Source of the DNA: Acidobacteriota bacterium
Lineage (GTDB): Bacteria; Acidobacteriota; Thermoanaerobaculia; Multivoradales; JAGPDF01
Direction of reading: 5' to 3'
Assembly: GCA_014584695.1 (NCBI GenBank)
Contig: JACTMI010000037.1
Span: 1-52,552 of the forward strand
Length of the DNA: 52,552 bases
Below the pieces are notes generated by a model. That model had not been told where the DNA came from. It worked only from the letters and a program-made list of their open reading frames with translations, and did no database searches. This document shows, piece after piece, positions 1 through 52,552 of this stretch. Within the stretch, counting starts at the first letter, position 1. Every line of letters starts with the position of its first letter. The translations under genes and the position numbers were made by a program.

Positions 1-336
1 CGTGTTGGTCGCCGCGGTGCGCGGCAGCAGGCCGTTGCGGATGATCAGGCCCATGCCGATCGTCTGCACGTCGTAGCCGGTCAGGTAGACGTTGAAGTCC
101 AGCGCCTCGACCGACATGTCGGTCCAGACGATGACGTGGGTCAGCACCGAGGCGGCCGATGCATTGTTGATCGAGAAGAACGTGTCGACTCCGTTCACGT
201 TCGCGATGTCCACCTCGAAGTACGGCAGCAGGAGCGTCGCCGCCGGAGTCGCCTCGATGGTGCAGAGGTCGGCCTGCGCGGGAGCGCCCAGCGCGAGAGC
301 GGCCACCACAACGGCTGCTACCATTCTCAATTTCAC
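1..336 (-). CDS. Secreted protein of unknown function, 3' end cut by window edge
   Basis: 112 codons are visible before the gene runs off the left edge. I chose the GTG at 336 because a GGAGGAGA ribosome site lies just upstream and the frame opens with a typical signal peptide (Lys/Arg, a Val/Ala/Leu-rich core, then APAQA as likely cleavage site). The mature part starts with Asp-Leu-Cys and has hydrophobic strand-like stretches (LLLPYFEVDI, VIVWTDMSVEALDFNVYLTGYDVQ), so it is probably a beta-rich exported protein. It has its own promoter (442-470). I do not recognise a named domain. The function is unknown and the C-terminus is not visible. Confidence 0.7.
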   Translation of the reverse strand, partial: MKLRMVAAVVVAALALGAPAQADLCTIEATPAATLLLPYFEVDIANVNGVDTFFSINNASAASVLTHVIVWTDMSVEALDFNVYLTGYDVQTIGMGLIIRNGLLPRTAATNT

Positions 337-372
337 GGTCTCTCCTCCTTCGTCGATTCGCTCCCCGCATCC

Positions 373-392
373 CGGCTCGGAGCTCCGAGCCG
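373..392. repeat. 20-bp perfect palindrome in the rfbB-secreted protein gap
   Basis: CGGCTCGGAGCTCCGAGCCG is a perfect inverted repeat that can fold as an 8-bp stem with an AGCT loop. It lies in the leader of the gene starting at 336, downstream of its putative promoter. There is no T-tract on either strand, so it looks more like an operator or RNA leader hairpin than a terminator. Confidence 0.4.
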
Positions 393-441
393 CACCCGGC
401 CGGCTCGGGGCCGGCGAGCTGTAAGGAACGAGTTTCGAGTG

Positions 442-470
442 ATTCTTAGGCAGATGCCGCGGCGAGTCAA
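442..470 (-). promoter_or_regulatory. Sigma70-like promoter of the secreted protein gene at 336
   Basis: On the minus strand, TTGACT (465-470) and AAGAAT (442-447) are separated by exactly 17 bp: 5/6 and 4/6 matches to the -35 and -10 consensus. The -35 overlaps the stop codon of the rfbB-like gene (467-469), so the next gene has its own promoter although it lies in the same direction. Confidence 0.5.
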
Positions 471-1543
471 GTGGTCCGATTCACACCCGCAGGGTCGGCC
501 CCGGCCGCCCAGTCGAACTGCAGGTCGCCGGTGCGGGCCAGGATCGACTCCCACCAGGGCCGGTGGTCGACGTACCAGCGCACCGTAGCCTCCAGCCCGG
601 CCGTGAACTCGACCGCCGGGCGCCAGCCCAGCTCCGCTTCCAGCTTGGCGGGGTCGATGAGGTAGCGGCGATCGTGATTCGGGCGGTCGGGCACGTGCTC
701 GATCCACTCCTCCGGACGCTTGCCCAGCAGCTCGAGGACGGCGCGGACGATCTCGAGGTTGGTCACCTCGTGCCGGGCTGATACGTCGAAAATGGGGAGC
801 TTCTCCGGGTGCACCGCCGCCTCGGGCCCGAAGACGGCACGAGGCGCGTGCAGCACCGCCCAGATCGCGGCGCAGTGATCGGAGACGTGGAGCCAGTCCC
901 GGCGCTGCAGGCCGTCGCCATAAACCGGCACGCGGCGCCCGCGCAGCACGTTGGTGATCATCAGGGGGATCAGCTTCTCGGGGAACTGGTACGGGCCGTA
1001 GTTGTTGGCGCAGTGGGTCATCGCCAGGTCCAGCTCTGGATAAGTCTGCATGTAGGCGCGGACGAACTGGTCCCCGGCGGCCTTCGCCGCGCTATAGGGC
1101 GTCTTGGCGTTGAGCGCGCTGGCCTCGGTGAAGAACGGCGCCTCACCCGGCAGCTCGCCGTAGACCTCGATCGTGGAGACGTGGAGATGCCGCCGCGGCG
1201 GACGACGGCGGGAGGCCTCGAGCAGGATCTGGGCCCCCAGCGCGTTGGTGCGGGCGAAGGAGGAAGGGTCGAGGACAGCCCGGTCGTTGTGGCTCTCGGC
1301 CGCGAAGTTGACCACGTAGTCGGGCCGGAAGCGCTCGTAGACGCGGGTCATCGCCGGAAAGTCGCAGATGTCGGCGACGACCAGCTCGATGCGGCCACGG
1401 AGGGGGTCGAGGTTCGCCGGATTGGCGGCGAAGGAGAGGTTGTCGAGCGCCACGACCACGGCGCCGGGCTCGCGCTCCAGCGCGTGGTAGACGAAATTCG
1501 AGCCGATGAACCCGCAGGCTCCGGTGACCAGATAGGTGGACAT
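467..1543 (-). CDS. rfbB: dTDP-glucose 4,6-dehydratase-like protein (RmlB/RfbB family) with altered catalytic motif
   Basis: Extended short-chain dehydrogenase of 358 aa, full length for RmlB, which converts dTDP-glucose to dTDP-4-keto-6-deoxyglucose for rhamnose-type sugars. Visible: the NAD-binding GACGFIGSNF at the N-terminus, an AAESHNDR segment like the family's AAESHVDRS, the catalytic YSAAK, an NNYGPYQFPEKLIP substrate loop and a C-terminal RPNHDRRY. The odd point is HVSTIEVYG where RmlB has HVSTDEVYG: the dehydration Asp is Ile while the following Glu is kept. This may be a related NDP-sugar dehydratase or epimerase with altered chemistry. No other rml gene is in the window. Start ATG 1543 has ACGGAG upstream. 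It follows the SCP2-like gene by 94 bp in the same direction. Confidence 0.85.
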   Translation of the reverse strand: MSTYLVTGACGFIGSNFVYHALEREPGAVVVALDNLSFAANPANLDPLRGRIELVVADICDFPAMTRVYERFRPDYVVNFAAESHNDRAVLDPSSFARTNALGAQILLEASRRRPPRRHLHVSTIEVYGELPGEAPFFTEASALNAKTPYSAAKAAGDQFVRAYMQTYPELDLAMTHCANNYGPYQFPEKLIPLMITNVLRGRRVPVYGDGLQRRDWLHVSDHCAAIWAVLHAPRAVFGPEAAVHPEKLPIFDVSARHEVTNLEIVRAVLELLGKRPEEWIEHVPDRPNHDRRYLIDPAKLEAELGWRPAVEFTAGLEATVRWYVDHRPWWESILARTGDLQFDWAAGADPAGVNRTT

Positions 1544-1637
1544 GCCGCGACTCCGTATCAGTCGGTGGGCTCGTCGGCGGACGGCACCGAGCCGCCGTCG
1601 AGTCCCCCCGAAGACGTGCTCGCGGCATTCCGCCTCG

Positions 1638-2096
1638 TCATGGCGCTTGCGAACCGTTGCCGCTGCCGACCCGCTGCGCGCAAGCGAGCAGCGCCCGGGC
1701 AGCGGCCAGGTGGGGGAGGAGCGAGAAGAGCGAGCCCCGTTGCAGGCGCAGCCGGCCGCCCATTATGGCGGCCCCGGGCTCGAGCCTGCCTTCGAGCAGG
1801 TCGCGCCAGACAGCGGCCGCCGCGGAGAGCTCGTGGCTCGCCGCGGCGGGATCCTGCGGCAGCGCGGGCCGGACCGCGCGGGGGCTGCCGTGGGCGAGAT
1901 CGAGGAAGAGCCGTCGTTCGGCCGGGACGCCGAAGTCCGGTTCCGGCTCGAGCGTGAACAGCAGCGTGCCCTTCCACCCGGCCGCGGCCCGGCGGTACTC
2001 CTCGCTCGCGGTGAGCTCACGCTCGAGCTCGGCGGCCCAGGCGGCCGTGAACAGGCCGCCCAGCCCGCTGCCGTCGCCCGGCCCGCCGAGGGTCAC
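1638..2096 (-). CDS. SCP2 sterol-binding-like domain protein
   Basis: Small single-domain protein of 152 aa. The pattern WRDLLEGRLEPGAAIMGGRLRLQRG, split by short loops, resembles the SCP2 sterol-transfer fold, where a hydrophobic tunnel binds lipids or acyl chains. No signal peptide is visible, so a cytoplasmic protein is likely. It begins at GTG 2096, overlapping the stop of the thioredoxin-like gene as GTGA, so the two are translationally coupled. Ligand and role are unknown; the assignment rests on motif resemblance. Confidence 0.6.
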   Translation of the reverse strand: MTLGGPGDGSGLGGLFTAAWAAELERELTASEEYRRAAAGWKGTLLFTLEPEPDFGVPAERRLFLDLAHGSPRAVRPALPQDPAAASHELSAAAAVWRDLLEGRLEPGAAIMGGRLRLQRGSLFSLLPHLAAARALLACAQRVGSGNGSQAP

Positions 2097-3190
2097 TGGG
2101 CAGCGGCCTTCTTCGGCTCGACGCCCTTGCGCAGGAGCTCGTCGTCGATCACCTTGGCGAGCTCCGAGAACGGCACCGCGCCGTTGATGAAGCGCCCGTT
2201 GACGAACAGGGCCGGAGTCCCGGTCACGCCGGCCGCCTGGCCGTCGCGCAGGTCGGCCGCCACCTTGGAGGCGTACTTGCCGCTATCGAGGCAGCTGTCG
2301 AACTTGGCCTGGTCGACGCCCAGCGAAGCCGCCTTGGCCTTGAGGTCGGCGACCTCGAGCTTGCGCTGGTCGGCGAACATCAGGTCGTGCAACTGCCAGA
2401 ACTTGCCCTGGTCGTGGGCGCACAGCGAAGCCTCGGCCGCCTTCTGCGCCCGCGGGTGGATGTTGAGCGGGAACTGGCGGAAGACGACGCGCACCTGGTC
2501 GCCGTAGGTCGACATCGCCTCTTCCAGCGCCGGGTTCACGCGGCTGCAGAACGGGCACTCGAAGTCCGAGAACTCGATGATGGTGATCGGCGCCTTGGCC
2601 GGGCCCTTGGCGGGCGAGTCCGCTTCGGCGACCTGGGCGCGCGCGACGTCCATCAGAATGCGGGCCTTGTGTTTGGAGCGCAACGTGCCGACGAACTGCT
2701 CTCGCGTGCCCTGGGACTTCTGCTGCACCAGGAAGCTCTGGATCTGCGCAGCGATCTGCTCGAACGGCCGGTTGCCGATGCGGGCGCGATTCGCCTCGTA
2801 CCAGGCGGACACTTCGGCGTCGGTCACCGGCGCGACCTGGTCGGTGATCTCGGTCTTGACGAGGTCGTCCTTGGTGACGCCGCGGGCGGCCGCTTCCGCC
2901 TCCAGCAGCTTCTCCTCGACCAGGTTTCCGAGCGCCTGCTCGAGCAGCTGGCGCCGCTGGTTGTCGATCTGCTGGAGCTGTGGCGCGACGCTCTGCTCGA
3001 GCTCGGCCTGCGTGATCGGCTTGCCGGCCACCTCGGCGACGATTTCGCTCTTGTCGTCGCCCGGTTTCGCGGCGGCGCCCTTGTCGACGGCGCAGGCGGG
3101 CAGCACGAAGCCGACCAGGCCGAGCGCGGCGAAGGTGAGCAGCTTGCCGAGCGGGCCGGGGGCGGCCGAAGTCTTGGAATGCGGGCTCAT
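2093..3190 (-). CDS. Lipoprotein with SurA-like N-terminal region and DsbA/DsbG-type thioredoxin domain
   Basis: 365 aa. Start ATG 3190 has GGAGAT upstream and opens a signal peptide ending in the lipobox LPAC, so the mature protein is probably lipid-anchored. Residues about 45-165 are rich in Glu/Gln helices and resemble the SurA/PpiC N-terminal chaperone region (EVAGKPITQAELEQ). Residues about 180-350 form a Thioredoxin_4/DsbA-like domain with CPFC active site after FSDFE and a cis-Pro loop VTGTPALFVNG. It probably forms or shuffles disulfides in exported proteins while holding unfolded clients. It overlaps the SCP2-like gene by 4 bp. Confidence 0.85.
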   Translation of the reverse strand: MSPHSKTSAAPGPLGKLLTFAALGLVGFVLPACAVDKGAAAKPGDDKSEIVAEVAGKPITQAELEQSVAPQLQQIDNQRRQLLEQALGNLVEEKLLEAEAAARGVTKDDLVKTEITDQVAPVTDAEVSAWYEANRARIGNRPFEQIAAQIQSFLVQQKSQGTREQFVGTLRSKHKARILMDVARAQVAEADSPAKGPAKAPITIIEFSDFECPFCSRVNPALEEAMSTYGDQVRVVFRQFPLNIHPRAQKAAEASLCAHDQGKFWQLHDLMFADQRKLEVADLKAKAASLGVDQAKFDSCLDSGKYASKVAADLRDGQAAGVTGTPALFVNGRFINGAVPFSELAKVIDDELLRKGVEPKKAAAQ

Positions 3191-3365
3191 CGGTTTCGAT
3201 CTCCTCTCGGGAGCAGAGTCCGGACGGACGGTAGGGCCGGTTCCGGGGGGTTGGTTCGGGGGCGTTGCAAGGCAAGCGCCAACTGGTGGATCATAACCGA
3301 GGCCGGGCCGAGCGGCGGTGCCGCCGCGCTCTCGCGGCTCCGGCCTCCCGATCGAGGAGGATCGT

Positions 3366-3842
3366 ATGCGTATTGCGATGTCCGCGCTCGTCCTGGTCTG
3401 CCTGGCGACGCCGGCCCTGGCGGCGGAGTGCGCCAAAAAGAGCTATGGCGGCGGGGTGACCCTCGCCGAATCGACACCGGTCGCCGTCCTGATCGATGCC
3501 GCCGAGGAGCACGTCGGCCGCAAGGTCCGGGTCGAGGGCACGGTGGTCGACGTCTGCGAGAAGGCCGGCTGCTGGATGGAGATCCGGGCCCAGGAGGGCG
3601 AGCAGATCGTCAAGGTGAAGGTCAAGGACGGCGAGATCGTCTTTCCGACCGCCGCGCGCGGCAAGAGCGCGGTGGCCGAGGGGACGTTCGAGCGGCGCGA
3701 GATGGACCGCGCGCAGTACGTGGCCCACCTCGAGCACCTCGCCGACGAGCAGGGGCGGAAGTTCGACGCCTCGACGCTCGGCGAGGGCCCGTTCCGCGTC
3801 TATCAGATCGCCGGCACCGGCGCCGAGATCTGCGCCGACTGA
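3366..3842 (+). CDS. Exported DUF4920 family protein
   Basis: 158 aa. Start ATG 3366 has GAGGAGGA in front; a signal peptide ends near LATPALAAE. The body matches the DUF4920 pattern: a strand region VRVEGTVVDVC, then KAGCWMEI, then FPTAARGKSAVAEGTF, with conserved Cys residues. The fold is thought to be OB-like and the function is unknown. The gene is divergent from the DsbA-like lipoprotein across 175 bp, so Cys-containing exported proteins sit back to back. It is convergent with the DUF5916 gene, with a hairpin between them. Confidence 0.8.
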   Translation: MRIAMSALVLVCLATPALAAECAKKSYGGGVTLAESTPVAVLIDAAEEHVGRKVRVEGTVVDVCEKAGCWMEIRAQEGEQIVKVKVKDGEIVFPTAARGKSAVAEGTFERREMDRAQYVAHLEHLADEQGRKFDASTLGEGPFRVYQIAGTGAEICAD

Positions 3843-3850
3843 CGGTGCCC

Positions 3851-3877
3851 GCCGGAGCGTCGATCCGGCGCTCCGGC
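3851..3877. terminator. Hairpin between convergent genes
   Basis: GCCGGAGCG (3851-3859) and CGCTCCGGC (3869-3877) form a perfect 9-bp stem with a 9-nt loop, filling the gap between the stop codons of the DUF4920 gene and the DUF5916 gene. No T-run follows on either side, so terminator strength is uncertain. Confidence 0.45.
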
Positions 3878-3878
3878 C

Positions 3879-6134
3879 TCAGGGCAGCCAGGCGTAGCCG
3901 AGCTTGACGAAGAAGGTGCGGGCCGAACGGACCAGGTCGACCCGGTCGTCTCCCAGCGAGATGTCGGAATAGCCGGCGAAAGCGACGGTTTGCGGCGAGA
4001 GCTTCCAGGACAGGAGCAGCTGGTTGCCGAAACGGCGGGTCCGCCGGGGTACCGCCTCGCGGTAGAGCTCCGGCTGGCGGTCGACCGCCAGGTACTGGCT
4101 GACCAGGCGCACGGCCGTGCGCAGCCCGAACTGGTAGTTGGCGTTGAGCCTCGTGAGCTCGGCCCGGAACAGCTCGCCGCGCGCGACTTCGAGTCGCTCG
4201 GATGAGTGGTTGAGCTGCAGCCGCAGGTGGCGCCCGAGGTCGAGCCGCAGCCCAGGATCGAGCCGGTACCCCGTGGCCTCGGCGACGTTGGCGAAGTCGA
4301 TGGCGTCGCCGATGGTGCCGCCGAGTGACAGGTAGAGGCTCCGCCCCGGCCGCCCCTCGGCGTAGAAGCCGAAGGCCCGCTCGTCGAGGGCCATCCCCGA
4401 CAGCACGGTTCGCCGCAGGACCGGCCGCAGGTCGACGTAGATCTCGCGCGGGCCGCGGTAGGTCAGCCACGCCTCGGTTTCCCGCTCGAGCAGGTCACCC
4501 CGCTGGTTCCAGGTCTGGTCGAAATCGGCGCCGACGCGGATCTCGTTGAACCAGCGCCCGCCGTCGCCCTGAATGATCCTCTCGCCACCCACCACGCCGG
4601 TCCGGAAGTCGACCCGCGGAATGAACCCCAAGTCGGCGCGGAAGTCGCGCGCTCGATCCTCGTAGATGGCGTAGGCGGTCCAGGCGGCGCTGTTGAAGCT
4701 GTAGGCCGCGCGGAGACCGTGTCCCGAGAAGCGGCCGCGCGGCTGCGCGAACTCGGCCGCGATGGCGTCCGGGTAGGCGCTGCTCGAAAACAGGGCTTCG
4801 ACCCTCGCGGCGTGTCCCCTGGCGGGCCGCAGGAAGAGATCGAAGCCAGCGACCCGGTTGTGGTAGTCGCCGCCCTCGCGGCCCGTGTAGAGCAGACCGA
4901 AGGTCGAGCCGGGCAGGGGCAGGTCGCGCCGGAAACGGAGGATCGAGGCGACGTTCGAGTCCGGAATCGAGCCGAGCGCGCTCCCTTCGCTCGAGGGGAA
5001 CAGCAGATTGGTCACCTCGTCCTCGGCGACGATCAGCCCCAGACCCGTGGCGCCGACCTTGCCGGTCAGCTTGGCGGCCCAGCGCGGGTCGGCCAGGTTG
5101 CGCGTGTAGATCGCGTTGATGCGGGTGGAGAAGAGGTCGGCGCCCTCGAGGAAGAGCGGCCGCTTCTCGGGGAAGAAGAGCGCGAACTGGGTGTTGACGT
5201 CCAACTGCTGGGCGTCGGCTTCCACCTGGGAAAAGTCCGGATTGACCGCGGCGTGGAGTGTCAGGTGGGGAGTCAGCCCCCAGCGCGCGGTGAGCCCCGG
5301 ATCGATCTCGGTCTCGCCGGTGCCCTCGCCGCGCCGGTCGGTGCGCGCGGCGACCAGCGTGGGGTCGAGCTCGATGTCGCGGCGGGGCCGGACCCCTTGC
5401 AGCCCTTCGAGCTCGGCGGCCTGGCAGAGGTAGCAGTCGCGATTGCGGTCGAGGCGGACGAGGCCGAGCCGGTAGCGGTGGTCGCGAGGCCAGATCCGGA
5501 TCGCGTCGATGCCCCACACTTGCGCTCCCTCCCGCGGCGGGAAGCGCAGCGAGGAGAGCGGGATCGCCGCCTCCACCTGGTAGCCGGTGGCGGTGATTCG
5601 CCCGGCGGAGAACCAGAGCGCGTCCCAGGTTTCGTCCTCCTCGCCGGTGACGTCGTTCTGAACCATGTCCATCTGGACACCGAGCGGGTTGACGAAGAAC
5701 TCGAATGCTCGGCGCTGGTCGTGGAAGGTGTCGAGGACCAGCCCGACGAAGTCGTCGGCGAAGGCGTTGTCCCGGTCGGAGAAGCGCGCCCGGATGCGCT
5801 CCGGCTCCGGATCTTCGGCGCGCGCCGCGAAATAGAAGAAGCGGTCGTCGTAGGCGATCCAGAAGGCGGTCGCGACCGGCGCGGGTCCGTTGTCGGCGGG
5901 CCGGGTCTCGTAGCGCAGCTCGAGAGTCGCCGGACCCTGCCAGACCATTTCGTCGAGCTCGCCGTCGACGCGCACCGGCTCGGCGGCTCGCCGAAACTGG
6001 TACCGGATCGGCGCTTGGGGCGCGGAGACAGCGGGGGCCTGGCTGGCATGGGTCGAGCCGGCCCACGGCCCGACGGCGAGCCAGAGCAGCAGGGGCATCG
6101 GAGCGCAGGGCCGTGGCATCGGAGGTATCCCCAT
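3879..6134 (-). CDS. DUF5916 outer-membrane protein with N-terminal CBM9-like domain
   Basis: 751 aa from ATG 6134; ATG 6119 (746 aa, better signal peptide MPRPCAPMPLLLWLA and a GGGGA upstream) is an equally good start. Residues about 50-230 form a CBM9-like beta-sandwich (VRVDGELDEMVW, then DDRFFYFAARAEDPEP), a known partner of DUF5916. The rest is the DUF5916 barrel, with FSQVEADAQQLDVNTQFALFFPEKRPLFLEGADLF as its hallmark stretch (split here as about residues 345-380) and a barrel-like C-terminus ending in aromatic residues (GYAWLP). These proteins are common in Acidobacteriota and Bacteroidota, probably in the outer membrane; the ligand is unknown. Divergent from the GT-C-like gene. Confidence 0.85.
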   Translation of the reverse strand: MGIPPMPRPCAPMPLLLWLAVGPWAGSTHASQAPAVSAPQAPIRYQFRRAAEPVRVDGELDEMVWQGPATLELRYETRPADNGPAPVATAFWIAYDDRFFYFAARAEDPEPERIRARFSDRDNAFADDFVGLVLDTFHDQRRAFEFFVNPLGVQMDMVQNDVTGEEDETWDALWFSAGRITATGYQVEAAIPLSSLRFPPREGAQVWGIDAIRIWPRDHRYRLGLVRLDRNRDCYLCQAAELEGLQGVRPRRDIELDPTLVAARTDRRGEGTGETEIDPGLTARWGLTPHLTLHAAVNPDFSQVEADAQQLDVNTQFALFFPEKRPLFLEGADLFSTRINAIYTRNLADPRWAAKLTGKVGATGLGLIVAEDEVTNLLFPSSEGSALGSIPDSNVASILRFRRDLPLPGSTFGLLYTGREGGDYHNRVAGFDLFLRPARGHAARVEALFSSSAYPDAIAAEFAQPRGRFSGHGLRAAYSFNSAAWTAYAIYEDRARDFRADLGFIPRVDFRTGVVGGERIIQGDGGRWFNEIRVGADFDQTWNQRGDLLERETEAWLTYRGPREIYVDLRPVLRRTVLSGMALDERAFGFYAEGRPGRSLYLSLGGTIGDAIDFANVAEATGYRLDPGLRLDLGRHLRLQLNHSSERLEVARGELFRAELTRLNANYQFGLRTAVRLVSQYLAVDRQPELYREAVPRRTRRFGNQLLLSWKLSPQTVAFAGYSDISLGDDRVDLVRSARTFFVKLGYAWLP

Positions 6135-6213
6135 CGGAGATCGTTCTGCCGCTGCCCCGACTACGTAGAAAGGGTGACGCAGGTTACGGACTCGCGATCG
6201 AGTCCCTGCGGCG

Positions 6214-6219
6214 TATGCT
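6214..6219 (+). promoter_or_regulatory. TANNNT -10 element 9 nt before the GT-C-like start
   Basis: TATGCT ends 9 nt before the TTG start at 6229 and no Shine-Dalgarno sequence is visible, so transcription may begin at or next to the start codon. Confidence 0.4.
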
Positions 6220-6228
6220 CCCCGCGTC

Positions 6229-7629
6229 TTGAACCGCCGCCGGATCGAGTGGATCATCGTCTTCTGGGTCACGCTCGCCCTCTACGCGGCGGGGACCCAC
6301 CCGCGCGTCTTCTCCGCCGGCAACGATGCCAGCCGGTGGGCGCAGATCGAGGCCCTGGTCGACCACGGGCGGGCGGACCTCGGCGCCTCGAGGTTCGGCG
6401 CCACGGTGGATCGCGTCCGCATCGGTGAGCTCGAGTTCTCGAACAAGCCTCCGGCCCTCTCGCTGGCGGGGGCGGCGATCTATGCGGGCTTGCAAGCGCT
6501 GACCGGCTGGCGACTCGACGGCCCGGGGGCTGGACGGGTGGTCTGGTGGGTCACGGTGCTGTTGATCGGCGTCCCTTCGGCGTGGCTCGCGGCCGCTTTC
6601 CATCGCGCGCTCGAGCGCTTTCCCGGGCTCGACCCGGTCGGGCGGCGAGCGCTGACGATCGCGCTCGCCGCCGGCACCTTGATGCTGACCTTCTCGGTGA
6701 CGATGAACCACCACACCGTGGCGGCGGCGCTGCTCTTCGCGGCCTTCCTCGCCACCGCCGGCGGCCGGGGCCTGCGCGCTGGCCTGTCCTGTGGCCTGGC
6801 CGCCGCGGTCGACCTGTTGCCAGGCTTGGGCATGATGCCGTTCCTTCTGATCGCGGTCGCCGGGGAGGGGCGGGGAGCGCGGGCGCGCGCCGGCCGCTTC
6901 GTCCTCGGTGCGGCGCTCGGCGGCGCGGTCCTGATCGCTTCGAATGTGGCGATCGTCGGGTCGCCGTGGCCCCCCAAGCTGGTCCCCGGCGCGGTCGACC
7001 TGTCGGCGCAGGCCGGGCCGAGCGCGGGCGGCGTCGTCCTGCCCCAGAGCTGGACCTATCCGCTCGAGTGCCTGTTCGGCGGCCACGGGCTCTTCCTGGT
7101 CACGCCGGTCCTGCTGATCGGCGTTCATGGCCTCTGGCACGCCGCGGTCCGGCCGGCCGAGCGAGACGGGCGCCTGTGGCGCCTGGTCGGCCTCGGCGTG
7201 GCGGCGCAGGTCCTCGGCCATCTCCTGCTGGCGGGTTCCTACGGCGGCTGGTCGTATGGCTTCCGCTACCTGGTGCCGGTGGTGCCGCTGCTGCTCTTCC
7301 CGGCGGCGGCCGTGCTCTCCGGCTGGCCGCGACGGCTGTTCTGGGGCGCGCTCCCGCCGTCGATCCTCTTCGCCGCGCTCGGCGCCTTCCACCCTTGGCC
7401 GCCGGCCTACGAACAGGAATCGAACCGCCATCCGGTGGCGAGCCTGGTGACCCAGCCGATCGGCGGCAACGCGGCCGCGCTGGCGGCGCGGCATCTGCCG
7501 GACGCCGCCATCAGCCGGTGGTTGGGAGAGCGGTTCGTGAGCCGCGATCCCGAGTTGCGCCGCCAGTACTTCCGGCTCTTCTTCGGCAGCAAGGGCGACC
7601 TGAGGTCGATGCGGAGATTCGAACGGTGA
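6229..7629 (+). CDS. Polytopic membrane protein resembling GT-C glycosyltransferases
   Basis: 466 aa with about ten predicted membrane segments. The first loop carries a DRVRIGELEFSNKPPALSL stretch, and a late loop has YGGWSYGFRYLVPVVPLLL; acidic extracytoplasmic loops, the KPP motif and RYLVPVVP recall the ArnT/PMT (GT-C) fold that uses polyprenyl-phosphate sugars. I infer a lipid-linked sugar transferase but cannot name substrate or acceptor. The start is TTG 6229, since the first membrane segment IIVFWVTLALYAAG follows directly. The stop overlaps the GTG of the purine permease (GTGA). Confidence 0.65.
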   Translation: MNRRRIEWIIVFWVTLALYAAGTHPRVFSAGNDASRWAQIEALVDHGRADLGASRFGATVDRVRIGELEFSNKPPALSLAGAAIYAGLQALTGWRLDGPGAGRVVWWVTVLLIGVPSAWLAAAFHRALERFPGLDPVGRRALTIALAAGTLMLTFSVTMNHHTVAAALLFAAFLATAGGRGLRAGLSCGLAAAVDLLPGLGMMPFLLIAVAGEGRGARARAGRFVLGAALGGAVLIASNVAIVGSPWPPKLVPGAVDLSAQAGPSAGGVVLPQSWTYPLECLFGGHGLFLVTPVLLIGVHGLWHAAVRPAERDGRLWRLVGLGVAAQVLGHLLLAGSYGGWSYGFRYLVPVVPLLLFPAAAVLSGWPRRLFWGALPPSILFAALGAFHPWPPAYEQESNRHPVASLVTQPIGGNAAALAARHLPDAAISRWLGERFVSRDPELRRQYFRLFFGSKGDLRSMRRFER

Positions 7630-9002
7630 AGTGGCGCCGTCTATTGGTCGAGGGGGATCGCCCGGTGGTCTTGCGCGACGAGATCCTGGGCGGCGCGACC
7701 ACGTTCCTGGCGACGGCCTACATCGTGGTCGTCAACCCGGCGATCCTGGCGTTCGCCGGCCTGCCTTCCGGCCCCAGCACGGTCGCCACCGCGCTCGCCG
7801 CCGCCCTCGGGACCTTCCTGATGGCGGTGGTGGCCAAGCGCCCCTACGCGGTGGCGCCCTACATGGGGGAGAACGCCTTCCTCGCCTTCGGCCTCGCCGC
7901 GCTCGGCATCGGCTGGCAGCTCCGGTTGGGCGCGGTGTTCGTCGCCGGGGCGCTGTTCCTGCTGTTGACGCTCGCCGGCCTGCGGGCCCGTCTCGCGGCG
8001 GCGATCTCGCCCAGCCTCAAGCACGCCTTCGCGGTCGCCATCGGCCTCTTCCTGGCCGAGATCGGGCTCTACCAGTGCGGGCTGTTCACCAGCTCGGTCA
8101 CCGGGCTGCCGCCGGAGGCGCTGCCGCGCGGGGGAGCAGGCCTGCTCGCCGCGCCCGCGGTGCCGGTCAAGCTGGGGGATTGGACGGCTCCGGCGGCGCT
8201 GCTCGGCATCGCCGGCATCCTGATCACCTTCTGGCTCGTCTTGCGCGGCGTGCGGGGCGCCATTCTGCTCGGCATGGTGCCCGGAGCGGTCGCCGGCTTC
8301 ACCCTCGGCCTGGCGCCGAGCGTCGAGCGTTGGTGGGCGGTACCCTTCACCGGCGAGCTCTCCCTGGCGCCGATCGCGTTCCAGCTCGACATCGTCGGCA
8401 TCCTCCGTCCCGAGCATCTCGCGGTCTTCGGGACCCTGGCGCTGATGGGATTCCTGGACACGCTGGGGACGCTGGTCGCGCTCGGCGCCGCGAGCGGTGA
8501 GCTCGACGAACGGGGCAATCTGCCGGCGATCGAGCGGCCGATGATCGTGGACGCGCTGTCGTCGATGGCCAGCGCGCTGGTCGGCACCTCGACCTCCGGC
8601 GCCTACATCGAATCCGCGACCGGAATCCGCGATGGCGCCCGCACCGGGATCGCCGCCGCGGTCACCGGCGTCGGCTTCCTGGCGGCGCTGTTCCTTGCCC
8701 CGGGCGCCGCGGCGCTGCAGGCGATGCCCTTCGTCTACTGCCCGGCGCTGGTGGTGGTCGGAGTGCTCATGCTCCGCTCGGCGCGGTCGGTCGCCTTCGA
8801 CGACCTGGCGGAGGCGATTCCGGCCTTCGCGACGGTGGCGCTGACGCTGTTCACCTACAACATCGCCAATGGGCTCGCCGCCGGACTGGTGCTGGCGCCG
8901 CTCGCACGGCTGGCGGCCGGCCGGCGGCGCGAGATCCCGCCGGCCGCGTGGGTGCTGGCGGCGCTCTGTCTCTCCTATTTCCTGTTCGGAATCCGGCATT
9001 GA
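7626..9002 (+). CDS. NCS2/AzgA-type purine permease
   Basis: 458 aa with about 12-13 membrane segments. Family features: the N-terminal EILGGATTFLATAYIVVVNPAIL stretch (residues about 19-41), KRPYAVAPYMGENAFLAF, LMGFLDTLGTLVALG and VGTSTSGAYIESATGI, all typical of the AzgA branch of NCS2. Members carry adenine, guanine or hypoxanthine in by proton symport. Start GTG 7626 overlaps the preceding stop as GTGA, indicating coupling. An N-terminal extension of the frame upstream is only shadow translation of the previous gene. The stop overlaps the TTG of the pseudouridine synthase. Confidence 0.88.
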   Translation: MKWRRLLVEGDRPVVLRDEILGGATTFLATAYIVVVNPAILAFAGLPSGPSTVATALAAALGTFLMAVVAKRPYAVAPYMGENAFLAFGLAALGIGWQLRLGAVFVAGALFLLLTLAGLRARLAAAISPSLKHAFAVAIGLFLAEIGLYQCGLFTSSVTGLPPEALPRGGAGLLAAPAVPVKLGDWTAPAALLGIAGILITFWLVLRGVRGAILLGMVPGAVAGFTLGLAPSVERWWAVPFTGELSLAPIAFQLDIVGILRPEHLAVFGTLALMGFLDTLGTLVALGAASGELDERGNLPAIERPMIVDALSSMASALVGTSTSGAYIESATGIRDGARTGIAAAVTGVGFLAALFLAPGAAALQAMPFVYCPALVVVGVLMLRSARSVAFDDLAEAIPAFATVALTLFTYNIANGLAAGLVLAPLARLAAGRRREIPPAAWVLAALCLSYFLFGIRH

Positions 9003-9790
9003 GCGCTGCTGCGCAGCTGGTACATTTCGCCGACCGTTTCGCCGCGATCGCCAAGCCCGCGGGGCTGTCGCTCGCCACGCCCCGGCGCCAGCCCGGCGCG
9101 GCGGCGCAGCGGCTGATCCTCGCCCTGCCGCCCGAGGAGCGCGCGCTCCTGTCCGGCCGCGAGCTCCATCTCGTCCACCGCCTCGACGTCTCGACCAGCG
9201 GGCTCGTCCTGCTGGCGCTCGACGAGGGGATGCATCGCGACCTCGTGGCCAGTTTCACCGCGCGGCGGGTGGTGAAGCTCTACCTCGCCCTGGTCTGGGG
9301 TCGGCCGCGGCCCGGCACCGGGTGCTGGGAGGGGAAGATCGGGCCCGACCGGAAGGATTGGCGGAGGATGCGGCTCGACGCCAGCGGGCGGTCCGCGGCC
9401 ACCGTTTGGCAGGTCGTCGACAGCGCGCCGCACGTGTCGCTGGTGGCGCTCTGGCCGGCGACCGGCCGCACGCACCAGCTGCGGGTTCACCTCACCGCCG
9501 CGGGGCATCCGGTGGTGGGGGACGATCTCTACGGCGGGCCCCGCCATCGCGCCGTGCGCGACCGCGAGCTGCGGGCGGCGCTCGCCGCGCCGCGCTCACT
9601 GCTCCACGCTTGGCGCCTGGAGGTCGGCGGGCTGGTGCCGGGGCGCTTCGAGGCGCCGCTGCCGGACGACTTCGCCGCGGCGCTCGCCGGCGCCGGGCTG
9701 GGGCTTGCGCCCGCCGAGCGGCTGTGGCATGCTCCCGGCAACTTCACCGGAAGCAAGCCTCTGTCGCAACTCCCTTCTCCCCTCGCGTGA
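8999..9790 (+). CDS. RluA-family RNA pseudouridine synthase
   Basis: 263 aa. The catalytic motif [15 protein letters not shown] contains the nucleophile Asp of RluA enzymes, which isomerise uridine to pseudouridine in rRNA or tRNA. Also seen: [20 protein letters not shown] and [11 protein letters not shown], all RluA landmarks. No S4 domain precedes the catalytic domain, so this is a short form. I chose TTG 8999, which overlaps the permease stop as TTGA; GTG 8948 in the same frame would overlap the permease by 55 nt. The C-terminal 40 residues are unconserved. RNA target unknown. Confidence 0.85.
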
Positions 9791-9890
9791 TCTCTATCGA
9801 TCTCGATCTTGGGCCGCTTGGTGGCCCGCAGGTCCGACGCCGTCCCGATGGCGCCGGAGCCCATCAACCCGCAGTCGCAAGGAGCAGTGC

Positions 9891-10094
9891 ATGACCGAGC
9901 AGGGCACCGTCAAGTGGTTCAACAACGAGAAGGGTTACGGCTTCATCTCCCGTGAGGGCGGTCCGGACGTGTTCGTCCACCACACCGCCATCCTGGCCGA
10001 GGGGTACCGGACCCTGAACGAGGGCGACCGGGTCTCCTTCGAGGTGGTCGAGGGAGCCAAGGGGCTCCAGGCGCGCAACGTCGTCCGCCTGTAA
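9891..10094 (+). CDS. Cold shock protein (single CSD)
   Basis: 67 aa, standard size. It carries the RNA-binding motifs RNP1 (KGYGFI) and RNP2 (VFVHH) after the canonical [11 protein letters not shown] start. These proteins bind single-stranded RNA and melt secondary structure during cold shock or growth. ATG 9891 has AAGGAG at good distance. The 100-nt stretch before it (9791-9890) could be a leader; a weak GGGCC/GGCCC hairpin lies at 9811-9827. A strong terminator follows at 10122-10154. Confidence 0.95.
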
Positions 10095-10121
10095 GCACCG
10101 ACGTCTCGATTCGAATCTCGT

Positions 10122-10154
10122 CGCCCCGCTCCCGGCCGCCCCGGGAGCGGGGCG
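10122..10154. terminator. Strong bidirectional hairpin terminator after csp
   Basis: A perfect 14-bp stem (CGCCCCGCTCCCGG, 10122-10135, pairing with 10141-10154) with a 5-nt loop, then TTGCTTAT. It sits between the convergent csp and RNase D genes and probably terminates both. Confidence 0.8.
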
Positions 10155-10158
10155 TTGC

Positions 10159-11274
10159 TTATCGGTCGAGCCGGGCGAGCTCGGCGTTCAGGACCTGCGC
10201 TCGCCAGCCCGTCAGCAGGCCGGCCAGCTTCTCGCCGCGCGACCGGGCGGCCACCAGGCGCTCCCGCGTGCGGCGCGACAGCAGGAGATCCACCGGCAGC
10301 TGGAGTGCGGCGGCGCGTCCGGAGGCGAGCTCGGCGAGCGTCTTGCCGAGCGCCCGCTCGGACTTCGTCGGCGTCCCCGCGACCGGCACCTCCTCGCCCT
10401 GCTCCGCCGCCGTGAGCGCCGCCGTCAGCGCTTCTCGCCAGGCCGGAATCCAGACCTCGTGGCGCCGCGGGTCGAACCCCGGCAGCTTCCCGATCGCCTG
10501 GGGGGCGAGCGCCTCCGTGGCGGCGAGCGCGATCAGCGTCTCGTCACGCATCAGGAAGGGGCGAGCGAGGTCCAGCCGCCGGGCCTCGCGCTCGCGCCAG
10601 GCGGCCAGGGCGCGGGCGACGCGGCGACCGCGCGGCGGCAGCCGCTCCAGACCGCGCAGCCGGCTCCAGGCGGCCTCGGGCTCCACCTGCTCGACCGCCG
10701 CCCGCGCGGTCTCCCGCGATTCCTCGAGCGCCCAGTCGAGACGGCCGAGTGCCGCGAGCCGGCGGCGCAGCTCCGCCGCGACCACGGGCAGATGGGCGAC
10801 ATCCTCGGCCGCGTACCGCAGCTGCTCGCTCGACAGCGGGCGCCGCAGCCAATCGGTGCGGGTCTCGTGCTTGCCGAGCTCGATGCCGGTGACGGCTCGG
10901 ACCAGCGCCGCGTAGGAGAGTCCGCCGCCGAGACCGCAGAACGCCGCCGCGATCTGGGTGTCGAGCAACGGCGCGACCGGACCTTCGAGCCGGGTCTGCA
11001 GCGCGGTCAGGTCTCCGGCCACGGCGTGGGCCACCTTGTCGATCGCGGCTGCCGCCAGGAGAGCGTCGAGCGGCTCGAGGTCGGGGAGCGCCAGCGGATC
11101 GAGCAGCGCGACTTCGTTCGCGGCGGCGATCTGCACCAGCCCGAGGCGGGGCCGGAAGGTCCGCTCGAAGAGGAACTCGGTGTCGAACGCGACCTCCGCC
11201 GCGCCGGACCATCTCTCGACCGCCGCGGCGAGATCGCCGGCCCGGTCGATCCAGCGATACCCGGCGCCGGTCAT
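10159..11274 (-). CDS. rnd: Ribonuclease D (3'-5' exoribonuclease with HRDC domain)
   Basis: 371 aa from ATG 11274. DEDD exonuclease residues appear as FDTEF, HAVAGDLTAL (the family usually has H..xxDL) and YAAEDVAHL (Exo III, Tyr-type). A helical HRDC region follows (about residues 205-285, with DETLIALA and a LPGFDPRRHEVW segment). RNase D trims 3' ends of tRNAs and other stable RNAs. ATG 11274 overlaps the phosphatase stop as ATGA; another ATG lies 9 nt upstream (11283). Coupling to the phosphatase suggests co-expression rather than a shared pathway. Confidence 0.9.
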   Translation of the reverse strand: MTGAGYRWIDRAGDLAAAVERWSGAAEVAFDTEFLFERTFRPRLGLVQIAAANEVALLDPLALPDLEPLDALLAAAAIDKVAHAVAGDLTALQTRLEGPVAPLLDTQIAAAFCGLGGGLSYAALVRAVTGIELGKHETRTDWLRRPLSSEQLRYAAEDVAHLPVVAAELRRRLAALGRLDWALEESRETARAAVEQVEPEAAWSRLRGLERLPPRGRRVARALAAWREREARRLDLARPFLMRDETLIALAATEALAPQAIGKLPGFDPRRHEVWIPAWREALTAALTAAEQGEEVPVAGTPTKSERALGKTLAELASGRAAALQLPVDLLLSRRTRERLVAARSRGEKLAGLLTGWRAQVLNAELARLDR

Positions 11275-12617
11275 GTCCGGCACCGGATCACGGTCAAGGT
11301 GAGGTCGTCGTCGGCCGCGCGGCCCGCCCGGTGGCCGGCGATCGCCGCGAGCAGCTGCTCGAGGATCCCGCTCGCCGGGAGCTCCGGCCGCGCGGCGGCG
11401 GTCGCGAGAGCCACCGCCAGGGCGGCCTCGCCGAACGGCTCCCCCGCGGCATCGAGCGCTTCGGCGGCGCCGTCCGTACCGAGCAGCCAGACGTCGCCCG
11501 GCTCGAGCGCCGCCGCGACGCCCGCGTAGCTGACCGGCAGCCGGGTGCCGAGCGGGGGCTGGTGGCCCTCGAGCGCGCGGACCGCTCCCGTGCGCGCGCT
11601 CCAGCCGAGCGCCGGTGGATGGCCGGCGGATACCCAGCGGACGGTGCCGGGCGCGCGGCCGAAGAGCGCCACGCCGAGGCTCATGAGGAGCCGTTCCGGG
11701 CCCGTCTCGCGCACCACACGGTTCAGGCGGGAGAGCACCGCCTCCGGTCGCTCCAGCTCTTCGGCGAGCAGGTGCAGGCAGGCCCGCACGCCCGACAGCA
11801 CGATGCCCGCGGAGACGCCGTGGCCCGCCACGTCGCCGACCACGACGGCCAGCCGGTCGGGACCGAGCACGAAGTAGTCGTAGTAGTCCCCACCGACCTC
11901 GTGGGCCGGCAGACAGACGGCGGCGACTTCGAGCCAGGGCAGATCGGGAGCTTCGCGAGGCAGCATCGAGAGCTGGATGGTGCGCGCGCTCTCCAGCTCC
12001 TCGCGCATCCGGAGTCGCTCGTGGGCATCGGAACGGACGCGGCCGAGCTCGGCGAACAGCTCCGAGCGGCGGCGGCGGGTGATGGCGAGGCCGATCGTCG
12101 CGCCCAGGAAGGAGATGATGCCGACGCTCGCCATCGCTACCAGGGCGGGCATCTCGCGCTCGGTTGACGGCGGCGCCAGCCAGCCTTGCAGCCCGGCCGC
12201 TACGGCCGCGACGGCGACCAGCGCGAAGGCTTCCGCCGCGCGCAGGCGGAGCGCGATCAGCAGCGTCGGAACGACCAGCACGCCGAAGGTGACCGTCGCC
12301 GGAGCCTCGTCGGCGAGCAGCATCCAGAGCAGGATCTGGCCGCCCGTGAGCGCGAGCAGGACCGGCGCGAACAGGCGTCGGAAGGCGTCCGTGCCGCGGC
12401 TGCGGGCGACCAGCAGCAATACGGCGAGGCTGGCGATGGCGGCGAGCGCCTGGAGCGGCTGGCGGCTGGCCGCGCCGACCAGCCCGGCGACCGCGGAATA
12501 GACGACGAAGAAGTACCAGAAGAAGCGGCCGGTGCGGGCGTTGCTGGCGTCGAAGTGGCGGCGCTCGGCCTCGACCTCGGGCAGGAGGGCGAGGTCGACC
12601 CAGCGCGGAGCGTCCAT
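11271..12617 (-). CDS. Membrane-bound SpoIIE/RsbU-type PP2C phosphatase
   Basis: 448 aa. The N-terminal half has about six hydrophobic segments (residues about 30-180), then a short linker helix REELESARTIQLSMLP typical of RsbU-like sensors, then the SpoIIE PP2C domain with metal-binding motifs VGGDYYD, GDVAGHGVSAGI and LLGTDGAAEA. Such enzymes dephosphorylate STAS anti-sigma antagonists and so release a stress sigma factor; no STAS, kinase or sigma gene is in the window, so the partner is unknown. Start ATG 12617 lacks a ribosome site but has TAGACT 7 nt upstream. Divergent from the NUDIX gene. Confidence 0.88.
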   Translation of the reverse strand: MDAPRWVDLALLPEVEAERRHFDASNARTGRFFWYFFVVYSAVAGLVGAASRQPLQALAAIASLAVLLLVARSRGTDAFRRLFAPVLLALTGGQILLWMLLADEAPATVTFGVLVVPTLLIALRLRAAEAFALVAVAAVAAGLQGWLAPPSTEREMPALVAMASVGIISFLGATIGLAITRRRRSELFAELGRVRSDAHERLRMREELESARTIQLSMLPREAPDLPWLEVAAVCLPAHEVGGDYYDYFVLGPDRLAVVVGDVAGHGVSAGIVLSGVRACLHLLAEELERPEAVLSRLNRVVRETGPERLLMSLGVALFGRAPGTVRWVSAGHPPALGWSARTGAVRALEGHQPPLGTRLPVSYAGVAAALEPGDVWLLGTDGAAEALDAAGEPFGEAALAVALATAAARPELPASGILEQLLAAIAGHRAGRAADDDLTLTVIRCRT

Positions 12618-12624
12618 CGATCGG

Positions 12625-12630
12625 AGTCTA
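12625..12630 (-). promoter_or_regulatory. TANNNT -10 element 7 nt before the PP2C start
   Basis: On the minus strand TAGACT lies 7 nt upstream of ATG 12617 with no Shine-Dalgarno sequence, fitting a leaderless transcript. Confidence 0.45.
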
Positions 12631-12645
12631 TCGCTCCGCGCGTGC

Positions 12646-12651
12646 CATCAT
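12646..12651 (+). promoter_or_regulatory. Possible -10 element 6 nt before the NUDIX start
   Basis: CATCAT (4/6 to TATAAT) ends 6 nt before ATG 12658 and there is no Shine-Dalgarno sequence. It departs from the TANNNT pattern at the first base, so support is weaker. Confidence 0.25.
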
Positions 12652-12657
12652 CGCGCC

Positions 12658-13215
12658 ATGACCGACGCCGAACGAGCGCAAGTCCTCCGCAGCACGCCGA
12701 TTCACGACGGGCGGGTCGTCCGCCTCCGGCTCGAGGAGATCGAGCTCCCGAACGGTCGTCGCTCGACGCTCGAGCTGGTCAGCCATCCCGGCGCGGCGGC
12801 GATCGTGCCGCTCACCGACGACGGGCGCGTGCGGTTGGTGCGCCAGTACCGGCACGCGACGGGGGGCGAGTGGCTGCTCGAGGTCCCGGCCGGCAAGCTC
12901 GATCCGGGTGAGAGCCCGGAGAGTTGCGCGGTCCGCGAGTGCGAGGAGGAGACCGGCTCCCGACCCGCGGAGGTCGTCTCGCTCGGTTGGATCTGGACCA
13001 CCCCCGGCTTCACCGACGAGCGGATCTGGCTCTACCTGGCGCGCGGCCTGGCGGCGGGCCGGCAGGACCTGCAGGACGACGAATCGCTGTCGGTCGTCGA
13101 GCTGCCGCTCGCCGAAGCGGTCCAGCGAGCGCTCGACGGCGGCATCGCCGATGCCAAGTCGATCGTGGCCCTGCTGCGCGCCGCGCGCTACTGCGAGCTC
13201 GGCTCGACGGACTGA
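12658..13215 (+). CDS. NUDIX hydrolase, ADP-ribose pyrophosphatase-like
   Basis: 185 aa. The NUDIX box runs from GKLDPGE through RECEEETG, with the metal-binding Glu residues in place. The preceding VRQYRHATGGEWLLEVPAG and following TPGFTDERIWLYLA are typical of ADP-ribose or NDP-sugar pyrophosphatases (NudF type), which split ADP-ribose into AMP and ribose 5-phosphate. ATG 12658 is the sensible start, only 40 bp from the divergent phosphatase start. The 3' end overlaps the convergent CusF-like gene by 28 bp. Confidence 0.88.
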   Translation: MTDAERAQVLRSTPIHDGRVVRLRLEEIELPNGRRSTLELVSHPGAAAIVPLTDDGRVRLVRQYRHATGGEWLLEVPAGKLDPGESPESCAVRECEEETGSRPAEVVSLGWIWTTPGFTDERIWLYLARGLAAGRQDLQDDESLSVVELPLAEAVQRALDGGIADAKSIVALLRAARYCELGSTD

Positions 13216-13685
13216 AGGGGCTCGGTGGAGGTGGCGTCGGTGGTGGGAGCCGCCGCCGGCTCGGTCGCGTCGATCGGCTCCTCGGACGGCGGCGGGTCGA
13301 ACCCGAGGCGCGTCCCCGCCGGCAGCTTCTCGAGCGAGGTGATGGCCATCGGCTCGCTGCTGGCCCGCCACCGCACTTCGAACACGAACTCGACGCGGTC
13401 GCCGGCGGCGAGCCCTTCGGTCGAGACGCCCGAGGCGAGCGGGAAGGGCATCGTCATCGCCTCCATGCCGACCACCGCGCCGGCTTCGCTGCGGAAGTCG
13501 GGAATCGCCTCGTGGCGGATGAAGACCTCGCGGCGGCCCGCGTCGGTGAAGCGGACCAGCTCGCCGCGCACGCGGTAGGTGGCGTCGGGGGCCGCCGGCG
13601 CGGGATCGCCCGAGCCGCCGCAGGCGGCGAGCGTCGAGGTCAGCACGGCGAGCGCGAGTCGGCGCAACGGCGATGAGCTTCGCAT
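13188..13685 (-). CDS. CusF-like copper-binding lipoprotein
   Basis: 165 aa. A signal peptide ends in the lipobox LAAC. The central part (VRGELVRFTD, then EVFIRHEAIPDF, then MEAMTMPFPLA) matches the small CusF-type beta-barrel, in which MxxMTMPF and His bind Cu(I), often beside SCO/cytochrome oxidase or copper efflux genes. None of these is nearby. The tail is a 35-residue stretch rich in Pro, Glu, Thr and Ala. ATG 13685 has TAGAGT 8 nt upstream and no ribosome site. The tail-to-tail overlap with the NUDIX gene is 28 bp. Confidence 0.72.
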   Translation of the reverse strand: MRSSSPLRRLALAVLTSTLAACGGSGDPAPAAPDATYRVRGELVRFTDAGRREVFIRHEAIPDFRSEAGAVVGMEAMTMPFPLASGVSTEGLAAGDRVEFVFEVRWRASSEPMAITSLEKLPAGTRLGFDPPPSEEPIDATEPAAAPTTDATSTEPLQSVEPSSQ

Positions 13686-13693
13686 GATTCGAA

Positions 13694-13699
13694 ACTCTA
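13694..13699 (-). promoter_or_regulatory. TANNNT -10 element 8 nt before the CusF-like start
   Basis: Minus-strand TAGAGT (4/6 to TATAAT) lies 8 nt before ATG 13685 with no Shine-Dalgarno sequence. Confidence 0.42.
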
Positions 13700-13710
13700 G
13701 CATCCGGTGC

Positions 13711-15195
<1,485 letters not shown>

Positions 15196-15202
15196 GAGGG
15201 AG

Positions 15203-15208
15203 ATCGTA
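15203..15208 (-). promoter_or_regulatory. TANNNT -10 element 7 nt before the antiporter start
   Basis: Minus-strand TACGAT lies 7 nt before ATG 15195; the intervening CTCCCTC is not a Shine-Dalgarno sequence. Confidence 0.42.
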
Positions 15209-15244
15209 TCGAACCGCCGGCCGATGCCCGGCGGGCGAATCGAA

Positions 15245-16489
15245 TCAGCGGACCAGCGCGGTCGCGAGCCCGAGCAGCATGCCCATGCTGACGACGTCGG
15301 TCGCGGTGGTCAGGAAGATGCTCGAGGCGGTCGCCGGATCCGCGCCCAGGCGCTTGAGGGCCAGCGGGATCAAAGCGCCACAGACGCCGCTCGCGACGCA
15401 CGACCCGATCATGGCGACCAACACGGCGACGCCGAGCGTCCATGCCGCCGGATGCTGTTGCGAGGTCGCGACGAAGACCATGCCGGCGCCAGCCACGAGC
15501 CCGACCAGCGAGCCGTTGAGCAGGCCGAGCCACGCCTCCTTCACGATCAGGCGGCGCTGCGAGCCGGAGGCGAAATCGCCGAGCGTCAACCCGCGCAGCG
15601 TCACCGCGAGCGATTGACAGCCGGTGTTGCCGGACTGGCCGGCCAGCACCGGCAGGAAGACCGCGAGTAGCGCGATGCGGTCGATGGTGTCCTGGAAGAA
15701 GGCGACCACGCCGGCCGCCAGGAACGCGGTCACCAGGTTGAGCTGCAGCCAGGGGTGACGCAGCTTCAGACTGCGCGGCCAGCGCGTGGCCAGGCGCTCC
15801 TCCCTGTCGACGCCGACCAGCCGGCCCGCCTGGGCGCTGATCTCGAACGCCTCGGCCTCGAACAGCGTGCGGCCCCGCACCATGCCGACCAGCCGGCCGG
15901 CGGCGTCACAGACGGGGTAGGCGGGAACGTGGAGCGCCACCGCCTCGCGCACCGCGTCGAGGACGCTCATCTCCGGCCGCAGCGAGAACGGCTCGTGGAC
16001 CATCAACGATTCGAGCGCATCGGTCGGTTGTGCGAAGAGCAGCTCGCGGAAGGCGAAGACGCCGCGCAGGACGCCCTCTGGATCGGTGACGAAGCCGTAG
16101 ACGATGTGGGCCCGCCGAGTCAACTCGCGCAGCCGCTCGACCGCCTCGGCGACCGTGGTCTCGGGCCGGAAGATCGCCAGCGGCTTCTCCATGCAGCGGC
16201 CGATCGAGCCCTCCGGGTACTCGCGGTCGACCCGCCACTGCTCGCCGCGGCCGCCCGGGGCGGCGGCGATCAGCCGCTCGCGCCGAGACGCGTCGAGCTC
16301 CCAGAGGATCTCGACGGCGTTGGCCGGCGCCATCAACGACAGCGCCGCCGCGGCGCTTTCGTCCTCGGCCTCGGCGAGCGCCAGGGCGGCCTCTTCGGCC
16401 GGCAGGTAGGCGAGCCGGGTCGCCAATGACCGGACCTCGGGCTCCTCGGTGAGCAGCGCGGCGAGCGACGAGCGATGCGAATCGGGCAT
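15245..16489 (-). CDS. mgtE: Magnesium transporter MgtE
   Basis: 414 aa, slightly shorter than the usual 450. It has the N-terminal helical domain (residues about 10-95), a CBS pair (about 97-215, with VYGFVTDPEGVLRG and AYPVCDAAGRLVGMV) that senses Mg2+, and five C-terminal membrane helices. The pore motif PVLAGQSGNTGCQSLAVTLRGL (about residues 280-301) is intact. MgtE is a Mg2+-gated channel. Only 62 bp separate it from the divergent LOG gene, leaving no room for a typical Mg2+ riboswitch. GGAG lies 11 nt before ATG 16489. Confidence 0.93.
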   Translation of the reverse strand: MPDSHRSSLAALLTEEPEVRSLATRLAYLPAEEAALALAEAEDESAAAALSLMAPANAVEILWELDASRRERLIAAAPGGRGEQWRVDREYPEGSIGRCMEKPLAIFRPETTVAEAVERLRELTRRAHIVYGFVTDPEGVLRGVFAFRELLFAQPTDALESLMVHEPFSLRPEMSVLDAVREAVALHVPAYPVCDAAGRLVGMVRGRTLFEAEAFEISAQAGRLVGVDREERLATRWPRSLKLRHPWLQLNLVTAFLAAGVVAFFQDTIDRIALLAVFLPVLAGQSGNTGCQSLAVTLRGLTLGDFASGSQRRLIVKEAWLGLLNGSLVGLVAGAGMVFVATSQQHPAAWTLGVAVLVAMIGSCVASGVCGALIPLALKRLGADPATASSIFLTTATDVVSMGMLLGLATALVR

Positions 16490-16538
16490 GCGATGAGTCT
16501 CCGGAAAACGGCGCGGAGGCTACCAGAATTCCCTTTGC

Positions 16539-16544
16539 TACACT
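16539..16544 (+). promoter_or_regulatory. TANNNT -10 element 7 nt before the LOG gene start
   Basis: TACACT (4/6 to TATAAT) ends 7 nt before GTG 16552; the gap GCCCGCC contains no Shine-Dalgarno sequence. Transcription would start at the GTG itself. Confidence 0.48.
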
Positions 16545-16551
16545 GCCCGCC

Positions 16552-17334
16552 GTGAACAACGAAAGGCGCTGGGGAAAGGTGGCGCGCACCGCCGACGACC
16601 GCCGCTTCCTCGAGGGTCCGACTTGGCGTCTGGCCGAGCTCAAGCGCCTCTTCCGCATCGTGCTCGAGTTCTTGCGCGGCTTTCGCGTGCTCCACTTCGT
16701 CGGCCCCTGCGTCACCGTCTTCGGCTCGGCTCGCTTCCAGGAGGGGCACCCTCATTACGAGCTGGCGCGCGAGATGGGCGCCCGCTTGGCGGAGGCTGGC
16801 TTCACGGTGATGACCGGTGGCGGGCCGGGGGTGATGGAGGCCGCCAACCGCGGCGCGCGCGAGGCCGAGGGGCGATCGGTCGGCTGCAACATCGAGCTGC
16901 CGCACGAGCAGAGGCCGAACCCCTACCTCGACCTCTTCCTCGAGTTCCGGTACTTCTTCGTTCGCAAGGTGATGCTGGTGAAGTACTCCTACGGCTTCGT
17001 CGTGCTGCCGGGCGGGTTCGGCACCATGGACGAGGTCTTCGAGACCGCGACGCTGATCCAGACCGGCAAGATCCCGGCCTTTCCTCTGGTGGTGATGGGA
17101 CGCGAGTACTGGCAGCCGCTGTTCGACCTGCTGCGCGAGAAGATGGTGGTCGCGGGAACCATCGACGCGGCGGACGTCGACCGGATCCTGCTCACCGATT
17201 CGCCCGACGAAGCCCTGGCGGCGATCGAGCGTTACGCCCGGGACCAGGCCGGGCTCCGCCTGCCCCCGCCGCGGCGCCGGAGGATTCTCGGGGAACGGCG
17301 GGCGGCGGCCGCGGCCCGCCCCTCCCTCGAGTGA
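16552..17334 (+). CDS. LOG family protein (Rossmann-fold nucleotide phosphoribohydrolase-like)
   Basis: 260 aa. The LOG/TIGR00730 signature is present: TVFGSARF, MTGGGPGVMEAANRGA and PGGFGTMDE, with the catalytic Arg/Glu context of cytokinin-type nucleoside-5'-monophosphate phosphoribohydrolases. Bacterial homologues split AMP or related nucleotides into base plus ribose 5-phosphate; the natural substrate here is unknown. The C-terminal 35 residues are Arg/Ala/Pro-rich. GTG 16552 has no ribosome site. The stop overlaps the helicase-nuclease GTG as GTGA, so the two genes form one unit. Confidence 0.88.
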   Translation: MNNERRWGKVARTADDRRFLEGPTWRLAELKRLFRIVLEFLRGFRVLHFVGPCVTVFGSARFQEGHPHYELAREMGARLAEAGFTVMTGGGPGVMEAANRGAREAEGRSVGCNIELPHEQRPNPYLDLFLEFRYFFVRKVMLVKYSYGFVVLPGGFGTMDEVFETATLIQTGKIPAFPLVVMGREYWQPLFDLLREKMVVAGTIDAADVDRILLTDSPDEALAAIERYARDQAGLRLPPPRRRRILGERRAAAAARPSLE

Positions 17335-20300
17335 GACCAGCCTCGGAGCTGGAGCCGGTGCTGGCCGCCCTGCGCCAGCGCCTGGGCGAACAGCTGGTCG
17401 CAGAGATCGCGCTGCCGGCGCTGCCGGCGAGCTGGGGCGAGCTCTCGCCGCCGGCGCCGGAGCCGCTCGCCCGGGCGCTGCGGGCTAGCGGTCTGGGCCG
17501 CTTGTGGTCCCATCAGGCGGCCGCGCTGGGCGCGGCGCGCGCCGGTCGTGACGTGCTCGTCACCACCGCCACGGCTTCGGGCAAGTCGCTGGTCTTTCAG
17601 CTGCCGGTGCTCGAAGAAGCCCTGGCCGGTCGAGCGGGGCGCGCGCTCTGGCTCTTTCCGCTCAAGGCGCTCGGCCAGGATCAGCGGGGCAAGCTCGAGC
17701 GGCTCGCGGCGGCCTGCGGCCTCGACGACGGTCGCTGCCGGGTCGCGATCTACGATGGCGACACGCCGGCGACCGAACGGGCGGCCATTCGACGCGATCC
17801 TCCGCGGGTGCTCATCACCAACCCGGACATGCTGCACCTGGGGATCCTCGCCCACGCGGGCGCCTGGGCGAGCTTTCTCGGCGAGCTGCGCTGGGTGGTG
17901 CTCGACGAGCTGCACGCCTACCGCGGCATCTTCGGCTGCCATCTCCACCACGTGCTGGCCCGGCTCGAGCGCCTGGCACGGGCGGTGGGTGCCCGCCCCT
18001 CGTACGTCGCCGCCTCCGCGACCGCCGCCGAGGCGGATCGTTTCGCGGCGGCGATCGCCGGCAGGACCTTCGAGTGGGTGAGCGAGTCCGGAGCGCCCCG
18101 TGAGGCGCGGACCTTCCTGTTCGCGCGGCCGGCGGCGAGCCCCTACTCCGTGACGCTCGACCTACTCGAAGCGCTGCTCGAGCAGGGCCAGAAGACGATC
18201 GTCTTCACCAAGGCGCGGCGCATCACCGAGCTGCTCTACACCTGGCTCGCGCGCCGCTCGCCGAAGCTCGCCCGCCGGGTCCGCTCCTACCGCGCCGGGT
18301 TTCTGCCCGCCGAGCGCAGGATCATCGAGCGCGACCTGGCGGCCGGCTCCCTCGACGGCGTGATTTCGACTTCGGCGCTCGAGCTGGGAATCGACATCGG
18401 CGGGCTCGACGCTTGCGTGCTCGTCGGCTGGCCCGGAAGCGTGATGGCGACCTGGCAACGCTCGGGCCGAGTCGGCCGTTCGGGACGCGAGTCGCTGACC
18501 GCTCTGGTCGCGCTGCCCGACGCGCTCGACCAGTACTTCCTCGACCATCCCTCGGAGCTGGCCGAGCGGCCGCTCGAGCGCCTCGTGGTCGACCCGGACA
18601 ACGAGGTGGTTACCCGCGGCCACCTGGTCTGTGCGGCCGCCGAACGGCCCCTCGCGCTGGCCGAGGACGGCCCCTGGCTCGAACGCCATGCCGCGCTGGT
18701 CGGCGCGCTCCTGCGGGAGCGAGCGCTCGCGCGCACGGTCGAAGGCGACCGTTTGATCGCGCGCGCCCGGCGGCCGCAACGCGAGGTCCCGCTGCGCGGC
18801 GCCGGGGCGAGCTTCGCGATCGTCGACGAGGCTCGCGAAGTGACCATCGGCACGATCGACGGCGCCCGAGTGCGAGCTGAGTGCCACCCGGGGGCGATCT
18901 ACCTGCACGGCGGCCGCGCCTACGCGGTGACGGCGCTCGATCTCGAGCGCCGCGAAGCGCGGGTTCGGGCGGCCGAAGTCGACTACTTCACGTCGCCGCT
19001 GTCCGAGAAGGAGACGGAGATCCTGGAGCCGCTCGCGGAGCGGCGCTCGGGCGGCTTGAACGCCGGCTTCGGGCGGCTGCTGGTCACCGAGCGAATCGTG
19101 GGGTTCGAACGCAAGAAGACGCACGGCCTCGAGGTGATCGATCGGCAACCGCTCGAGCTGCCGGCGGTCGCCTTCGAGAGCCAGGGCCTCTGGCTGCGGG
19201 CACCGGCGGCGGCGATGGAGGCGCTCGAGCGCGCCGGGCACGCGGTCCTGGGTGCCCTTCACGCGGCCGAGCACGCGGCCATCGCGCTCTTCCCGCTGGT
19301 CGCGCTGTGCGACCGCAGCGACCTCGGTGGGATTTCGCTGACGTTCCATCCCCAGCTCGCCGGCGGCGGCATCTTCGTCTACGAAGGACACGAGGGTGGC
19401 GTCGGCATCTGCGGCAGGGGATTCGAGGAGCTGCCCGAGCTGCTGGCGCGGGTGCGCGAGCACCTCGCGCGCTGCCCGTGCGACTCCGGCTGCCCCTCCT
19501 GCGTCCAGAGCCCGAAGTGCGGCAACGGCAATCGGCCGCTAGACAAGGGCGGCGCCATCGCCTGGCTCGACCTGGTTCTCACCGGGGTCGACCTCGAAGC
19601 TTGGCACGCCCAAGCCCCAGCGCCGGTTCCGGCTCCTCGCCTCCAGGATCTGTTCGATGGGCAGCTCGAGCAGGAACCCGGCGAAAATGCCCAAGGCTCT
19701 CTCGGCGGGGACGAGGCGGAAAGCGGGCGGACCCGTCGACCGCCGACTCGACCGATAGCGACCGGAGCCGGGGAGATGGCAGACGCAGAGACCCGGGACG
19801 AAGCGGGCGCGAGGGCGAGAGTCGGAAGGGCAGAGACGCGACAGGAGGAGATCACGGCCCGACGGGCTGGACGACGAAAGCAGAGCGGGGCTGCGGCCCG
19901 ATCGGCTAGCGCGCCAGAAGGGTCCAGCCGCGAGCGGCGCCGTCGTGACGAGAGGGACTCGGCGGCAGAGGCGTCGCGCGGCGGCGGAGCGGGCCGGCGG
20001 GGCGCGGGGCCGACCGTCCTGTTCGACGTCGAGACGATCCGCTCGGCCGAGCAGGTGGGCGGATGGCACCGTGCTCACCGCATGGGAATCGCGGTCGCGG
20101 TGTCGTTGGAACTCGAGACGGGCTCGTTCCGGAGCTTCTTGGAGGCCGACGTGCCGGCGCTCGCGGCGCAGTTGAAGGCGGCCGGTCTGGTCGTCGGCTA
20201 CAACAGCCTGAAGTTCGACTACGCGGTGCTCTCCGGCTACACCGGCGAGGACTACGCTCGCACGCTGCCTTCGCTCGACCTGCTCGAGAGCCTGCGGGGG

Positions 20301-20540
20301 CGGCTGGGCTACCGCGTCGGGCTCGGTCACCTCGCCACGGAGACGCTCGGCCGCGGCAAGAGCGCGGACGGGCTGCAGAGCCTCGAGTGGGTGCGCGAGG
20401 GGCGCCTGGACCTGGTGGAGGCCTACTGTCGCCAGGACGTCGAGGTGCTCCGGGACATCTATCTCTTCGGGCGCCGCGAAGGCTACGTCGTGGTGCGGGA
20501 CCGGATCGGGGGGCCGTTCCGCGTCGAGGTCGACTGGTAG
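17331..20540 (+). CDS. mrfA: MrfA-like DEAD/DEAH helicase fused to MrfB-like DEDD exonuclease
   Basis: 1069 aa from GTG 17331 (overlaps the LOG stop as GTGA). Residues 1-740 are a YprA/MrfA-type superfamily 2 helicase: Walker A TTATASGKS (78-86), DELH (192-195), SAT (229-231), motif VI SGRVGRSGR near 383, and the C-terminal DUF1998-type cluster with Cys715, 717, 721, 724 and 730. Residues about 750-890 are a low-complexity Arg/Glu/Ala linker. Residues 895-1069 are an RNase H-like exonuclease: DVET (Asp899, Glu901), YNSLKFDY and YCRQDVEVL. In Bacillus subtilis MrfA and MrfB are separate proteins that remove mitomycin C lesions; here helicase and nuclease are in one chain. Damage repair is inferred. 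Confidence 0.85.
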   Translation: MRPASELEPVLAALRQRLGEQLVAEIALPALPASWGELSPPAPEPLARALRASGLGRLWSHQAAALGAARAGRDVLVTTATASGKSLVFQLPVLEEALAGRAGRALWLFPLKALGQDQRGKLERLAAACGLDDGRCRVAIYDGDTPATERAAIRRDPPRVLITNPDMLHLGILAHAGAWASFLGELRWVVLDELHAYRGIFGCHLHHVLARLERLARAVGARPSYVAASATAAEADRFAAAIAGRTFEWVSESGAPREARTFLFARPAASPYSVTLDLLEALLEQGQKTIVFTKARRITELLYTWLARRSPKLARRVRSYRAGFLPAERRIIERDLAAGSLDGVISTSALELGIDIGGLDACVLVGWPGSVMATWQRSGRVGRSGRESLTALVALPDALDQYFLDHPSELAERPLERLVVDPDNEVVTRGHLVCAAAERPLALAEDGPWLERHAALVGALLRERALARTVEGDRLIARARRPQREVPLRGAGASFAIVDEAREVTIGTIDGARVRAECHPGAIYLHGGRAYAVTALDLERREARVRAAEVDYFTSPLSEKETEILEPLAERRSGGLNAGFGRLLVTERIVGFERKKTHGLEVIDRQPLELPAVAFESQGLWLRAPAAAMEALERAGHAVLGALHAAEHAAIALFPLVALCDRSDLGGISLTFHPQLAGGGIFVYEGHEGGVGICGRGFEELPELLARVREHLARCPCDSGCPSCVQSPKCGNGNRPLDKGGAIAWLDLVLTGVDLEAWHAQAPAPVPAPRLQDLFDGQLEQEPGENAQGSLGGDEAESGRTRRPPTRPIATGAGEMADAETRDEAGARARVGRAETRQEEITARRAGRRKQSGAAARSASAPEGSSRERRRRDERDSAAEASRGGGAGRRGAGPTVLFDVETIRSAEQVGGWHRAHRMGIAVAVSLELETGSFRSFLEADVPALAAQLKAAGLVVGYNSLKFDYAVLSGYTGEDYARTLPSLDLLESLRGRLGYRVGLGHLATETLGRGKSADGLQSLEWVREGRLDLVEAYCRQDVEVLRDIYLFGRREGYVVVRDRIGGPFRVEVDW

Positions 20541-20541
20541 G

Positions 20542-20928
20542 TCAGACTAGCTCCAGGTCGGTTTCGGCGAAGCGTGGATCGTCGGCCAGCAGCGGCTGGT
20601 GCGCGAGCTTTGCCACCGCGTAGGCGAGGCAATCGCCGAAGTCGAGGCCGGCCGCGTGGCGGCCGCGGCCGAAGCGGCGGAACGCCTCCGCGGCGGCGCG
20701 GTAGTGAGCGTCGGAGAAGGGCACGATCGCGACGTCGAACTCCTGCAGGAAGCGGGCGAGCAGCGGGTGGACGTCGCGGCCGGTGGCGAGCGCGAGCTCG
20801 AAGCTCGCTTCGGCGAGCGTCGGCGCCCCGACGCCGGTCTGAGGCGCGTCGGCGAGGGCCTCGATCAGCCGGTCGCAGCTCGGCCGGCGCAGGAAGATCG
20901 AGGCGACGGCCGAGGAGTCCACGATCAT
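20542..20928 (-). CDS. vapC: PIN-domain toxin (VapC family)
   Basis: 128 aa. PIN nuclease residues: MIVDSSAVASIF (first Asp), LAEASFEL (Glu) and LDFGDCLAYAVAK (Asp pair), then LLADDPRF. VapC toxins cleave tRNA or rRNA when the antitoxin is lost. The cognate antitoxin lies 40 bp upstream in the same direction. No good ribosome site precedes ATG 20928, so translation may depend on read-on from vapB. The 3' end abuts the convergent helicase-nuclease gene by one base. Confidence 0.9.
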   Translation of the reverse strand: MIVDSSAVASIFLRRPSCDRLIEALADAPQTGVGAPTLAEASFELALATGRDVHPLLARFLQEFDVAIVPFSDAHYRAAAEAFRRFGRGRHAAGLDFGDCLAYAVAKLAHQPLLADDPRFAETDLELV

Positions 20929-20968
20929 GGGCTCGAAGGGGCGCCGCGAGGGGAGCGGGCTCGCCCGG

Positions 20969-21202
20969 TCAGCTCTGGGTCTGACGGCGTCCGGCCGAGC
21001 GGGCGCGGATCACCGACCAGACCTCCCGCTCGAGAAAGCCGCGCAGCTCTTCGGCTCGGTTCTCACGGACCACTTGGAAGGAGAGTCGAACCCGCCGCTC
21101 CTCGAGCGCCCGTCGAATCGCTTCCGTCTTGGTCTCCCCCGCGAGCTGCGCCACCTCGCTCGCCAGGCTCTCGACCTGAGCGTTCTTGATGTTGAGCGCC
21201 AT
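20969..21202 (-). CDS. vapB: VapB-type antitoxin (PSK_trans_fac/Rv0623-like)
   Basis: 77 aa. MALNIKNAQVESLASEVAQL plus ETKTEAIRRALEERR is the N-terminal DNA-binding pattern of Rv0623-type VapB antitoxins; the C-terminal half (VVRENRAEELRGFLEREVW) would wrap the toxin. ATG 21202 has a strong GGAGGA. An in-frame extension further upstream crosses the promoter and is not coding. Autoregulation is likely through the direct repeats overlapping the promoter. Confidence 0.85.
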   Translation of the reverse strand: MALNIKNAQVESLASEVAQLAGETKTEAIRRALEERRVRLSFQVVRENRAEELRGFLEREVWSVIRARSAGRRQTQS

Positions 21203-21235
21203 GCCGTCCTCCTCTGCCGGTCTCCGTTGGGGGTG

Positions 21236-21264
21236 ACGATAGGTAGAAAGGTGTAATTTGTCAA
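21236..21264 (-). promoter_or_regulatory. vapBC promoter
   Basis: Minus-strand TTGACA (21259-21264, perfect -35) and TATCGT (21236-21241, 4/6 -10) are spaced by exactly 17 bp. This is the best sigma70-type promoter in the window and stands out in an unusually AT-rich patch. The start point would be near 21229, giving a leader of about 26 nt with GGAGGA before ATG 21202. Confidence 0.7.
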
Positions 21265-21274
21265 GTAGGGTGTA
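21250..21274. promoter_or_regulatory. Direct-repeat candidate VapB operator
   Basis: GGTGTA occurs at 21250-21255 and again at 21269-21274 in the same orientation, 19 bp apart (nearly two helical turns), flanking the -35 hexamer. The placement suits binding by a VapBC complex; the identity of the regulator is inferred. Confidence 0.4.
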
Positions 21275-21494
21275 TCGCTGACATCTCGCCCCCTGATCTA
21301 GCTCCTGACGCCCCACGAGGGTCGGGAGTAGCCTCCTCTGCCGGTAGGAGACTCGCTTGCGGCGCTCGCGCTTCCGCTTCGCGCTCACGCTGTGGCTCAT
21401 CCAGCTCGGCGACCTGGCCCCGTCATCGGAGCTCTTCGGCCCGCGCTGCAACCTTTCCGTCCCGTCGACGTTTGGGGCCCCGGGGGAGGCTGCC

Positions 21495-22376
21495 ATGCGA
21501 CTCGAGATCGAGGGCCTGGGGAAGTGCTATCGGGGCGGGATCTGGGGCCTCCGAGGGCTCGACCTGGAGCTGGGCGCCGGAGTGGTCGGGCTGCTCGGGC
21601 CCAACGGCGCCGGCAAGTCGACCCTGTTGCGCATCCTCGCGACGGTCTCGAAACCGACGACCGGGAAGGTCCTCTGGAACGGCGAGGATGTGGTCGCGAG
21701 GCCGGAGCCGCTGCGGGAGGTGCTGGGCTACCTGCCGCAGGACTTCGGCATCTATCCGAACCTCACGGCGCGCGAGTTCCTCGCCTACATCGCGGCGGCC
21801 AAAGGCCTGCGCGGCGCGGTGGCGCGGGCGCGAATCGACGGGCTGCTGGAGCTGGTGGGCCTGCGCGACGAGGCGCGGCGCCCGCTGGGTGGCTTCTCGG
21901 GCGGCATGCGGCAGCGGGTCGGCATCGCGCAGGCGCTGCTCGGCGATCCGCGCCTGCTGATCGTCGACGAGCCGACCACCGGTCTCGATCCGGAGGAGCG
22001 GGTCCGATTCCGCAATCTGCTGAGCGACCTGTCGGGCGAGCGGATCGTCGTCTTGTCGACCCACATCGTCCCCGACGTCGAGGCGGTCGCCACCGACCTG
22101 GTGGCGATCGATCGCGGGACGCTGGTCGAGCACGCGCTGCCGGAGCGGTGGCTGCGCGAGGTCGAAGGGCGGGTCTGGCAGTGGACCGTGCCGAGCGACC
22201 AGCTGGCCAGCGTGCGCGAGCGCTACCGCGTCTCGGGCGCCCTGCGGCGCAGTGACGGCGTCGAGGTCCGGGCGGTGGCGGCGCAAGCGCCGTCGCCGCA
22301 CGCGCGCCCGGTGCCACCGACGCTCGAGGACGGCTACCTGTGGGCGATCGAGCGCCACCGGGGGAGCGTGCCGTGA
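21495..22376 (+). CDS. ABC transporter ATP-binding protein
   Basis: 293 aa. Walker A GPNGAGKST, signature FSGGMRQRVGIAQAL, Walker B LLIVDEPTTGLDP and the H-loop STHIV are all present. The fold is the ABC-2/NatA-like exporter type. ATG 21495 has GGGGGAGG upstream. It is coupled to the permease gene by a GTGA overlap; together they form an exporter. The last 60 residues are poorly conserved. The 290 bp before the gene hold only the divergent vapBC promoter; I find no clear promoter for this gene. Confidence 0.92.
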   Translation: MRLEIEGLGKCYRGGIWGLRGLDLELGAGVVGLLGPNGAGKSTLLRILATVSKPTTGKVLWNGEDVVARPEPLREVLGYLPQDFGIYPNLTAREFLAYIAAAKGLRGAVARARIDGLLELVGLRDEARRPLGGFSGGMRQRVGIAQALLGDPRLLIVDEPTTGLDPEERVRFRNLLSDLSGERIVVLSTHIVPDVEAVATDLVAIDRGTLVEHALPERWLREVEGRVWQWTVPSDQLASVRERYRVSGALRRSDGVEVRAVAAQAPSPHARPVPPTLEDGYLWAIERHRGSVP

Positions 22377-23944
22377 GCGGGCTCGCGGCCCTGCCGGCGC
22401 TCGCGCTGGCCGACTTCAGGGATCGGGTGCGGCGCCGCAACTTTCTCGCCGTGATGGCGGCCGCGGCTTTTCTCGGGCTGCAGGCGGTCCAGGGACGGAT
22501 CGTCGTCGCCGTCGGCGGGTTCACCGGCGACCCCTCCTCGGCCTGGGCCGGCGCGCTGATGACGATGGTCGCGGGCACCTTCCTTTCCCTCGCCGGCTTC
22601 TGGGTGATCAAGGGCTCGGTGTTCCGCGATCGCTCGACCGGCGTCGGGCAGATCCTGGCCGCGACGCCGATGTCGAAAGTCGCCTACACGCTCGCCAAGG
22701 CCACCAGCCATTTCCTGGTGCTGGCGGCGATGGTCGGGGTCCTGGCGCTGGCCGCGGTCGTGCTCCTGCTGGTCTCGCCGGGCGCGCCGCCGATCCAGCC
22801 GCTGGCGATCCTCTCTCCGCTCGCCTTCTTCGCGCTGCCCGGTCTGGCACTGGTCGCCGCGCTCGCGGTGCTGTTCGAGACCCTTCCCCCGCTGGCGCGC
22901 GGCTTCGGCAACTTCGTCTGGTTCTTCGTTTGGGGGGCGCTGTTGGTGGTGCCGCTCGAGACCGGAGCGCTCGATCTGCTGGGCATCGCCACCCTTCAGG
23001 CGGCGATGGGGGAGGCCGTGCGCGGCATCGATCCCGGCTACGAGAGCGGCTTCGTCATCACCCTGGCCGGCGACGCGGCGGCGCGCATCCACGGCACCTT
23101 CACCTGGGACGGACTCGTAGCGTCCGAGATCCCCTGGCGCGAACGGGCGCAGGTGCTGGCGGTGGCCCTGCTGGTGGCGACGGCGGCGGCGCTGCCCTTC
23201 GATCGCTTCGATCCGGCGCGCCGCCGGCGCCGGCGCGGCGACGCCGCAGCGCCGGTCGCGCCGCTCCCCGCGGCCCACCCGCCGGCCGCGGCGGGAGGCG
23301 CGCTGGCGCCGCTCGAAGCACCGTCCCGCCGTCCGCGGATCATCTCGCTCGCCCTCGCCGAGCTGCGCGTCGCGCTGGCTGCTCAGTCCCGCCTCTGGCG
23401 CCTGGGCGCGGCGGGGCTGGCCGGCGCGGGCTTGCTGGTGCCGGCGAGCGCGCTCCCCGGGCTCGCGATCGCCGCGCTGCTCTGGTCGGCGCTGGTCTGG
23501 TCGGGGCTCGGCGTGCGCGAGCGGGAGCTGGGGATCGAGCCGATCCTCGCCGCGGCGCCGCGGGCGCGGAGCCACCAGTTGCCGGCCCTGCTGCTCGCCG
23601 GAGCGGTGCTGGGACTGGCGCCGGCGAGCGGCGTTCTGGCGAGAATGCTGGCAGCGGGAGAGCTCGCCTTCGCCGGATCGTTCGTCATCGGGGCGGTGGC
23701 GATGGCGCTGCTCGGTTTGGCGCTCGGGCTGCTGTCGGGGAGCTCGCGGCTGTTCGAGGGGCTCTACATCACCCTCTGGTACCTGGGCCCGGCCAACCGG
23801 GTGCCGGCCTTCGACTACGCTGGCATGGCGCCCGGGGCGGCCGCCAGTCCAGCCCGCTTCCTCATGGCGAGTGTCGTCCTGCTCGCGCTCGCGCTGGTGG
23901 TGGAGCGCCGGCGCGGCATCGACCAGGGCGTCCGCTTCGCCTGA
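22373..23944 (+). CDS. ABC-2 type permease, large membrane subunit
   Basis: 523 aa from GTG 22373 (GTGA overlap with the ATPase). Two groups of about six hydrophobic segments flank a hydrophilic Arg/Pro/Ala-rich centre (residues about 280-320, starting FDRFDPARRRRRRG). The first half contains KGSVFRDRSTGVGQILAATPMS, like permeases that move lipids or peptides (NatB/Gld-like). The second half resembles a duplicated transport domain. Substrate unknown. Confidence 0.8.
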   Translation: MSGLAALPALALADFRDRVRRRNFLAVMAAAAFLGLQAVQGRIVVAVGGFTGDPSSAWAGALMTMVAGTFLSLAGFWVIKGSVFRDRSTGVGQILAATPMSKVAYTLAKATSHFLVLAAMVGVLALAAVVLLLVSPGAPPIQPLAILSPLAFFALPGLALVAALAVLFETLPPLARGFGNFVWFFVWGALLVVPLETGALDLLGIATLQAAMGEAVRGIDPGYESGFVITLAGDAAARIHGTFTWDGLVASEIPWRERAQVLAVALLVATAAALPFDRFDPARRRRRRGDAAAPVAPLPAAHPPAAAGGALAPLEAPSRRPRIISLALAELRVALAAQSRLWRLGAAGLAGAGLLVPASALPGLAIAALLWSALVWSGLGVRERELGIEPILAAAPRARSHQLPALLLAGAVLGLAPASGVLARMLAAGELAFAGSFVIGAVAMALLGLALGLLSGSSRLFEGLYITLWYLGPANRVPAFDYAGMAPGAAASPARFLMASVVLLALALVVERRRGIDQGVRFA

Positions 23945-23948
23945 GCGA

Positions 23949-25280
23949 TCACAGCAGCATGCTGGCGAGGTTGGCGAGCTCGGAACGCTCGCCCTTGTCG
24001 AGGTTGACGTGGGCGTACAGGCGCTGGCCCTGCATGCGGTCGATGAGGAACGACAGGCCGTTCGACTGGGCGTCGAGATAGGGCGTGTCGATCTGGAAGA
24101 TGTCGCCGGTGAAGATCATCTTGGTGCCCTCGCCGGCGCGGGTGATGATGGTGCGGATCTCGTGCGGCGTGAGGTTCTGCGCCTCGTCGACGATGAAGAT
24201 GATGTTCGAGAAGCTGCGGCCGCGGATGTAGGCGAGCGGCGTGATGTGGAGCTTTTCCATCTCCACCATCTCGTCGATCTTCTTGTACTCGCGCTCCTTC
24301 TCGTCGTACTGGTGCTTGATGATGTTCAGGTTGTCCCACAGCGGCTGCATGTAGGGGTTGATCTTGGACTTGATGTCGCCCGGCAGGTAGCCGATGTCCT
24401 TGTTCGACAGCGGCACGAGCGGCCGCGCGAGATAGATCTGGCGGAACTGGCGCCGCTGCTCGAGCGCCCCGGCGAGCGCGAGCAGCGTCTTGCCGGTCCC
24501 GGCCTTGCCCGACACCGAGACCAGGGGTACGGCCGGGTTGGTGATCGAGTGCAGGGCGAAGGTCTGCTCGGCGTTGCGCGGGGTGATGCCGTAGGCGGGC
24601 GCCTTGTGGACTCGCTCGAGCAGTCCCGAGCCCGGATTCGCCCACGCCAGGGCGGAGTTCTGTGGGCTGCGCAGGATGTAGTAGTGGTTGGCGGGCAGCC
24701 GGTCGAGGCCGACCTCGGACGGGTCCACGGCGCCGCGCTCGTAGAGCAGCTGGATCGGCGTCGGATCCTCGATCTCGAGATCGGTGCGGCCGCGGTAGAG
24801 GTGATCGACGTCCTTGATGCGGACGGTCTCGTAGTCCTCGGCGCGCAGGTCGAGCGCGCGAGCCTTGACCCGCAGGTTGATGTCCTTGCTGATCAGCACC
24901 ACCTCGCGGTTGGGCTCTTTCTCGGTCAGCGCGAGCGTGGCGTTGAGGATCCGATGGTCGTTCTTGCCGCTGCCGAACACGGTACGCGCGTCGACCGAGG
25001 CGTCCTCGTCGGCGATGACCCGGAAGCGCCCCAGCTCCGGGCCGTCGAGCGGCGCCCAATCCGCGAGCATGTTGGTCTCCGAGAGCTTGTCGAGCTCGCG
25101 GATGAACTCCCGCGCCTGGAGGTTGACGACGTTGTCGCCCTTCTTGAAGTGGTCGAGCTCCTCGAGCACGGTGATCGGGATCGCGACGTCGTGCTCTTCG
25201 AAGTGGTAGATCGCGGTCGAGTCGTAGAGGATGACGGAGGTGTCGAGAACGAAGATCTTGCGGGGCGTGCCCGTCGTCAT
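23949..25280 (-). CDS. phoH2: PhoH-like ATPase with N-terminal PIN domain
   Basis: 443 aa. Residues 1-145 are a PIN domain (FVLDTSVILYDSTA, then LEELD, then SVDARTVFGSGKNDHRI); residues about 230-440 are the PhoH ATPase with Walker A GKAGTGKT (258-265) and Walker B-like FIVDEAQN (363-369). PIN-PhoH (PhoH2) proteins are ATP-dependent RNA helicase-ribonucleases. ATG 25280 has TAAGAT 6 nt before it and no ribosome site. The gene is convergent with the ABC permease across 4 bp. Confidence 0.93.
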   Translation of the reverse strand: MTTGTPRKIFVLDTSVILYDSTAIYHFEEHDVAIPITVLEELDHFKKGDNVVNLQAREFIRELDKLSETNMLADWAPLDGPELGRFRVIADEDASVDARTVFGSGKNDHRILNATLALTEKEPNREVVLISKDINLRVKARALDLRAEDYETVRIKDVDHLYRGRTDLEIEDPTPIQLLYERGAVDPSEVGLDRLPANHYYILRSPQNSALAWANPGSGLLERVHKAPAYGITPRNAEQTFALHSITNPAVPLVSVSGKAGTGKTLLALAGALEQRRQFRQIYLARPLVPLSNKDIGYLPGDIKSKINPYMQPLWDNLNIIKHQYDEKEREYKKIDEMVEMEKLHITPLAYIRGRSFSNIIFIVDEAQNLTPHEIRTIITRAGEGTKMIFTGDIFQIDTPYLDAQSNGLSFLIDRMQGQRLYAHVNLDKGERSELANLASMLL

Positions 25281-25286
25281 GCCGGG

Positions 25287-25292
25287 ATCTTA
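25287..25292 (-). promoter_or_regulatory. TANNNT -10 element 6 nt before phoH2
   Basis: Minus-strand TAAGAT (4/6 to TATAAT) lies 6 nt before ATG 25280 with CCCGGC between, no Shine-Dalgarno sequence. Confidence 0.45.
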
Positions 25293-25458
25293 GATCAGCC
25301 GGCTGCGGCCGCGACGGCGCGCTCGGGTTGTTTCACCAGCCGCCGACCTCCCTGGTGGATTCCCGGCCCGGGAGCGTCCGGGGCGGGACCTCCTGGGGGC
25401 GGGCCGATGTCGCGCTCGTCGGAGCTGCGACTAGAATGGCGTTCCTCGTGCGGCGCCA

Positions 25459-27510
25459 ATGAGCGAATCGAACGCGTTCACGCTGGCAGGGCTGGCGACG
25501 CAGTCCGCCTGCGCGGCGCTGCTGGCATTGCTGCTGGCGCGATTCCACCGTCGCCACCGTCGGGCCTATCTGCGCGAGTGGTCGCTCGCCTGGTGGGCCT
25601 TCTGTCTGGCGCAAGCCGGAGCGCTCTATGCCTTCGCCCGCATCGGCCAGGTGCCGCCCGGCGACTGGGATCGCCTCCTGGCCACCGCGGTGTCGCAGAT
25701 CGGCGCCTACTGGCACGCGGCCTGGCTCCTGTTCGGCGCCTTCTCGCTGTCGACCGGCTGGGCCCAGTCGCGACGCGGCGGGCGCGCGATCCTCGGCGCG
25801 CTGGCGCTGCTCGGCGCGGTCTCGACGCTGCTCTACGCTTTCTCGCCGGAGTCCGCGACCCAGCGTGTCTTCGTGCGGGTCGGCGTCCGCTCCCTGGCGC
25901 TCGCCCTGGCCATGATCGCCGCCGGCGCGGTGCTCTGGCGCTTGCACCGAGGCACGACCATCACCGGGCCGCGCTTCGTCAGCGGCGCGCTCTTCGCGTC
26001 CGGCGCCCACCAGTTGCTGACCGCGGCGCAGACCCTGGGCCTGTTCGAGCTGCCGGTGCCGCAGGCGCTCGGCTACGTCGACGTCGCCATGATCGGCGTG
26101 CTGGGCCTCGCGACCGTGGTCTGGCTGCTCGAAGAGGAGCACCACCGGTTGACCGACGCTTCCCGGCAGATCGAGCGCCTGGCGTTCTTCGACGTGGTCA
26201 CCGGCCTGCCCAACCGCAAGCTGTTCCTCGATCGGCTCCGCGCCGCGATCGAGCGCGGCACCCCCGCCGCGCAGCCGGCCGCCCTCTTCTTCCTCGACCT
26301 CGATCACTTCAAGAGGGTCAACGACACTTACGGCCACGACGTCGGCGACCTGCTGCTGGCGGCGGTCGCCGACCGGCTGCTGCACTCGGTGCGCGAGGGG
26401 GACACGGTCGGGCGCCTGGGGGGCGACGAGTTCACGGTGCTGCTGCCGGGCATCCGCACGCCGGAGGAGGCGGACCCGGTCGCCCGGCACTTGCTGGAGC
26501 GGTTCCGGGCGCCGCTGCGGGTCGGCGAGCAGAGCCTGTTCGTCGGCGCGAGCATCGGCATCAGTCTCTACCCGGTGCACGGCGAGGAGCCGATGAGCCT
26601 GCTGCGCAAGGCCGATACCGCGATGTACCGCGCCAAGGACGCCGGCCGCGGCTGTCACTTCGTCTACGCCGACGAGATGAGCGCGACGACGCGGGAGCGG
26701 CTGGCGCTGGAGACCGAGCTCCGCTCGGAGCTGCTGGAGACCCAGCTGGTACTCCACTTCCAACCGATCGTCCGCTCCGGGACCGGTGAGATCACCGGCG
26801 CCGAGGCGCTGGTGCGGTGGCAGCACCCCGACCGTGGCCTGCTCGCGCCCGCGGCCTTCCTCGCGGTCGCCGAAGCGACCGGCGCCTCGGAGGCGATCAG
26901 CCGCTGGGTCCTGCGTGCCGGTTGCGCGACGGTGGCGTCTTGGCGCCGGCGCTTCCAGTCCGATCTCCGCATCTCGGTCAATCTGACCGCGCGGGCGTTC
27001 GAGAACCCGCAGCTCGCCGAGATGGTGTTCGACGTCCTGGCCGAGACCGGGCTGCCCGCGGAGGCGCTCGAGCTCGAGATCACGGAGACGATGGCTCTGC
27101 TGTCGAGCGGCGATCCGGTGTCGATGCTGGGCCGGCTGCGCGCCCGCGGGGCCCGGGTGGCGGTCGACGACTTCGGCATCGGCTACTCGTCGCTCTCCTA
27201 CCTGCGCGAGCTGCCGATCCAGACCGTCAAGCTCGACTCCTCCTTCATCCGCGACCTCGGCCGCCGGCCGGAGGACTCCCGCATCGTCGGCGCCATGATC
27301 CAGCTCGCCCACGGCCTCGGCATGGAAGTGGTCGCCGAAGGCGTCGAGGAGGAGGAGCAGATGGCCATCCTCGAGATGCTCTACTGCGACGAGATGCAGG
27401 GCTACCTGTTCTCCAAGCCGTTGCCGGCGCCGGAGTTCGAGGCGCTCATGGAAGCCGCAGCACCGTTTCGAAGCGCTCGATCGCCCAGTCCAGATCCGGC
27501 CGCTCGATGA
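25459..27510 (+). CDS. Membrane GGDEF-EAL protein, putative dual cyclic di-GMP enzyme
   Basis: 683 aa. Seven hydrophobic segments (residues about 10-225) form a membrane sensor domain. The GGDEF domain (about 235-400) keeps GGDEF at 321-325 and the inhibitory site REGD (312-315). The EAL domain (about 425-670) keeps EAL in GAEALVRW, the metal and loop motifs [21 protein letters not shown] and EGVEEE. Both synthesis and breakdown of c-di-GMP are possible; which one dominates cannot be read. TAGAAT at 25432-25437 could be the -10, giving a 14-nt leader. The last 65 nt overlap the convergent aminotransferase gene. Confidence 0.92.
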
Positions 27511-28678
27511 CCAGCGGCGGGGCGACGCGGATCACCTGCTCGCGCGTCTCCTTGCACAGCACGCCGGCGTCGCGCAGCTTCTCGCAGTAGGGCCGCGCCG
27601 GACCGGCCTCGGGCCGGAGCTCGATGCCGACCCACAGGCCCCGGCCGCGCACCTCCCGGACGAGCGGCGAGTCGATCGCCCGCAGGCGGTCGATCAGGTA
27701 GGCGCCGAGCTCGGCGGAGCGCTCGATCAGCTTCTCCTCGACCAGCACCCGCAGCGCTTCACGCGCCACGGCGGCGCCGAGCGGGTTGCCACCGAAGGTC
27801 GAACCGTGGTCGCCGGGGTGGAAGACCGACATCGTGGCCGCGTCGGCGAGCACGCCCGAGACCGGGTAGAGGCCGCCCGAGAGCGCCTTGCCGACGATCG
27901 CGACGTCGGGCCGGATCCCCTCGTGCTCGAAGGCGAACAGCTTGCCGGAGCGGCCGAGCCCGGACTGGATCTCGTCGCAGACGAGCAGCGCGCCGTGGGC
28001 GGTGGCGAGCTCCCGCAGCCGGCGCAGGTAGCCGTCCGGCGGGATGATGATCCCGCCCTCGCCCTGGATCGGCTCGACCAGGATCGCGATCGTGCGCGGC
28101 GACATCGCCGCGGCGACCGCTTCGGCGTCGCCGTAGGGGAGGATGCGGAAGCCGCCCGCGAAGGGGCCGAAGCCGAAGCGATACTGCTCGTGGGTGGAGA
28201 AACCGACGATCGTCGTCGTGCGGCCGTGGAAGTTCTCGTCGAAGACCAGGATCTCGCTCTCGACGTCGGGCACGCCGCGCACGGTCTGCCCCCACTTGCG
28301 GGCCAGCTTGAGCGCCGTCTCGACCGCCTCGGCGCCACTGTTCATGGGCAGGAAGCGCTCGAAGCCTGTGAGGTCGCAGATCTCACGGCAGAACGGCCCG
28401 AGCTGGTCGTTGTAGAAGGCGCGCGAAGTGAGCGTCAGCCGCCGCGCCTGGCGCTCGAGCGCCGCCACCAGGCGCGGGTGGCAGTGGCCCTGGTTGACCG
28501 CGGAATAGGCGGCGAGCAGGTCGAGGTACTTCTTGCCCTCGACGTCCCAGACCCAGGCGCCTTCGCCGCGCTCGAGCACGACGTCGAGAGGGTGATAGTT
28601 GTGAGCGCCGTAACGCTGCTCGAGGTCGAGCAGCTCGGTGGCGCGGGGTCCGAGTCGGGGCGCTTGCACGTCGAGCAT
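27446..28678 (-). CDS. rocD: Ornithine aminotransferase
   Basis: 410 aa class III aminotransferase. PLP Lys264 lies in IVGKALSGG and the pyridine-N Asp235 in [26 protein letters not shown] near the N-terminus, GHCHPRL and [19 protein letters not shown] are typical of ornithine aminotransferase rather than acetylornithine or 4-aminobutyrate enzymes. Reaction: ornithine plus 2-oxoglutarate gives glutamate 5-semialdehyde and glutamate, linking arginine breakdown and proline. A short leader is likely: TAGAAT (28698-28703, minus strand) and GGAGG precede ATG 28678. Tail overlaps the GGDEF-EAL gene by 65 bp. Confidence 0.9.
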
Positions 28679-28824
28679 GGGGAGTTCCTCCGCGCGAATT
28701 CTATGCCAGGCGGGTCGGCTCCCCGGCCGGCGCGCGGTCGCGCTGGCGCTGCTCCGGGCGCTCTCCGGACCCTCTTCCGGGAGGCCGGCGCCGCGGTGCT
28801 ATGGTGTCGCCGGGAGGTGCCGCC

Positions 28825-29691
28825 ATGCTCCGCCGCCCCCTCGCCGCCGCCTGCGCGGCATTCGCGATCGCCGGCTCGAGCGCGACCTGTCTCCACGCCG
28901 ATCGGGTCGTGCTCACCAACGGCAGGATCTTCGAGGACATCGACGCGGTGGTGAAGGAAACGACCGTCGAGATCCGGCTCGGTGGCGGCGTGCTCTCGCT
29001 GCCCCGCGATCAGGTCCGCTCGGTCGAGCCCGGACCCTCCGCTGTGGCCGACTACGCCGAGCGGGCGGCGCGGCTGCGCGCCGGCCCGGCCGCGACCGCC
29101 GGCGACTGGCTCGAGCTCGCCCGCTGGTCCCGGTCGCGCGGCTTCGACTTCGGCGCCCGCGAGGCCGCGCTGGCGGCCGCCGAGCTCGACCCGGATCTCG
29201 CCGGTCTGGCGCCGCTGCTACGCGCGCTCGGCTACGAACGCGAGAGCGACCAGGGGCGGTGGCTGCCGTACACGGAGGCGATGCGTCGCCGCGGCTGGGT
29301 CGAGGACGGCGGTGAATGGGTGCCGGCCGCGGTCGCCACGGCGCGGGCGGAGGAGCGCCGGGCTCAGTTCGAGGAGCGCCGCCGGCGCCAGGAGGCCGCG
29401 CGGCTGGAGCGGCTGGCGGCGCTCGCCGAGATCCGGGTGGCGCAGGAGGTCGCCCGCGCCGCGGCGCCCCCACCGCCGCCGCTCGTGATCTGGGGCGTCC
29501 CTGCCTATCTGCCGATCTACTGGGGACAGCAGCCGGGCGGGCCGCCGCCGGCTTCCCCGCCCGCCGCCGACGGAGCGGGGTCCCCGCCGAGACACGCCGA
29601 CCGCCGTCAGCCGCCGGCACGAACGAGCGGCTCGGAAGGAATTCTCGGCCGCCAGCCGGGGAGCCTGATCCCGCTGCCTCCGGGGGGCTAG
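28825..29691 (+). CDS. Secreted protein of unknown function with coiled-coil and Pro-rich tail
   Basis: 288 aa. ATG 28825 has GGGAGG upstream and a signal peptide ending near TCLHA. Residues about 30-70 (DRVVLTNGRIFEDIDAVVKE, then LSLPRDQVRSVEPG) read like a small SH3/Sm-like beta-barrel common at the start of exported Acidobacteriota proteins. Residues about 80-130 look TPR-like. WLPYTEAMRRRGWVEDGGEWV follows, then an Arg/Glu coiled coil (about 175-215) and a Pro/Ala/Gly-rich end. TATGGT (28800-28805) is a plausible -10. No family name is recognised and the function is unknown. Confidence 0.72.
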   Translation: MLRRPLAAACAAFAIAGSSATCLHADRVVLTNGRIFEDIDAVVKETTVEIRLGGGVLSLPRDQVRSVEPGPSAVADYAERAARLRAGPAATAGDWLELARWSRSRGFDFGAREAALAAAELDPDLAGLAPLLRALGYERESDQGRWLPYTEAMRRRGWVEDGGEWVPAAVATARAEERRAQFEERRRRQEAARLERLAALAEIRVAQEVARAAAPPPPPLVIWGVPAYLPIYWGQQPGGPPPASPPAADGAGSPPRHADRRQPPARTSGSEGILGRQPGSLIPLPPGG

Positions 29692-29760
29692 CGAGGATCT
29701 GTCCGGCGTGCTAGGGTCCGCCGTCAAATCCTGCAGTTTTCTACCCAGAGGAGGCGGTCG

Positions 29761-30669
29761 ATGCGGAACCCCTGCGTCCTGAGCTTGGTGGCGCTCACCC
29801 TGCTCACAACCCCTCTCGTCGCGGACAGCAGCGCCCGCGGCGAGATCACCCAGCCCGGCGACATCCACTTCGTCGGCAGGGACGGCCAGCTCGAGCGCGG
29901 CCAGCGCTGTGCCGTCGTCGATCCCAGCGCCGAGGAGGCCGAGCTCGTGGCGCGCGAGATCGCCGAGCGCGGCGCGTTCGTGATTCCCGAGGCGCCGCAG
30001 GCGGTGGCGATCCCGGTGCGCTGGCACGTCGTCCGCTCGGGCACGGCGATCAGCCAGGGCAACATCCCGGACTCCTGGATCGCGGCCCAGATCGACGTCC
30101 TGAACGCCGCCTACGCGGGCACCGGCTTCTCCTTCTACCTCGCGAGCACCGACCGGACGACCAACAGCCGCTGGTACACCGGCTGCTACGGCGGTCAGGA
30201 GAAGCAGATGAAGCAGTCGCTCGCGATCGATCCGCGGAACAACCTGAACATCTACTCCTGCCGCCCCTCGCAGGGGATCCTCGGCTACGCCTATTTCCCG
30301 AACTCCTATCCGGAGAGCGACTCCCGCCACGGCGTCGTGCTGCTCGATCAGTCGCTGCCGGGCGGCAGCGCCTCGCCCTACAACCTGGGGGACACGGCGA
30401 CCCACGAAGTGGGTCACTACCTGGGCCTCTACCACACCTTCCAGGGCGGCTGCACCGGCAACGGCGACTACGTCTCCGACACGCCGCCCGAGGCCTCGGC
30501 GGCGTTCGGCTGTCCGGTCGGTCGGGACACCTGCGCGGGCGGCGGGCCCGACCCGATCCAGAACTTCATGGACTACACCGACGATGCCTGCATGGATCGT
30601 TTCTCCAGCGGGCAGAACACCCGCATGCACCAGATGACGAGCACCTATCGCCCGTCGATCTACTACTGA
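29761..30669 (+). CDS. Secreted pappalysin-type zinc metalloprotease (M43 family)
   Basis: 302 aa. A signal peptide (residues 1-20) and a propeptide-like region precede the metzincin domain. Zinc motif HEVGHYLGLYH gives ligands His215, His219 and His225 with catalytic Glu216; the Met-turn is NFMDYTDDACM (Met270). Cys pairs (141/167 and 231/251/258/277) suggest disulfides, as in M43B cytophagalysin/ulilysin. Likely an extracellular protein-degrading enzyme. ATG 29761 has GAGGAGG; TAGGGT at 29712-29717 may be the -10. A strong terminator follows. Confidence 0.92.
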   Translation: MRNPCVLSLVALTLLTTPLVADSSARGEITQPGDIHFVGRDGQLERGQRCAVVDPSAEEAELVAREIAERGAFVIPEAPQAVAIPVRWHVVRSGTAISQGNIPDSWIAAQIDVLNAAYAGTGFSFYLASTDRTTNSRWYTGCYGGQEKQMKQSLAIDPRNNLNIYSCRPSQGILGYAYFPNSYPESDSRHGVVLLDQSLPGGSASPYNLGDTATHEVGHYLGLYHTFQGGCTGNGDYVSDTPPEASAAFGCPVGRDTCAGGGPDPIQNFMDYTDDACMDRFSSGQNTRMHQMTSTYRPSIYY

Positions 30670-30690
30670 CCCGGTACCGCGTGAACAGAA

Positions 30691-30728
30691 CGAGGGGGGC
30701 CGGGATGCCGGCCCCCCTCGTTTTGTTT
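30691..30728 (+). terminator. Intrinsic terminator after the metalloprotease
   Basis: A perfect 13-bp stem (CGAGGGGGGCCGG, 30691-30703, with 30708-30720), a GATG loop and a TTTTGTTT tail. It separates the protease from tyrA. Confidence 0.9.
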
Positions 30729-30761
30729 GGGCGGTAGCTCGCGGCACCGGAGGGAGAGCCA

Positions 30762-31865
30762 GTGGAGAAGCTCGAAGCGCTGCGGCGGAGGATCCGCAAC
30801 CTGGATTCGGCGCTGCTCGGCCTGATCGCGGAGCGGATGGAGCTGGCTCGCGAGATCGGGCGCGAGAAGCTGCGCGCGGGGATCCCGCTGCGTGATTTCG
30901 AGGTCGAGAAACGGGTGCTCGACCGGGCGGCGGTGGTCGCGCACGAGGCGGGGCTGGCGCCGGAGCTCGCCAGCGCCGTGATGGGTAGCCTGATCGACGA
31001 GGCCTGCCGCGTGCAGGAGGTGGAGCGGCACGCGGCATACTCGGGGGCGGCCGAGACGGTGCTGGTGGTGGGTGGCCGCGGCCGCATGGGGCGCTGGTTC
31101 GGGCGCTTCTTCGCCTCTCAGGGGCACGCGGTGCGCGTTCTCGACCGGAATCCGGACGACGGCGAGCTCGCGGACGCCGGAACGCTCGCGGCCGGCCTGG
31201 AGGGCGCCACGCTGGCGTTGATCGCGGTGCCGATGGAGCAGGTGGCCGAATCTCTCGATGAGATCGCGGTCGCCGGTTTCGGCGGCACGGTGTGCGAGAT
31301 CGCGAGCCTCAAGGGGCACCTGGCGCCGGCGCTCGCGCGGGCTCGCGCCGCGGGCCTGGCGGTGACCAGCATCCACCCGATGTTCGGGCCGGGAGTGCGG
31401 ACCCTGGCCGGCCGGGTGATCTGCCTGTGTGATTGCGGCGTGCCGCGCGCCACCGAGCACGTCGCCGGGCTCTTCCGCGACACCGCCGCGACCCTGGTGC
31501 CGCTGTCGATCGAGCGCCACGACGAGATCGCCGCCTACGTGCTCGGCCTGTCGCATCTGTCGAACCTGGTCTTCGCGCGCGCCCTGGCGCAGAGCGGCCT
31601 GGCGCTCGGCGAGCTCTCCGCCGTCGGCTCCTCGACTTTCCAGGCCCAGCTCGCCACCACGGCCGCGGTCGCCGGCGAGAGCCCCGAGCTCTACTTCGCG
31701 ATCCAGAAGCTCAACGCGGCGACGCCGCGAGTTCACGCCGGCTTGGCGCGCGCGGTCGAGGAGATCACGCGCTGGATCGCGGAAGGGCGGTTGGATGCCT
31801 TCGCGGAGGCGATGGCGGAGGCCCGCCGGTGGCTCGAGGCGGGAGCTCCGCGCGCGGGCGGTTGA
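30762..31865 (+). CDS. tyrA: Chorismate mutase / prephenate dehydrogenase (TyrA)
   Basis: 367 aa. Residues 1-90 are an AroQ-type chorismate mutase (EALRRRIRNLDSALLGLIAERM, then VEKRVLDR). Residues about 97-365 are the NAD-dependent prephenate dehydrogenase with VVGGRGRMGRWF, SIHPMFGPG and LSHLSNLVFARALAQ. The protein turns chorismate to prephenate and then to 4-hydroxyphenylpyruvate for tyrosine. The fused arrangement is like the enterobacterial T-protein. Start GTG 30762 has GGAGGGAG in front. Confidence 0.92.
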   Translation: MEKLEALRRRIRNLDSALLGLIAERMELAREIGREKLRAGIPLRDFEVEKRVLDRAAVVAHEAGLAPELASAVMGSLIDEACRVQEVERHAAYSGAAETVLVVGGRGRMGRWFGRFFASQGHAVRVLDRNPDDGELADAGTLAAGLEGATLALIAVPMEQVAESLDEIAVAGFGGTVCEIASLKGHLAPALARARAAGLAVTSIHPMFGPGVRTLAGRVICLCDCGVPRATEHVAGLFRDTAATLVPLSIERHDEIAAYVLGLSHLSNLVFARALAQSGLALGELSAVGSSTFQAQLATTAAVAGESPELYFAIQKLNAATPRVHAGLARAVEEITRWIAEGRLDAFAEAMAEARRWLEAGAPRAGG

Positions 31866-31884
31866 GCCACCTCCCAGGGTCGGC

Positions 31885-31890
31885 TAGTCT
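31885..31890 (+). promoter_or_regulatory. TANNNT -10 element 9 nt before the amine oxidase start
   Basis: TAGTCT lies 9 nt before ATG 31900; only GCGCGGATC lies between, and no convincing Shine-Dalgarno sequence is present. Confidence 0.38.
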
Positions 31891-31899
31891 GCGCGGATC

Positions 31900-33552
31900 A
31901 TGGCGAGAACCCCCTGGTTCACGGCGCTCCGGCGCTCCTATCGACTGGCGCGCGCGGCGCGGGCCGCGACGCTCTCCTCGCGCGACGTCCTCGAGCTCTA
32001 CCGAACGCGCGACGAACCGCGTCCGCTGCCCTGGAGCCGCCGCGAGCTGCTCTCGACGGGCGCCGTGGTCGCCGCCGGCGCGGCGCTGGGCTGCCGGCCC
32101 CGGGCGCTGCCGAGCTCGCCGGTCGCTCTGGATCGACCGGTGGTGATCGTCGGGGCGGGGATCGCCGGCTTGACCTGTGCCTATCGATTGAACGCCGCCG
32201 GCGTGCCGGTCCGGCTGTTCGAGGCTCAAGAGCGCGCCGGTGGACGGATGTACAGCCTGCGCGACCGCTTCGCCGACGGACAGGTCGTGGAGCTCGGCGG
32301 CGAGCTGATCGACACGCCGCACGAGCGGATCCGCGCGCTCGCCGCCGAGCTCGGAATCGAGCTCGACGACCTCGCGCAGGAGGCGGCGGGTCTCCGCCAC
32401 GAGACCTGGTACTTCGAAGGCGCGCTGCGTTCGGACGCCGAGGTCATCGAGGCCTTCCGCCCGGTGGCGGCGCGGATCGAGGCGGCGCTCGCGCCGCTCG
32501 GCGACGCCGAGGAGATCACCTACCGGACGCCTTCGGGCGCCGAGGCGCTCGACCGGATGACGATCGCCGAGTGGCTGGACGGCGCCGGCGTCTCGGGCTG
32601 GTTCCGCAAGCTGCTGGACGTCGCCTACACCACCGAGTACGGTCTCGAGACCGACCGCCAGTCGGCGCTCAACCTGCTCTGGATGATCGATCCCGAGCCA
32701 GATCCGTTCCGGATCTTCGGCGAGAGCGACGAGCGCTTCCACGTCCGCGGCGGCAACGACCGCATCCCGCTCGAGCTGGCTCGCCGCCTCGGCGACCGGA
32801 TCGCGCTCGGCCACGTGCTCGAAGCGGTCTCGCGCCGGCCGGACGGCGACTACGTGGCGTCGCTGCGCCGCGGCGGCACCAGCGTGGAGGTGGCGGCGCC
32901 GATCCTGGTGCTCGCGCTCCCGTTCACCTTGCTGCGCGAGGTCCAGCTGGAGCTCGACCTGCCGGCGGTCAAGCGGACCGCCATCGCCGAGCTCGGTTAC
33001 GGCACCAACGCCAAGCTGATGATCGGCTTCGGCGCGCGCCCCTGGCGGTCCCGCCACGGCTCGAACGGCAGCGCCTTCGCGGACCTGCCGTTCCAGCTGG
33101 TCTGGGAGACCAGCCGCCAGCAGGCGGGGGAGGCCGGGATCCTGACCAATTTCACCGGCGGCCGGCAGGGCGAGGCGGTCGGCGGCGGCACCGCGGCCGA
33201 GCAGGCCGAGCGGGTCGTGGCCGAGCTCGAGGCGATCTTCCCCGGCGTCGCCGCCGCGCGGGCCGTCGCGTCCGCGTCCGCCTCCCGCCCGTCGGAGGGG
33301 CGCGCCCACCTCGCGGAGGCGCGCTTCCACTGGCCCTCGCACCCTTGGAGCCGCGGCAGCTACGCCAGCTACCTGCCCGGCCAGTGGACCGGCATCGCCG
33401 GCGCCGAAGGCGAGCCCGTGGGCGACCTGCACTTCTGCGGCGAGCACTGCTCGCTCGCCGCCCAGGGGTACATGGAAGGCGGCTGCGAGACCGGCGAAGC
33501 CACCGCCGCCGCCATCCTCGCCCGTCTCGGGGCGGCTAGCGGCGCGGCGTGA
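31900..33552 (+). CDS. Flavin amine oxidase, Tat/lipoprotein-type export signal
   Basis: 550 aa. Residues 47-65 hold a twin-Arg stretch RRELLSTG followed by a hydrophobic run and a lipobox-like AALGC (Cys65), so the folded, FAD-loaded enzyme may be exported by Tat and lipid-anchored. The FAD domain starts VVIVGAGIAGL (GAGIAG at 85-90), with AGGRMYSL, GGNDRIPLELA and the C-terminal LHFCGEHCSLAAQGYMEGG that closes the FAD fold. Amine substrate (mono- or polyamine, or L-amino acid) unknown. A 17-bp tail overlap exists with nrfA. Confidence 0.88.
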   Translation: MARTPWFTALRRSYRLARAARAATLSSRDVLELYRTRDEPRPLPWSRRELLSTGAVVAAGAALGCRPRALPSSPVALDRPVVIVGAGIAGLTCAYRLNAAGVPVRLFEAQERAGGRMYSLRDRFADGQVVELGGELIDTPHERIRALAAELGIELDDLAQEAAGLRHETWYFEGALRSDAEVIEAFRPVAARIEAALAPLGDAEEITYRTPSGAEALDRMTIAEWLDGAGVSGWFRKLLDVAYTTEYGLETDRQSALNLLWMIDPEPDPFRIFGESDERFHVRGGNDRIPLELARRLGDRIALGHVLEAVSRRPDGDYVASLRRGGTSVEVAAPILVLALPFTLLREVQLELDLPAVKRTAIAELGYGTNAKLMIGFGARPWRSRHGSNGSAFADLPFQLVWETSRQQAGEAGILTNFTGGRQGEAVGGGTAAEQAERVVAELEAIFPGVAAARAVASASASRPSEGRAHLAEARFHWPSHPWSRGSYASYLPGQWTGIAGAEGEPVGDLHFCGEHCSLAAQGYMEGGCETGEATAAAILARLGAASGAA

Positions 33553-35029
33553 CGACCGCCACGGCGCTGGCCGTCAAGCCGGGCTCCGCCGCCGCGGCGG
33601 TGGCGGCCGGTGGCTCGGCGCGGTTCTCGAAGGTCGGCCGGTAGCTCGGATCGCGCAGCGCGAGCTGTCCCTGCCGGGAGAGGTCGATCGACTCGCCGAG
33701 AATGCGCAGCGCCTCCTGCGGGGCGTGGAAGCCCATCGAGTTCTCCGCCTCGACGAAGTCGAGCCGGAACTGGGCCTGGCGCTGGAACTTGCGCGCCAGC
33801 GCGAGCTCGGCGTCGGAGCGGCCCGCGGCGCGAGCGGCCTCGAGATCCCCGATCAGCTGAACGAGAGCGTCCATCGCCTGCCCACGCATCCGGTAGGTGC
33901 GCTCCTGGATCGCCTCGGCGCGGCCCTTGAGCTCCGCTTCCGACCAGCGGTGGCAGGTCTGGCAGGCCTTGGCGACGTTGAGCAGCGGGCTGCGGACGTG
34001 GTGGTCCGAGACCTTGAGCGCGCCGACGCGTTCGTAGGGCATGTGGCAATCGGCGCAGGCGACCCCCGAGCGGGCGTGGATCCCTTGGCTCCACATCTCG
34101 AACTCCGGGTGTTGCGCCTTGAGCACCTCGGCGCCGGTGAGGGCGTGCGTCCAGTCCTTGAAGCCGATCTCGTCGTAGTAGGCCTGGATCTGCTCGACCT
34201 TCAGCCCCTTGGCCCAGGGGTAGACCAGCCGCTTCTCGGGGCCCTTGAAGTAGTACTCGACATGGCACTGGCCGCAGACGTAGGCCCGCATCTCCTGGCG
34301 GGTCGCCATCGTGTTGGGGTCGTAGTCCGGAATCCCCTGTGACGCCTTGAGCGCGCGGATCCCCTCGAGGAAGCCGGGGCGCGTGATGCGCAGCTGCATG
34401 GACTGCGGATCGTGGCAGTCGATGCAGGAAACCGGGTGAGAGAGCAGCTCGCGCGCCTCCTGGTAGGGCATCTGGTTCATCTTCTCGAAGCCGGCGATCA
34501 GGTCACCCTCGCCCAGGCGCTTGTACGGCACGTAGACCGAGGCGTGACAGTGGGCGCAGGTGCCGGGCTGCTGGGCCACCTGCTGGCGCTCGGTGAAGGT
34601 CTGGTCGTCGAGCATGTAGGCGTGGCCGCGCTCCTCGCGAAAGTCGACCGAGAAAGCGTAGCCCTTCCACATCGTCACCAGCCGCGGGTCCTCCTCGAGG
34701 CGCGACTGCGCGACCACGGAGCGGGGGTCGGCCTCGGTCGGAGTGCGCGGCACCGCCTCGCTGCCGCCGAAGCGGGTCCGCACCTGGTCGACGGTGCGCT
34801 GGTACGAGTCGTATTGGACTGGGAAGTTCTTGCCCCAGATCGCGGGGTCCTCGGTCTCGTCGTCGAGCTCGACCACCCGGAAGAACGGGTTCTTGGCCTC
34901 CTGCTTGCGCTCGAAGATATTGACCAGCAGCGCCGTCGCCAGCGCGCCGCCCACGGCGGCGGCGATCGCGAGCAGGAGGAGGCGCGACTTCGGACGGCCC
35001 GAGGGGTTCGGATCGGTGGCGGATGCCAT
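33536..35029 (-). CDS. nrfA: Ammonia-forming cytochrome c nitrite reductase NrfA
   Basis: 497 aa; ATG 35029 with AAGGAG. An N-terminal membrane segment (residues 16-36) may stay as an anchor. Five heme sites: CAHCH (158-162), CIDCH (202), CGQCH (252), CADCH (325), CQTCH (356). The first, by order the active-site heme, is CXXCH, not the classical CXXCK, so a His rather than Lys would ligate the catalytic heme. Other catalytic surroundings are intact: REERGHAYML, CGQCHVEYYF and KAQHPEFEMW (KXQH motif, 304-307). It reduces nitrite to ammonium with six electrons from NrfH, encoded 11 bp upstream. Confidence 0.93.
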   Translation of the reverse strand: MASATDPNPSGRPKSRLLLLAIAAAVGGALATALLVNIFERKQEAKNPFFRVVELDDETEDPAIWGKNFPVQYDSYQRTVDQVRTRFGGSEAVPRTPTEADPRSVVAQSRLEEDPRLVTMWKGYAFSVDFREERGHAYMLDDQTFTERQQVAQQPGTCAHCHASVYVPYKRLGEGDLIAGFEKMNQMPYQEARELLSHPVSCIDCHDPQSMQLRITRPGFLEGIRALKASQGIPDYDPNTMATRQEMRAYVCGQCHVEYYFKGPEKRLVYPWAKGLKVEQIQAYYDEIGFKDWTHALTGAEVLKAQHPEFEMWSQGIHARSGVACADCHMPYERVGALKVSDHHVRSPLLNVAKACQTCHRWSEAELKGRAEAIQERTYRMRGQAMDALVQLIGDLEAARAAGRSDAELALARKFQRQAQFRLDFVEAENSMGFHAPQEALRILGESIDLSRQGQLALRDPSYRPTFENRAEPPAATAAAAEPGLTASAVAVVTPRR

Positions 35030-35040
35030 GGCGGACTCCT

Positions 35041-35496
35041 TCAGTGGGGGTGCCCCACGTCGCGGTGACAGGTGAGACAGTCGAGTTGGCCGGCGTGGGC
35101 GGAGGGGAGGCGGTCGATCGCCTCCACGATCTCGGCGTGGCACTTGCGGCAGGCCGACTGGGTGACGGTGCGATTCCGGGAAGTGATCTGGATCGGCTCG
35201 GGGAAACGGCCGGTGGTGAAAGCCCAGGAGTGGTTCCAGCCGTTGAGCGCCTTGGTCGCGTACTTGGGAACCAGACCCGGCGGGGTGTGGCAGTCGTTGC
35301 AGACCGCCACCGCGCGGTGGCTCGACTTGGTCCAGCCGGCGAACTGCTCCTCCATGACGTGGCAGTTGGCGCAGGCGCCGGGGTCGTCCGTCATGTAGGA
35401 GGCGCCTTTGGCGTAGGCGAAGGTGTAGATCGCGACGCCCGCGGCCAAGCCGGCGAGCGCGGCGGCGATCCAAGCGCGGTCGAACCGTCGGCTCAT
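35041..35496 (-). CDS. nrfH: NrfH tetraheme quinol dehydrogenase of nitrite reductase
   Basis: 151 aa. One membrane helix (residues about 8-28), then four CXXCH hemes at Cys42, Cys66, Cys116 and Cys140. CANCHVM gives the Met48 typical of heme 1 in NrfH. The protein oxidises menaquinol and passes electrons to NrfA, encoded just downstream; the pair is one transcription unit. ATG 35496 has TAGGAT 8 nt upstream and only a weak AGGA. Upstream lies the twin repeat 35517-35708. Confidence 0.93.
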   Translation of the reverse strand: MSRRFDRAWIAAALAGLAAGVAIYTFAYAKGASYMTDDPGACANCHVMEEQFAGWTKSSHRAVAVCNDCHTPPGLVPKYATKALNGWNHSWAFTTGRFPEPIQITSRNRTVTQSACRKCHAEIVEAIDRLPSAHAGQLDCLTCHRDVGHPH

Positions 35497-35504
35497 CGCT
35501 CGGG

Positions 35505-35510
35505 ATCCTA
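35505..35510 (-). promoter_or_regulatory. TANNNT -10 element 8 nt before nrfH
   Basis: Minus-strand TAGGAT lies 8 nt before ATG 35496. It directly follows (in transcription order) the twin hairpin repeats, so those repeats could influence nrfHA transcription. Confidence 0.4.
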
Positions 35511-35516
35511 TCTGGT

Positions 35517-35603
35517 GGGGAGGGCACGCGCCCTCCCCTCGGCCAGCGGAGTGAATCCGCTGGCCTCACCCCTCCGCGGTCGCTCGCCTGGCGGCTCGCT
35601 CCG
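35517..35603. repeat. 87-bp hairpin repeat, copy 1
   Basis: Structured intergenic repeat. It contains a perfect 9-bp stem with ACGC loop (GGGGAGGGC at 35517-35525, partner 35530-35538) and a perfect 10-bp stem with GTGAA loop (GGCCAGCGGA at 35541-35550, partner 35556-35565), then a 38-bp conserved tail. Copy 2 starts 105 bp further on. Confidence 0.8.
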
Positions 35604-35621
35604 CTGGTCTCAGTCTCACAA

Positions 35622-35708
35622 GGGGAGGGCACGCGCCCTCCCCTCGGGCACCGGAGTGAATCCGGCGCCCTCACCCCTCCGCGGTCGCTCGCCTGGCGGC
35701 TCGCTCCG
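35622..35708. repeat. 87-bp hairpin repeat, copy 2
   Basis: Same length as copy 1, with 82 of 87 bases identical. All five differences fall in the two arms of the second hairpin (35646-35655 with 35661-35670). Two pairs change compensatorily, and the fifth change yields a G-U wobble if the minus strand is transcribed. The remaining 267-bp gap (35497-35763) holds no gene I can support. Confidence 0.8.
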
Positions 35709-35763
35709 GGATTTTGGCGACGGGGGGATTGGGGCTTGGTGCGGGATCTCGAGGGTCGGGAGC

Positions 35764-36825
35764 TCAGCGTGGGGCGGCTTTTGCGTGCACGCGCTCGAGC
35801 AGCGCGAGGAAGCGGGCTTCGCTGCGGAGCGAGGCGAGGTCGGGATCGGAGGCCATCTGTTCCGGCCGAGCAAGGCCTTCCGCGACCGCTTGCTCGAGCG
35901 AGGTGAGGGCCTCGCCGCGCATGCCCGCTCGCGCCTGGGCGCAGGCCAGGTTGTAGCGCAGGTAGGGGTCGCCCGGTCGCGCTTCGGCCGCCAGGGCGAG
36001 GGCGACCACCGCCTTGGGAAAATCGCCGGCGGCGAACAGCTCCCGCATCTGGTAGAAGCCGAGCTGGGCCGCGACCGAAGCGAGCACCCGCTGCGCGGCG
36101 CGCCCGCGCTCGCCCGATTCTCGCGCCTGTCCGAGCAGCCCGTCGAGGCCGAGCGCCGCGCGCAGCTTGCCGACCGGCGCGACCGGCTCGGTTTCGGCGA
36201 GCAGAGCGAGGGTCTCGGCGATCCGGCGGCGCCCTTGCTCCTCGTAGCGGGCGACCCACTTCCGCTCTTTGAGCGCGGCGCGGGCCGGCGCGCCGCGGAG
36301 CAGCTCGGCGCCGCGCTCGCCGGCGGCCGCGACCTCGCGCAATCCGGCGTAGGTGGCGGCGACGGCCGAAAAGCGGCGCGCCGCGCCGAGCGGATCGCCC
36401 GCCGCGAGGTCGGCCTCGGCGGCGGCGAGGTCGGCGGCGAGGGCGGCGTCGATCACCCGCTCGTCGCGCGGGCGGCGGCCGTCGCGCATCGCCAGCACTT
36501 CGAGCCAGGTGACGGCCCGCCGGGCTTCGTCGGACGAGAACCAGGCGTGGGGCCCCTCGAAGGGCTCGAAGCGATGCGCCACACCGGACGCCGCCGCGGC
36601 GGCCTCGAGCTCGAGCGAGGGCAGGAAGTTGAAGTCGACGGTGCCGGCGGCGATCCAGGCGGCGCAGCGCAGCGGTGCCTTCTCGAAGCCGTCCGGCGGC
36701 CGGCCGCCGACCGGAACGATGCCGGCGAGCTGGTCGCCGCGCTGGCCGATCAACCAGGAGAGGATCGCGCCGCCCGAGAACCCGCTGGCGTAGACGCGCC
36801 GCGGATCGATCGGCAGCCGGCGCAT
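35764..36825 (-). CDS. Esterase/PHB depolymerase-like gene, 3' part (after frameshift)
   Basis: 353 aa frame starting at ATG 36825. It begins MRRLPIDPRRVYASGFSGGA, where GFSGG is the nucleophile elbow of alpha/beta hydrolases of the PHB-depolymerase/feruloyl esterase type. GPHAWFSSDE probably supplies the catalytic His. From residue about 130 on it is helical and TPR-like (PGDPYLRYNLACAQARAG). The N-terminal strand half is in the preceding frame; deleting one copy of the 35-bp duplication at 36812-36881 joins both frames into a 480-aa protein. The ATG overlaps the upstream stop as TGATG, so restart translation could yield a two-chain product; otherwise this is a pseudogene or assembly error. 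Confidence 0.75.
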   Translation of the reverse strand: MRRLPIDPRRVYASGFSGGAILSWLIGQRGDQLAGIVPVGGRPPDGFEKAPLRCAAWIAAGTVDFNFLPSLELEAAAAASGVAHRFEPFEGPHAWFSSDEARRAVTWLEVLAMRDGRRPRDERVIDAALAADLAAAEADLAAGDPLGAARRFSAVAATYAGLREVAAAGERGAELLRGAPARAALKERKWVARYEEQGRRRIAETLALLAETEPVAPVGKLRAALGLDGLLGQARESGERGRAAQRVLASVAAQLGFYQMRELFAAGDFPKAVVALALAAEARPGDPYLRYNLACAQARAGMRGEALTSLEQAVAEGLARPEQMASDPDLASLRSEARFLALLERVHAKAAPR

Positions 36826-36881
36826 CAGGTCGGGCCAGATGGCGTTGGCAGCCGGCGCATCAGGTCGGGCCAGATGGCGTT
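36812..36881. repeat. Perfect 35-bp tandem duplication inside the esterase gene
   Basis: The unit at 36812-36846, beginning GGCAGCCGGCGCATCAGG, is repeated without change at 36847-36881. Because 35 is not a multiple of three, the second copy shifts the frame and creates the TGA that ends the 5' part. Confidence 0.97.
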
Positions 36882-37241
36882 GACCGCGCGTACGTTGGGC
36901 TCGAAAGGGCCGTCGCTGCGGGTGTTGTTCGAGCTGGCGACGACCCAGCCGTGCTCGCGCGCGGCGGGCACGAAGATGTCGGCCGCGAAGCGCCCGCGCG
37001 AGCGCGGGTCGAAGACCAGCAGCAGCGGCCAGGTTCGCTCGGGGGTGAAGCCGGGAGGCAGGTAGAGATCGAACGTCTGGCTCGGATCGGAGGTCGCCGG
37101 CAGACCCGAGTGAATGGCATCCGGCGCCAGGCGAGCCAGCTCGGCGAGGGGCAGGGGGGAGTCCGCCGCCGCGGCTTCCTCGCCGCGGACGCCGGCGAGC
37201 GCGATCCAGGCTCCGAGCAGGAAGATGGTGAGGGTCCGCAC
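36825..37241 (-). CDS. Esterase/PHB depolymerase-like gene, 5' part (before frameshift)
   Basis: 138 aa frame from GTG 37241 with GGAG upstream and TAGGAT at 37260-37265 as likely -10. A signal peptide (MRTLTIFLLGAWIALAGVRG) is followed by the first half of an alpha/beta hydrolase (FDLYLPPGFTPERTWPLLLVFDPRSRG, read about residues 57-83; oxyanion region near LVFDPR). Sense coding stops after NAIWPDLMRRLP; the last residues TPSGPT are read out of frame from the duplicated copy. It continues into the 35764-36825 frame when one copy is removed. Exported hydrolase; substrate unknown. Confidence 0.75.
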   Translation of the reverse strand: MRTLTIFLLGAWIALAGVRGEEAAAADSPLPLAELARLAPDAIHSGLPATSDPSQTFDLYLPPGFTPERTWPLLLVFDPRSRGRFAADIFVPAAREHGWVVASSNNTRSDGPFEPNVRAVNAIWPDLMRRLPTPSGPT

Positions 37242-37302
37242 GGGCGCGCTCCGGGCACCATCCTAGCGATCCGGAGCGCGCCGTGGGGAAGCGTCGCTCG
37301 GA

Positions 37303-37340
37303 GCGGCCGGACCGTCCCTGGCGCGGGACGATCCGGCCGC
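37303..37340. terminator. GC-rich hairpin between secreted protein and esterase genes
   Basis: A 16-bp stem with one mismatch (left arm GCGGCCGGACCGTCCC, 37303-37318; right arm 37325-37340) and a 6-nt loop lies after the stop of the 37375-38502 gene. There is no T-tract, so it may act as a factor-dependent terminator or mRNA stabiliser. Confidence 0.45.
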
Positions 37341-37374
37341 CACGGCAAGCGGAATCTCGGTCGCGGCGCCGGGA

Positions 37375-38502
37375 TCAGTCGGCGCCGCAGGTGGCGAAGG
37401 CGTCGGCGTCGGTGATCGCCGGCGCCGGGGGTCCCTGCTCCTTCTCGTAGACCACCACCTCGCCGGTCGCGGTGTCGGTGACGGAGATCGCGTAGGCGAC
37501 GTCGGTGGCGGCGGCGCCGTAGACCCAGAAGCGGTCGTTGAGGCCGCACGCGTCGAGGACCTTGATCAGGACTTCGCGGTTGGCCTCGGCGAAGAACGAC
37601 AGCGTGCCCGAGTCCGGCGTCAGCGCGAACGCCTTGGCCTTGCCGGTGCCGGCCTGGACCGCGGAGAAGGTCGCCTCGACGCGAAAGCGCGAGTTGGCCA
37701 GGCAGATCGCGGTTGGGGTCTCGATGCAGCCGGCGCCCTCGGCGGCCAGCGGCTCGCCGTAGAGCAGATCGTCGACCGCCACGGCGTCCTTGCCGCCCGG
37801 CTCGCCGCCCAGGTCGAGCGCGTGGTTGCCGGCGGCGATCCGCACGCGGCCGATCTTGGGCGCGCCGGCGAACGAGACGCCGAGAAACGAGAAGGTGCCG
37901 TCGCCGGCCGCCCACGGCACGTCGAAGCGGCCGAGCGAGACACCGTCGACGTCGAAGTACTCCATCCAGCTCGCGCCGGCGAGGTCGACGTCGGTGAAGG
38001 CGGCGCCGAAGCCCGTGACGACCGCCGGCTGGTTGGTACCGGGAACGAAGAAGACGACGTCGTAGACCGGGCTGCCGAGCGAGGCGAAGAGGCGCTCGGC
38101 GGAGAAGGCCGCGAACCGTCCCGCGTGAGCGGGGTCGAAGTTGCCGAAGCGGACGGCGGTGCCGGTCGGGTTGCCGACCTTGGCGCTCATCGCGAAACCG
38201 GTGCCCGGCGTCGTGAAGACGACGCCGCGGGCCTGGAACTGGTCGGCCGGCATCAGGTTGGGCAGCGAGACGGCGTCGCCGGCGCCGTCCCAATTGATCT
38301 CGCGGCGCAGGCCGCCGAAGGAGCCACCGGCCCCGGCGGTGTTGCCGCCGCCCAGGTCGAGGCGGAACTGGTCGCGCGCGGCTTGGGCGGTGGCGAAGGA
38401 GCCCGCGGCGGAGCGCACCGTCTGCGGCGAGGCCGGCGCGGCGAGTGAGAGGCTGGCCGCGAGGGCGAGCAGGCAGGTCGAAGCGAAGCGAAGCGACGTC
38501 AT
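37375..38502 (-). CDS. Secreted protein with C-terminal Cys-rich domain common in Acidobacteriota
   Basis: 375 aa. A signal peptide ends near APASPQ. Residues about 30-255 are a Gly/Phe-rich beta region (WMEYFDVDGVSLGRFDVPW, VRIAAGNHALDLGG) like lectin-type or PEP-associated sandwich domains. Residues about 262-375 (from CLANSRFRVEATF through VLDACGLNDRFWVYGA to TDADAFATCG) match, in my recollection, a repeated domain at the C-termini of many exported proteins of Thermoanaerobaculia-like genomes. Function unknown, probably extracellular binding. ATG 38502 has GGAG 11 nt upstream. The 131 bp before it hold only a GC-rich 7-bp hairpin near 38525-38543. Confidence 0.75.
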   Translation of the reverse strand: MTSLRFASTCLLALAASLSLAAPASPQTVRSAAGSFATAQAARDQFRLDLGGGNTAGAGGSFGGLRREINWDGAGDAVSLPNLMPADQFQARGVVFTTPGTGFAMSAKVGNPTGTAVRFGNFDPAHAGRFAAFSAERLFASLGSPVYDVVFFVPGTNQPAVVTGFGAAFTDVDLAGASWMEYFDVDGVSLGRFDVPWAAGDGTFSFLGVSFAGAPKIGRVRIAAGNHALDLGGEPGGKDAVAVDDLLYGEPLAAEGAGCIETPTAICLANSRFRVEATFSAVQAGTGKAKAFALTPDSGTLSFFAEANREVLIKVLDACGLNDRFWVYGAAATDVAYAISVTDTATGEVVVYEKEQGPPAPAITDADAFATCGAD

Positions 38503-38633
38503 GGGTGGTTTCTCCGGTGGTTCCGGCGCGCACCGCGCGCGCCGTGTTGCCGGAGAGATGCTGGCGCGCGGCGGTGGCCGGCGCGACCGCCCGGAGTCGG
38601 CCGTCGCTCCCGACCTTGGTCAGGGGGGCGGAT

Positions 38634-41600
38634 TCAACGGAAGTCATGGCTCGGCGTCGCGGCGAGCTGCGGCAGCGGCCAGAAGCGCTCCGCCCGCAGC
38701 GACACCGAACCGTCCCGCGCCTCGACCGTCCCCTCGACGATCAAGCCGGCGTGGCCGACGAGGGTCGCCCGCTCGGCCCGGAGCAGCGCCGGCGAGACGA
38801 TCGCCTGCGCCATGCCGGTCTCGTCCTCGACGGTCAGGAAGAGCGCCCCCTTCGCGGTGCCCGGCCGCTGGCGGACGATCACCGCCCCCGCGATCCGCGC
38901 GCGCGTGCCCCGCGCGAGCCGCGGCAGCTCCGCCGTCGGAATCACCCCCAGCCGATCGAGCTCCGCGCGCGCGTAGGCGACCGGATGCGGTCCCACGGTC
39001 AAGCCGGTGCCGGCGAAGTCGGCCCTGGTCTCCTCGGCACGCGACATCTCGCGCAGCGGACTCTGCCTGGACGCCGAAGCGCCCGGCCGGGTCGACTCGG
39101 ACGCTTCACTGAACAGCTCCCCGAGCGGGCGAGCGGCGAGCGATGCCTGCCAGAGCGCCGTTCGCCGCGAGAGTCCGAACGACCCGAGCGCCCCGACCTC
39201 GGCCAACCGCTCGAGCTCGGCGCCGCTCGCGCCGCCGCGCCGCTTCAAGTCGTCGACATCCGCGAACGGCTCGAGCGCGGCCGCGGCGGCGATCCGCTCG
39301 CCGACGGCCCGGCGCAGCCCGGCGACGTAGCGCAGGCCGATCCGGCAAGCGCCGGCTTCCCATCCGCAGCGCCAGCCGGAGTGCTGGACGTCGATCGGCA
39401 GCACGGAGACGCCGTGGCGCTGCGCGTCCTTGACCAGCGTCGCCGGGTGGTAGAAGCCCATCGGCCAGGCGTTCAGCAGCGAGATCAGGAACGCCGCCGG
39501 GTGGTAGCGCTTGAGATAGGCGCTGGCGTAGGCGATGAGCGCGAAGCTCGCGGCGTGCGACTCGGGGAAGCCGTAGAGCGCGAACGAAGTGATCGACTGG
39601 ACGATCTTGTCCTGCGTCTCGCCGGTGATGCCGCGCTCGGCCATGCCGGCGCGCAGCCGCTGCTCGATCGCCGCCATCCGCTCGACCGAGCGCTTGAAGC
39701 CCATGGCGCGGCGCAGCTCCTCGGCCTCGCCGCCGGAGAAGCCCGAGACCGCCATCGCCATGCGCAGCAGCTGCTCCTGGAAGATCGGCACCCCGAGCGT
39801 GCGCGCGAGGATCGGCTCCAGGCAGGGGTGGAAGTAGGTCACCACCTCGCGGCCCAACCGGCGCTCGAAGAAGGGATGAACCATGCCGCCGGTGATCGGC
39901 CCGGGGCGGATGATCGCGACCTGGATCACCAGGTCGTAGAAGCGCTCGGGGGCGTTGCGCGGCAGCGAGGCCATCTGCGCGCGGCTCTCGACCTGGAAGA
40001 CGCCGACCGTGTCGGCGGCGCGCAGCATGGCGTAGACGCCGGGGTCGTCGGCGGGCAGGTGGGCGAGGTCGAGGTGGACGCGCTCGCGCTCGCGCACGAT
40101 CGGGATCGCCTCCTCGAGCGCGTTGAGCATCCCGAGCCCGAGCAGGTCGACCTTGATGATCCCCAGGTCGGCGCAGTCGTCCTTGTCCCACTGCACGACC
40201 ACGCGCCCCGGCATCGCGGCCGGCTCGAGCGGCACCACGTCGTCGAGCCGCCCGGCGGCGAGCACCATGCCGCCGGAGTGCTGGCCGAGGTGGCGCGGCA
40301 GGTTCTGCAGCCGCCGGAAGTAGCGGGCGAACTGGGCGTTACGCCCCGCGGCCGGGTCGAACCCCGCTGCGGCCAGCTCGCGGCCGAGGTCGCGGGGATC
40401 GCCGCGCTGGAGGTCGTAACGGAACGAGCCGAGCGCCTTGGCCAGGCGATCGACCTGCTCTTCGGAGTAGCCGAGCGCCTTGGCCACCTCGCGCGCCGCC
40501 GAGCGGTCGCGGTAGGTGATGACGTTGGCGGTCATCGCCGCCCCGGCCGCGCCGCCGTCGCCACCACCGCCGCCGCCGTAGCGCCGGTAGACGTGCTGGA
40601 TGACCTTCTCGCGCTGGTCACCAGAGGGCAGATCGAGATCGATGTCCGGCCACTCGCCGCGCTCCTCGGAGAGGAAGCGCTCGAACAGCAGGTCCATCTT
40701 GACCGGGTCGACGGCGGTGATGCCGAGCGCGTAGCAGACCGCGCTGTTGGCGGCCGAGCCGCGCCCCTGGCAGAGGATCCGCTCGCGGCGGCAGAAGTCG
40801 ACCAGGTCGTGAACGATCAGGAAGTAGCCGGCGAGCTCGAGTTTCTCGATCAGCGCCAGCTCGCGCTCGATCTGCGCCTGAGCCTTGGCCGTGAGCGGCC
40901 GAAAGCGGGCGCGGGCGCCGTTCCAGGCCAGCTTGCGCAGCCACGAGGCGGGGCTCTCGCCGGCCGGGAGCGGCGCGTCGGGGAAGCGATAGCCGAGATC
41001 GTCGAGGGTGAACTCGAGCCGCCCCGCGAGCTCGGCGGCGTGGACGAGGGCGCGCGGGCGGTCACGGAAGAGCCGGGCCATCTCGGCGGCGCTCTTGAGG
41101 TGCCGTTCGCGGTGGGGCTCGAGCCGGGTGCCGGCGGCGTCGAGCGTCACGTGGTGGGCGATGGCGGTGACGATGTCGTGGAGCGGCTTGTCCTCGGCGC
41201 GCGCGTAGCGGCAGCCGTTGGTGGCGACGAGCGGCAGCCGGAGCCGCTCGGCGAGCTCGATCGCGGCGCGGTTGCGTCGCTCCTCGCCGCAGTGATGGTG
41301 GCGCTGCAGCTCGACGTGGAGGCGGCCCGGGAAGAGCGCCGCGAGCCGCTCGAGCGTCGCGCGCGCGCCGTCGGCGTCGCCGCGGGCGAGGGCGTGCGCG
41401 AACGGTCCCTCGTCACCGCCGGTCAGCAGATGGAGCCCGTCGGCGTGCTGCTCGAACTGCTCCCAGGTGGCGGCGGGGTCCCCCTTGTCGCGGCCCGACG
41501 CGGCCGCGGTCGCGAGCCGGCAGAGGTTGCGGTAGCCCCGGCGCGACTCGGCGAGCAGCGTCACCCGCCCCCGCCGCCGGTTGCGCGCCATCGCCTCCGC

Positions 41601-41996
41601 CCGCGAGCGGCGGCGCGGCGCGGCGCCGGTCGCGTCGGGCTCGTCTTCACGGAGGGCGATCTCGGCGCCGACCAGGGGCTTGATGCCGGCGGCGCGGGCG
41701 GCCTTCCAGAAGCGGGGGGCGCCGTAGACCCCGGCGCGATCGACCAGCGCCACCGCCGGCAGTCCGAGCTCGGCGGCGCGCGCCACCAGATCCTCGGGCA
41801 GCGAGGCGCCGTCGAGGAAGGAGAAGGCCGACGCGCAGCGCAGCTCCGCGTACGGCGCCCCCTCTGCGCCCCCACCCCCCGCCGCGCCGGCCCGGAAGTG
41901 GCGCTCGCGCAACTTCTCCTTGCGCGCCCCCGGCGACAGGTAGGGCCGCCCCGACCCGAGATCCCGCACGAGCCCCAGTCGCCCTCGGTCCGACAT
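38634..41996 (-). CDS. dnaE2: Error-prone DNA polymerase DnaE2 (ImuC)
   Basis: 1120 aa. N-terminal PHP-like domain with CASAFSFLDGAS and degenerate VALVDRAGVYG, as usual for DnaE2. Polymerase core: GRGSAANSAVCYALGIT, palm motif PDIDLD, GGMVLAAGRLDD, KVDLLGLGMLNAL, a helix-hairpin-helix region and an OB domain (ARIAGAVIVRQRPGTAKG); the DnaE2-style end is SHDFR. It performs mutagenic translesion synthesis together with ImuB. An in-frame Gly/Ala stretch is inserted after HVYRRY (40540-40580 region). ATG 41996 is preferred to GTG 42002 because TATCCT ends 6 nt before the ATG but touches the GTG. Confidence 0.93.
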   Translation of the reverse strand: MSDRGRLGLVRDLGSGRPYLSPGARKEKLRERHFRAGAAGGGGAEGAPYAELRCASAFSFLDGASLPEDLVARAAELGLPAVALVDRAGVYGAPRFWKAARAAGIKPLVGAEIALREDEPDATGAAPRRRSRAEAMARNRRRGRVTLLAESRRGYRNLCRLATAAASGRDKGDPAATWEQFEQHADGLHLLTGGDEGPFAHALARGDADGARATLERLAALFPGRLHVELQRHHHCGEERRNRAAIELAERLRLPLVATNGCRYARAEDKPLHDIVTAIAHHVTLDAAGTRLEPHRERHLKSAAEMARLFRDRPRALVHAAELAGRLEFTLDDLGYRFPDAPLPAGESPASWLRKLAWNGARARFRPLTAKAQAQIERELALIEKLELAGYFLIVHDLVDFCRRERILCQGRGSAANSAVCYALGITAVDPVKMDLLFERFLSEERGEWPDIDLDLPSGDQREKVIQHVYRRYGGGGGGDGGAAGAAMTANVITYRDRSAAREVAKALGYSEEQVDRLAKALGSFRYDLQRGDPRDLGRELAAAGFDPAAGRNAQFARYFRRLQNLPRHLGQHSGGMVLAAGRLDDVVPLEPAAMPGRVVVQWDKDDCADLGIIKVDLLGLGMLNALEEAIPIVRERERVHLDLAHLPADDPGVYAMLRAADTVGVFQVESRAQMASLPRNAPERFYDLVIQVAIIRPGPITGGMVHPFFERRLGREVVTYFHPCLEPILARTLGVPIFQEQLLRMAMAVSGFSGGEAEELRRAMGFKRSVERMAAIEQRLRAGMAERGITGETQDKIVQSITSFALYGFPESHAASFALIAYASAYLKRYHPAAFLISLLNAWPMGFYHPATLVKDAQRHGVSVLPIDVQHSGWRCGWEAGACRIGLRYVAGLRRAVGERIAAAAALEPFADVDDLKRRGGASGAELERLAEVGALGSFGLSRRTALWQASLAARPLGELFSEASESTRPGASASRQSPLREMSRAEETRADFAGTGLTVGPHPVAYARAELDRLGVIPTAELPRLARGTRARIAGAVIVRQRPGTAKGALFLTVEDETGMAQAIVSPALLRAERATLVGHAGLIVEGTVEARDGSVSLRAERFWPLPQLAATPSHDFR

Positions 41997-42002
41997 GGGC
42001 AC

Positions 42003-42025
42003 AGGATAGCGTAATGAAGGCGTAA
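42003..42025 (-). promoter_or_regulatory. dnaE2 promoter with TTACGC direct repeats
   Basis: Minus-strand TATCCT (42003-42008) is a TANNNT -10 lying 6 nt before ATG 41996. Directly upstream are two TTACGC repeats (42009-42014 and 42020-42025), one helical turn (11 bp) apart, filling the promoter spacer. This is a plausible repressor site for a damage-regulated gene; the regulator is unknown. Confidence 0.42.
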
Positions 42026-42048
42026 ATCGTTCGCTTCGAGCTCGCGAA

Positions 42049-43158
42049 TCAGGGCGGCGAGGCGGGTTTCCGCAGCTCGACCGTGGCCATGCCGAAGCGG
42101 CGCCCGGGGGGCGGGTAGACCCTCAGGTAGCGGGCGTCCAGCAAGTGGACGGAGCTCCCCTCGGGGTGCTCTTCGACGCGTGCGAAGGGGAAGCGGGCCC
42201 AGGCCACGAAGCCGCCGACCGATGGGTCGGCGAGGGCGGTGGCCACCCGCGGGTCCGCGACCGCGCTGGCCTTGGGCTCGAGTGTCGCGCCAAGCCTCAG
42301 GCGGGGCGAGGCGAACGCGCGGTGGCTGCCATAGAGGTAGCCGTCGGGAACCTGCACCACGACCTCACGGCCGAACGGGTCGGCGGGGAGCGGACCGACC
42401 ATCAGCGCCTCGACCGGACCGACGCCCCGGCGGACGAGCTCCGCCCGAACGTCCGCGCGCGCCCAGCGGCCGCCGGCGAACATCGCGCCGACGTAGAGCC
42501 CGGCCGCCGCAACCAGCGTCGCGGCCACCCGCGCCGCTCGCCCTCGCAGGTGGGGCCCGGCGCGCCACCGGAGCAGCGCCAGCGCAGCGATCGCCAGTGC
42601 CCAGAGCAGCTTGGCCGGAGCGGGGACGGGGGCGCCCAGCACCGCCGCGCTGGTGGCGGTCGCCAGGAGCGCCCAGCCCAGGGCCGGGAGCGCTCCCGCT
42701 CTGCCGGTCAGCACCAGCGCCGCCGCGAGCAGCAGCCAGAGCCAGGGGTCGACGATGAACAGCGTGTCGCCGTAGGACCACCGCTCCGAGAGCGGCGACA
42801 GCAGCCGCACGCCGTAAGTGTTCGTCAGGTCGAGCAGCGGATGCGACAGGGCGCCGAGGTAGGCGAGCCCGAGCAGGCGGCGGATCGGGGCGACGGGCCG
42901 GAGCTCGCGGGCGCGCAGCTTGCCGATCACGAGCGCGACGGCCACCACCAGCGGCGGCAGGAGCAGCAGCCCGATCGGTCCGTGCGTCGGCCCGCGCCGG
43001 CAGCCGAGCGCGGCGTCCTCGCCGTGGACGTAGGCGAGGACGTCGAGATCCGGGATGTTGGCCGCGGCGATCAGCACGCCGGCCGCGAGCGGTATCCCGC
43101 GACCGAGCCGGGTGCGCGCGAGCGCGGCGCCGGCGAGCGTGTGGGCCAGAGGATCCAT
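42049..43158 (-). CDS. YdjM/DUF457-like membrane-bound metal-dependent hydrolase
   Basis: 369 aa. [41 protein letters not shown] and [21 protein letters not shown] carry the His/Asp set of the YdjM (PF04307) family, predicted membrane hydrolases. About six or seven membrane segments are followed by a soluble C-terminal part (residues about 240-369) with [22 protein letters not shown]. Role unknown. The GNAT gene follows 15 bp upstream in the same direction; ATG 43158 lacks an obvious ribosome site. Confidence 0.85.
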
Positions 43159-43173
43159 GGCGTTCGGGGGAAC

Positions 43174-43725
43174 CTAGGGTGGGGAGGGCAGCTCGGTGGC
43201 GCGGAGATCGCTCCGCACGAGCCCATAGAGGCAGCTGTCCATGAGCTCGCCCTGCTTGACCACGCTGCGCCGCGCGGTGCCCTCGAGCCGGAAGCCCGAC
43301 GCTTCGAGCACACGCCGCGACGCGCGGTGGGGCTCGAAGACCCAGGCTTCGAGCCGTTCGAAGTCGAAGCGAGCGAAACAGTAGGCGACGAACTCCGCCA
43401 CGGCCTCCCGCGCGAGCCCTCGGCCCCAATGGGCGAAGCCCAGCCAGTAGCCGACCTCGCCAGTGAAGCGCACCACGTCGGCCTGTCGCTCGACGCCGAT
43501 GCCGCCGATCAGCCGGTCGTCGGCGCGGCGGGCGATGGCCAGCGCCGTCGGTGGCGTGACCTGCGCGTGGGTGGCGATCCACCGCTCGGCGTCCGATTCC
43601 CGGTAGGGGTGCGGGAAGCGATCGCGCAGGGTGCGCCAGACACGCAGGTCGTTCGCCTCGCGCGCGAGGTCCGGCGCGTCGGCGGGCCGATAGGGGCGCA
43701 ACCGGAGGCGGGACGTCTCGAGCAT
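43174..43725 (-). CDS. GNAT N-acetyltransferase (RimJ/RimL-like)
   Basis: 183 aa. It starts [19 protein letters not shown], typical of the RimJ/RimL branch. The acetyl-CoA region is [21 protein letters not shown], followed by [22 protein letters not shown]. Such enzymes acetylate protein N-termini or small amines; target unknown. ATG 43725 has TACCAT 9 nt upstream. It is divergent from the fasciclin gene, with a palindrome between them. Confidence 0.88.
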
Positions 43726-43734
43726 CGCCGCGCG

Positions 43735-43740
43735 ATGGTA
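43735..43740 (-). promoter_or_regulatory. TANNNT -10 element 9 nt before the GNAT start
   Basis: Minus-strand TACCAT (4/6 to TATAAT) lies 9 nt before ATG 43725, with no Shine-Dalgarno sequence. Confidence 0.38.
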
Positions 43741-43761
43741 CGACGAGCCGAGGCCGCGGGG

Positions 43762-43781
43762 CGATCCGGTCGTCCGGATCG
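43762..43781. promoter_or_regulatory. Palindrome between divergent GNAT and fasciclin genes
   Basis: CGATCCGG (43762-43769) and CCGGATCG (43774-43781) form a perfect 8-bp inverted repeat with a TCGT centre. Its place upstream of both starts suits a shared operator; this is inference from position. Confidence 0.35.
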
Positions 43782-43857
43782 AGGTGGCGCGCGTAGAGAT
43801 CCAACGAAGCAGGACGCGCGCTCCGCGCCTCCGCTTTCGACAACTCGGGAGAAACCC

Positions 43858-44355
43858 ATGAAGAAGAAGATCGCCGTATCCGCGCTCGTCGTGTCGATTC
43901 TCGCCGCCGGAGCCGCCTTCGCCGGCAACTACGGCAAGGCCTCCACGAAGGCCGCCAAGGACATCGTCGAAACCGCCGTCGAGGCGGGCAGCTTCCAGAC
44001 GCTCGCCGCCGCGCTGACCGCGGCCGGGCTGGTCGACACCCTCAAGGGCCCGGGCCCGTTCACGGTCTTCGCGCCCACCGACGAGGCGTTCGCGAAGCTC
44101 CCCGCCGGCACCGTCGAGGGGCTGCTCCAGGACAAGGCGAAGCTGACCGAGATCCTCACCTACCACGTCGTCGCGGGGAAGGTCATGGCCGCCGACGTGG
44201 TCCGGCTGACGGAAGCCAAGACGGTCCAGGGTGGCACGGTCCGGATCGATGCCAAGGACGGCGTCAAGATCAACGGCGCCAAGGTCGTGCAAGCCGACAT
44301 CGCGACCTCGAACGGCGTCATCCACGTCGTCGATACAGTGCTCCTGCCCAACTGA
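43858..44355 (+). CDS. Exported fasciclin (FAS1) domain protein
   Basis: 165 aa. The signal peptide ([22 protein letters not shown]) leads to one FAS1 domain with the H1 motif [16 protein letters not shown], the central YHVV and the H2 motif [17 protein letters not shown]1 proteins act in adhesion or matrix binding. ATG 43858 has GGGAGA upstream. A hairpin follows the stop. Confidence 0.93.
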
Positions 44356-44381
44356 ACGAACCGGACGGATCCGTCGTCAAG

Positions 44382-44411
44382 GGAGCCGGGGCGTGCTCGC
44401 GCCCCGGCTCC
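44382..44411 (+). terminator. Hairpin terminator after the fasciclin gene
   Basis: A perfect 12-bp stem (GGAGCCGGGGCG, 44382-44393, with 44400-44411) with a 6-nt loop lies between the convergent fasciclin and stress-protein genes. Only a weak pyrimidine tail follows. Confidence 0.65.
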
Positions 44412-44439
44412 TGCGCTCTTCGCGTCCTGGACGCGCGGC

Positions 44440-45252
44440 TCAGTGGGCGGCCATGACCGGGCAGGGCGCCAGCTGGAGCAGCTTCTCGGAAACACCGCCC
44501 AGGAGCAGATCTCGGAAGGGCGAGAGCCCCCGGCGGCCGACCGCGACCAGGCCGCAGCCGGTCGTCTCGGCGAGATCGAGCAGCACCGCGGCCGGATCGC
44601 CCTCGCGCGTGACGGTTTCCAGGCGGCCCGCGTCGAGGCCGGCGGCGCCGGCGCGGCGACGGGTCTCCTCGGCCGTGAGCTGGCTCTCTCCCGCGTGCAC
44701 GGTGACCACGATCACCCGCGCCGCCGGCAGCCAGCGCGCCACGGTGGCGGCGGCTTCGTCGGCCGCCGCCGAGCCGTCGTGCGCGAGCAGGACGCTCTGC
44801 GGCGGCGAGGGCTCGACCCGGCCGCGGACGACGACCACCGGCCGACGGGCCGAGCGGGCGACCCCGCCGCTGACCGAGCCGAGCAGCATCCGGCCGGGCC
44901 GGCTGCCGTGCTGGCCGAGGACGATCAGGCCGGCCTCCTGCTCGCGGGCGTGATCCAGGATCGTGTCGACGGGGAGCCACCGGCGCAGGAAGACGCGGGC
45001 CGGGACGCCGGCCGCCTCGAAGGCCGCCTGCTCCCTTTCGGCGTGGGTGCGGATCTCGCGCTCGTTGCGCTCGAGCAGCTCTCCCACGGGTGTGTCCCAG
45101 GCGCCGATCGGGATCACCGGTAGCGCCACGGCGTGCACCAGATCGACCCTCGCCCCGCCCCGCGCGGCCGCCACGCCGCGCGTCCAGGCGCAGGCGCGCA
45201 AGGCGTCCGGAGAATCGTCGAAAGCCAGCACGATGAGGTCGCCGCCCGCCAT
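44440..45252 (-). CDS. Universal stress protein, two tandem UspA domains
   Basis: 270 aa from ATG 45252, chosen because GGAG lies 6 nt before it; ATG 45270 in the same frame has none. Domain 1 (about 3-137) ends LIVLGQHGSRPGRMLLGSVSGGVARSA, and domain 2 (about 145-268) ends GRRGLSPFRDLLLGGVSEKLL; the Gly-rich loops are the nucleotide-binding pattern of ATP-type Usp proteins, with spacing slightly altered in domain 1. Role in stress or starvation survival is inferred. Divergent from the TonB receptor. Confidence 0.9.
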   Translation of the reverse strand: MAGGDLIVLAFDDSPDALRACAWTRGVAAARGGARVDLVHAVALPVIPIGAWDTPVGELLERNEREIRTHAEREQAAFEAAGVPARVFLRRWLPVDTILDHAREQEAGLIVLGQHGSRPGRMLLGSVSGGVARSARRPVVVVRGRVEPSPPQSVLLAHDGSAAADEAAATVARWLPAARVIVVTVHAGESQLTAEETRRRAGAAGLDAGRLETVTREGDPAAVLLDLAETTGCGLVAVGRRGLSPFRDLLLGGVSEKLLQLAPCPVMAAH

Positions 45253-45308
45253 TCGTCGCTCCGCGGGCATGGTAGCAGAGCCCCCGCGCCTCGACGCCGC
45301 GACGGACC

Positions 45309-45337
45309 TTGAAGCGGCGGGCGCCGGGAGTTACCAT
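45309..45337 (+). promoter_or_regulatory. Candidate promoter of the TonB-dependent receptor
   Basis: TTGAAG (45309-45314) and TACCAT (45332-45337) are spaced by 17 bp, each a 4/6 match. Transcription would start near 45344, leaving a leader of about 75 nt before ATG 45420. Confidence 0.4.
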
Positions 45338-45419
45338 CCGCGCAACTTTTTTCGGGGGCGGGGATTCCCTGGGCCGCGGGCCGCGGCCGTTCGATTCGAT
45401 TTCGACGAGGAGGACGAAG

Positions 45420-47516
45420 ATGGCGTGGAAGAAGAAGCTGGCGTGGGGGCTCGCGCTCGTCTGCTTGGGCACGGTTCCGGCGTTCGCCCAGGAGGCGGGC
45501 GGACAGGAGTCGCCGGGCGACACTCCGCAGGACGAAGTGGAGGAGGTGATCGTCGTCACCGCCTCGCGCACCGAGCAGGCGCTCAACGAGGCCCCGGCGG
45601 CGATCACGGTGCTCGACGCGCGGACGATCGAGTCGATCCCCGCCGACGACTACGGCGACCTGCTGCGCAACGTCCCGGGTCTGAACGTGTCGCAGACCAG
45701 CGCCCGCGACCTCAACATGACCTCGCGCGGCTCGACCAACACTCTCTCCACCTCCCAGCTCGTGCTGCTCGACGGGCGCTCGCTCTATCTCGACTTCTTC
45801 GGCTTCGTGATGTGGGACTTCCTCCCCGTCAATCCGGGCGAGATCAAGCAGATCGAGGCGGTGCGCGGCCCCGGCAGCGCGGTCTGGGGCGCCAACGCCA
45901 TGACCGGCGTGGTCAACCTGATCACCAAGCGGCCGAAGGAGATGGCCGGCACCTCGATCCTGGTCGGCGCCGGCGAGCTGGCGACCAAGTACGCGAGCCT
46001 GAGCCACGCCGGCGTCTCGGGGCGGGTCGGCTACAAGGTCTCGGGTGGCTACTACGAACAGGATCCCTACGACCGGCCGACCGGAGTGGTCCCGGGCTCG
46101 GTGCCGCCGCAGGCCTATCCCGACTTTCAGAACCAGGGCACCGAGCAGCCGAAGGGCGACGTCCGGGTCGATTTCGACATCGACGAGACGCAGTACATCA
46201 GCTTCGGCGGCGGCTACGCGGGCACCGACGGCATCATCCACACCGGCATCGGGCCGTTCGACATCGACAGCAGCTCGAACCTCTCCTTCGGCAAGGTCAA
46301 CTATCAGCGCGGCGCGCTGGCGGTGAGCTTCTTCGCCAACTTCCTCGACGCGGACTCGGTCAACCTCCTGACCCGCGGCTCGGACGGGCAGCCGCTCGGC
46401 TTCGCGTTCTCGACCGACACCTACAACCTCGACTTCGCCAACACCACGGTCGCGGGCGCGCGCAACATCCTGACCTACGGAGCGAATTACCGCAGCAGCA
46501 ATTTCGACCTCGAGATCGCCCCGCGAGGCGAGGACAAGCAGGAGTGGGGGGTCTTTCTGCAGGACGAGATCCTGCTGGGCGAGAAAGTACGTTGGCTGAT
46601 CGGCGGACGTTATGACGACATCGATCCGCTCGAGGACGGCGTCTTCACGCCGCGCACCAGCCTGCTGATCTCGCCGGCTCCCCGCCACACCATCCGCCTC
46701 TCCTACAACGAGGCGTTCCGGACGCCGTCGGCGATCAACAACTACCTGGACGTCCAGATCCTCAACCAGGTCGGGCCGCTGTTGATCCCGGCGCGCGCGG
46801 ACGGCAACGTCGTGCTCGAGGAGGAGAAGCTCAAGGCCTTCGAGGTCGGCTACGTCGGGACGTTCGGCAACGGGCTCCTGCTGACTCTCGCCGCCTACCG
46901 CAACGAGACCCGCGACACGATCGACTTCTACGTCCAGCGCCTCTACGGGCCCGGCAACCTGCCGGCGCCGAGCCCGTTCCTGCCCGCCGCCGTCGTGCCC
47001 TGCTTCCTGTTCGCGCCCGGCACCGGCCCGGCGGCCTGCCCGCTGCGCGGCCTGGCGGGGCTCGTCCCCTCCAACTTCAGCTACCGGAACATCGGCGAGC
47101 AGACGGACCAGGGCTTCGAGCTGTCGCTCAATCAGCGCATCGGGACCGATTGGTCCTGGTTCTTCAACGCCTCCTGGCAGGACGATCCGGAGTTCTCCGG
47201 CATCGATAGCCCCGAGGATCAGAACCGCGCTCCGGAGTGGCGGGCGAATCTCGGCGTCTCTTTCGACCGCGGCAACTTCTTCTGGAGCGCCAACGTCAAC
47301 TATCAGGACGAGGCCTACTGGGCGGACGTGCTGAACGTGCGCGGCTTCACCGACGCCTTCACGCAGGTCAACGCCTCGATCGGCTTCCGGTTGCTCGACG
47401 AGCGGATGACGATCCAGGTGCTCGGCTCGAACATCTTCGACGAGGAGGTGCAGCAGCACATCTTCGGCGACATCATCAGCCGCAAGGTCACCGGCCAGAT
47501 CGGCTTCCGGTTCTGA
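45420..47516 (+). CDS. TonB-dependent outer-membrane receptor
   Basis: 698 aa. ATG 45420 has GAGGAGG. A signal peptide ends at AFAQE; the TonB box-like EEVIVVTASRTEQ follows. The plug (residues about 45-165) has LLRNVPGLNVSQTSARDLNM, VLLDGRSLYLD and IEAVRGPGSAVWGANAMTGVVNLITK (in pieces), then a 22-strand-type barrel ending in GQIGFRF with the terminal Phe. Two Cys (in VVPCFLF and AACPLRG) in an extracellular loop may pair. Substrate unknown: no siderophore, vitamin or sugar gene is next to it. A strong terminator follows the stop. Confidence 0.92.
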   Translation: MAWKKKLAWGLALVCLGTVPAFAQEAGGQESPGDTPQDEVEEVIVVTASRTEQALNEAPAAITVLDARTIESIPADDYGDLLRNVPGLNVSQTSARDLNMTSRGSTNTLSTSQLVLLDGRSLYLDFFGFVMWDFLPVNPGEIKQIEAVRGPGSAVWGANAMTGVVNLITKRPKEMAGTSILVGAGELATKYASLSHAGVSGRVGYKVSGGYYEQDPYDRPTGVVPGSVPPQAYPDFQNQGTEQPKGDVRVDFDIDETQYISFGGGYAGTDGIIHTGIGPFDIDSSSNLSFGKVNYQRGALAVSFFANFLDADSVNLLTRGSDGQPLGFAFSTDTYNLDFANTTVAGARNILTYGANYRSSNFDLEIAPRGEDKQEWGVFLQDEILLGEKVRWLIGGRYDDIDPLEDGVFTPRTSLLISPAPRHTIRLSYNEAFRTPSAINNYLDVQILNQVGPLLIPARADGNVVLEEEKLKAFEVGYVGTFGNGLLLTLAAYRNETRDTIDFYVQRLYGPGNLPAPSPFLPAAVVPCFLFAPGTGPAACPLRGLAGLVPSNFSYRNIGEQTDQGFELSLNQRIGTDWSWFFNASWQDDPEFSGIDSPEDQNRAPEWRANLGVSFDRGNFFWSANVNYQDEAYWADVLNVRGFTDAFTQVNASIGFRLLDERMTIQVLGSNIFDEEVQQHIFGDIISRKVTGQIGFRF

Positions 47517-47543
47517 TCCGGAAGGCCTCTCCGAGGTCCGTGG

Positions 47544-47580
47544 CGGGGCCGGAGCTGCGCAGCTCCGGCCCCGTTTCGTT
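47544..47580 (+). terminator. Intrinsic terminator after the TonB receptor
   Basis: A perfect 13-bp stem (CGGGGCCGGAGCT, 47544-47556, with 47561-47573), GCGC loop and TTTCGTT tail. It isolates the receptor from the membrane protein gene 12 bp further on. Confidence 0.85.
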
Positions 47581-47592
47581 GCGGGGCGCGCG

Positions 47593-48264
47593 GTGACCAC
47601 GGCCCGGATCCCGCTCGCGGCGAAGCTCGCCTACACCGCCTGGATGTTGGTCTGGGTACCGGTCTACTGGCTCGAGAACGGCTGGACGAATTTCCTCTGG
47701 ATCTGCGACCTCGCCAACTTCGTCATCCTGGCGGCGCTCTGGAGCGAGAGCGCGCTGCTCGCCTCTTCGCAGCTCGCGGGCATCCTGGTGATTCAAGCGG
47801 TCTGGGCGCTCGACTATCTGGGCCGGCTGGCGCTCGGCTTCCACCCGGTGGGTGGCACGGAGTACATGTTCGACGAGAGCCGGCCGCTCTGGCTGCGGGC
47901 CTTCTCGCTGTTCCACCTCTGGACCGTGCCGCTGCTCGCCTGGATGGTCCTGCGCCTCGGCCACGATCGCCGCGGTTGGCTGCTCCAGGCGGCGATCCTC
48001 GTCCCGCTCTTCCCGCTCGGTCAGCAGCTCGGCACGCGCGAGCAGAACCTCAACTGGATGTGGTCCCCCTTCGGCGTCGAGCAGACCTGGCTGCCGCCGC
48101 TCGCCTTCGCCTTCCTCGCCGTCCCGATCACCGCCCTCCTCGCCTTCTGGCCCGCCGAGCAACTGATCCGCCGCCTCCTCGAACCTCGAGCCTGGCCCCG
48201 CTCCCGGCGCCCTACCAAAGGTTCTGCTCTCTCCTACCAAGCAGGAAGAGCAAGGGCTCCATAG
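47593..48264 (+). CDS. Small polytopic membrane protein of unknown function
   Basis: 223 aa with about six membrane segments (LAYTAWMLVWVPVYW, NFLWICDLANFVILAALW, then four more). WLENGWTNFLWICD, HPVGGTEYMFD and LNWMWSPFG look like conserved loop motifs, but I do not recognise the family. GTG 47593 is the first start after the receptor terminator and has only a weak purine stretch before it. The last 20 residues are Arg/Ser/Pro-rich and the stop TAG lies inside a remnant of the 192-bp repeat, so the present C-terminus may be repeat-derived. Confidence 0.68.
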   Translation: MTTARIPLAAKLAYTAWMLVWVPVYWLENGWTNFLWICDLANFVILAALWSESALLASSQLAGILVIQAVWALDYLGRLALGFHPVGGTEYMFDESRPLWLRAFSLFHLWTVPLLAWMVLRLGHDRRGWLLQAAILVPLFPLGQQLGTREQNLNWMWSPFGVEQTWLPPLAFAFLAVPITALLAFWPAEQLIRRLLEPRAWPRSRRPTKGSALSYQAGRARAP

Positions 48265-48274
48265 AAAGGGTCGA
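48240..48274. repeat. Truncated remnant of the 192-bp repeat
   Basis: The segment with GGCTCCATAGAAAGGGTCGA aligns with the middle of the 192-bp units (GGCTCCAATGAAGGGGTCGA in unit 1), then joins directly to the start of unit 1. It supplies the stop codon of the upstream membrane protein gene. Confidence 0.6.
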
Positions 48275-48466
48275 CCACCACCCCCTTCAACTGGACGCTT
48301 CTTCAACGTGACGGCGCCCACCGCCGCGTCGGCCCGCGAAACAGGAGAAGCAAAGGCTCCAATGAAGGGGTCGAGTTTCAGCCGAGAGTGGGGAAGGCGA
48401 AACGCCGGTAGTCGGCGCGGCGATGGGGAGCGCGAGGGCGTCTCGCACTCGCCACGGGCGCACCGC
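48275..48466. repeat. 192-bp tandem repeat, unit 1
   Basis: Begins CCACCACCCCCTTCAAC. Conserved blocks shared with unit 2 include AACGTGACGGCGCCCA, TGGGGAAGGC and the long block near the end containing GCGGCGATGGGGAGCGCGAG. Estimated identity to unit 2 is near 80% with no length change. On the minus strand the frame stays open through the unit (64 codons). Confidence 0.8.
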
Positions 48467-48658
48467 CCACCACCCCCTTCAACAGAACGCTTTTTGAACG
48501 TGACGGCGCCCAGCGGCGCGTCGGTCGGCGAGAGAAGAGAAGCAAGAGCTCCATGGAAGGGGTCGAGTGCCGGCTTCTGGTGGGGAAGGCCGAACACCGG
48601 TGGTCGGCGCGGCGATGGGGAGCGCGAGGGCGTCTCGCAATTGCCACCAGCGCCTGTT
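48467..48658. repeat. 192-bp tandem repeat, unit 2
   Basis: Same length as unit 1 and in direct tandem. The minus-strand reading gives a 64-residue unit with GAVTFKKRSVEGGGG in unit 1's neighbour and TPSRSPSPRR in both. No coding role is claimed. Confidence 0.8.
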
Positions 48659-48710
48659 CCACCACCCCCTTCAGCAGAACGCTTCTTGAACATGACGGCG
48701 CCCACCCGCG
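48659..48710. repeat. 192-bp tandem repeat, partial unit 3
   Basis: CCACCACCCCCTTCAGCAGAACGC and the following GACGGCGCCCA match the first 50 bp of units 1 and 2; similarity ends before the stop of the GGDEF-EAL gene at 48748. The whole 483-bp convergent gap 48265-48747 is otherwise without a gene I can support. Confidence 0.7.
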
Positions 48711-48747
48711 TTTCCCGCTCGCAGCGGGCGCGGGGGTGGACTGACTG

Positions 48748-51117
48748 TCAGCTCTTGGGGCGGAAGCGTTGCCAGACCTCTTCGGGGGGGGCGGGGCGGC
48801 TGTGGTGGAAGCCCTGCATCAGCTCGCAGTCGAGGTCGAGGAGCTGCTGCAGCTGGGCTTCGGTCTCGACGCCCTCGGCGACGACGTGGAGGCCGAGGTC
48901 GGAGGCGATGCGGATGATGTTGCGCACGAGGTCCGTGCGCTCGGCGCTGCCGTCGAGGGCGGCGATGAAGGAGCGGTCGATCTTGAGCACGTCGACCACG
49001 AAGCGGTTGAGGTAGGAGAGCGACGAGTAGCCGGTGCCGAAGTCGTCGATGCAGATGCCGATCCCCATGACGCGCAGCTCGGCCAGCATCTCGGCGGCCT
49101 CGACCAGATTCTCGACCAGCACCCCCTCGGTGATCTCGAGCTTGAGGCAGCGCGCCGGCAAGCCGGTGCGGTCGAGGATCGCGCGGATCTTGCTCACCAG
49201 ATCCGGCTGCCCGAACAGCTTGGGCGAGAGGTTGACGCTCATCTCCAGCTCGCGCCAGCGCGGTTCTTCCGCCTGCCAGAGGGCGAGCTGCCGGCAGGCT
49301 TCCTCGACCACCCACATGCCGAGCGGCAGGATCTGGCCGGTATCTTCCGCCACCTTGATGAAGTCGTCGGGGAAGACCAGGCCCCGCTCCGGGTGCCGCC
49401 AGCGGACCAGGGCCTCGAAGCCGATGATCCGCTCGCCGCGCAGCGCGACGATCGGCTGGTAGTGGACCTCGAACTCGCGGCGTTCGACCGCCCGGCGCAA
49501 GTCGTTGTCGAGCTTCAGCCGCTCGATCGCGGCGCTGCGCATCTCGCCGGTGAACACCTGGGAGCGGCCGCGCCCCGCGACCTTGGCGCGGTACATCGCG
49601 GTGTCGGCGTCGCGCAAGAGCCCGCCCAGGTCGCGGGACTCCGCGTCGCCGGTCACCAGCCCGATCGAGAGCGTGACGTAAAGATCGTGGCCGGACACGG
49701 CGTAGGGCGTGAGGAAGGCCTCGTGGATCCGGTCGGCGACCGCCATCGCCTCGTCGAGCCCGGAGATCTCCTCGAGCAGCACCGCGAACTCGTCGCCGGA
49801 GAGGCGGGCGACCGTATCGCCGGCGCGCAGGCAGGCTTCGATCCGGCGCGCCACCTGGACCAGCAGGGCGTCGCCGACGGTGTGCCCGAGGCTGTCGTTG
49901 ACCGCCTTGAAACGGTCGAGGTCGAGGTAGAGCACGGCGTAGATCTGGCGGCCGCCGCGGCGGGCGCGCGCGCGCGCCCGCTCGAGGCGGTCGAAGAAGA
50001 GCGCGCGATTCGGCAGGCCGGTCAGCGGGTCGTGGACCTTGCGATCCGTGATGTCGGTCTGCGAGCCGGCGATGCGCGTCGCCTTGCCGGCGGCGCCCCA
50101 GACCGCGGCGCCGCGCGCCAGCATCCAGCGGTAGTTGCCGTCGCGATGCAGCACCCGGTGCTCGTGCTCGAGGTGGTCCATCTCGCCCGCGAGATGCCGG
50201 TCGAGCGCCTCGGTCAGGCCCGGCAGGTCTTCGGGATGGACGCGGCCGAACCACTCGTCGGGCGAGGGGCTGGCGGTGTTCGGGTCGAGGCCGACCAGGC
50301 TCTGCCAGCGGTCCGAGTAGTAGACCTCCCCGGTGGTCAGATCCCAGTCCCAGAGGCCGTCGTTGGCGCCGCGCACGGCGAGCGCGTAGCGCTCCTCCGA
50401 GACCCGCAGCGCCTCGACGGCGCGCTTGCGGGCGGTGATGTCCTGGAAGACCGCGACCAGCCCGGCGGCCAGGCCGTCGTCGTCGAGCACCAAGTCGAGG
50501 CGGGCCTCGACCGCCAGCGGCGAGCCGTCCCGCTGGCGGTTGTCGGTCTCCTCGCGCAGCCCGCCCAGGCTCTGCAGCTCGCGGAAACCGCGGCCCTCGA
50601 GCAACACCGGCGCGACGGTGGCGAGCGGGGCGCCGAGCAGCTCGTCCCGGCCGAAGCCGTGCATCTCGGCGAGCGCGGGGTTGGCGTGGACGATCGTGAG
50701 CTCGCGGTCGACGATCGCGACGCCGGCGCCCATCGTCGCGAGCGCCTGATCGAGTTGGCGCAGACGCTCGCGGGCGCGCGCCAGGTCGGAGACGTCGCGC
50801 ACCAGGACCAGGCTCTGCCCCTTCGCCGGGCCGTCGATCCGGGTGATGCGCGCCGGGAAAGAAGTGCCGTCCTTGCGATAGGCCTCGAGCCGCCTGCCGC
50901 GCCGCTCCAGGGCGTGCTCGCCGGACTCCTCGCGCTCGCTCTGCTCGTAAGAGAGGAGGAACTGGAGCTTCTTGCCGACGAGCTCGCGCGGGGTGTAGCC
51001 CCAGAGCTGTTGGACGCGGCCGAGGGCGCGGACGATCCGGTCTTCCGAATCGGTGAGCAGCGCGGCGTCGTCGAGCGCTTCGAGGACGGACTCGGGGAGG
51101 GCGCCGGACTCGCTCAT
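48748..51117 (-). CDS. PAS-GGDEF-EAL cyclic di-GMP signalling protein
   Basis: 789 aa, no membrane segment. Three PAS-like sensor regions (about 12-115, 120-235 and 240-360, the last ending SQTDITDRK with a PAC motif) precede the GGDEF domain (about 362-525) and the EAL domain (about 535-785). The diguanylate cyclase site reads SGDEF (440-444) instead of GGDEF, with the RAGD inhibitory site at 431-434; [28 protein letters not shown] and EGVETEAQ show an intact EAL phosphodiesterase. ATG 51117 lies 28 bp after imuB and a TACCGT sits 12 nt upstream. Confidence 0.92.
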   Translation of the reverse strand: MSESGALPESVLEALDDAALLTDSEDRIVRALGRVQQLWGYTPRELVGKKLQFLLSYEQSEREESGEHALERRGRRLEAYRKDGTSFPARITRIDGPAKGQSLVLVRDVSDLARARERLRQLDQALATMGAGVAIVDRELTIVHANPALAEMHGFGRDELLGAPLATVAPVLLEGRGFRELQSLGGLREETDNRQRDGSPLAVEARLDLVLDDDGLAAGLVAVFQDITARKRAVEALRVSEERYALAVRGANDGLWDWDLTTGEVYYSDRWQSLVGLDPNTASPSPDEWFGRVHPEDLPGLTEALDRHLAGEMDHLEHEHRVLHRDGNYRWMLARGAAVWGAAGKATRIAGSQTDITDRKVHDPLTGLPNRALFFDRLERARARARRGGRQIYAVLYLDLDRFKAVNDSLGHTVGDALLVQVARRIEACLRAGDTVARLSGDEFAVLLEEISGLDEAMAVADRIHEAFLTPYAVSGHDLYVTLSIGLVTGDAESRDLGGLLRDADTAMYRAKVAGRGRSQVFTGEMRSAAIERLKLDNDLRRAVERREFEVHYQPIVALRGERIIGFEALVRWRHPERGLVFPDDFIKVAEDTGQILPLGMWVVEEACRQLALWQAEEPRWRELEMSVNLSPKLFGQPDLVSKIRAILDRTGLPARCLKLEITEGVLVENLVEAAEMLAELRVMGIGICIDDFGTGYSSLSYLNRFVVDVLKIDRSFIAALDGSAERTDLVRNIIRIASDLGLHVVAEGVETEAQLQQLLDLDCELMQGFHHSRPAPPEEVWQRFRPKS

Positions 51118-51145
51118 GCGGCCAGAGGAACGGTAGCACAGGCGG

Positions 51146-52552
51146 TCAGTCGTAGACGCCGTCGGCGAACCAGCGCGAGCTGCCGGTGTCGCGGAAGATG
51201 CGGACCAGCGCTCCCCCCTCGATCTCGAGATCCCAGTACTCGCGGTCGGTGGGCGACTCGGTCCACCAGCCCTCTTCGCTCCGCCAGGGCCCGGAGGCAA
51301 CCCGCACGCCGCCGGCGAGGCGCGGGCGCCGGGCGCGCGTCTCCTCCTCCGGCCCGAGCGGGCGCAGTGCCTGGGGGCGCCGCTCGGGGTCCAGATCGAC
51401 GGCCACCTCGAGTGGCGGGCGCAGCGTGCGCACCGCCAGCAGGCCGCGGGCGGGACGCGCTTCGGGAGCCGTGCGCGGCGGGGGCGGTGGCGCGTAGGGG
51501 AGCAACGCGAACGGCTCGGGGCGATGGCCCTCGACCGGGCGGGGCGAGCCGACCCGCTCGGGCCCCAGCAGCGCGAACAGCCGGGCGAGCGTGGTCGCCA
51601 GCCGGTCGGGGGCGAGAGCGGCGGGGCCGAACAGCGTGAGCTGCGCGGCGCGCGGACGGTCCGGCCGGGCGACGAAGGCGAAACCGGAGACGGCGGCCCC
51701 CGGCGGGCGCTCCTCGAGCGCCAGGCGGATCACCTGGAGGAGCGTCTTGGGGTCGCGCGTCGGCGCCGGCAGATCGACGGCGCGCAGATCGTGCCCGGCC
51801 GGCTCCAGCCGGAGCGCGGTCTCCAGCCGCGCGCAGCCGAGCCCCGCCGCCTCGAGCCGGCGGCAGAGGCGGTCGAGCGCCGCGCGGGCCAGGAACAGGA
51901 AGGGCTCGAGCGTGACGAGGGGCCACTCGAGCTCGACCCCCTCGCGGAAGTCCGGGGGCGGGGTGCGCGGCTCGAGCGGCCGGGGATCGCGGCCGCGGGC
52001 GATCGTCGACAGCTCGCGGCCGGCCTCGCCGAGCCGGCCGAAGAGCTCGTCGGGGGGGAGCCGCGCGAGGTCGCCGATCGTGGCGAGCCCCCAGCGGGCG
52101 AGGGTCTCGGCGATCGCGAGGCCGGGGTCGAGGCGGGCGAGCGGCAGCGGGGCGAGGAACGCCGCCTCCTCGCCGGGCGGCACGACGCGGGGATCGGCCT
52201 GCCGCGCCTCGCGCGCGGCGACCGCCGCGGCGAGCTTGCTCGACGCCACCCCGATCCGCGCCGGCAGGCCGCCGCGCGCGGCGTCGCGCTCGAGCGCGAG
52301 GGCGAGATCGCGCTCCGGCTGGCTGCCGCGGAAGCGCCGCGCGGCGCCGTCGACGTCGAGGTAGACGGTGCCGTCACTGGCCGACTCGACGCGCGGCGAG
52401 CAGCGCTCGGCGGCTTCGGCGAGCGCCTCGCTCGCCGCACGCTCGCACTCGGCGTCGCGGCCGCGCGCGATCAGGCGGGGCACCAGCGCGCGCGCCTGGG
52501 CGAGCGTCGCCCCCGGCCGCACGCCGGCGCGCCGCGCGGCGCGGGTGGCGGC
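51146..52552 (-). CDS. imuB: ImuB, Y-family polymerase-like mutasome protein (5' end outside window)
   Basis: The frame is open to the right edge: 469 codons before the stop, with the N-terminus missing. ARRAGVRPGATLAQARALVP and the following region are the Y-family palm; at the usual SIDE motif it reads SASDGTVYLDVDG, so the catalytic Glu is gone, as expected for ImuB, which is an adaptor rather than a polymerase. A helix-hairpin-helix (TIGDLARLPPDELFGRLG), little-finger region and the C-terminal ImuB tail YWDLEIEGGALVRIFRD to GVYD follow. It links DnaE2 to the sliding clamp in mutagenic repair. imuA, if present, would lie beyond the edge. Confidence 0.9.
   Translation of the reverse strand, partial: AATRAARRAGVRPGATLAQARALVPRLIARGRDAECERAASEALAEAAERCSPRVESASDGTVYLDVDGAARRFRGSQPERDLALALERDAARGGLPARIGVASSKLAAAVAAREARQADPRVVPPGEEAAFLAPLPLARLDPGLAIAETLARWGLATIGDLARLPPDELFGRLGEAGRELSTIARGRDPRPLEPRTPPPDFREGVELEWPLVTLEPFLFLARAALDRLCRRLEAAGLGCARLETALRLEPAGHDLRAVDLPAPTRDPKTLLQVIRLALEERPPGAAVSGFAFVARPDRPRAAQLTLFGPAALAPDRLATTLARLFALLGPERVGSPRPVEGHRPEPFALLPYAPPPPPRTAPEARPARGLLAVRTLRPPLEVAVDLDPERRPQALRPLGPEEETRARRPRLAGGVRVASGPWRSEEGWWTESPTDREYWDLEIEGGALVRIFRDTGSSRWFADGVYD

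Follow-up and report, generated by a model that had tools for sequence, protein, structure and literature searches.

Two copies of a structured repeat lie between nrfH and the gene in front of it

The window, that is, the whole 52,552-nucleotide stretch of DNA analysed here, carries an nrfHA pair on its minus strand. Between the nrfH-like gene and the gene upstream of it we found two copies of an 87-bp core made of three hairpins. The features of the locus are listed below; each copy is assigned the strand of the gene that runs into it, and hairpin positions are plus-strand coordinates.

33536..35029, minus strand: nrfA (cytochrome c552)
35041..35496, minus strand: nrfH-like gene (NapC/NirT family), the downstream gene, 20 bp from copy 1
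35508..35516, minus strand: short stretch that follows hairpin I when the minus strand is read (family consensus TTTNAGATS; here ACCAGATAG)
35517..35603, minus strand: copy 1, an 87-bp core (hairpin I 35517-35538, II 35541-35565, III 35582-35599)
35604..35621, no strand: 18-bp linker separating copy 1 from copy 2; it ends in TCTCACAA, which also precedes many other copies
35622..35708, minus strand: copy 2, carrying the five hairpin II changes (hairpin I 35622-35643, II 35646-35670, III 35687-35704)
35709..35763, minus strand: degenerate C-rich 55-nt segment from the stop codon to the core, part of the unit
35764..36825, minus strand: gene with its stop codon ahead of the unit (product of 353 aa without a Pfam match; by eye, the C-terminal part is tetratricopeptide-like)

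The two cores, 87 nt each, start 105 bp apart and are 94% identical. All five differences lie in the second hairpin, and two pairs are fully compensated, as the sequence-only reading of this DNA had described. The arms of hairpin II read GGCCAGCGG/CCGCTGGCC in one copy and GGGCACCGG/CCGGCGCCC in the other: pair 3 changes from C-G to G-C, pair 6 from G-C to C-G, and pair 5 from A-T to A.C, corresponding to G.U on the minus strand. Whichever strand is folded, both copies beat their dinucleotide-shuffled versions (z -3.3 to -5.0), and no Rfam model matched the window above its gathering score.

The core belongs to a young, dispersed family

The same reading had suggested that the element might be one of a dispersed family, and had named a genome-wide search with a covariance model as the check. 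The suggestion held: a DNA search found the family first and, with a covariance model built from its copies, we counted ~54 of them in this genome (4.35 Mb, 48 contigs). Identical 87-mers (100%) occur at four separate loci with differing flanks. Among the relatives, Acidobacteria bacterium ACD1, of the same genus (G003), has 2 copies, G004 has 1-2 and the Thermoanaerobaculia MAG JAGOCP01 (G006) has 3-4. No family copies were found in G001, G002 and nearly all other sampled genomes of the order, where two marginal matches (E 3e-4 and 6e-4) were inspected and not counted. A scan of the genome contig collection with the hairpin-I pattern returned mostly unrelated stems, and the family only in ACD1 and JAGOCP01; plasmids, phages and viral contigs gave no family match. 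None of the papers searched dealt with repeats in Thermoanaerobaculia. We take the family to be real and young, with a recent spread in one species of a Thermoanaerobaculia-type genus, and have high confidence that its copies are dispersed repeats placed at gene ends.

Parts of the core also occur by themselves. Its last 44-48 bp (hairpin III plus flank) form tandem arrays of their own at C15:98612-98703, C5:67472-67607 and C18:110964-111063 of this genome. On JAGOCP010000011.1 (L093:3444-3998), one intergenic region holds four diverged copies interleaved with a long palindrome, CGTTTCGCGCGCAGGAGACC.., that is also present in G004.

Pairing is maintained by compensation in hairpin II

We aligned 50 copies, 48 from this genome and 2 from ACD1; mean column identity of the core was 90%. 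Over the whole structure, 34 cells had both sides of a pair changed, as against 9.8 +/- 2.3 in shuffles (0/500 as high), where cells count sequences and not independent events; slid controls gave 0-3 such cells. The signal is confined to three pair columns, all in hairpin II, a helix with 97.4% of its cells paired and uncompensated changes in a few copies. Hairpin I hardly varies, with 99.3% of its cells paired, and hairpin III carries TC for GA at two neighbouring pairs, with the opposite side unchanged, in 23/50 copies, both window copies included. Covariation therefore supports hairpin II only, and the earlier claim that structure rather than sequence is being kept stands for this hairpin and fails for the third. 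In G004 and G006 a different sequence occupies the place of hairpin II and is also palindromic by eye.

Covariation alone is no proof of an RNA, as DNA hairpins or template-switching correction can also keep palindromes. Mismatches of the wobble type on the plus strand (~7 A.C versus 4 G.T) do not settle which strand would be transcribed.

The full unit begins at a stop codon

For the C-rich segment that separates stop codon and core we derived a weak consensus, TGAGCnnCnRCTCCnCGAGATCYCC, that was not seen at 3' ends without the element. Beyond its training loci, a sequence-only model of the segment recovered both ACD1 copies, C15:89780, where the core has diverged, and several core-less stop-codon loci; diverged members without a recognisable core lie at C6:77240, C45:36739 and C7:30478. 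From these results we take the unit to be longer than 87 bp and to start at the stop codon. The segment has diverged much faster than the core, with a mean column identity of 51%. In permutation tests on recent copies, neither an outer helix, in which the segment would pair with the sequence beyond hairpin I, nor a hairpin inside the segment was supported; the latter is present in some diverged members (L145, L035). In ACD1 (C340; L035:1390-1500) the host gene apparently reads into the stop-proximal part, so that its translation would stop at a TAG within the repeat, which suggests an insertion at the stop codon.

Placement was scored with gene calls from a simple codon-usage gene caller script. 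The copies group into 38 clusters, and in 37 of these the gene next to hairpin III points towards the element. Its neighbour across the element is co-directional in 19 clusters and convergent in 18, which leaves one reversed cluster and no divergent one. At one cluster, C9:154209, the gene call is doubtful. Among the co-directional cases, forward outnumbers reversed by 19 to 1 (p 4e-5), and the lack of any divergent cluster departs from the background of the window (p 6e-4). In 18 of 37 clusters, stop codon and core lie 52-59 nt apart. The neighbouring genes in G004 and G006 are oriented the opposite way, so the orientation rule is limited to this genus. The repeat is ordinary in kind and unusual for its strict placement.

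The element is absent from the same junction in three relatives

Next to nrfHA, the element had been read as a possible nitrite or redox control leader of these genes. We compared the junction with that of three relatives. The ortholog of the upstream gene adjoins nrfH in G001 and G002 (nrfH identified by eye), and in G004 the ortholog is followed by a similar junction. The junction of the congener G001 has ~75 nt and no repeat unit, and those of G002 and G004 hold other, unrelated palindromes (GGGGACAGC.. and GGGGACATAC.., respectively). The same spot before nrfH thus attracts different repeat families (L107 in G004, L108 in G002). In the window, the 55 + 20 nt lying outside the two cores and the linker give the same total as in G001, as would be expected for an insertion; the segments themselves align poorly. 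Likewise, genes resembling GAPDH, MgtC/DUF4010 and an oxidoreductase (names by eye) carry the element here and lack it at the 3' ends read in congeners.

A cis-regulatory RNA leader would fit a structured element placed 20 bp upstream of nrfH. Set against this, the same element stands behind ~38 different genes, its orientation tracks the upstream gene, and the syntenic junction has none in any of the three relatives, the place where the earlier reading had proposed to look for it. Given the empty junction in G001, the other palindromes in G002 and G004, and the same element behind so many genes, a leader function is highly improbable, and a false lead, the element as a regulator of nrfHA, is removed. 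Separately, at 35497-35510 on the minus strand, we noted a TAGGAT ~8 bp ahead of the start codon of nrfH, with a comparable TAGCAT in G001; a leaderless nrfH transcript might use these as -10 boxes.

The unit probably serves as a 3'-UTR structure

We consider it probable that the family is a young, non-autonomous, REP/BIME-like dispersed repeat that serves as the 3'-UTR structure of the upstream gene, as a terminator or a 3'-end protector. The unit, running from the stop codon through the C-rich segment to the three-hairpin core, would form the 3' UTR of the preceding gene. Hairpin I (GGGGAGGGC-GCGU-GCCCUCCCC, then a short U-rich stretch) would most likely end the transcript or protect its 3' end, and an enzyme acting in trans would copy the unit. 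Our confidence in the transcript-end role, which presupposes that the unit is transcribed and would terminate or stabilise the mRNA, is moderate. On the minus strand, T follows hairpin I at positions 1-3 in 32, 23 and 22 of 38 cases. A strict scan for intrinsic terminators (stem plus T-rich tract, 5 of 8) found none, the run of Ts being short. Ahead of hairpin I, a segment rich in C and poor in G would also suit Rho. We counted in favour of the 3'-UTR reading that the hairpin-I pattern scan found similar stems at gene ends in unrelated genomes. Against it we counted that hairpin III is not kept in 23/50 copies, that neighbouring genes are reversed in G004 and G006, and that no transposase is linked.

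A purely selfish, REPIN- or MITE-like DNA repeat, copied in trans by a Y1/HuH transposase through single-stranded hairpins and found at 3' ends as harmless places to insert, would account for the recent spread, the identical copies and the palindromes with pairing kept; the genome also has four Y1_Tnp genes. However, harmless places would predict both orientations between co-directional genes, where we saw 19 to 1, and no fixed distance from the stop codon. Moreover, no Y1 gene is flanked by the repeat: the surroundings of the four, over ~3.5 kb or more, hold no copy. We therefore regard a selfish repeat as possible but on balance unlikely. The unit might instead be an old 3'-UTR motif inherited with its genes, in which gene conversion keeps the core alike while the stop-proximal segment drifts. 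The identities of segment and core (51% versus 90%), the core-less members and the diverged core at C15:89780 are what such a motif would leave, but the element is absent from the 3' ends read in congeners and the family from G001 and G002, which makes this origin quite improbable.

The preferred reading, a 3'-UTR structure, could be taken further. A mobile 3'-UTR cassette would insert one way behind stop codons, bring its own transcript end and be copied by an enzyme that recognises gene ends; we hold this to be an unlikely, speculative extension. An oriented family that often sits at a fixed distance from the stop would separate insertion targeting from mere tolerance, and its ~38 natural 3' ends in one genome offer material for testing a terminator or mRNA-protection role.

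Two other candidates concern enzymes. The gene between two inverted copies at C9 152.9-153.7 kb does not look like a transposase; by eye it resembles a metallo-hydrolase (HYHLDH motif). A RAYT-like Y1 transposase gene (L059:4023-4757; C6:222 kb of this genome) lies amid many copies of a different palindrome of the GGGACAGGCACGCAATATTCATTGCGTGCCTGTCCCC type, and the two look like a genuine REP/RAYT pair.

Comparison with known repeat systems

In E. coli, REP and BIME units end transcripts or protect 3' ends. A REP is a 20-40 bp palindrome preceded by a conserved GTAG or CGTC tetranucleotide (PMC3733652, PMC8266576), and REP elements prefer convergent and co-directional gene ends, with a reported role at mRNA ends (PMC3733652, PMC12306157). 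In a REPtron, a RAYT gene lies between a pair of inverted copies of one REP (PMC2817692). Like the REP, BIME and REPIN families, the present one consists of short GC-rich palindromes in tens of copies, intergenic, in tandem pairs and mosaic modules, and it shares the preference for convergent and co-directional gene ends (PMC3733652) and the proposed termination and mRNA-protection roles. The ~54 copies are intergenic, with 19 co-directional, 18 convergent, 1 reversed and 0 divergent clusters, and tandem cores, 44-bp tail arrays and half units make up a BIME-like mosaic.

It differs in its 87-bp core with three hairpins, as against 20-40 bp, and in its nearly single orientation and preferred distance from the stop codon; the alternating orientation of classical BIMEs was not seen among the clusters. 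In the consensus of 50 copies, no GTAG or CGTC stands next to any of the three hairpins (the minus-strand end is GGAGCGAGCC). With no such tag, no RAYT flanked by the repeat and no copy near the four Y1_Tnp genes, the family lacks the defining marks of a REP/RAYT system.

Compared by description, mycobacterial interspersed repetitive units (MIRUs) are likewise short repeats at stop codons with a fixed orientation to the flanking genes. They differ in sitting inside operons, where a stop codon overlaps a start codon, and in having no palindromic hairpin units. Intrinsic (Rho-independent) terminators share the GC-rich stem behind the stop and the enrichment of T at positions 1-3 after hairpin I, but here there is no proper U tract, there are two further hairpins, and one sequence recurs at ~38 places. 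Palindromic repeats at gene ends are already known; the near-complete orientation and the frequently fixed stop distance are unusual and set this family apart.
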